24,447 nt of DNA from a virus. Positions within the stretch are counted from its first letter, which is position 1. Every line of letters begins with the position of its first letter. The position numbers and the translations under genes were made by a program. Below, piece by piece: positions 1 through 24,447 of the stretch. The notes beneath the pieces are model-generated. The model searched no databases. It saw nothing but the letters and a program-made list of their open reading frames with translations, and was not told the origin of the DNA. The DNA lies in IMG/VR virus record IMGVR_UViG_3300046559_000408, positions 1 through 24,447 of that record. One strand, 5' to 3'.

Positions 1-378
1 GGAGACGCCCTGAACAAGTGGGGCATCACCACGGGCAACGCGTTCATCGGCAGCTGGATCGGCTCCGGGGCACTCCTCGTGACCGTGATCGGCATCGTAT
101 CCGGTGTCGCCGCCAAGAGGGTACTCGCGCCGACCTTCTCCACTATCCAGCTCTTCTCGCTGGAAGACCGAATCGGCGAAGGGCGCAAGGTTCCCGGGTG
201 GTTCCCGCCGAACTACCAGCGCCGGCACGACTACCTGATCGCCAGCGGGCACGAGTGCAAAAGCCACGGCAAGTACATGGGCGTAGTCCTCGTCACGGCA
301 GCCCCGTTCCTGCTGTTGCTCGCGGCTTACGGCACGTACCTCCTGTCCCCCATCGGCCCTGCCGGCCACGCGCACTAG
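1..378 (+). CDS. Partial small membrane protein, 5' end outside window
   Basis: The reading frame is open from the first base, so the gene begins upstream of the window. About 125 residues are visible. There are two hydrophobic segments, roughly residues 14-37 and 97-116, separated by a polar basic stretch containing the motif RRHDYLIASGHECKSHGKYM. This fits a two-pass membrane protein. I do not recognise the family. It is followed after 11 bases by another small membrane protein (390-599), and the two probably belong to one operon with the phosphoesterase. Membrane location is inferred from hydrophobicity only. Confidence 0.75.
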   Translation, partial: GDALNKWGITTGNAFIGSWIGSGALLVTVIGIVSGVAAKRVLAPTFSTIQLFSLEDRIGEGRKVPGWFPPNYQRRHDYLIASGHECKSHGKYMGVVLVTAAPFLLLLAAYGTYLLSPIGPAGHAH

Positions 379-389
379 AAGGGAAATTC

Positions 390-599
390 GTGGACATCGG
401 GTTCGTAGTCGCAATGACAATCCTGGGCACGCTGACCTTGATCGGCATCCTAGTAGCAGTTAGTGAAACCCGGCAGGCAGTCCAGGACGTGAAATCTAAC
501 TCGCGAGGAGTAAGCGACGCGGAATTCTACGGGCAGATAGCCCGGGATGAAGACGAGATGGGCCTGAAGCCCTGGAACGAAGGAGGGTTTCGCGAGTGA
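390..599 (+). CDS. Small single-pass membrane protein (69 aa)
   Basis: A GTG start at 390 is preceded by AGAAGGGA at suitable spacing. Longer upstream readings in this frame would overlap the preceding membrane gene completely and have shadow-like arginine-rich composition. The product has an N-terminal hydrophobic segment (about residues 4-24) and then a polar, charged cytoplasmic-looking tail ending WNEGGFRE. The N-out topology and the length resemble phage accessory membrane proteins, but no family is recognised. Its stop codon overlaps the GTG start of the phosphoesterase (GTGA overlap), which indicates translational coupling. Confidence 0.75.
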   Translation: MDIGFVVAMTILGTLTLIGILVAVSETRQAVQDVKSNSRGVSDAEFYGQIARDEDEMGLKPWNEGGFRE

Positions 600-1186
600 G
601 CAACGTCTGGTTTACCTCGGACACGCATTTCTTCCACAAGAAGGTGGCTGAGCTCCGGGGCTTTCCTGATACTGACATGCATGACCGCGTGATCATCGAA
701 TCCTGGAACAGCGTCGTGCAGCCCCAGGACATCGTGTGGCACCTCGGCGACGTGACTGTAGGCGGTCACGGCGATGATTTCCTGGAAGCTGTCCGGCAGC
801 TGAACGGGCACAAGCACCTCGTCACCGGCAACCACGACGCGGTATGGCCCGCGCACAAGGACGCGCGAAAGCACCAGCGCAAGTGGATGACCGTGTTCGA
901 GTCTGTCCAGGCGTTCGCCAAGACCCGGATCGAAGGCGAGACCGTCCTGCTGTCCCACTTCCCGTACTCCGGCGATCACACTGAGGTTGACCGGGACACC
1001 CAGTTCCGCCTGCGTGACGAGGGAGCCTGGCTGCTGCACGGGCACCTGCACTCACCTGAGCGCGCTACCAGCAACCACTCTGTCCACGTGGGCCTGGACG
1101 CCTGGGACCTCAAGCCCGTCAACTCGCGGGACATCGGCTACCTGATGAAACGACCGGAGCAAGGCGAGCTAAGGAGATGGTCGTGA
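596..1186 (+). CDS. Calcineurin-like metallophosphoesterase
   Basis: The motifs of the calcineurin-like phosphoesterase fold appear in order: SDTHFFH (Asp9, His11), HLGDVTVGG (Asp52), TGNHD (Asn79, His80, Asp81), LLSHFPYSG and LLHGHLHS near residue 145. These are the residues that bind the dinuclear metal centre, and all are present. The length (196 aa) is normal for the short phage and bacterial version of the family, which acts on phosphomono- or diesters. The physiological substrate cannot be read from sequence. The start is GTG at 596, overlapping the previous stop and preceded by AAGGAGGG. Cytoplasmic enzyme; no signal peptide. Confidence 0.93.
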   Translation: MSNVWFTSDTHFFHKKVAELRGFPDTDMHDRVIIESWNSVVQPQDIVWHLGDVTVGGHGDDFLEAVRQLNGHKHLVTGNHDAVWPAHKDARKHQRKWMTVFESVQAFAKTRIEGETVLLSHFPYSGDHTEVDRDTQFRLRDEGAWLLHGHLHSPERATSNHSVHVGLDAWDLKPVNSRDIGYLMKRPEQGELRRWS

Positions 1187-1500
1187 ACCTGAGTGAAGTC
1201 GTCAAGAACCTCAGCTACAAGCCGGGATGGCATTTCGCTCTTAGCACTGTTATCTTGCCAGAAGAAGAGACCTCACTCTTCATTACTGCCGAGGTACTGG
1301 ACTCACGCACGCTGAAGCCCGTGCAGTTCGCCATACGACGCCTGATCCCAGACCTTGCCCGTAGTGACGAGGCAACCTTCCTGTCCTGGTGGAAGACCAT
1401 CCTCAAGGAGGCGGAGTACCACGAGCTGCGGGAGTTCGCCCGGTACAAGGGGGAGCTCATAGATAACCCACACGCGACGGAATATGTGTTCCAGGACTGA
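1183..1500 (+). CDS. Conserved-looking hypothetical protein (105 aa)
   Basis: I choose GTG at 1183 because AAGGAG (1171-1176) lies six bases upstream and the start overlaps the phosphoesterase stop in the same GTGA manner as the preceding gene pair. ATG at 1177 is in frame but sits directly against the Shine-Dalgarno. The product is soluble and mixed alpha/beta in appearance, starting MNLSEVVKNLSYKPGWHF. The opening (motif YKPGWHFAL) looks like a short phage beta-rich protein, but no function can be assigned. Confidence 0.8.
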   Translation: MNLSEVVKNLSYKPGWHFALSTVILPEEETSLFITAEVLDSRTLKPVQFAIRRLIPDLARSDEATFLSWWKTILKEAEYHELREFARYKGELIDNPHATEYVFQD

Positions 1501-1539
1501 CGTTACAGTCCTCGTCACCAACTCAGGGAAGGCAGGCAC

Positions 1540-2469
1540 ATGCCTGGTTTGTTCATCTGCGCGCTCGTAGTGGGCGCGTTCTTCTTCATCGCGCTCTTCA
1601 TCGGCGGCGTCTGCACAGTCGTGGCCAAGAGCGATTCCCCCGACAGTAACGGCGCAACGGGCGGCGCGGTCGGGGCGTTCATCGTGGCGGCAATCCTCGG
1701 AATCCTCGGCGGCAGCCTCGTACTCGCCAGCTCGTTCAACTCTGTCGGCACCTACGACATCGGCGTCACCACGTCGTTCGGCAAGGTGCTCGGCTACGTC
1801 AGCCCCGGTGCGCACTGGATCGCCCCGTGGGAGAACATGGCGCTCATGGACGAGAGCGTCCAGCCGACCGACTACACCCTGACTGTCAGGGTGGCCGGCC
1901 AGCAGACCGCTCAGGCGGAGGTCAAGTTCCGCTGGCAGGTGCAGAAGGGGGCTGTGGACACGCTGTTCCGCCAGTACAAGGGCAACACCTCACAGGTTGA
2001 GACCGCCCTGGTCAAGCCCTCGCTGAACGTCGCCATGAACAGCGTCTACGACGGCTACGACCCGATCCTGCCGCTGTCCACCGGAGCCAAGGCCGGCTCG
2101 CCGGACAACCCGTCCACCGCCCAGTTGTCCCAGCGGGTACAGGACGCGCTCAGCGCGCGGATCGGGCAGTACGTCACGGTGGACACGCTCGTCGTTGAGC
2201 CGCTTCAGTACGACCAGACGGTCACCGACCGGATCAACTCCGTGCTCGCCCAGACGGCGCAGACCGACAAGGCCAAGGAAGCCGTGAAGACGGCTCAGCA
2301 GCAGGCCGACGCCAACGCCATCATCCAGAAGAGCATCTCCAAGAACCCGCTCGTGCTCGCTCAGCAGTGCTTCAACGGGCTAGCTGACGGCCAGATCCAG
2401 AACCAGCCGGGCTTCTCCTGCTGGCCGGGGTCCAGCAGCGGCGTCGTCATCCCGTCCGCCGGCAAGTAA
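1540..2469 (+). CDS. SPFH/band-7 (prohibitin-like) membrane protein
   Basis: The N-terminus carries two hydrophobic segments (about residues 2-28 and 44-68). They are followed by a band-7/SPFH-type region starting SVGTYDIGVTTSFGKVLGYV and continuing through TLTVRVAGQQTAQAEVKFRWQV. A C-terminal alanine- and glutamine-rich helix (about 235-270, TAQTDKAKEAVKTAQQQAD) is typical of the coiled-coil that lets these proteins form rings on membranes. SPFH proteins scaffold membrane domains; phage copies are known but their roles are unclear. The ATG follows GGGAAGGCAGGCAC, a good Shine-Dalgarno. Length 309 aa. It sits in the accessory operon with other membrane proteins. Confidence 0.88.
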   Translation: MPGLFICALVVGAFFFIALFIGGVCTVVAKSDSPDSNGATGGAVGAFIVAAILGILGGSLVLASSFNSVGTYDIGVTTSFGKVLGYVSPGAHWIAPWENMALMDESVQPTDYTLTVRVAGQQTAQAEVKFRWQVQKGAVDTLFRQYKGNTSQVETALVKPSLNVAMNSVYDGYDPILPLSTGAKAGSPDNPSTAQLSQRVQDALSARIGQYVTVDTLVVEPLQYDQTVTDRINSVLAQTAQTDKAKEAVKTAQQQADANAIIQKSISKNPLVLAQQCFNGLADGQIQNQPGFSCWPGSSSGVVIPSAGK

Positions 2470-2479
2470 AGGGCTGTAC

Positions 2480-2728
2480 GTGAAGAGCGTGTACCGTTAC
2501 GAAGTGCCCGTGGACGATCAGGACCACGAGATTACTTGCGGGGTCGTGCTAGCTGTGGCTGTCAAGAACCTGAACACAGTGGAGTTCTGGACGGAAACGA
2601 ATTCCTGGTTCGACTCCAGGCACTTCCAGGTATTCGGCACCGGGCAGGTAATACCGGATAACTACGTTTACCGGGGAACTACCCAGCGAAATCTTGGCCT
2701 GGTGTGGCACTTGTACGAACGGCACTAG
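2480..2728 (+). CDS. Small phage protein, DUF7352-like
   Basis: Eighty-two residues beginning MKSVYRYEVPVDDQDHEI and containing GTGQVIPDNYVYRGT. This matches the pattern of a very common small phage family (an MKxIxKYxxP opening, a beta-rich body and a GTG-P motif near the end). I recall the family as DUF7352; that assignment is from memory. The start is GTG at 2480 with AAAGGG six bases upstream. It is the last gene of the left operon, directly before a strong hairpin terminator. Function unknown. Confidence 0.82.
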   Translation: MKSVYRYEVPVDDQDHEITCGVVLAVAVKNLNTVEFWTETNSWFDSRHFQVFGTGQVIPDNYVYRGTTQRNLGLVWHLYERH

Positions 2729-2740
2729 CCGGACAGCGAG

Positions 2741-2773
2741 AAGCCCCGTTAACAGCGACTGTTAACGGGGCTT
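2741..2773. terminator. Bidirectional hairpin terminator between convergent operons
   Basis: A perfect 15-bp inverted repeat (2741-2755 and 2759-2773) with a CGA loop. It lies between the last plus-strand gene (ends 2728) and the last head-operon gene on the minus strand (ends 2783), so it can stop transcription from both sides. The arm ends with CTT on either strand rather than a long U-tract. Confidence 0.85.
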
Positions 2774-2782
2774 CGTCGTCGG

Positions 2783-2977
2783 TTAGACCTGGGAGTAGTG
2801 CGAGTCACCCGCTGCTGCCGCTGCCCAGTCGTCTCCGCCGGTCAGGGTGGGACCGACCTTGCCGGAGTCAACCTTGACGTACCCGGCGACAGGAGCGTCG
2901 CTGGTGGCGTCGTAGCCGTTGTCGGAGGAGTTACCCTCAACACTGGGGCGAATCGTGCCCTGCATCTGCTCAGCCAT
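2783..2977 (-). CDS. Small head-operon protein (64 aa)
   Basis: Starts at ATG 2977 (MAEQMQGTIRPSVEG), with AGGTGA correctly spaced upstream. A GTG at 2986 is in frame but would overlap the previous gene. The product is small, acidic and glycine/alanine-rich (GGDDWAAAAAGDSHYSQV at the end). It has no recognisable domain. It is the last gene of the minus-strand head operon, ten bases before the terminator. It could be a minor virion or decoration protein; that is inference from position only. Confidence 0.7.
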   Translation of the reverse strand: MAEQMQGTIRPSVEGNSSDNGYDATSDAPVAGYVKVDSGKVGPTLTGGDDWAAAAAGDSHYSQV

Positions 2978-2978
2978 G

Positions 2979-3248
2979 TTAATCACCTGCCTTCTTCCAC
3001 GTGTTGCCGGACGGGAGCGAGTCGTTCCCCTGGGTCAGTACGCTGTCGTGCGTGATGGTCCCGCTGGCCGTGAGAGCCGGCGAGTCCTCCTTAGCGCCAA
3101 TCTGGGGCATCGGGTCAACAGGATCAGAGCCCGGGGCGCACATGGAGACTTCCTTGGCGAGCGTGGAAACGGTGTTGCCAGCCGCCTGGGATTCCCCGGC
3201 GGTAAGCACCACGCCGAAATCCGGCGCTAGGCTACTCAGGTCCTTCAT
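2979..3248 (-). CDS. Small head-operon protein (89 aa)
   Basis: The start ATG at 3248 (MKDLSSLAPDFGVVLTAGES) has GGAGGG nine bases upstream. Reading further upstream in this frame gives arginine-rich shadow sequence. The product is soluble, rich in Ser, Gly, Ala and Pro, and ends TWKKAGD. No domain is recognised. Its start lies within the 3' end of the 51-codon gene upstream and its stop is one base before the next start, so it is translationally coupled on both sides. Position downstream of the capsid gene suggests a virion or assembly role. Confidence 0.7.
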   Translation of the reverse strand: MKDLSSLAPDFGVVLTAGESQAAGNTVSTLAKEVSMCAPGSDPVDPMPQIGAKEDSPALTASGTITHDSVLTQGNDSLPSGNTWKKAGD

Positions 3249-3387
3249 CGCTCTTGCCCTCCTCTCCCGTGAGTAGTTCTTCCATCGTGGTCGGCTCAGG
3301 CTCAGGGAAGAACGGCAATGCGCCCTGGTAGCCCAGGTCCCGTCCGAATGGCTTCGCGGGAAGCTGCCCTGAGATGTCCTGCACCAC
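3232..3387 (-). CDS. Very small head-operon protein (51 aa)
   Basis: A 51-codon frame starting GTG at 3387 (adjacent GTG at 3384 also possible) and ending TAG at 3232-3234. GAAGG lies eight bases upstream of 3387. It fills exactly the interval between the genes ending at 3391 and starting at 3248, overlapping the latter by 17 bases, as expected for a coupled operon gene. The product opens MVQDISGQLPAKPFGRDLGY and has a Pro/Glu-rich middle (FFPEPEPTTMEELL) and an acidic end. No family is recognised. Confidence 0.65.
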   Translation of the reverse strand: MVQDISGQLPAKPFGRDLGYQGALPFFPEPEPTTMEELLTGEEGKSDEGPE

Positions 3388-3390
3388 GAC

Positions 3391-3855
3391 TTACACCTTC
3401 TTCCCGCCAATGAGGAAGCTTCCGCCCTCAATGTTCGTGGTCTTCGGCTGGCCGGTGCCCGCGATGCCGATCATGGTATTCTCGCCGTACTTGTTGCCCT
3501 GGGACTCCGTGTCCGTGGAACCGCCGGTCTCGTCACCTGCGCCGCCGCCAGCCAGGAACCCGAACGGATCGGTGTAGGACGCGCCGGACGATACAGGCGA
3601 GCTAGCGCCCGTGGAGCCGTCCATGCCGGTGTCATTGACGAGCTGAGTTCCGAAGACCTCATCCGGCACCTGGCCGGGAACGGTCGTAGGGTCGTCCGCG
3701 CCAGGAGACGTGGGAGTCGTTCCGGGCATGCCCGTGGTGAGCGGGTTCTGGATGCCGAACGGAAGCAGTCCCTCGGCCTGTCCCGGCTGAGCGGTCTGGT
3801 CGCCTGCCCGGCCACGGCCCTTGCCCGCACCGCTCGTCTGGTTCTGGTCAGCCAT
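3391..3855 (-). CDS. Low-complexity Gly/Thr/Pro-rich head-operon protein
   Basis: 154 residues starting at ATG 3855 (MADQNQTSGAGKGRGRAGDQ) with GAGGAAGG five bases upstream. Composition is dominated by Gly, Thr, Ser, Pro, Gln and Asp, so most of the chain is probably disordered. A short C-terminal part (about residues 125-154, containing NTMIGIAGTGQPKTTNIEGG) looks more ordered. Such proteins downstream of the capsid gene are often minor structural proteins. Function is not readable from the sequence. Confidence 0.8.
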   Translation of the reverse strand: MADQNQTSGAGKGRGRAGDQTAQPGQAEGLLPFGIQNPLTTGMPGTTPTSPGADDPTTVPGQVPDEVFGTQLVNDTGMDGSTGASSPVSSGASYTDPFGFLAGGGAGDETGGSTDTESQGNKYGENTMIGIAGTGQPKTTNIEGGSFLIGGKKV

Positions 3856-3917
3856 GATTGCCTTCCTCTGGTAGCCAGGTACTCAATTCCCAGTGTAAGC
3901 CGGTAGCTTACCGGAAA

Positions 3918-4328
3918 CTATAGATCCTTGTACTTCTTGACGAGGGCATTCTTAGTGGACACGTGGGCCTCCTCGGGCGGCATTCCCCTGGATACTGCGT
4001 ACGTGATCCACTTATTGCGCGACTCGTTCACGTAAGGCTTTCGCTTTACGTCAGGAAGCGGTTCCTCGTCATTGTCGAAATCCTCGTCAGGCTCAGCTTC
4101 GGCGTCCTCGTCGGAGTCTTCGAAGTCAGCTTCGGCGTCCTCGTCCTCCGGCACGTCCTCCGGCTCGCTGTCGCCTGTATCCGGGTCTTCCGGCCACTGG
4201 GCCAGGGCTCCGCTGACGAGGTCTTCAGCCTCACCGTCAGGAACGTCGATGATGCCCATGAACGGCGGCCATTCCCGGCCGTCACCCCGGCCGCCCTGGA
4301 TAGAGCACAGCATCTGAACTTCAGCCAT
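3918..4328 (-). CDS. Head-associated acidic protein, probable connector or completion protein
   Basis: 136 residues with three parts. The N-terminal segment contains GRDGREWPPFMGIIDVPDGEAEDLV in essence (motif EWPPFMGIIDVPDGEAE). A long Asp/Glu run occupies about residues 48-92. The basic C-terminal motif is SRNKWITYAVSRGMPPEEA followed by LVKKYKDL. That C-terminal motif resembles the small domain found at the end of many actinophage head and connector proteins (a W-x-x-Y-A-x-x-x-G core). The ATG at 4328 has AGGAG upstream. It is the first gene after the capsid gene and is separated from it by a hairpin. Role inferred from position and motif. Confidence 0.78.
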   Translation of the reverse strand: MAEVQMLCSIQGGRGDGREWPPFMGIIDVPDGEAEDLVSGALAQWPEDPDTGDSEPEDVPEDEDAEADFEDSDEDAEAEPDEDFDNDEEPLPDVKRKPYVNESRNKWITYAVSRGMPPEEAHVSTKNALVKKYKDL

Positions 4329-4352
4329 TTACTGCTCCTGTAACTTGAAGAA

Positions 4353-4383
4353 AGCCCGCTGGTAGTTAGTCTACCAGCGGGCT
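4353..4383. terminator. Hairpin between capsid and downstream head genes
   Basis: A perfect 13-bp inverted repeat (4353-4365 and 4371-4383) with a five-base loop, lying 12 bases after the capsid stop. On the minus strand it is followed by TTCTTC. It may be a partial terminator that raises capsid mRNA relative to the genes that follow, or an mRNA-stabilising hairpin. Confidence 0.75.
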
Positions 4384-4394
4384 CTCCTTTTAGC

Positions 4395-5717
4395 TTAGGC
4401 CGCGTTGCCCACGAAGTACTTCAGGCCGGTCGCGTCCAGGACGTTTCCGTCTCCACGGATCACAGCCCGGAAGCTGATCACGTCGGAGTCGAACTTGAAG
4501 TCGTCCGACCGCTCGAACCTCAGGCCGCCGACCAGGCGAACGGCCATCTGGCTGAAGTCGCCGAACACCAGCGACTTAGCGGACGGGGCCACCGCCGGTA
4601 CGTAGGGGTCGCAGATCAGCGGCTTTCCGAGCAGGAGGTCAGGGGCACCCAGGACCGTGGACGGCTCCCAGAGGGCGCGCCCGTTCTTGTCCACGAGCTT
4701 CCTGAACCCGCCGATAGTCTTATCGGCGGCCAACCAATAGCAGCTCTTGGACTGCCGGTAAGCCGAGATGATGGAGTACTCCATGTCGATGAGGTCGTTG
4801 TAGACCGCACCGCCAGCAATCTGGCCGGCTGCGAGCGCCGATGCAGACGGGGCACCCGTGGTGCCTGCGGAGATGGACGGGATCAAGCCGCCCGTGATTC
4901 CGTTGCCGCCGAGTACCAGCGCGGAGCCGAAGGCGTTGCCGATGGCGCGGCCAGCCGACATTGCGAGGTAACCCAGGAGGTCAACTGCCTTGTCATCGAT
5001 GAGCTCGCGGCTCAGGTACACGAGGTGCCCGAACTTCTGAGCGTTCAGCTGCTTCTGGCTCAGCGACGGCTCGGAGGTCGGCAGGACGCCGGCCTGGGCA
5101 GCCGTTGCGGCGGTCACGTGGGCAGTTGCCACGGGGACGTTGATCTGCTCACCGCCGGTGGTCTTCCAGACGGTGGGGCCGGTCTGGAGGATTCCGGATA
5201 CCTCGATCAGGTACGCGATGAGGCGGTTGTAGAAGTCCACGGGCACGACGGACGAGCCCTGGGTGTTGGAGGCGGAGCCGCCGGTACCGAGGGTACGGAG
5301 GAGAACTTCGTCAGGCACGGCTGCCTGGGCGCGCATCCGGTATGCCTGCGCACGGAAGTACTCGCCGTCGATCACGCCGGCGGAACGCCGCTCAATGTCC
5401 ACGCGCTTGACGTACGGGTCACCTTCGATGAACTTGCGGAGCTGCTCATCGAACTCGGGGTCGCGGGACGCCACGGCGCGCTCAGCGGCCTTGCCGGACA
5501 TCTCGTTGTACGCCTCGTCAGCCTGACGGGAGCGCTTCTCGGCTTCCACCACGGTCTTCATCCGGGTGTCAACGGTATCGAGCTCTTCCATGATGGCGTC
5601 GATGCGCTGGGTGTCCTCCGCAGAGCGGTTCTCGCTGTTCAGGAGGCCCTTAGCCTCGTGCCACAGCTTCTGCCGGTCATCGCGGAGCCTGGTTGCAAGT
5701 CCCATGTCCTCGGACAT
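4395..5717 (-). CDS. Major capsid protein, HK97 fold
   Basis: 440 residues with the architecture of the HK97 gp5 family. An N-terminal charged coiled-coil scaffold-like domain (about residues 5-100) would be removed by the protease. The capsid domain then includes VPVDFYNRLIAYLIEVSGIL, an INVPVATAHVTA strand region, SLSQKQLNAQKFGHLVYLS (E-loop/P-domain region), RAIGNAFGSALVLGGNG and the typical end KFDSDVISFRAVIRGDG. The ATG at 5717 is preceded by AGGAGAG. ATG 5705 is an alternative. It forms the icosahedral shell. Neighbours are the protease upstream and the connector-like protein downstream, the standard order. Confidence 0.95.
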   Translation of the reverse strand: MSEDMGLATRLRDDRQKLWHEAKGLLNSENRSAEDTQRIDAIMEELDTVDTRMKTVVEAEKRSRQADEAYNEMSGKAAERAVASRDPEFDEQLRKFIEGDPYVKRVDIERRSAGVIDGEYFRAQAYRMRAQAAVPDEVLLRTLGTGGSASNTQGSSVVPVDFYNRLIAYLIEVSGILQTGPTVWKTTGGEQINVPVATAHVTAATAAQAGVLPTSEPSLSQKQLNAQKFGHLVYLSRELIDDKAVDLLGYLAMSAGRAIGNAFGSALVLGGNGITGGLIPSISAGTTGAPSASALAAGQIAGGAVYNDLIDMEYSIISAYRQSKSCYWLAADKTIGGFRKLVDKNGRALWEPSTVLGAPDLLLGKPLICDPYVPAVAPSAKSLVFGDFSQMAVRLVGGLRFERSDDFKFDSDVISFRAVIRGDGNVLDATGLKYFVGNAA

Positions 5718-5814
5718 TATGCTGCTCTCCTAAAAGAGAAAGTCGGGAGTTCACTCACCGGCTCCGCGCTCGTCATATGACGCCAGCGGCCACAGCTTCA
5801 ATTTCTACGATAAT

Positions 5815-5862
5815 AAGATAAAGCCCCTCAGTTCAATAGCTTGAACCAAAGGGTTTTATCTT
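5815..5862. terminator. Long hairpin between protease and capsid genes
   Basis: Two 22-base arms (5815-5836 and 5841-5862) around a TAGC loop. They match except for one G-T type pair and three internal mismatches or wobbles. On the minus strand the distal arm is U-rich (ending TTTATCTT) and is followed by ATTATC, so a terminator or attenuator is likely. A separate capsid promoter may lie between here and 5717, but I could not identify one confidently. Confidence 0.65.
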
Positions 5863-5874
5863 TTCCCCGGAAGG

Positions 5875-7344
5875 TTAGTCGTCTAGCGGGTCAAAGCGCA
5901 GCCTCATCAGCCGCTCCCACCGCTCCTGGTCCTCGTCAGAGCGCTTGTCCGCCTTTGCAGGCTTGTCCGCCTTTGCAGGCTTGTCCTTAGCGTCATCGTC
6001 CTCGGAATCATCGTCCTCGGAATCAGGCTTCTTGCCGGCCTTCTTGTCAATGGCAGCCTGAAGGGCCGGGGGCAGCTTGCCGCGAGCCTCGCTGTCATCG
6101 TCCTGGAGAATGCCCGCCAGCCGGATGCAGAACTCCTCGAACTTCTCGTCAGCAGGCGGAGCGGCGTTCAGCTCTACGTTGTCGTCCTTGTCGTCAGCAG
6201 GAGCCGTGACGTCACCCGCCTGAACGCCCGTGCTTGCGAGGGAGTTGTCCTCAGCGTGCCAGGACTGCGGAAGCTGGGAGGTAAGGCCGAGCGCCTTGGC
6301 ACGGTCCTTGATGTGCGCCTTGATCTTGTCGTGATCCGCCTTACCGCGCCCGATGGCGTGAATGGCGTTGTGCAGGTCTTCCTGGTCTCCGATCGGATAC
6401 GAAGGCTCGCCCTTGGCGTTGGGCATCGTGCCGCCGGTCTTGGACATCTTCTTGAGCGCGGCCTCGTCGTACTTAGCGCGTACCTCAGCCTCATACCAGG
6501 CAGCGCGCAGCTCTTCGGCAGTCATCAGCACTTCCTCGCTCTCCGGAGCTTCCGGCGTATCCTGGGAGACAGGCTGCGCAGCGGTCGGCCGGCCTGTCCG
6601 CTTGAAGAACTTCATGGCCTGGTTCTCGTCCAGGAGGCTCCGTACTTCAGCGGGGTCAGCGTCCGCGTAGCGAGCCAGGGACTCCACCGCGCCGTCGATT
6701 GACCGGGCTGCTGCGGTTGCGTCAGGGTAGGCGGGCGTGTTGACGGGCGCTACGTCTACCAGGTCAGCCTCAAGCAGCGTGCGGAGCGGGTAACCGTACG
6801 GGGTAAGGCCCCAGTCGTCCCCGCCGTCTGGTACGCGGAAGGCGAAACTGGAACTGACGATGTCACCGCGACGGCAAAGGAGGATGACGTCCTGGCCGGC
6901 CCGGGTCTCGGGAGTGATGGCGTCGTAGTACAGCCCCTGATTGTCAACGCGCAGGTCAAGCGTGCCGCCCTGGATAGTTCCGAGCAGCCAGTCATCACTG
7001 TGGTTGTACCGGCAGATGACGCCTGGCCAGCCTGCGCCCTGGGAAGTGCCGAAAGCCCGGTTGTCAACGCGCTCAACGAATCCGCCCAGCTTACGGGACA
7101 GCTTCCCGAACACGGCACCGTAGCCTACGATATGCGCGATGTCGCCGGCCATTCGCAGCTCAGGGCGGAACTCAGCTGACGCGGGGTTAATGCGCCGCTC
7201 AATAAGCCCCGTAGAATTCCTGAACTCCACCGTGCCCTCCAAAAGGCTCCCCGTCACGAGGGCGTGACGAGACCACTCTCTGTTCACAAGGGTACGAGCG
7301 CTAAGTTCAGTTAACAACGACTGCTTAACCGGGTTCCTCGTCAT
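5875..7344 (-). CDS. Prohead (capsid maturation) protease with long acidic/basic tail
   Basis: The N-terminal half is an HK97-type U35 prohead protease: HIVGYGAVFGKLS, GGFVERVDNRAFG, a catalytic His in CRYNHS (about residue 115), a catalytic Ser in DIVSSSFAFRV (about 165), and DLVDVAPVNTPAYPDA. A second conserved module around residues 300-355 contains YPIGDQEDLHNAIHAIGR and DKIKAHIKDRAKALG, a module often found in actinophage proteases. The last 60 residues are low complexity, with tandem DSEDD and KPAKAD repeats. I place the start at ATG 7344, overlapping the portal stop by 20 bases; ATG 7368 is also possible. It cleaves the capsid scaffold domain. Confidence 0.92.
   Translation of the reverse strand: MTRNPVKQSLLTELSARTLVNREWSRHALVTGSLLEGTVEFRNSTGLIERRINPASAEFRPELRMAGDIAHIVGYGAVFGKLSRKLGGFVERVDNRAFGTSQGAGWPGVICRYNHSDDWLLGTIQGGTLDLRVDNQGLYYDAITPETRAGQDVILLCRRGDIVSSSFAFRVPDGGDDWGLTPYGYPLRTLLEADLVDVAPVNTPAYPDATAAARSIDGAVESLARYADADPAEVRSLLDENQAMKFFKRTGRPTAAQPVSQDTPEAPESEEVLMTAEELRAAWYEAEVRAKYDEAALKKMSKTGGTMPNAKGEPSYPIGDQEDLHNAIHAIGRGKADHDKIKAHIKDRAKALGLTSQLPQSWHAEDNSLASTGVQAGDVTAPADDKDDNVELNAAPPADEKFEEFCIRLAGILQDDDSEARGKLPPALQAAIDKKAGKKPDSEDDDSEDDDAKDKPAKADKPAKADKRSDEDQERWERLMRLRFDPLDD
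5944..6025. repeat. Two short tandem repeats inside the protease tail
   Basis: An 18-base unit is repeated twice plus seven bases (5944-5961, 5962-5979, 5980-5986), encoding KPAKAD-type repeats. A 15-base unit is repeated exactly (5996-6010, 6011-6025), encoding DSEDD repeats. Both keep the reading frame, so they change only tail length. They are likely slippage products in a disordered tail. Confidence 0.85.
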
Positions 7345-8899
7345 CTCGCCGCTGGCCGATAACCTCATCGGCCATTGCCTCGCCGATTGCCGGTCGCGGG
7401 GCTATCGCCTGAGGTGCCGTGAAATGCCTCGTCACCCAGTCCCGGAGTAGCGCAGCCTGCTCAGTAAGCCCCTGGTTATCCATCGCGCGAGCGTACGCAT
7501 TCAGCATGTTGGCGTAGAAGTCACCGGGATCATGAGCAGGGCCTGTCCGCGCGCCTGTATTCGGGTCAGTCTGGTTGACCTTGGTAGGCGCGGTAAGCCC
7601 TTCCTTAGCCAGTTCCTCTAGCTTGTCGCCAGCCAGGTCGAACATGAACACCACCTGGTCGAGCATGTTCTTCGGGAAGGCCCCGGCGCGCTGGGCCATG
7701 GAGATCATGAGCCCGAGCGGCATTGTCTCGTTACCCTCACCGCCAGGCAGCGGGGCGAGGTCTTCCAGTTCCCGTAGCTCGTCAATGGACCGCAGGCCGA
7801 TATTGCGCTGCTGAACGTAAATCTCCGTGCGGGTCTTCAGGTCCGTCTTCAGCAGTGCGTCGGTATTGAACCTGACCACGCGCTTTTCCGGGAGAAGGCG
7901 CGAGAATGCCTGCTCCAGCCGGCTGAGCCACGGGCGGAGTGCCTCAATGATCTGAAGCTGGTTCTGCTCTGTCGTGTTGTAGGTCAGGCTTCCGCCGGCG
8001 GTACCGCCGAGACGGGCAGCCGGAAGGTCCAGGAGCGCGGCTATCTGCGTGGCCGTCATCTGCATGGCGTCGATGAACTGCGCCTCTGACGGCGGGACGG
8101 TTACCGGGGTGTAGTCCCAGTCCCGGCCGTACACCAGGGGCTCGCGACGGCGCAGGGTCTTGACCAGCTGGGCGCGGATCATCTCCGCCTGCTCAGGCTT
8201 AACTGAGGACTCGGAGTTCTGGAACGTGCCTGGCGGGAAGCCTCCGGCCTTGTACCAGTCAGTGCCGTACCGCTGGGCTTCCTGGCCGGCGAGGATGACC
8301 AGGGCATGGCTCCTGAGCAGGGAAACCCCGTCAAGCCGTCCTGCGAGCGCATACGCCTTCACGTGGAACAGCTCGCGCATGGGACCGCGCCAGGTCATCT
8401 GCCGCCCGTAGGCGAATACCTTAGTGCGCAGAGGGTTGAACGGCTGGTCGGGATCTTCCTCCACGTACACGTACTCCGCCGGAATCCACTCGATTCCCGT
8501 TGGGAACCCGTAGCCGTCGCGGCCGGTGATAAGGCCCCAGGCGTTTCCCTGAAGGATGAGGCTGGACATGCAGGTGAATACCCAGTCAAAGGGCGTTCCG
8601 AGTACGGAGGGCTCTTCGAACAAGTGCGGGCCTGTGTAAGGCACCAGGCGGGAGCCTGCCTTCTTGGCCTGGCTGTACACGCGCAGGGGCAGGGAAGCCG
8701 CATTGTCTGACAGGATCTTGGAGCCGGCGTACAGGGCGGGAAGGCCAAGGGCCTCGTCAACGCCGTACTTGGACCGGGACGGGTGCGTGGGACCGCCAAT
8801 GTCCCATTTCATGTAGGGATCAAGCCAGGGCTGCCAGGGCACCCCGGCCATGGTGCGCTTTTCAGAGCGTGCTGCGCGTACGTTCTCTAGAAACCCCAC
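7325..8899 (-). CDS. Portal protein, HK97 family
   Basis: 524 residues with portal-family landmarks: LPALYAGSKILSDNAASLPLRVY, GNAWGLITGRDGYG, FHVKAYALAGRLDGVSLL, a clip-region AEMIRAQLVKTLRRREPLVY, MTATQIAALLDLPAARLGG, and LTYNTTEQNQLQIIEALRPW followed by the arginine- and phenylalanine-bearing core strand. It forms the dodecameric ring through which DNA is packaged and to which the tail attaches. The start is GTG at 8899 with GGGAG eight bases upstream. The C-terminal approximately 100 residues are predicted helical and acidic. The gene overlaps the protease start. Confidence 0.95.
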   Translation of the reverse strand: MGFLENVRAARSEKRTMAGVPWQPWLDPYMKWDIGGPTHPSRSKYGVDEALGLPALYAGSKILSDNAASLPLRVYSQAKKAGSRLVPYTGPHLFEEPSVLGTPFDWVFTCMSSLILQGNAWGLITGRDGYGFPTGIEWIPAEYVYVEEDPDQPFNPLRTKVFAYGRQMTWRGPMRELFHVKAYALAGRLDGVSLLRSHALVILAGQEAQRYGTDWYKAGGFPPGTFQNSESSVKPEQAEMIRAQLVKTLRRREPLVYGRDWDYTPVTVPPSEAQFIDAMQMTATQIAALLDLPAARLGGTAGGSLTYNTTEQNQLQIIEALRPWLSRLEQAFSRLLPEKRVVRFNTDALLKTDLKTRTEIYVQQRNIGLRSIDELRELEDLAPLPGGEGNETMPLGLMISMAQRAGAFPKNMLDQVVFMFDLAGDKLEELAKEGLTAPTKVNQTDPNTGARTGPAHDPGDFYANMLNAYARAMDNQGLTEQAALLRDWVTRHFTAPQAIAPRPAIGEAMADEVIGQRRDDEEPG

Positions 8900-9027
8900 G
8901 GTAAAAACTCCCGGCTGGCTAATGTCGGGCCAAGAGTCACGTACTTCGCTTCCCCGCTCCCTGAACCAGCCTGGCTCCCGTAGGCCACAGGTCAGTCTTA
9001 TACCCTACGTTACGAGATAACGAAAGG

Positions 9028-9279
9028 TTATGCTACGCCCGGAAGGGAAGGCTCCTTTTCCTTGACACGGGCACCCTTGCTGAATCCGTAGCGCCATGCG
9101 GCCCCGGCGTACAGCCAGAGGAACACGATGCTGAACCACGCTGATCCTGTGACGTACGCTAGCCCGGATACGATCCCGAGCAGGACAGTGGTGATAACGC
9201 GGCCGATGAACGGCAGGAACCGGACCTGCGACGCCTGATCGGAAATAGCCTGGGCAGACGGTACTGTGAGCTCACTCAT
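9028..9279 (-). CDS. Small two-pass membrane protein (83 aa)
   Basis: Starts at ATG 9279 (MSELTVPSAQAISDQASQ). A central hydrophobic region covers about residues 28-65 (IGRVITTVLLGIVSGLAYV then WFSIVFLWLYAGAAW), enough for two transmembrane segments, and the tail is basic. There is no Shine-Dalgarno. TACACT lies seven bases before the ATG, suggesting a leaderless transcript. Position between the MazG-like gene and the portal is unusual for a membrane protein. A holin-like role is conceivable but unsupported. Confidence 0.75.
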   Translation of the reverse strand: MSELTVPSAQAISDQASQVRFLPFIGRVITTVLLGIVSGLAYVTGSAWFSIVFLWLYAGAAWRYGFSKGARVKEKEPSLPGVA

Positions 9280-9280
9280 G

Positions 9281-9448
9281 CTATTCAGTGTAAGGCAAGT
9301 TCTCGTTAAGCCAGTGGTAAGTAGCGAGAAGCTCGTCTGCCAGCTCCCTGTATGACTCGGCTGACTCGTCATACCCCATGAGCTTCTCAGTCTTGACTAT
9401 AGCAAAGCACTTGTACCGGGCTGAGTCAATCTTGCGCTCGTAAGCCAT
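9281..9448 (-). CDS. Small hypothetical protein (55 aa, possibly 74 aa)
   Basis: An ATG at 9448 gives MAYERKIDSARYKCFAIVKT and continues to a TAG at 9281-9283, one base before the next start. AAGGAG is present but only three bases from the ATG. The same frame continues upstream through LSNLHADLTRGFFERTKEL to a CTG at 9505, which overlaps the MazG-like stop, so a longer 74-aa form with a non-standard start is possible. The product is helical and charged, and no family is recognised. It fills an otherwise empty gap in a tightly packed operon. Confidence 0.65.
   Translation of the reverse strand: MAYERKIDSARYKCFAIVKTEKLMGYDESAESYRELADELLATYHWLNENLPYTE
9287..9292 (-). promoter_or_regulatory. -10 element of a leaderless promoter (TACACT)
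   Basis: TACACT ends seven bases before the ATG of the membrane protein at 9279, and no Shine-Dalgarno is present. No convincing -35 is visible. This is one of several such arrangements in the window. Confidence 0.5.
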
Positions 9449-9497
9449 CAGCTCCTTAGTGCGCTCGAAGAAGCCCCGTGTAAGATCTGCATGCAGG

Positions 9498-9875
9498 TTA
9501 CTCAGCGTCCTTGTTCACGTAGCCCCGGCTGATGATCTTCAGGAACTTGGCCCGGATGTGGTCCTCAGGGTTCTCACCCAGGTTCCAGAACATGACCAGG
9601 GCGGAGATGACCACGTCCGACAGCTCTTCCAGCATCTTGCCCCGGTCACCCGCGCGCCTTGCGAAGCCCTGGAGCCGCCGCCACTCCCCGAGGAACTCCC
9701 CGGCTTCCTCTGCCACGCAGTCAGCCTGATTCTGGAGCCACTGCTGCGGCGTTGCCCCTTGGTTACTGCTGAGCTTGATCGAGCTGGCCACGGTCTCTAC
9801 CGCCAGGGTCAGCTTCTGCATGTCGATGCCCTGAACGAGCTCTTCTACGTACGCGGGGTCTACGGGAACGGTCAT
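9498..9875 (-). CDS. MazG-like nucleotide pyrophosphohydrolase
   Basis: 125 residues carrying the all-alpha NTP pyrophosphohydrolase metal-binding pattern: VAEEAGEFLGEWRR (the EExxE part, around residues 55-67) and MLEELSDVVISALVMF (the ExxD part, around 81-95). The family hydrolyses (d)NTPs or related nucleotides to monophosphates; phages use it for pool control or to blunt (p)ppGpp-type stress signals. The ATG at 9875 lies against GGGGG, too close for a normal Shine-Dalgarno, while TAGCCT lies six bases upstream. Inserted between terminase and portal, it is a moron-like position. Confidence 0.88.
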   Translation of the reverse strand: MTVPVDPAYVEELVQGIDMQKLTLAVETVASSIKLSSNQGATPQQWLQNQADCVAEEAGEFLGEWRRLQGFARRAGDRGKMLEELSDVVISALVMFWNLGENPEDHIRAKFLKIISRGYVNKDAE

Positions 9876-9879
9876 CCCC

Positions 9880-11556
9880 CTAGGCTATACCGTCCATCGG
9901 GTTGGTTTCACGCAGCTTCTTGTTCAGCCCCCAGGCAGCCAGGTTGGCCGACGTCGCCGGCGTGATGTCCGACTCGCTGTCCCGCCTGCTCCAGGTCTTG
10001 CCGCCGTCGCCCACCAGGCGCGTCTCAGCCGTGCCCACAGCCCGGTACAGTGCCGCTGCCTTCTCCTGAACGGGATGCACGAGCGGCTTCCTGCGGTCCT
10101 TGCACTGCTGCACGAACCAGGCGAACGCGGCTGCCTCGTCAGTTACGGTAGCGCGGACTACCTTGGTCCCCCACTTGGGGCTGTCCGGCCACTGCTTCTC
10201 AATGTCGTCGCCCAGGCCGGCCGCAGGACCGGAGCGCGGAACCACGATCGCGATGGGATTCCACTTCTGGTCCAGCTGGATGAGCCTCGTCAGCACCCAG
10301 CCCGTCCCCGGGCGCTCGCACCCGCGCGGTACCTCGATCACGATCTTCCGGGTAGTGCCCGCGCCCATGGCCCACGCCGCCGAGATGGTTGCCGAGCTGC
10401 TGTCCTCAGAGACGTCAACGCCGAACGCAAACGGCCTCGTGCGGCTCTTCAGGGGCACTGCCAGCGTTTCCCACAGGTCTTCCGCGATTACCTTCCACTG
10501 AGCTTCCTCGGTCGGCCACTGGCCGTCTCCGCACCGCTCGCGGTCAAACTCGTCAGCATCCATCTCGCCGAGCTCGGCCTCGCGAATCCACTCAACCGTC
10601 AGCCGCCCGCCGAGAGCCGGGTTGGCGATAGCCCAGGTTCGCGGGTCATCACGGTCATAGTGCGCTACGCAGTCCACCACGTAATCGTTGGACCGGCGGC
10701 CCCGGCGCTCATCACGCGGGCAAGTCTCCTTGTGCAACTGCGCTGACCACTCAGCGCCGAAGAGGTCTTTACTGTCGCGCACGATCCGTGACCGGGACTT
10801 AGCCAGCTGGAAAGAGTCCTCCATGCCCGCCGATCCGGTGAACCACACCTGAGGGTTAGCCCTGGCAGACAGCGTGGGCAGCGCAGCGCCGACAAGCTCA
10901 GTCGGCAGGATCATGGCCTCATCGAACACCAGGCAGTCGCAGGACAGGCCGCGAGCCGAGCCCTTGCCCGCACGCGCCAGGAACTTCAGCCGCACGACGC
11001 CATTACGGCGGATGCGCTTACCGCCGGCACCCATGATCAGCGTGGGCTTGGCCTTCAGGGTGATGGATTCCTGGCCGTTAGCCAGGCGCGGCCTGCCCTT
11101 CAGCTGACGGCTGAGCGACGGGTTGTTGTCGATCGTCTCGATAAGCCGGAGGAAATGCTCCTGCGCGGTGACCAGGAGGTGCGCGGTGTGAATTATCAGC
11201 GGCTCGCGCAGTACGTACAGGCCGGCTAGCTCCCGTACTTCAAGGATCGTGCCCTTGCCGTTCTGACGGCTGACTATGACCGTATTCTGCTTAGCGGCCC
11301 ACTTGCCGTTCGGCTTAGTGCCCAGGCCCTCGGTAAGCGTCCAGATCTGCCAGGGGTCCAGGTCATAGCCGATGCCCTTAGCCCAGGCAAGGATATCCGC
11401 AGAGGTCTGGTCACCGCAGCCTTTATCCGGATAGCGCGGCCTCTGGCAGACAGCACAGGTCTCAATGATATCGCGGTGACGAGGCGGTGCGGTCCAGAAG
11501 CGCGGCATCTGCTCACCGGCTAGATCCTCGTCAGGCTCTGCAAGGAGCGAGGTCAC
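9880..11556 (-). CDS. terL: Terminase large subunit (packaging ATPase/nuclease)
   Basis: 558 residues. The ATPase domain has a Walker A-type loop VSRQNGKGT (about 95-103), the helix following it, and Walker B CLVFDEAM (about 208-215) with coupling motif TLSARANPQVWFTGS. The RNase H-like nuclease domain begins at FAFGVDVSEDSSSA (Asp381) and ends with SESDITPATSANLAAW. An N-terminal CAVC plus Cys47 could form a partial metal site. It cuts and pumps phage DNA through the portal. The start is GTG 11556 with no spaced Shine-Dalgarno but a perfect TATAAT six bases upstream. Length is normal for the HK97-type family. Confidence 0.96.
   Translation of the reverse strand: MTSLLAEPDEDLAGEQMPRFWTAPPRHRDIIETCAVCQRPRYPDKGCGDQTSADILAWAKGIGYDLDPWQIWTLTEGLGTKPNGKWAAKQNTVIVSRQNGKGTILEVRELAGLYVLREPLIIHTAHLLVTAQEHFLRLIETIDNNPSLSRQLKGRPRLANGQESITLKAKPTLIMGAGGKRIRRNGVVRLKFLARAGKGSARGLSCDCLVFDEAMILPTELVGAALPTLSARANPQVWFTGSAGMEDSFQLAKSRSRIVRDSKDLFGAEWSAQLHKETCPRDERRGRRSNDYVVDCVAHYDRDDPRTWAIANPALGGRLTVEWIREAELGEMDADEFDRERCGDGQWPTEEAQWKVIAEDLWETLAVPLKSRTRPFAFGVDVSEDSSSATISAAWAMGAGTTRKIVIEVPRGCERPGTGWVLTRLIQLDQKWNPIAIVVPRSGPAAGLGDDIEKQWPDSPKWGTKVVRATVTDEAAAFAWFVQQCKDRRKPLVHPVQEKAAALYRAVGTAETRLVGDGGKTWSRRDSESDITPATSANLAAWGLNKKLRETNPMDGIA
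9882..9887 (-). promoter_or_regulatory. Possible leaderless -10 element (TAGCCT)
   Basis: TAGCCT sits six bases before the MazG-like ATG, overlapping the terminase stop codon. It matches the TANNNT pattern of other starts in the window. The case is weaker here because G-rich sequence is also present. Confidence 0.35.
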
Positions 11557-11562
11557 GCTCCC

Positions 11563-11568
11563 ATTATA
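11563..11568 (-). promoter_or_regulatory. Consensus -10 (TATAAT) of a leaderless terminase promoter
   Basis: A perfect TATAAT ends six bases before the GTG start of terL, placing the expected transcription start on or next to the G of the start codon. No TTGACA-like -35 is visible at 16-18 bases. Combined with the absence of a usable Shine-Dalgarno, this indicates a leaderless mRNA. Confidence 0.65.
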
Positions 11569-11574
11569 ACGTTG

Positions 11575-11832
11575 TCAGGCAAGCCCCAGCTGACTACGGG
11601 TAATCCAGCTTTGCGTTTCCACGTCCCACACGTGCCCTTTACGCCATTCCTCACGTCTAACTGCGTTAAACGCGCACTGAGCGTCAGACTGCGCCCAGGT
11701 CTTATCCGGGCTCAAGCCGCCGTTTACCTTTTCACCCCTGAAGTACAAGTGCCAGTACCACTCACCGGACGGCAGCTCCGCGAAATCGGCTCTGTAACCA
11801 CCCTGGTTAAGATTATCAGTATCGTCAGTCAA
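11575..11832 (-). CDS. Small hypothetical protein (85 aa)
   Basis: Starts TTG at 11832, overlapping the stop of the upstream RHH-like gene by eight bases. An AGG lies seven bases upstream. The product is acidic at the start (MTDDTDNLNQGGY) and contains aromatic-rich GEWYWHLYFRGEKVNGGLS. The alternating pattern suggests a small beta-rich fold of the kind (YWxL-G-K) seen in phage YegP- or DUF-type proteins. No assignment is made. It lies directly upstream of terL in the packaging operon. Confidence 0.72.
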   Translation of the reverse strand: MTDDTDNLNQGGYRADFAELPSGEWYWHLYFRGEKVNGGLSPDKTWAQSDAQCAFNAVRREEWRKGHVWDVETQSWITRSQLGLA

Positions 11833-12022
11833 GGTGCAGCCTAGAACGGGCCTGCCGGAGGTTCCGCGCGTAAATCCTGCGCTTAACGCTGTCCCGCTTC
11901 AGTTCAACCAGCTCGCTCACGATCTCCGACATGGAGCGCTTGCCGGCCTGACGTGCCCAGGTCATGATGACGTCACGGTCAGCGGGCGTGACCAGGACGG
12001 GCACGAGATCCTTACTTGGCAT
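11825..12022 (-). CDS. Small ribbon-helix-helix-like protein (65 aa)
   Basis: The N-terminal part reads as strand LVPVLVT, helix PADRDVIMTWARQAGKRS, then helix MSEIVSELVEL. This is the order and spacing of a ribbon-helix-helix (CopG/Arc-type) DNA-binding dimer, followed by a basic tail rich in arginine. If real, it would bind DNA as a dimer and may regulate the head operon or assist packaging. Starts ATG 12022, overlapping the upstream stop. The RHH call is by secondary-structure pattern only. Confidence 0.72.
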   Translation of the reverse strand: MPSKDLVPVLVTPADRDVIMTWARQAGKRSMSEIVSELVELKRDSVKRRIYARNLRQARSRLHLD

Positions 12023-12248
12023 AGCGCCACCGCAGGACCCGGCCGAGCTGATGCAGGGGGTCGTAGCGAGGCGGCAGAACTCCGAACAGGTGAAGCGTGA
12101 GGAGTGCCCAGGCAGGCACGATCGCGAACCGGCCGTAGCGGTGACGAGATATCTCCCTGAAAGCCTCGCTCATGGTGTGCTCGTCCAGGGTGTCCGCTGC
12201 TATGACCACGGCGGTTATGCCGATCCAGCCCTTAGTCGCCGCCTTCAC
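12012..12248 (-). CDS. DUF7427-like small membrane-associated protein (78 aa)
   Basis: GTG at 12248 overlaps the upstream stop as GTGA, so the start is well supported; upstream in-frame sequence lies inside the preceding gene. The product (MKAATKGWIGITAVVIAADT...) has two hydrophobic stretches (about residues 6-20 and 45-60) around a polar loop with SEAFREISRHRYGR. It ends VLPPRYDPLHQLGRVLRW. The LPPRxDPLH motif recurs in a small actinophage family I recall as DUF7427. Function unknown. Confidence 0.78.
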   Translation of the reverse strand: MKAATKGWIGITAVVIAADTLDEHTMSEAFREISRHRYGRFAIVPAWALLTLHLFGVLPPRYDPLHQLGRVLRWRYAK

Positions 12249-12967
12249 AGTAGCGCCACCAGAAGTAGCAAGATGACGCATGCCCATATGCCGATGCATA
12301 TCTTGATGCCTGTATCCAGCTTATCGATAGCTACGACAGTCCTCGTAATGACATCCGGACGGTCTGGCTTAGGGTGCGGCCTGCCATCGTGGTCGTACCA
12401 GTAGCGCACCTTAGTCGGCTTTGCCTTAACAGGATCACCGTCCAGCAGGTTGCTCCAGGTTTCCGGCGTAACCTCCCTGAGCATGTTCTCCAGTGGCCAT
12501 GACATTCCCGTCGCCATGTACTCCATGCGCCAGGAGGCATAAGACCAGATGCCGTAATCCCTGATGCTCCGGCCGGTCACCTGGTGGTAGATCAGCGCGT
12601 CCTGGCTCACGATCGGGATGTCCACAGGATGCTCTTGCCAGGCAGGCTCCGGAAAGGCAGTCTTGGTGATCGGATGCCGATCGTACGAAGCACGAGCATA
12701 CCGGGGGTTCTCAAAAATCCTCGGCGGCATCTCATACATGTTGTCGTGATCTCCCAGAATCATCGGCGGCACCCCGAACGGGGCCTTCAGTGCTTTCTCG
12801 AACACGGCGTAATCATAGATCGGCACGCAGTTGTCGTTGTCGGTACCTGAGGGCGCGGGTCCTGCGAGGGGAACGGGAAGCTCAGCTTCTCCCAGCAGCA
12901 TCTGGGCAAGCTTTTCGGCATCCCTGAGCGGGAAAGATATGTCAAGCCCGTACCTAGATCTTGTCAT
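12245..12967 (-). CDS. Hypothetical protein with C-terminal membrane anchor (240 aa)
   Basis: The ATG at 12967 has GGAG five bases upstream. The N-terminal 215 residues are soluble and rich in Pro, Tyr, Asp and Trp (for example PIYDYAVFEKALKAPFGVPP and MILGDHDNMYEMPPRIFENP). A single hydrophobic segment forms the C-terminus (about residues 218-240, ICIGIWACVILLLLVALL), as in a tail-anchored protein. An N-terminal MTRSRYGLDISFPLRDAEKL resembles small nucleotide-free phage proteins, but no family is recognised. A tail-anchored protein inside a packaging operon is unexpected. Confidence 0.78.
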   Translation of the reverse strand: MTRSRYGLDISFPLRDAEKLAQMLLGEAELPVPLAGPAPSGTDNDNCVPIYDYAVFEKALKAPFGVPPMILGDHDNMYEMPPRIFENPRYARASYDRHPITKTAFPEPAWQEHPVDIPIVSQDALIYHQVTGRSIRDYGIWSYASWRMEYMATGMSWPLENMLREVTPETWSNLLDGDPVKAKPTKVRYWYDHDGRPHPKPDRPDVITRTVVAIDKLDTGIKICIGIWACVILLLLVALL

Positions 12968-13019
12968 CAGCGTCTCCTGTCGTCACCACAGGCAACCAGC
13001 ACTGTCGCCGGGTTATTCC

Positions 13020-13283
13020 CTAGCCGCTGATGCGCCCGCCGAGGCGCGCGGCGGCACCGAACAGGCTGATAGCCACGTTGTGCAGGTACAGCTCATCATC
13101 CCGGATGAGGCGCATGACCAGGTTCTCGGCGCGCTTCGGGTTCGGCGACCCGGCCGCTAGCCTGAACGCCAGCTCCGTGCTGACCCTGGGCTCGGTGCCC
13201 GGGTGCCTTACGCACGGAGGGGTTACCCTCGTCATGCGGTCGATCATGGCCGGGCTGTACGTGAACGCTGACTTCTTTCCCAT
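13020..13283 (-). CDS. Small hypothetical protein in packaging operon
   Basis: ATG 13283 gives MGKKSAFTYSPAMIDRMTRV; an in-frame GTG at 13307, with GGAAG upstream and overlapping the previous stop, is an alternative that adds eight residues. The product is basic, contains TPPCVRHPGTEPRVSTELAF and SPNPKRAENLVMRLIRDDEL, and has a helical second half. It has the look of a conserved small actinophage protein. No function is assigned. It lies between the zinc-ribbon protein and the tail-anchored protein. Confidence 0.75.
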   Translation of the reverse strand: MGKKSAFTYSPAMIDRMTRVTPPCVRHPGTEPRVSTELAFRLAAGSPNPKRAENLVMRLIRDDELYLHNVAISLFGAAARLGGRISG

Positions 13284-13294
13284 AACCCGCGAGT

Positions 13295-13714
13295 CTACCC
13301 GGACCACGGCTCTTCCCAGGTACTGCCGACGAACTCCTCGCGGTTCTTGCGCGCGGTCTCAGTCGGGTCGTCGTCTTCCTCTGGCGGGTACAGGCTCAGG
13401 AGGGCGGCCCGGTTCTGCCGGAGTTCCTTGATCAGCGGGGCCATGTCACGAGGCGAGATCTCGTTACTGTCCAGCACGCGGGCGATCTTCAGCGACGCCT
13501 TGGCGATCGAAGACGTCGATGCCTCGTCAGGAAGCTTGCCCAGGTCATTCAGGACGCCCTGCTCAACCTCGCCGGCGGGCACGCCGTTCTCTTCAATGTC
13601 CTTGCCGCATGCCTCGCACACCCAGGTAGCGCTCTTGAAGATCTGGCTCCCGGCCGCTATCGGCGAACGGCACCTAGGGCACTTGCCTTCCTTGCCCGCC
13701 GTAGTCCAGCCCAC
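13295..13714 (-). CDS. Zinc-ribbon protein, candidate small terminase
   Basis: Residues 12-15 (CPRC) and 33-36 (CEAC) form a classic two-CxxC zinc ribbon. The rest is helical and acidic, with LGKLPDEASTSSIAKASLKI and a repeated helix MAPLIKELRQNRAALLSLYP. The helical part resembles the oligomerisation helices of actinophage small terminases, and the gene lies upstream of terL, so DNA recognition during packaging is a reasonable guess. The start is GTG 13714 with TAAGAT six bases upstream and no usable Shine-Dalgarno. Confidence 0.8.
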   Translation of the reverse strand: MGWTTAGKEGKCPRCRSPIAAGSQIFKSATWVCEACGKDIEENGVPAGEVEQGVLNDLGKLPDEASTSSIAKASLKIARVLDSNEISPRDMAPLIKELRQNRAALLSLYPPEEDDDPTETARKNREEFVGSTWEEPWSG

Positions 13715-13718
13715 ACGA

Positions 13719-14042
13719 CTATCTTACGTCCTTGTACGTCTCCCCGTTGAGGATCTGCTCGACATTTCCCCGGTCGTTGTCCGGCAGGCCCATCAGCCGC
13801 GTGATCTTCCTCGCGCCGTGACCTTCCTCGCGCTTCAGCCGCTTCATCTCCCGCACCTGGACCAGGTCGTACTTCCGGTCCTTGCGTGGCTTCTGGCCGA
13901 TGAACGACCTGAAGCTGACTACGTTCCTGATCGTGTCCGCGTGAACCTTGTACTCAGCGGCCAGGCTCCTGACCGTGGCTGACGTAGTGCCGTGCAGCAA
14001 GCGGATCATGTCCGCGTCAGCCTGCTCCAGCTTGCGTGGCAA
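13719..14042 (-). CDS. HTH DNA-binding protein, second small-terminase candidate
   Basis: I choose TTG 14042 because a full AAGGAGG lies eight bases upstream; TTG 14060 and GTG 14051 overlap that ribosome-binding site. The 107-aa product contains a clear helix-turn-helix (SATVRSLAAEYKVHADTIRN, about residues 27-46). A second basic helical region, QVREMKRLKREEGHGARKIT, is followed by LMGLPDNDRGNVEQILNG, which looks like a second HTH of the resolvase type. Two tandem HTHs upstream of terL suit either a regulator or the DNA-recognition subunit of terminase. Confidence 0.8.
   Translation of the reverse strand: MPRKLEQADADMIRLLHGTTSATVRSLAAEYKVHADTIRNVVSFRSFIGQKPRKDRKYDLVQVREMKRLKREEGHGARKITRLMGLPDNDRGNVEQILNGETYKDVR
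13721..13726 (-). promoter_or_regulatory. Leaderless -10 element (TAAGAT)
   Basis: TAAGAT ends six bases before the GTG at 13714. It overlaps the stop codon of the upstream HTH gene. It would allow separate transcription of the zinc-ribbon gene within the operon. Confidence 0.45.
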
Positions 14043-14211
14043 GCTCGTCACCTCCTTCAAAATGCGCCTTCAGGACCAGGTACACCTCGAACGCCTTGTC
14101 CTCCGTCATCACAACCTCGGGGTAGCCGTCCCTATTCCTGCGGAGCCGGAGTATCCTCGGGGGAGGAGGGGCTGCTGGCTGCACCTCAAGCGTGTACCAC
14201 GGTTCCGTCAC
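14017..14211 (-). CDS. Small proline-rich protein (64 aa), first gene of head operon
   Basis: GTG 14211 has AGGAG five bases upstream. The product starts MTEPWYTLEVQPAAPPPPRI and continues with a basic stretch LRLRRNRDGYPEVVM and an amphipathic helix EDKAFEVYLVLKAHF. No family is recognised. It is the promoter-proximal gene of the long minus-strand packaging and head operon and overlaps the HTH gene by 26 bases. Confidence 0.72.
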   Translation of the reverse strand: MTEPWYTLEVQPAAPPPPRILRLRRNRDGYPEVVMTEDKAFEVYLVLKAHFEGGDELATQAGAG

Positions 14212-14264
14212 GGGCGCTCCTGTCTGCGTACTGCCAAGTCTAACGTGTGTGCTATCGTACCGGC
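14212..14264. promoter_or_regulatory. Divergent promoter region between head and nucleotide operons
   Basis: Only 53 bases separate the two divergent start codons. On the plus strand TATCGT (14253-14258) lies six bases before the ATG at 14265, with CTGCCA (14231-14236) 16 bases further up as a possible -35. On the minus strand TAGACT lies upstream of the Shine-Dalgarno AGGAG of the 14211 gene. The two promoters must overlap and may exclude each other. Confidence 0.55.
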
Positions 14265-14471
14265 ATGGACGACGGCCTGCGCTACACGCCCCGGTGGCAG
14301 TTTCACATCACAGAAGAGGTCTACCGGCTCTATCAGGCGGCTCAGCGCCGGTTCATCGCACGCGAAGAGCTGGACATCCTGGTCACCAACGGCGTTTTCG
14401 AGACCGGGCACACTAGCGACGGCGTTCACTGGCAGCCTTCAGGAAAGGAAGCAGAATGGCTGAGGACATAG
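14265..14471 (+). CDS. Small protein (68 aa), first gene of nucleotide operon
   Basis: ATG 14265 (MDDGLRYTPRWQFHITEEVY) has no Shine-Dalgarno but TATCGT six bases upstream, so it is probably translated leaderless. A GTG/ATG-like earlier start at 14247 would lie inside the promoter. The chain is helical (RLYQAAQRRFIAREELDILV) with a beta-like end GVHWQPSGKEAEW. No family is recognised. It overlaps the next gene by 16 bases. Confidence 0.75.
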   Translation: MDDGLRYTPRWQFHITEEVYRLYQAAQRRFIAREELDILVTNGVFETGHTSDGVHWQPSGKEAEWLRT

Positions 14472-14932
14472 ACCACCCGGCTTACTACGGCGGAGACGAG
14501 CTCTACGAGGTCATCAAGGTGCTGGAAGCCTGGGACCTGAACCTGGCCAAGGGCTTCTGCTGGGGCAACCTGATCAAGTACACGGCGCGGGCCGGCAAGA
14601 AGGGTCACGAGGTCAGTGACCGCCACAAGGCCGAGTGGTACGCAAACCGCCTGACCACGATCACGGCGACGCTCAAGGGACAGGAGATGACGCGAGAAGC
14701 TCTCGCAAGTCAGGAGAAGCCCGAGGAGAAGCCTCTCGTGCCTAGGTTCTCCCCGGGCGACTGGCTAACCGACCGCGACGGTGACCGGTGGAACTACGGC
14801 CTGCACGGATGGCACATAGAACTTCAACGGGACAACCCCGACTTCAGCTTCTCGTTCGACAGGCTATGCCGCATGTACGGGCCGCTGACGATCAGGTCAG
14901 GCTTCCATGAGGGCAAGGTATTCGGGGCATGA
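14456..14932 (+). CDS. DUF3310-domain protein (nucleotide-metabolism associated)
   Basis: The N-terminal 60 residues match the DUF3310 pattern: DHPAYYGGDELYEVIKVLEA, then FCWGNLIKYTARAGKK and a helix ending WYANRLTTI. The rest (about residues 75-158) is a separate, tryptophan-containing part with RFSPGDWLTDRDGDRWNYGL that looks like a small SH3-like beta module. DUF3310 proteins are phage proteins usually annotated as nucleotide kinase related; the actual reaction is unproven. ATG 14456 has GGAAAGGAAG upstream. Confidence 0.88.
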   Translation: MAEDIDHPAYYGGDELYEVIKVLEAWDLNLAKGFCWGNLIKYTARAGKKGHEVSDRHKAEWYANRLTTITATLKGQEMTREALASQEKPEEKPLVPRFSPGDWLTDRDGDRWNYGLHGWHIELQRDNPDFSFSFDRLCRMYGPLTIRSGFHEGKVFGA

Positions 14933-15453
14933 GCGAGTTCGTGACGAGGGACTCCGGCGCTAAGGCCGAGTACGAGAGCGGCATGCGGCGAGATGCTCGC
15001 GCGGGAAAGCCGCACATGGAGCTCCTGATCCCTGAGGGCTTTCCCTTCGAAGAGCAGATGCTCGTCCGGCTCGGCCACCTGTACGCCCGTGGAGCGGAGA
15101 AGTACGGCTCCCGTAACTGGGAGAAGGCGTGCACCGAAAAGGAGCTAGGGCACCTTTACGGCTCGCTCCTGGATCACGTGTGGCACACTATCATCGGCAC
15201 CCAGGACGGCGAGGACCACGCGGCGGCAGTGCTGTTCAACCTCATCGCCGTGGAGAACACCCGGCGTAACATCCGCAAGGCAGCAGAACCTGAGATCGAC
15301 AGGACGCTGCCTTATAAGCCCAAGGGAACTTCATACCGGGACGCTGCAAACCGGGAAATGATACGTGACGCCGCCGGCCTGTGGTGGACCGAGAACCTTG
15401 ACGGCAGCTGGCAAAGGTACGTACCGGCTAAGGAGGCGACTAATGGGCCTTAA
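14929..15453 (+). CDS. dATP/dGTP diphosphohydrolase-like protein (DUF5664 type)
   Basis: 174 residues. The first two thirds carry the DUF5664 / dATP-dGTP diphosphohydrolase N-terminal pattern: SGAKAEYESGMRRDARAGKP (the GAK...GKP opening), MLVRLGHLYARGAEKYGSRN (YGAxKYGxRNW), HLYGSLLDHVWHTIIGTQDG and EDHAAAVLFNLIAVENTRRN, which supplies metal-binding His/Asp/Glu. The C-terminal third contains GLWWTENLDGSWQRY, a tryptophan-rich addition. It probably adjusts the phage dNTP pool. The ATG overlaps the previous stop as ATGA. Confidence 0.85.
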   Translation: MSEFVTRDSGAKAEYESGMRRDARAGKPHMELLIPEGFPFEEQMLVRLGHLYARGAEKYGSRNWEKACTEKELGHLYGSLLDHVWHTIIGTQDGEDHAAAVLFNLIAVENTRRNIRKAAEPEIDRTLPYKPKGTSYRDAANREMIRDAAGLWWTENLDGSWQRYVPAKEATNGP

Positions 15454-15667
15454 CGACGAGCGCGAGAAGCTGCGCCAGGCCGAGGAATTCCTGATGAAGT
15501 ACCGGCCTGACACCCAGGAGTTCGAGGCTGCGCTAGAGCACGTACGCTGGGCATTCAGGAACACTAACCTGAGAGACGCCTGCAAGGCAGTCATAGCCCG
15601 CGTCGCCAAGGCTCGCGGTGACGAGCGCAACGTCGTCAGGAAGCTGACAGGAGAGCACGTATGGTAA
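15443..15667 (+). CDS. Small helical protein (74 aa)
   Basis: ATG 15443 with AAGGAGG six bases upstream, a textbook site, although the start lies inside the end of the previous gene. The product MGLNDEREKLRQAEEFLMKY... is helical throughout, with two amphipathic helices (about 5-40 and 45-70). It is basic at the end and unrelated to any family I recognise. It is coupled to the DUF4406 gene by a seven-base overlap. Confidence 0.75.
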   Translation: MGLNDEREKLRQAEEFLMKYRPDTQEFEAALEHVRWAFRNTNLRDACKAVIARVAKARGDERNVVRKLTGEHVW

Positions 15668-16101
15668 CCGAATTCGGCAACCTGTACCTGGGCAACAGGA
15701 TGTCCGGCGTGCCGTTCTTCAACGCGCCGTGGTTCGACAAGAACGCTGAGATCCTCAGGAAAATCCCCGGCGTGACGAGCGTGTTCAACCCGGCTGAGCA
15801 CGACCGCGAGATGGGCTTCGAGCCGCTGAACTGCCCGGAAGGCAGCCGTGAGGAAATGCGTACTGCCGGCTTCCATCCCCGGTACGCGCTCGGCTTCGAC
15901 TGGTCTTGGATAGCCCGTCAGAGCAGCGGCCTGGTAGTCGGCCCTGACTGGCGAGAATCTCCGGGGACCATCAGTGAGGTTGCCTGTCACCAGGCCCTCA
16001 GGCTGCCCGTATGGCCCCTGGCGCAGTTCCTGTGCTCCTGGCATGAAGACGCTATCTTTTCATACGCGTACACGCTATCCCCGCTGAGGCACTGGCTTTA
16101 A
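15661..16101 (+). CDS. DUF4406-like (nucleoside deoxyribosyltransferase-like) protein
   Basis: Opens with LYLGNRMSGVPFFNAPWFDK, matching the YLaGpMtG-p-fN-p-F motif of DUF4406. NPAEHDREMGFEP, a region with FDWSWIARQSSGLVVGPDWR and a GTISEVACHQALRLPVW end complete the family pattern (D-I-x-x-x-D-x-x-xLPgW-x-S-GA-x-E). DUF4406 is related to nucleoside 2-deoxyribosyltransferases, so a role in base or nucleoside exchange, perhaps in pool or base modification, is plausible. The serine/Gly substitutions at the ES-pair position were not tested. GGAGAG precedes the ATG. Confidence 0.85.
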   Translation: MVTEFGNLYLGNRMSGVPFFNAPWFDKNAEILRKIPGVTSVFNPAEHDREMGFEPLNCPEGSREEMRTAGFHPRYALGFDWSWIARQSSGLVVGPDWRESPGTISEVACHQALRLPVWPLAQFLCSWHEDAIFSYAYTLSPLRHWL

Positions 16102-16102
16102 C

Positions 16103-16360
16103 ATGGACGGTTACGAGCGCTTCGAAGACGAGCTCCCCGGCCCCGAGTCCCTCACTAACTACGCGGTATACGGTGACCCGTGGTTCGAGATCGAGCGAGA
16201 CGGCTACGGGAACATCACCGGCAGCCACCGGATCATCAGGGGTCACGTGCCGCTGAGAGACCGGCTGCTGCTTCCGATGACCGTACCCGGGGCTAAGCAC
16301 ATCCCGCCGGTCAGCATCAACTCACCCATGATGCGCAAGCGAGACGGTTGCTGGCTGTAA
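16103..16360 (+). CDS. Small hypothetical protein (85 aa)
   Basis: Starts one base after the previous stop (ATG 16103, MDGYERFEDELPGPESLTNY). No strong Shine-Dalgarno; a GAGG lies 13 bases up. The product is acidic at first, then contains WFEIERDGYGNITGSHRII and a basic HVPLRDRLLLPM segment. No family is recognised. It ends one base before the sequence that specifies the CCA end of the tmRNA-like gene on the other strand, so its 3' end and that RNA abut. Confidence 0.72.
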   Translation: MDGYERFEDELPGPESLTNYAVYGDPWFEIERDGYGNITGSHRIIRGHVPLRDRLLLPMTVPGAKHIPPVSINSPMMRKRDGCWL

Positions 16361-16361
16361 C

Positions 16362-16442
16362 TGGTGGACTAGCTGAGAATTGAACTCAGGTCCAGGGATT
16401 GTCCGCATGCGGCTTTACACCCCGTCGAGACCTTCCTAGCCC
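16362..16442 (-). ncRNA. tmRNA-like mini RNA: tRNA-like domain without mRNA part
   Basis: Read 5' to 3' on the minus strand from 16442. A seven-pair acceptor (GGGCTAG with CTAGTCC) has G3-U70, the alanine identity pair. A stemless D-like segment containing TCTCGACGGGG matches the conserved tmRNA 5' end. An extended helix (GGGGTGT with ACA..TCCC) capped by CCGCATGCGG corresponds to tmRNA helix P2. The tmRNA-type GGAC sits before the T-arm, followed by T-arm CTGAG-TTCAATT-CTCAG, then A73 and an encoded CCA, unlike every tRNA in the array. Total is 81 nt: no pseudoknots, no tag reading frame. TATCAT at 16452-16457 may be its -10. Confidence 0.7.
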
Positions 16443-16471
16443 CTCGTCACCATGATACCACTCCAAGGCGC

Positions 16472-16477
16472 TATGCT
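16472..16477 (+). promoter_or_regulatory. Leaderless -10 element (TATGCT)
   Basis: TATGCT ends six bases before the ATG of the pyruvyl transferase-like gene at 16484, and there is no Shine-Dalgarno. It faces the probable promoter of the tmRNA-like RNA on the other strand within the same 41-base gap. Confidence 0.5.
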
Positions 16478-16483
16478 TGAAGC

Positions 16484-17212
16484 ATGAAGTGCTACTGGTG
16501 GCGCGGTAAGCCCAATTTCGGGGACGCGCTGGCCCCTCATATCCTCAGGCGCTTCTCCGGCGTAACAGCTGACTGGGACACGATCTCGCGGGCTGACGTC
16601 ATAGTGACGGGGTCCATCCTTGAGCATGTTCCGCCCTTGTGGGACGGTCACGTCATCGGGGCCGGCCGTCTCTACGAGGGCGGCTACCTGCACCTGCACA
16701 CCGGCACCGCGAAGATTCACGCGATACGAGGACCCCTGTCGGCCAAGGCAGTGCCCGGCGACTTCGCGCTCGGTGATCCCGGCCTGCTGGCCGACGAGCT
16801 GGTTTACGTGCACCACCGGGACACCGGCCTCGGCATCGTGCCTCATCACACGGACAAGACCCTCGCGCTTAACCCTGCGTGGTACAACGACAAGTGGACT
16901 ACTACTGTCATTAACCCCGCAGGTAATCCCCTGGACGTAGTGCGCGCGATCGGCCGCTGCAAGAAGATAGTGACGAGCTCCTTGCACGGAATGATAGTAG
17001 CTGACGCCTTCGGCATTCCCCGGCGCTTCGAAGTCAACCCGCTCGCTAGCAGTTACGAGGGCGGCCTGTTCAAGTTCAGGGACTATAGCGCGTCCATAGG
17101 CGCGCCATTCGAGCCGGGCAAGACAACGGAAGCCTCCCGGTTCCGCGTGGAGGACCGCAAGCACGAGCTCTGGGACACGTTCAGGGCGTTCGGAAAGGCA
17201 GTACCGTGGTAA
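16484..17212 (+). CDS. Polysaccharide pyruvyl transferase-like protein
   Basis: 242 residues. NFGDALAPHIL near the start (residues 11-21) and TSSLHGMIVADAFGIPRRFE (about 166-185) are the two signature regions of the polysaccharide pyruvyl transferase family; the SSLHG-hhhA-G-P motif is especially diagnostic. The VIGAGRLYEGG and AIRGPLSAKAVPGDFALGDP (family R-D/GP-L-S) regions also fit. The family transfers a ketal-linked pyruvate from phosphoenolpyruvate to sugars of surface polysaccharides. The chain is somewhat shorter than the cellular enzymes (about 300). It is leaderless and followed directly by a glycosyltransferase. Confidence 0.88.
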   Translation: MKCYWWRGKPNFGDALAPHILRRFSGVTADWDTISRADVIVTGSILEHVPPLWDGHVIGAGRLYEGGYLHLHTGTAKIHAIRGPLSAKAVPGDFALGDPGLLADELVYVHHRDTGLGIVPHHTDKTLALNPAWYNDKWTTTVINPAGNPLDVVRAIGRCKKIVTSSLHGMIVADAFGIPRRFEVNPLASSYEGGLFKFRDYSASIGAPFEPGKTTEASRFRVEDRKHELWDTFRAFGKAVPW

Positions 17213-18018
17213 GGCGACGCCGGCTCGGCAAGGGCATATCGATCTTGATCCCGTTCAGGGATGACGACGGCACGCGCACGCCCGTGTACGAATGGCTCGT
17301 CAGGTACTGGAAAGCTCAGCTACCGGGAGCGCAGATCGTGCGCGGCCACAATGACGGCCAGCCCTTCAGCAAGACCTCCGCGTTCAACGATGCCCGGTCC
17401 CGCGCTAAGGGCGACGTCATCGCCCTGATCGACGCCGATTGCTACCTTGACGCTAAGGTACTGCTGCACTGCGCTACTGAGATCCGGCGCGAGCGCAGGC
17501 GAGGCCGGCGACTCTGGTTCATCCCCTACCGGCACTTCTACCGGCTGACCGACCTGGCTACCAGTCACGTGCTCGCCTCAGCCCCGTCACACCCGCTGAA
17601 GTTCCCCTCGCCGCCTGACCCCCGGGACACTGACAATGAGCCTGAGGCTGCCTCTCACGGCCACTGGTGGGGCGCTCTCGCGCAGGTGATGCCCGCTGAG
17701 GCGTTCGACCTCGTCGGCGGCACTGACCCCCGGTTCACCGGATGGGGCCACGAGGACGTGGCGTTCATGCGAGCGCTGGACACGCTATGGTGCAAGCACA
17801 AGACGACGCCCAACCAGATCCTGCACCTGTGGCACCCGGTTATCAGGACCGCTAGCAAGCTGAAGCTGTGGCCGGGTCAGCTGGATTCCCGGGAAAGCAA
17901 CTTGCTCGCCGGCCGGTACTACGCGGCCTTCGGAGATCCCCGGCTCATGCGCAGGCTGGTGAACGAGTACCAGGACGGGGAACCGCCGGCAGGCGAGGCA
18001 GAAGCTCGTGAAGGATAA
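17206..18018 (+). CDS. GT-A fold glycosyltransferase (family 2-like)
   Basis: 270 residues. GISILIPFRDDDG opens the nucleotide-sugar binding fold, with PFSKTSAFNDARSRAKGDVI and IDADCYLD (DAD at residues 76-78), the DXD-type metal and nucleotide site. A galactosyltransferase-like C-terminal acceptor motif, GGTDPRFTGWGHEDVAFMRA (GWGxED), is followed by a conserved HLWHPV. The last 60 residues are helical. The enzyme transfers a sugar to an acceptor glycan; substrate unknown. GTG 17206 overlaps the previous stop, with AAAGG seven bases upstream. It works with the pyruvyl transferase in one transcript. Confidence 0.9.
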   Translation: MVRRRRLGKGISILIPFRDDDGTRTPVYEWLVRYWKAQLPGAQIVRGHNDGQPFSKTSAFNDARSRAKGDVIALIDADCYLDAKVLLHCATEIRRERRRGRRLWFIPYRHFYRLTDLATSHVLASAPSHPLKFPSPPDPRDTDNEPEAASHGHWWGALAQVMPAEAFDLVGGTDPRFTGWGHEDVAFMRALDTLWCKHKTTPNQILHLWHPVIRTASKLKLWPGQLDSRESNLLAGRYYAAFGDPRLMRRLVNEYQDGEPPAGEAEAREG

Positions 18019-18063
18019 CCGCAGTGCACGATGAAACTCATCAGTGGTGAGCTGTAGTTCAAG

Positions 18064-18134
18064 TACCCTCGCCCGGAGTCGAACCGGGCATGCCAGGTTT
18101 AGGAAACCCGGAGCCGTAATCCGCCGGCGAGGGC
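18064..18134 (-). tRNA. tRNA-Arg(CCT)
   Basis: Acceptor GCCCTCG with CGAGGGT (G1-U72), anticodon stem CGGGT/ACCTG around TTCCTAA, and T-arm CCCGG-TTCGACT-CCGGG. A73; CCA not encoded. Reads AGG. This is the most promoter-distal tRNA of the array. Confidence 0.88.
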
Positions 18135-18138
18135 GAAG

Positions 18139-18211
18139 AGTCGCGTTCCGGAATCGAACCGGACGTCAACTTGGGTTGCAGCCAAGCCCCCTCACCTGAG
18201 AGTAACGCGAC
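18139..18211 (-). tRNA. tRNA-Cys(GCA)
   Basis: Perfect acceptor GTCGCGT/ACGCGAC with U73 as expected for Cys, anticodon loop CTGCAAC in a CTTGG/CCAAG stem, and T-loop TTCGATT. Confidence 0.92.
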
Positions 18212-18333
18212 ATGGTGTTCCTTAAAGCTCCTCCGGACTCGTCTGACCGATGGAACGTACACAGGCGTGACTAGACGCATTTGCCGTGCCCTGTGCCCGT
18301 AGGTTCCTTTAAGGAAGGCTTGCCCTTACCTCG
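18212..18333. other. Spacer in the tRNA array without a recognised gene
   Basis: 122 bases between tRNA-Cys and tRNA-Arg(CCG). I see no T-arm signature and no credible reading frame. It may be a processing spacer or the site of a lost tRNA. Confidence 0.5.
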
Positions 18334-18402
18334 TACCCCTGCCCGGAGTCGAACCGGATAGCCCTCCTTCGGAGGGAAGGCAGCAGGTCCGCTACCAGGG
18401 AT
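18334..18402 (-). tRNA. tRNA-Arg(CCG)
   Basis: Acceptor ATCCCTG/CAGGGGT, D-arm AGC..GCT, anticodon stem CTTCC/GGAGG around CTCCGAA, and T-arm TCCGG-TTCGACT-CCGGG. Short at 69 nt because of a reduced D-arm. Reads CGG. Confidence 0.78.
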
Positions 18403-18406
18403 AAAG

Positions 18407-18485
18407 TACCGCAAGATGGAATCGAACCACCGTCGCCAGAGGCCACTGGTTTACAGCCAGCTTCCCGTCCATCGGGACTTACGGC
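18407..18485 (-). tRNA. tRNA-Tyr(GTA)
   Basis: Acceptor GCCGTAA/TTGCGGT, anticodon loop CTGTAAA in a GCTGG/CCAGT stem, an enlarged variable region as in bacterial tRNA-Tyr, and T-arm GGTGG-TTCGATT-CCATC. Confidence 0.88.
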
Positions 18486-18489
18486 ATGG

Positions 18490-18558
18490 GGTGACTGACG
18501 GGACTTGAACCCGCTCATAACTGGCTTCACAGACCAGCACCTTGACCACTTCAGTCTC
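18490..18558 (-). tRNA. tRNA-His(GTG)
   Basis: Anticodon loop CTGTGAA in a CTGGT/GCCAG stem, T-arm GCGGG-TTCAAGT-CCCGT, and C73 as required for His. The acceptor (GAGACTG/CAGTCAC) has one A-A mismatch at 2-71. The extra 5' base would be U here rather than G unless added later. Confidence 0.82.
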
Positions 18559-18583
18559 AACCACCATGAGCGCTTTCGCGCAG

Positions 18584-18654
18584 TACCCAGTGAAGGACTC
18601 GAACCTTCGTTCGCTGCTTGTAAGACAGCCGCTCTCCCCTTGAACTAACCGGGC
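18584..18654 (-). tRNA. tRNA-Val(TAC)
   Basis: Acceptor GCCCGGT/ACTGGGT with two G-U pairs, anticodon stem GCTGT/GCAGC around CTTACAA, T-loop TTCGAGT, and A73. It is the only valine tRNA in the array. Confidence 0.9.
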
Positions 18655-18696
18655 ATGACCCAGGTGTTTATCTCCCTTTTAACCTGGAAGGGACAG

Positions 18697-18770
18697 TACA
18701 GTAGGAGGGACTCGAACCCCCAGAAAACAGCTTCGTAGACTGTCCCATTATTCCATTCTGGCACTACTGC
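18697..18770 (-). tRNA. tRNA-Arg(ACG)
   Basis: Acceptor GCAGTAG/CTACTGT, anticodon stem ACAGT/GCTGT around CTACGAA, and T-arm GGGGG-TTCGAGT-CCCTC. A34 would need deamination to inosine by the host to read CGN. Confidence 0.9.
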
Positions 18771-18771
18771 G

Positions 18772-18845
18772 CGAGACCAACGGGATTCGAACCCGTACCT
18801 TCCACCTTGACAGGGTGGTGCATTAAACCTTTGTGCTATGATCCC
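18772..18845 (-). tRNA. tRNA-Asp(GTC)
   Basis: Acceptor GGGATCA/TGGTCTC, G73 (Asp identity), anticodon stem CCACC/GGTGG around CTGTCAA, and T-arm ACGGG-TTCGAAT-CCCGT. It begins two bases after tRNA-Arg(ACG). Confidence 0.9.
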
Positions 18846-18882
18846 ATAGTCCGAAATTTAACGTCTTTACGGATTGGACGTG

Positions 18883-18955
18883 CTGACCGGGCTGGACTCG
18901 AACCAGCACCTTGAGGATTAACAGTCCCCAGCTCTACCAATTAAGCTACTGGCCA
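18883..18955 (-). tRNA. tRNA-Asn(GTT)
   Basis: Anticodon stem GGGGA/TCCTC around CTGTTAA, G73, and T-arm GCTGG-TTCGAGT-CCAGC. The acceptor TGGCCAG/CCGGTCA has one A-C mismatch. Confidence 0.9.
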
Positions 18956-18974
18956 ATAACCTCGTAAGAGGCAG

Positions 18975-19047
18975 TGGCGGAGGTCGGATTCGAACCGACG
19001 TTTTCCGGGTTATGAGCCCGGGCTGGAACCTCTCCAGTCACTCCGCA
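18975..19047 (-). tRNA. tRNA-Met(CAT), initiator-like features
   Basis: Anticodon stem CCGGG/CCCGG around CTCATAA has three consecutive G-C pairs next to the loop. Position 1-72 is a U-C mismatch if the acceptor is TGCGGAG/CTCCGCC. Both are initiator hallmarks. T-loop is TTCGAAT, and it is 73 nt. A lysidine-type Ile tRNA cannot be excluded from sequence. Confidence 0.82.
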
Positions 19048-19048
19048 G

Positions 19049-19120
19049 TCGTCCTACAGGGGATCGAACCCTGTCCCCCGGGGTGAAAACCCGAGATCCT
19101 AACCAATAGACGATAGGACG
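19049..19120 (-). tRNA. tRNA-Glu(TTC)
   Basis: Perfect acceptor CGTCCTA/TAGGACG, the Glu-like TCGTCTA sequence at the D-arm, anticodon stem TCGGG/CCCGG around TTTTCAC, and T-loop TTCGATC. Confidence 0.9.
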
Positions 19121-19125
19121 TGGGC

Positions 19126-19185
19126 CGACAGTACGCCTCAAGTACCCGGTGCACCGGATAATTCAGACGTGGGAGGCCGCTGTCG
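19126..19185 (-). other. Structured spacer RNA: 60-nt two-tier hairpin
   Basis: CGACAG pairs with CTGTCG at the base and GCCTC with GAGGC above an internal loop; a palindrome CCGGTGCACCGG lies inside. It is the size of a tRNA precursor element but has no T-arm or anticodon arm. It could be a processing signal or a small RNA. Confidence 0.4.
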
Positions 19186-19209
19186 TGCTCACCGGCTTAA
19201 CTCCCCTCG

Positions 19210-19282
19210 TGCTCCGTATCGGATTCGAACCGATGACTCCAGGTTGAGGGCCTGATGGGTTTACCACTACCTCCAACAGAGC
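19210..19282 (-). tRNA. tRNA with apparent anticodon CTC (Glu?)
   Basis: Acceptor GCTCTGT/ACGGAGC and T-arm ATCGG-TTCGAAT-CCGAT are good. The anticodon loop reads CCCTCAA in a TCAGG/CCTGG stem, giving anticodon CTC but C at position 33 instead of the near-universal U. Identity is therefore uncertain. Confidence 0.72.
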
Positions 19283-19286
19283 ATGG

Positions 19287-19355
19287 TACAGCGTCAGGGA
19301 ATCGAACCCTGAGTTGCGGGCTTAGAACACCCTTCTGGCATCCCATCCACGCTGC
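19287..19355 (-). tRNA. tRNA-Arg(TCT)
   Basis: Acceptor GCAGCGT/ACGCTGT, anticodon loop GTTCTAA closed by U31-G39 with a terminal A-G mismatch, and T-arm CAGGG-TTCGATT-CCCTG. Reduced D-arm, 69 nt. Reads AGA/AGG. Confidence 0.8.
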
Positions 19356-19356
19356 G

Positions 19357-19427
19357 TGCCCCACCGACGTACCGACCGCCGTTCCGCCGGGTAAAAGCCG
19401 GCTGCATCACCTTAATGCTTGCAGGGC
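19357..19427 (-). tRNA. tRNA-Lys(TTT) with non-canonical T-loop
   Basis: Acceptor GCCCTGC/GTGGGGC pairs 7/7, D-arm GCAT..ATGC with TAAGGTG loop, and anticodon stem GCCGG/CCGGC around CTTTTAC. The T-stem is CGGCG/CGTCG, but the T-loop is GTCGGTA, lacking the usual TTC start. A pattern search for TTCRA would miss it. Confidence 0.75.
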
Positions 19428-19431
19428 CTAG

Positions 19432-19502
19432 TCGGGATACCGGGTGCCGCCCCCGGATGACTGGCTTATGAGACCAGCGGTTTACTGTTAGCCTATATCC
19501 CA
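19432..19502 (-). tRNA. tRNA-Met(CAT) with non-canonical T-loop
   Basis: Acceptor TGGGATA/TATCCCG, and anticodon stem CTGGT/GCCAG around CTCATAA. T-stem CCGGG/CCCGG holds an aberrant loop, GGCGGCA. It lies next to the Lys tRNA that also has an aberrant T-loop. Could be elongator Met or an AUA-reading Ile tRNA. Confidence 0.72.
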
Positions 19503-19503
19503 G

Positions 19504-19577
19504 TAGGGTCTACGGGACTTGAACCCGTACATCGCTCGCTTATAAGACGAGTGCTTTCACCATTTAGCTAAGACCCA
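19504..19577 (-). tRNA. tRNA-Ile(TAT)
   Basis: Anticodon stem CTCGT/GCGAG around CTTATAA, D-arm GCT..AGC, and T-arm ACGGG-TTCAAGT-CCCGT. Acceptor TGGGTCT/AGACCCT has a U-U at 1-72. Reads AUA directly, a codon normally read by a lysidine-modified tRNA in bacteria. Confidence 0.87.
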
Positions 19578-19578
19578 G

Positions 19579-19652
19579 TAGCGTACCTGGGAATCGAACC
19601 CAGCGCGACCACCTTATCAGAGTGGCAACATCCACCAGATGAACCGAACGCC
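19579..19652 (-). tRNA. tRNA-Ile(GAT)
   Basis: Anticodon stem CCACT/GGTGG around CTGATAA, T-arm CTGGG-TTCGATT-CCCAG, and A73. Acceptor GGCGTTC/GTACGCT has one U-U mismatch. Confidence 0.88.
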
Positions 19653-19657
19653 ATGAG

Positions 19658-19740
19658 AGGAAGAACGACGAATCGAACGCCATGGTCTTACCCACGATCC
19701 GCTTTCGAGGCGGTCTCAAGCCCAGCTTGACTGATCTTCC
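19658..19740 (-). tRNA. tRNA-Ser(CGA)
   Basis: Long variable arm, anticodon loop CTCGAAA in a CCGC/GCGG stem, acceptor GGAAGAT/TTCTTCC, and T-loop TTCGATT. 83 nt. Position 73 reads U, not the usual Ser G. Confidence 0.85.
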
Positions 19741-19745
19741 AGGAG

Positions 19746-19829
19746 CGGAAAGCGGAGAACTCGAATCCCAGCGCTTGCGCGCCACACCGGTTTCCAGCCG
19801 GCTCCCAGTCCCTGCCAGGTTCACTTTCC
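19746..19829 (-). tRNA. tRNA-Ser(GGA)
   Basis: Acceptor GGAAAGT/GCTTTCC with G73, anticodon stem GCCGG/CCGGT around CTGGAAA, a long variable arm, and T-loop TTCGAGT. 84 nt. Confidence 0.88.
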
Positions 19830-19833
19830 ACGG

Positions 19834-19917
19834 AGGAAGGAAGAGTACTCGAAACCCAGGGTGTTACCCCCGATCCGGCTAGCAACCGGCCCCTAACGCC
19901 TGTTAGGTTTACCTTCC
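19834..19917 (-). tRNA. tRNA-Ser(GCT)
   Basis: Acceptor GGAAGGT/TCCTTCC, anticodon loop TTGCTAG in a CCGG/CCGG stem, a long variable arm, and T-loop TTCGAGT. 84 nt. Third serine isoacceptor in a row, suggesting local duplication. Confidence 0.85.
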
Positions 19918-19921
19918 GAAG

Positions 19922-20006
19922 TGCGCAAGGAGAGATTCGAACTCTCACGACCTTTCGGTCACACGGGTCTGAGCCGTGCGCATCTACCTGATTACACCAC
20001 TCGCGC
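19922..20006 (-). tRNA. tRNA-Leu(CAG)
   Basis: Acceptor GCGCGAG/CTTGCGC, perfect anticodon stem CACGG/CCGTG around CTCAGAC, a long variable arm with GACCGAAAGGTC, T-loop TTCGAAT, and A73. 85 nt. Confidence 0.93.
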
Positions 20007-20010
20007 ATAG

Positions 20011-20083
20011 TGCGGTAACCGGGAATCGAACCCGGACCCTCTCCATGGCAAGGAGAGATCCTCAACCTTTGGACCATTACCAC
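20011..20083 (-). tRNA. tRNA-Gly(GCC)
   Basis: Acceptor GTGGTAA/TTACCGC, anticodon stem TCTCC/GGAGA around TTGCCAT, and T-arm CCGGG-TTCGATT-CCCGG. 73 nt. Confidence 0.92.
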
Positions 20084-20110
20084 AGGCTCCCCTCGGGACG
20101 GTGTCCGTCT

Positions 20111-20158
20111 ACGGGGAGTTAACAGAAACGGCTAGCTAATCCGTACGGGCGTCCCCGT
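20111..20158 (-). other. Structured spacer: hairpin with nested stem
   Basis: A perfect seven-pair outer stem ACGGGGA/TCCCCGT encloses a smaller ACGG/CCGT stem with a nine-base loop. It lies in the 126-base gap between tRNA-Gly(GCC) and tRNA-Thr(GGT). No T-arm is visible. A second short hairpin (AGGAC/GTCCT) follows near 20175-20187. Confidence 0.4.
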
Positions 20159-20209
20159 TCACGTCGCTTTCTCAGGACTTTGTCCTTCGCGCGCTCGCTT
20201 CATCCGTAG

Positions 20210-20280
20210 AGCCTAACCTCAGATTCGAACTGAGCCTACCCTTCCATACCAAGGAAAGGCGTGCACCGAGCACGTCAGGC
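20210..20280 (-). tRNA. tRNA-Thr(GGT)
   Basis: Acceptor GCCTGAC/GTTAGGC, anticodon stem TTTCC/GGAAG around TTGGTAT, T-arm CTCAG-TTCGAAT-CTGAG, and U73. Confidence 0.88.
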
Positions 20281-20284
20281 AAAG

Positions 20285-20352
20285 AGCCACACCCCGGAGT
20301 CGAACCGGATCGTCCTCGCTACAAGGGAGGAGTCACAGCCGTGTGCTGCGGC
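20285..20352 (-). tRNA. tRNA-Thr(TGT)
   Basis: Acceptor GCCGCAG/GTGTGGC with one mismatch, anticodon loop CTTGTAG in a CCTCC/CGAGG stem with C-C at 31-39, T-arm TCCGG-TTCGACT-CCGGG, and U73 like the other Thr tRNAs. Short D-arm, 68 nt. Confidence 0.78.
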
Positions 20353-20439
20353 ATGATGTGAGGGTTATCAGGGTTTCCCCAGCTCCTGAGACGTCCGGCC
20401 CCCCTGTCCGGCTCGCCTACCTCACCCAGTTCTCCGCGT

Positions 20440-20519
20440 ACCCAAGACGGGACTCGAACCCGTATGCCCGAAAGCGTTACGTCCTCAACGTAGTGCGTCT
20501 GCCATTTCACCACTTGGGT
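20440..20519 (-). tRNA. tRNA-Leu(GAG)
   Basis: Perfect acceptor ACCCAAG/CTTGGGT, anticodon loop TTGAGGA in a TACG/CGTA stem, a variable arm with GCTTTCGGGC, and T-arm ACGGG-TTCGAGT-CCCGT. 80 nt. Confidence 0.88.
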
Positions 20520-20522
20520 AAG

Positions 20523-20584
20523 AAGGGGCTGGAAGAATTGAACTTCCCCTACGTATCGTCAGAGCGCCTCACGGGCTAACCCCC
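20523..20584 (-). ncRNA. Minimal tRNA-like element (62 nt), no cloverleaf core
   Basis: Acceptor GGGGGTT pairs 7/7 with AGCCCCT (two G-U) and T-arm GGAAG-TTCAATT-CTTCC is perfect, but only about 30 bases separate them instead of 41. They fold better as a short hairpin (GAG GCG CTC) than as D plus anticodon arms. An alternative 5' end at ATGGGCT (near 20620) would give a 105-base body. The T-loop equals that of the tmRNA-like gene. Confidence 0.5.
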
Positions 20585-20684
20585 GCGCGGCTACTCCTAT
20601 TGTCCGGGCACTACGAGTGCTAGCCCATAGCAACGACCGCGAATCGTCGCCAACTTGCCTGAAGCATGATCAGTGCTCCCTGCG

Positions 20685-20756
20685 ATCCCCGTCCTGGATT
20701 CGAACCAGGACCCTGAAGTTCAGAGCTTCAGATGCTGCCAGTTACACTAACAGGAA
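20685..20756 (-). tRNA. tRNA-Gln(CTG)
   Basis: Acceptor TTCCTGT/ACGGGGA, D-arm GTG..CAG with GG in the loop, anticodon stem TGAAG/CTTCA around CTCTGAA, and T-arm CCTGG-TTCGAAT-CCAGG. Confidence 0.9.
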
Positions 20757-20773
20757 TTAGCCCTTTCGGGCAG

Positions 20774-20848
20774 TACGCGAGGAGGGATTCGAACCCTCAA
20801 GATTTCTCCGTTTTGAGCGGAGCCGAGTTACCTGTTGTCCACTCGCGC
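20774..20848 (-). tRNA. tRNA with anticodon CAA (Leu?), short variable loop
   Basis: Acceptor GCGCGAG/CTCGCGT, perfect anticodon stem CTCCG/CGGAG around CTCAAAA, and T-arm GAGGG-TTCGAAT-CCCTC. The anticodon is leucine, but the variable region is only seven bases (AAATCTT), unlike class II Leu tRNAs. Its acceptor resembles that of the phage tRNA-Leu(CAG). Confidence 0.8.
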
Positions 20849-20854
20849 AAAAAG

Positions 20855-20925
20855 CTGGGACGGAAGGAATCGAACCTTCTCCTGCGGTTTATCAGGCCGC
20901 CGTGCAATCCGTACACCACTACCCA
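20855..20925 (-). tRNA. tRNA with apparent anticodon GAT (Ile?)
   Basis: D-arm GTG..CAC, anticodon loop CTGATAA in GCGGC/ACCGC with a C-A mismatch at 31-39, and T-arm GAAGG-TTCGATT-CCTTC. The acceptor TGGGTAG/CGTCCCA has two mismatches, and position 73 is G rather than A. It would duplicate Ile(GAT), so identity is doubtful. Confidence 0.68.
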
Positions 20926-20926
20926 G

Positions 20927-20999
20927 TACGTCGCCTGGGGTTCGAACCCAGATCTCGCGGGGTAAGAGCCCGCTATTCTAACCGTTGAACTAACGACGC
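20927..20999 (-). tRNA. tRNA-Lys(CTT)
   Basis: Acceptor GCGTCGT/GCGACGT, perfect anticodon stem GCGGG/CCCGC around CTCTTAC, T-arm CTGGG-TTCGAAC-CCCAG, and A73. Confidence 0.93.
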
Positions 21000-21003
21000 G
21001 CAG

Positions 21004-21071
21004 AGCCGAACCTCGGATTCGAACCGAGCAAGCGATCCGTACGAAGGATCGCCGTACCCTGTACGTCCGGC
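21004..21071 (-). tRNA. tRNA-Thr(CGT)
   Basis: Acceptor GCCGGAC/GTTCGGC, perfect anticodon stem GATCC/GGATC around TTCGTAC, T-arm CTCGG-TTCGAAT-CCGAG, and U73. Short D-arm, 68 nt. Very like tRNA-Thr(GGT) in its ends. Confidence 0.88.
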
Positions 21072-21075
21072 AGAG

Positions 21076-21147
21076 AAGGGCAGACGGGAATCGAACCCGC
21101 ATCATCAGGGTGGAAGCCTGAGATCCTAGCCTTTGAATGACTACCCC
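21076..21147 (-). tRNA. tRNA-Gly(TCC)
   Basis: Acceptor GGGGTAG/CTGCCCT, anticodon stem TCAGG/CCTGA around CTTCCAC, and T-arm GCGGG-TTCGATT-CCCGT. First tRNA downstream of the internal terminator. Confidence 0.9.
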
Positions 21148-21179
21148 TGGGCCGCGCTTGCAACGGCTTCATCCCTTAG

Positions 21180-21202
21180 AAAAACCGGAGAGCGCTCTCC
21201 GG
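21180..21202 (-). terminator. Intrinsic terminator inside the tRNA array
   Basis: A perfect 18-base palindrome (21185-21202) forms a seven-pair GC-rich stem with a GCGC loop. On the minus strand it is followed by five Ts (21184-21180). It separates tRNA-Phe and the Pro/permuted/Ala/Trp block from the rest of the array, so the array is read as two units or with attenuation. Confidence 0.8.
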
Positions 21203-21215
21203 CAGGGACTCCTTG

Positions 21216-21287
21216 TGCGCTCCGGCAGAATCGAACTGCCAATCCCTGTTTTTCAAGCAGGCGTGTTCCCACTTACACCAAGAGCAC
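21216..21287 (-). tRNA. tRNA-Phe(GAA)
   Basis: Acceptor GTGCTCT/GGAGCGC, D-arm GTG..CAC, anticodon loop TTGAAAA with a C-A mismatch at 31-39, T-arm GGCAG-TTCGATT-CTGCC, and A73. Confidence 0.88.
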
Positions 21288-21308
21288 AAGAATGGGAGAT
21301 CTCTTCTC

Positions 21309-21362
21309 AGCGGCACCAACCTTTGGTGTCTCCCGCCTTACGTCCCCCCAAGGGGAACCGCT
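21309..21362 (-). other. Structured spacer: three-way junction, tRNA-shaped
   Basis: AGCGG pairs with CCGCT at the base. Two hairpins, TCCCC/GGGGA and CACCAA/TTGGTG, sit inside, giving a 54-nt three-way junction between tRNA-Phe and tRNA-Pro(TGG). It has no T-loop or anticodon consensus, so I do not call it a tRNA. Confidence 0.45.
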
Positions 21363-21366
21363 TTCG

Positions 21367-21438
21367 TCGGAGAACCAGGACTCGGACCTGGTCTGCCTGC
21401 TCCCAAAGCAGGTGCGCTCACCCTTACGCGATACTCCG
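21367..21438 (-). tRNA. tRNA-Pro(TGG)
   Basis: Acceptor CGGAGTA/TTCTCCG with C1-G72 and A73 (Pro identity), perfect anticodon stem CCTGC/GCAGG around TTTGGGA, and T-loop TCCGAGT with C at the second position. Confidence 0.9.
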
Positions 21439-21493
21439 TTACGTGAAGTTCCTCTCGACCGGACACTCTCGTGTACCTCACACCGGCTCCGCG

Positions 21494-21565
21494 TCAGCTC
21501 CCCGGGAGTTGAACCCGGTTTCTCCTGAATCCCGATCAGGCAGATTACCGTCTTCCTCGAAGCTG
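21494..21565 (-). tRNA. tRNA-Pro(GGG)
   Basis: Acceptor CAGCTTC/GGAGCTG, perfect anticodon stem CCTGA/TCAGG around TCGGGAT (C at position 33), T-arm CCGGG-TTCAACT-CCCGG, and A73. The 5' half is almost identical to that of tRNA-Pro(CGG), so the two are duplicates. Its 5' end abuts the permuted tRNA. Confidence 0.86.
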
Positions 21566-21667
21566 ATACGCGAGCGTGTTCCCTGACATACACTAACCAG
21601 TAGACCGGCTCATGAACCGTTATTGCCTACCAGGCGGGAGTCGAACCCGCGCATTCCCGCTTACACG
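21566..21667 (-). tRNA. Circularly permuted tRNA gene (3' half before 5' half)
   Basis: Along the minus strand the 3' half comes first (21667-21626): loop end GTAA, stem GCGGG, variable AATGC, T-arm GCGGG-TTCGACT-CCCGC, acceptor CTGGTAG, G73. After 22 bases that can form a hairpin comes the 5' half (21603-21566): acceptor CTACTGG, TTA, D-arm GTG..CAGGG..CAC, stem CTCGC, loop start GTAT. The halves complement each other: acceptor 7/7 (two G-U), anticodon stem 5/5 (one G-U), variable loop exactly five. Neither half makes a tRNA with its outer neighbours. The anticodon depends on the join; T33 then TGT then AA is one solution (Thr). Confidence 0.68.
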
Positions 21668-21726
21668 TTGCCTACATTAGGCTCCAGGTACCTGAAGTTG
21701 CGGATTCTAACCGCTTTTCCGTGTCG

Positions 21727-21798
21727 TCAGGCCCCTGGGAGTCGAACCCAGTCTCTCCTCAATCCGAATGAGGCAGATTACCGTCTTCCTCGAACCTG
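21727..21798 (-). tRNA. tRNA-Pro(CGG)
   Basis: Acceptor CAGGTTC/GGGCCTG, perfect anticodon stem CCTCA/TGAGG around TTCGGAT, T-arm CTGGG-TTCGACT-CCCAG, and A73. Paralogue of tRNA-Pro(GGG); its 5' end abuts the second permuted candidate. Confidence 0.9.
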
Positions 21799-21881
21799 AT
21801 GGCCGGGGTTGTGCTGCCAATTTACACTAACGCGAGGTTTTACCCAAGCGGCCGGAATCGAACCGGCAATCTTCCCCCTCG
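21799..21881 (-). tRNA. Second permuted tRNA candidate, possibly degenerate
   Basis: Right after tRNA-Ala the minus strand reads a 3' half: CGA, GGGG(G) stem, variable region, T-arm GCCGG-TTCGATT-CCGGC, acceptor CGCTTGG. After a GTAAAA linker comes a 5' half: CCTCGCG, TTA, D-arm GTG..TTGGCAG..CAC, stem CCCC. The 5' half ends exactly at tRNA-Pro(CGG). Acceptor pairing is 5/7 (two central mismatches) and the anticodon stem is 4 pairs. Position 33 would be G. The layout mirrors the permuted locus at 21566-21667, including the TTA after the acceptor. Confidence 0.48.
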
Positions 21882-21953
21882 TGGAGTATGAGAGAATCGA
21901 ACTCTCTGCGACAACGCTTGCAAGGCGCGTCCGCTACCTCAGCTGTATACCCC
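21882..21953 (-). tRNA. tRNA-Ala(TGC)
   Basis: Acceptor GGGGTAT/ATACTCC with G3-U70 (Ala identity), anticodon loop CTTGCAA in a GCGC/GCGT stem, T-arm GAGAG-TTCGATT-CTCTC, and A73. Confidence 0.88.
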
Positions 21954-21957
21954 ATGT

Positions 21958-22008
21958 GCTCAGGTCAATCCGGTCGAACAGGCTTGCGCCCTTCCGAGAC
22001 CCCTGAGC
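21958..22008 (-). other. Structured RNA element with GCAA tetraloop
   Basis: Seven-pair outer stem GCTCAGG/CCTGAGC, inner GGTC/GACC, and a top hairpin GGC-GCAA-GCC, all nested within 51 bases just upstream of tRNA-Ala on the minus strand. Not a tRNA. The next 70 bases to tRNA-Trp show nothing I can name. Confidence 0.45.
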
Positions 22009-22078
22009 TAAATGCTCACCACTGTTGAGTTTTCAAGTAACGGTCCCGTCCCGCCCGGTATTGCAGCATGGGAACCAG

Positions 22079-22157
22079 CACGGGTCGTACGAATCGAACG
22101 CATTGCCAGTGGGTTTGGAATCCACCCCCGGTCCAACCGGGATTAGGCTCAGCCCGT
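22079..22157 (-). tRNA. tRNA-Trp(CCA) with unusual D-region
   Basis: Anticodon loop TTCCAAA in GTGGA/CCCAC (A-C mismatch at 31-39), G73 as expected for Trp, T-arm with TTCGATT loop, and acceptor ACGGGCT/GACCCGT with one mismatch. The D-region holds a six-pair hairpin CCCGGT-TGG-ACCGGG rather than a usual D-arm. First tRNA of the array. Confidence 0.75.
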
Positions 22158-22178
22158 ATGCAGTTGTCCTAACAACGA

Positions 22179-22206
22179 AGGCCCCTCGGGATATTCCCTG
22201 GGGCCT
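22179..22206 (-). terminator. Hairpin terminator of the accessory cassette
   Basis: Seven-pair stem AGGCCCC/GGGGCCT with an inner GGGA/TCCC extension, followed on the minus strand by TTCGTTGTT. It lies 21 bases after the 35-codon gene and before tRNA-Trp, so it separates the protease cassette from the tRNA array. Confidence 0.7.
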
Positions 22207-22227
22207 AAGTCTAGCTTGACTTGAGCC

Positions 22228-22335
22228 CTATCCGGGACGCTTCCCATTTAGGTGAGCCTGGGTCCAGGCGTCAAAGATGGCCGGGACGACGCTGTAGCCG
22301 CTCCGCATCCTGCTGCCTGACTCCGTGCTGCTCAT
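22228..22335 (-). CDS. Very small protein (35 aa)
   Basis: ATG 22335 has AGGTGGAG at good distance. The frame (MSSTESGSRMRSGYSVVPAI, then FDAWTQAHLNGKRPG) ends in TAG at 22228, just before a terminator. It occupies the gap after the peptidase gene. No family is recognised; it is supported by the ribosome-binding site, position and lack of any competing frame. Confidence 0.55.
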   Translation of the reverse strand: MSSTESGSRMRSGYSVVPAIFDAWTQAHLNGKRPG

Positions 22336-22373
22336 GACTCCACCTAACCACAGGTTCCGCACTGTGTCAAACG

Positions 22374-22970
22374 CTACGGCTTGCTGACGTAGAAATTCCT
22401 GCTGCCCGTCTTCCGCAACGTCGTCCCCGGAATCGTGTAAGCCCTGGTCAGAGCCTGATTCGAGTACAGGAACCTAGCCGGCCCGAAGCTGGGAAGCAAA
22501 GGCCCGAACGCCTCGGCCACGGCCTCGCCGGACAGCTCCCGGTTACTGCTGGACTGCCTCGCGCTCACCGACCAGTGCCTCGTCACGTCAGTTACCGTCA
22601 GGGTATAGAGGCTGCCGCTGCGAGTGACGACGAACTGCATCGTGTCCCCGGAGTGCGGAGGCGACGGCGGGCTGAACTGATGCGCGGGCAGCGGCCACAT
22701 CTCCCACCACGCGGTGTACCCCGAGCCAACCGCGCCCGTGACCCCTGCCTGCTGAATGCCGGGATTCCCCTGGCCGAAGCCGGCCCAGAACGCAACCGCG
22801 TCCCCGTGAGCTCCCGTCAGGTTCGGGACGATGAAGTCAGAGGAGGCCCGCGTGCTCGCATACCCGGAGTAGCCGGCCCAGCCCGAGCTCCCGTAACGCT
22901 GATGCCCTGGTGCTACCGCGCCGATTACAGAAGCTGCCAGCAAGAGCGCGAACGCTAGAAACCTAGTCAC
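22374..22970 (-). CDS. Secreted glutamic peptidase-like protein (peptidase G1/eqolisin family)
   Basis: A 198-aa protein with a signal peptide (MTRFLAFALLLAASVIGAVAPG, cut about residue 20). The mature part follows the eqolisin pattern: WAGYSGYAS, IVPNLTG, FWAGFGQ, GIQQAGV (catalytic Gln), YTAWWEMWP, SGDTMQFVV, LTVTDVTRHWSVS, SGEAVAEAFGP (catalytic Glu), then LPSFGPARFLY. G1 peptidases are acid proteases; bacterial members are secreted. Phage context is unusual. GTG 22970 overlaps the upstream stop by eight bases with GGAGG six bases upstream, so it is coupled to the TerL-like fragment. Confidence 0.82.
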   Translation of the reverse strand: MTRFLAFALLLAASVIGAVAPGHQRYGSSGWAGYSGYASTRASSDFIVPNLTGAHGDAVAFWAGFGQGNPGIQQAGVTGAVGSGYTAWWEMWPLPAHQFSPPSPPHSGDTMQFVVTRSGSLYTLTVTDVTRHWSVSARQSSSNRELSGEAVAEAFGPLLPSFGPARFLYSNQALTRAYTIPGTTLRKTGSRNFYVSKP

Positions 22971-23358
22971 CTGGAACCTCCGTCTGTGAGTACACGAGTT
23001 CCGCCCCGCTGGCAGAAGCGGCAGGCAGTAGCGCTCCGAGCTGAAGATCCGTCAGCTCCAGCGCCTCATCCAGTATCAGCTTGTCCGCCGTTATGCCCCG
23101 GCCGGCCTGCGACCCGCGAGTGCGGAACAGTACCCGGCTTCCATTCTGGAACCGGATCTCCTCACCGCCGTTCAGGGCGATGAACCTATCTACCGGAAGG
23201 AGGAGCACGACGCTTCCGTCAAGCAAGATGTACCTGATGCGATCCCAGGCGATCCGGGCTGTAACGCGGCTACTGGTAGTCCACAGCACTCGGGTGTTCG
23301 GCACAGTCAGCCAGCCGATGACAGCCCAGTCAAGCGCGTGGTCACTATTGAGGATCAT
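22963..23358 (-). CDS. Truncated terminase-large-subunit-like ATPase fragment, no Walker A
   Basis: 131 residues from ATG 23358 (MILNSDHALDWAVIG); an upstream ATG at 23454 would add 32 residues of low-quality sequence. EEIRFQNGSRVLFRTRGSQA, GRGITADKLILDEALEL and LGALLPAASASGAELVYSQ align by eye with the terL region GVVRLKFLARAGKGSARGLS, CLVFDEAMILP and GAALPTLSARANPQVWF. VPNTRVLWTTSSRVTARIAW aligns with the segment after Walker A. The chain starts where Walker A should end and stops before the nuclease domain. TACTAT lies six bases before the ATG. It is either a remnant or a small regulator of packaging. Confidence 0.75.
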   Translation of the reverse strand: MILNSDHALDWAVIGWLTVPNTRVLWTTSSRVTARIAWDRIRYILLDGSVVLLLPVDRFIALNGGEEIRFQNGSRVLFRTRGSQAGRGITADKLILDEALELTDLQLGALLPAASASGAELVYSQTEVPGD

Positions 23359-23364
23359 CTTCTC

Positions 23365-23370
23365 ATAGTA
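23365..23370 (-). promoter_or_regulatory. Leaderless -10 element (TACTAT)
   Basis: TACTAT ends six bases before the ATG at 23358, and no Shine-Dalgarno is present. It supports that start for the TerL-like fragment. Confidence 0.45.
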
Positions 23371-23503
23371 CCCCGCTCCCGCTCCCGGCCGTAGTCCCCT
23401 CAACCACATGGGAAGCACTGTTCCTAGTAGGTATCGGACGGCCGGGGCGGGCATTCAGTTGTACTGCCTGGAACGCGCCGGGCTCACCGGGCATTCCCCG
23501 GCC

Positions 23504-24019
23504 CTAGAAGTAAGAGTTCCACTGCGTGTGGTGACCGACGTTGTCCAGCGACCTCGGGACGAACGACACGGAGCCGCCCCGGCCGGAGACGTACCAGGCG
23601 AGGTACTTGTTCGCGAAGTGCAGCTCGTCCAGGAAATCTGCCCTGTCCACGAAGTTGTCCGCGATGAAGAAGCACGAGTCATGGAGATCCCGGGGACTGC
23701 CGAGCGCGCCCTTGGCACTGCGCGTCTGGATCAGCGCCAGCTTGCCGCCCGGGTTCCGGAGCTGATCGCACCCGTTCCTGACGCGAACCAGCACCCAGTA
23801 GTACCGGCCGCACGGCCCGAGCGAAACGCCGGCCCCCAGGCGCTGTGACGCTGGATTGAGACAGTGGTTTCCGCTGGGGGCGGCCACGTGGTAGTTCGAA
23901 ACTCCCGGAATCAGCGTGGCGGGGGCTGCGTGCGCCCCCGGAACTGCCAGTCCCAGGGCTCCGAGTACCAGGGCAAGCCCGAAAAACAGCAAGCGCGAGC
24001 GCCTGATTACTGCTGTCAC
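23504..24019 (-). CDS. Secreted cysteine-containing protein, possibly beta-trefoil-like
   Basis: GTG 24019 has GGAAGG eight bases upstream; GTG 24028 sits against that site. The N-terminus is a signal peptide (basic RRSR, then LLFFGLALVLGALGLAVPGA, cleavage near AHA-AP). The mature 130 residues have four to five Cys (NHCLNPAS, SLGPCG, NGCDQL, HDSCFF) and repeated hydrophobic-polar strands ending VSFVPRSLDNVGHHTQWNSYF. The CLNP...G..VSLGPC..YYW spacing recalls ricin-type trefoil repeats, but that is only a resemblance. First gene of the cassette; exported. Confidence 0.78.
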   Translation of the reverse strand: MTAVIRRSRLLFFGLALVLGALGLAVPGAHAAPATLIPGVSNYHVAAPSGNHCLNPASQRLGAGVSLGPCGRYYWVLVRVRNGCDQLRNPGGKLALIQTRSAKGALGSPRDLHDSCFFIADNFVDRADFLDELHFANKYLAWYVSGRGGSVSFVPRSLDNVGHHTQWNSYF

Positions 24020-24066
24020 TGTTGACACCTTCCCTTGATTCTTACAGCTACGATAGCACGCACCCG

Positions 24067-24083
24067 TTGTAGGAACCCTACAA
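24067..24083. promoter_or_regulatory. Perfect inverted repeat, operator candidate
   Basis: TTGTAGG and CCTACAA flank a three-base spacer, about 48 bases before the start of the secreted protein gene. Size and position suit a dimeric repressor site near the cassette promoter. A -10 is not clear. Confidence 0.45.
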
Positions 24084-24208
24084 GCACGGGAGCCGGTGGC
24101 TGCTAGCTGCTGCAAGCACTAATGCCCGGCAATTGGCGCTCAGGTGACGAGGTACCGGCCGGTAGTTAGCCTCGCTAACGACTTTAGCAGCCGCCGCGCC
24201 CGGTACTT

Positions 24209-24214
24209 TACAGT
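24209..24214 (+). promoter_or_regulatory. Possible leaderless -10 element (TACAGT)
   Basis: TACAGT ends six bases before ATG 24221. It matches the recurring pattern, but the gene it serves is tiny and uncertain. Confidence 0.3.
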
Positions 24215-24220
24215 GTAAGG

Positions 24221-24304
24221 ATGTGCTCCCGCCGAGCCCACGCTGTCAATACCTGGAGGCAAGGTTTTTGTTACTTTTCAGTAACTTACGGTACCGTAGG
24301 TTAA
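24221..24304 (+). CDS. Possible 27-aa leader peptide or short protein
   Basis: ATG 24221 to TAA 24304 encodes MCSRRAHAVNTWRQGFCYFS and seven more residues. The only support is the TANNNT-N6-ATG arrangement. The 3' part overlaps two inverted repeats (GTTACT/AGTAAC and a 12-base palindrome near 24288-24299), so it could be a leader peptide over an attenuator. Weak. Confidence 0.25.
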   Translation: MCSRRAHAVNTWRQGFCYFSVTYGTVG

Positions 24305-24447
24305 TTTCGAGGAGGTTTTCGACCGTTCGAACGCGAGTTTGCGCAGGTCACAGGCACTTTTCGATACTTGACCTACTCAAGCATGACTGCGTTTGAGGGT
24401 CAAACTCACATCGCGAACATTTTGGCGCGGGGGGAGATTCTGGGCTG

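What the first reader, a model, noticed from the sequence alone, without database searches (positions are those of the whole stretch)
21566..21667. Circularly permuted tRNA gene in a phage tRNA array
Seen in sequence: a tRNA 3' half (anticodon 3' stem, five-base variable loop, canonical T-arm, acceptor 3' strand) is followed after 22 bases by a tRNA 5' half (acceptor 5' strand, D-arm, anticodon 5' stem). The two pair 7/7 in the acceptor and 5/5 in the anticodon stem. Known: permuted tRNA genes with this order exist in some algae and archaea, where a splicing endonuclease and ligase join the halves. I am not aware of an established case in a phage or bacterium. Inference: the precursor is folded with its ends at the anticodon loop, so a functional tRNA would need cleavage and ligation (for example by RtcB-type ligase), or the RNA works as a nicked or two-piece tRNA. 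The linker itself can form a hairpin.
Basis: partly seen in the sequence, partly recalled or inferred. Interest (0 to 1): 0.9.

Follow-up and report, generated by a model that had tools for sequence, protein, structure and literature searches.

The report
Permuted tRNA-like module in phage array
Between two proline tRNA genes of a soil phage lies an RNA built like a tRNA with its two halves swapped; it most resembles the tRNA-mimicking part of bacterial Y RNAs, without the part that binds Ro protein, and is unlikely to be a working tRNA gene.

Summary
A tRNA 3' half is followed, after a 23-nt linker, by a 5' half. They pair 7/7 and 5/5, a match seen in 5 of 110,702 unrelated tRNA half-pairs. 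A folds alone into a circularly permuted cloverleaf whose "acceptor" is a 9-bp stem, a one-sided 5-nt bulge and a 5-bp hairpin. Similar closed units occur in the same part of distant phage arrays (L038, L007), and the window probably holds two more (B, #0).

A permuted-tRNA-gene reading is disfavoured. Joined loops have purine-32 plus A34 (0 of 346 ordinary tRNAs in these arrays). N73 and N74 are paired (3 of 347 ordinary tRNAs). Spacers give loops of about 4 to 13 nt.

The same permuted plan is known: bacterial YrlA Y RNAs. I found unannotated YrlA-like RNAs in Mycobacterium, Streptomyces, Microbacterium, Gordonia and Vibrio phages, most just upstream of a Ro gene. The window unit lacks the Ro-binding motif and any detected Ro gene, so I do not file it as a Y RNA. 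Best reading: a handle-less, YrlA-like, non-decoding tRNA mimic released when its tRNA neighbours are processed (0.6). Rivals: decayed remnant (0.25), true permuted tRNA (0.07).

The parts
21570..21660 (-). Element A: closed, circularly permuted tRNA-like module (AC3', variable, T-arm, extended acceptor hairpin, D-arm, AC5')
   Evidence: sequence; finder score 31.6, shuffles none at 27 or more; MFE equals this fold
21597..21633 (-). Acceptor-like arm of A: CTGGTAGGC/GTCTACTGG 9 bp, one-sided bulge AATAA, hairpin CGGTT-CATG-AGCCG
   Evidence: MFE fold; N73:N-1 plus N74:N-2 both pairable in only 3 of 347 ordinary tRNAs
21566..21569 (-). Tail GTAT between A and the first base of tRNA-Pro(ggg)
   Evidence: sequence; tRNA-Pro limits by Infernal
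21663..21724 (-). Unit #0: second, weaker permuted tRNA-like unit directly upstream of A (ACACG, T-arm-like GCGG-TTAGAAT-CCGC, CTTCAG-GTAC-CTGGAG capped hairpin, D-arm-like hairpin, CGTGT)
   Evidence: fold of the 161-nt interval; read by eye
21805..21878 (-). Unit B: third, imperfect permuted unit between tRNA-Ala and tRNA-Pro(cgg); acceptor 5/7, AC stem 4 bp
   Evidence: relaxed finder; its fold is its MFE; YrlA model 15.1 bits at G002:2579-2637, which maps to 21869-21811
21494..21565 (-). tRNA-Pro(ggg), missed by ARAGORN, directly downstream of A
   Evidence: RF00005, 40.8 bits
21727..21798 (-). tRNA-Pro(cgg), upstream of #0 and A
   Evidence: ARAGORN, RF00005 41.2 bits
18063..22160 (-). 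Phage tRNA array that holds the units
   Evidence: 27 tRNAs by ARAGORN, 20 by Rfam at gathering score, further ones by eye

Best explanation
Element A is a non-decoding tRNA mimic: a closed, circularly permuted, L-shaped RNA module of the same plan as the effector domain of YrlA-type Y RNAs, but without the Ro-binding stem. It is probably co-transcribed with the tRNA array. RNase P cutting at tRNA-Pro(ggg), and processing of the units upstream, would free a roughly 95-nt RNA whose ends lie where an anticodon loop would be and whose acceptor end is capped by a bent hairpin, so it cannot be charged or decode. Its likely role is to occupy tRNA-binding proteins (tRNA-modifying, tRNA-degrading or tRNA-cleaving enzymes), as YrlA's tRNA-like domain is thought to do. 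Shown: structure, recurrence in relatives, absence of the Ro motif, atypical joined loop. Inferred: transcription, release, kinship with Y RNAs, role.
For: Intact permuted cloverleaf, equal to its MFE. Same architecture (8-9 bp, bulge of about 5 nt on the 5' strand, upper hairpin) in A and L038 without sequence similarity, roughly in L007#1, and in Y RNAs of Sebata and Tonenili next to Ro genes (6 bp, GUUA bulge, hairpin). Rfam YrlA consensus has the same order: T-arm, capped hairpin, D-arm inside a closing stem. Same or neighbouring array slot in relatives: L038, L041, L042, L047; in L033, L036, L040 the unit in that slot has a long two-part closing stem (GUGCUCA/UGAGCGC, AUGCUU/GAGCGU, GUACUC/GAGUGC), and L033's phage encodes Ro. 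Y RNAs do sit inside phage tRNA arrays (Myrna, Annadreamy). YrlA as a circularly permuted superposition with tRNA is published (PMC11472068).
Against: No Ro-binding motif in the window's array, no Ro in the 38-kb contig, no Rfam YrlA hit on A even at E of 10. YrlA model scores do not separate such units from ordinary tRNA-tRNA junctions (up to 35.6 bits). A's fold energy is not unusual (z -0.36). No close homologue with substitutions exists to show selection on A itself. Kinship with Y RNAs rests on plan and position, not on sequence.
Confidence: 0.6

Rival explanations
1. A is a decaying remnant: a former Y RNA or former tRNA halves left in the array, with pairing inherited and no present function.
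For: Neighbouring units B and #0 are imperfect (B acceptor 5/7; #0 short D-arm). L007 holds a unit without an acceptor (5063-5110). Positional counterparts with a full stem exist (L033, L036, L040), so A could have lost its handle. Halves from two copies of one isotype can pair by descent (28 of 6,604 same-isotype pairs reach 7/7 plus 5/5).
Against: All helices of A and L038 are intact, and their acceptor arms share a bulge-and-hairpin plan that decay would not build. A's two halves best match different isotypes (5' half Phe; 3' half Met and Leu), so simple duplication of one array tRNA is not seen.
Confidence: 0.25
2. A is a true circularly permuted tRNA gene: neighbour processing frees its ends in the anticodon loop, a ligase joins them, RNase P and 3' processing remove the linker, and a working tRNA results.
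For: 7/7 and 5/5 pairing, normal T-arm and D-arm. In L038 the flanks add up to exactly 7 nt (AUAACGA) and ARAGORN calls tRNA-Val(aac) on the circle. U33 is present in both joined loops. L007's phage encodes RtcB about 3 kb from its array.
Against: Joined loops AUAACGA and GUAUUAA have purine-32 and A34: 0 of 346 ordinary tRNAs. N73:N-1 and N74:N-2 are paired in A and L007#1, against 3 of 347 ordinary tRNAs, a pairing reported to inhibit RNase P complex formation (PMC9433436 abstract). Flanks give about 4 nt for #0, 6-7 for A, 9 for B, 10 and 13 in L007. No RtcB in the window's 38-kb contig or in L038's record; no ligase domain among the ORFs scanned. RtcB needs 3'-phosphate or cyclic phosphate plus 5'-OH ends, not RNase P ends (established enzymology).
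Confidence: 0.07
3. A is an ordinary Y RNA whose Ro-binding stem is unrecognisable or supplied by flanking sequence.
For: Same permuted plan; Y RNAs occur in phage tRNA arrays.
Against: A is 2 nt from #0 and 4 nt from tRNA-Pro, leaving no room for a stem; motif GGNCGR..GGUUAYC absent; no Ro gene found.
Confidence: 0.08

Closest known systems
YrlA-type bacterial Y RNA (Rfam RF02553; PDB 6CU1)
   Same: Circularly permuted tRNA mimic: T-arm, capped acceptor-like hairpin, D-arm, closing stem; found in phage tRNA arrays and next to Ro genes.
   Different: No Ro-binding stem or motif, no Ro gene found, a clean 5-bp anticodon-like closing stem, a longer bent cap, packed between tRNA genes with 2-7 nt spacers.
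Circularly permuted tRNA genes of algae and one archaeon (review PMC3978253)
   Same: Gene order 3' half, linker, 5' half; both stems pair fully.
   Different: Joined loop is not a normal anticodon loop; N73 and N74 are paired; no splicing endonuclease is expected in a bacterium or phage.
Two-piece (permuted) tmRNA
   Same: T-arm and acceptor 3' strand precede the acceptor 5' strand.
   Different: A has a full D-stem and no tag region; the tmRNA model matches only 18 nt of the T-arm.

Membership tests
Circularly permuted tRNA gene | 3' half precedes 5' half and they pair in acceptor and anticodon stems | tested here: met
   7/7 and 5/5
Circularly permuted tRNA gene | Joined product has a canonical 7-nt anticodon loop | tested here: not met
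   GUAUUAA only if a base is borrowed from #0; purine-32 with A34 is 0 of 346 in ordinary tRNAs
Circularly permuted tRNA gene | Acceptor ends free for RNase P and 3' processing | tested here: not met
   N73:N-1 and N74:N-2 paired; 3 of 347 ordinary tRNAs; pairing effect from PMC9433436 abstract
Circularly permuted tRNA gene | Ends joined through a circular RNA by endonuclease and ligase | not testable with these tools
   No RNA data; no RtcB in the 38-kb contig, which is a fragment
YrlA Y RNA | tRNA-mimic domain of permuted order | tested here: met
   MFE fold compared with the RF02553 alignment
YrlA Y RNA | Ro-binding stem with conserved motif | tested here: not met
   Motif absent from the window array, 5 copies in the Annadreamy array and 4 in Myrna; spacers of 2 and 4 nt leave no room
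YrlA Y RNA | Rfam RF02553 score above threshold (69 bits) | tested here: not met
   No hit on A at E of 10; but Ro-linked phage Y RNAs also score only 26.7-59.3 bits
YrlA Y RNA | Ro (TROVE) gene in the same genome | tested here: inconclusive
   None in the 38-kb contig, which is incomplete; none in L007's 181-kb record

The most novel reading that the evidence does not exclude
Phages carry true circularly permuted tRNA genes whose ends are made by the processing of neighbouring tRNAs and which are joined by a phage or host RNA ligase into working tRNAs, without any splicing endonuclease.
Probability: 0.06. Interest if true: 0.92.

Novelty: new variant of a known kind. Interest (0 to 1): 0.48.

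Why it matters
If right, phage tRNA arrays make, besides tRNAs, anticodon-less tRNA mimics that could soak up tRNA-handling enzymes, including host nucleases that attack tRNAs during infection. It would also show the tRNA-mimic half of a Y RNA separated from its Ro-binding half. Independently, YrlA-like RNAs in phage arrays are largely unannotated or labelled as tRNAs, which affects tRNA counts in phage genomes.

Tried and rejected
Circular-mode ARAGORN as proof: rejected after the half-swapping control showed 10% false positives. Permuted intron-exon ribozyme for the Streptomyces and Mycobacterium phage units: dropped once their flanking helices proved to be Y RNA Ro-binding stems and Ro genes lay downstream. 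Permuted tmRNA: only an 18-nt T-arm match. Using the YrlA model to classify A: ordinary tRNA-Ala pairs score as high. Covariation for A itself: no close relative with changes was found; a looser tRNA-Pro pattern brought 82 contigs but only one new contig with three or more tRNAs. Literature: no permuted tRNA gene in a phage found in the held library; the primary YrlA paper (PMC4201824) is not held.

Full report
What is there. The window is a 24-kb IMG/VR virus record with an HK97-type capsid, prohead protease and portal by Pfam and a large-terminase gene by tblastn, plus a minus-strand tRNA array. The same sequence lies in a 38-kb contig. The reported element is real and lies on the minus strand: 3' half 21660-21626, 5' half 21603-21570, between unit #0 and tRNA-Pro(ggg) (21565-21494, missed by ARAGORN, 40.8 bits in Rfam).

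Is it more than chance? Halves taken from different tRNA isotypes in 13 phage arrays pair 7/7 plus 5/5 in 5 of 110,702 combinations. A finder for the whole module gave 9 units at score 27 or more in 182 inter-tRNA gaps and none in 12 shuffled sets; A scores 31.6. A weaker test, circular-mode ARAGORN, found 13 gaps and none in controls, but 10% of swapped halves also pass it, so I do not rely on it.

Relatives. A 181-kb phage contig (L007, about 65% identical in places) has the same tRNA order and holds two tandem permuted units between tRNA-Ala and tRNA-Pro(cgg), the place of the window's imperfect unit B. Four contigs (L038, L041, L042, L047) hold a near-perfect unit between tRNA-Pro(cgg) and tRNA-Pro(tgg): 8-bp acceptor and 5-bp anticodon stem, all Watson-Crick. 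L033, L036 and L040 hold a unit in the same Pro-Pro interval that has a further closing stem with compensating changes at two positions (G-C to A-U; read by eye).

What the plan means. Searching isolate phages with the Myrna unit led to elements upstream of genes annotated as Ro or RNA-binding protein in Sebata, Tonenili, FuzzBuster, BearBQ, SM23 and BONAISHI. Rfam aligns them to YrlA, the bacterial Y RNA (26.7 to 59.3 bits, below the gathering score of 69). Its consensus is a closing stem, T-arm, capped hairpin and D-arm, which is a circularly permuted tRNA. The literature states that the bacterial Y RNA structure 6CU1 superposes on tRNAs with a circular permutation (PMC11472068). Annadreamy's array shows five Ro-motif matches and Myrna's four; the arrays of the window, L007, L038 and L033 show no true match (the single pattern match in the window region lies inside an ordinary tRNA T-arm).

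Why not a permuted tRNA gene. Three tests count against it. First, loops: joining tail and head gives AUAACGA (L038) and GUAUUAA (A, only by borrowing one base from #0); purine-32 with A34 occurs in 0 of 346 ordinary tRNAs here, and A34 only in Arg(ACG). Second, ends: in A and L007#1 N73 pairs with N-1 and N74 with N-2, as in only 3 of 347 ordinary tRNAs; such pairing is reported to inhibit RNase P complex formation (PMC9433436 abstract). Third, spacers: the nucleotides available for a loop are about 4 (#0), 6-7 (A), 7 (L038), 9 (B), 10 and 13 (L007). RtcB is encoded in L007's phage but not in the other records searched.

Why a tRNA mimic. A's minimum-energy fold is the permuted cloverleaf, with a 9-bp arm, a one-sided AAUAA bulge and a 5-bp hairpin. 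L038 has 8 bp, UAAGA and 6 bp; Sebata and Tonenili Y RNAs have 6 bp, GUUA and 4 bp. A structured, bent cap is more natural for a mimic than for a linker to be cut out. The stemmed counterpart occurs in a phage that encodes Ro (G004); the stemless ones are in records without detected Ro. This suggests, without proving, loss of the handle together with Ro; the numbers are small and most records are fragments.

Status of each step. Shown: sequence, pairing, fold, recurrence in relatives, absence of the Ro motif, atypical joined loop, extended acceptor. Inferred: transcription, release by neighbour processing, kinship with Y RNAs, decoy or scaffold role. A's fold energy is ordinary (z -0.36) and there is no covariation for A itself, so a decayed remnant stays a serious rival.

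Noticed in passing
L038:2876-3257 (+) and L047:1235-1616 (-): Class A bacterial RNase P RNA (110 and 113.9 bits, gathering 100) inside a phage tRNA array, overlapping the end of tRNA-Pro(tgg) and what looks like a tRNA-Phe 5' half.
   Followed up: partly
L049:15153-15224 (Myrna gene 166) and L053:198-264 (Microbacterium phage SM23): YrlA-like RNAs are annotated in GenBank as tRNA-Asp and tRNA-Asn; several more Ro-motif units in the Myrna and Annadreamy arrays are unannotated.
   Followed up: partly
L007:367-1554: RtcB RNA ligase gene (395 aa) about 3 kb from a tRNA array that holds permuted units, in a 181-kb phage record without a detected Ro gene.
   Followed up: partly
L007:5063-5110: A T-arm followed directly by a D-arm inside a 5-bp anticodon-like stem, with no acceptor stem at all.
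   Followed up: no
window 22374-22970 (-): Peptidase A4 (glutamic endopeptidase) family gene next to the tRNA array (47.6 bits), unusual for a phage.
   Followed up: no
window 19356-19427 (-): tRNA-Lys(ttt) called by ARAGORN has an odd T-arm (GGTCGGTACGTC) and no Rfam hit at gathering score.
   Followed up: no
window 1540-2469 (+): Band 7/SPFH membrane protein gene upstream of the structural genes.
   Followed up: no
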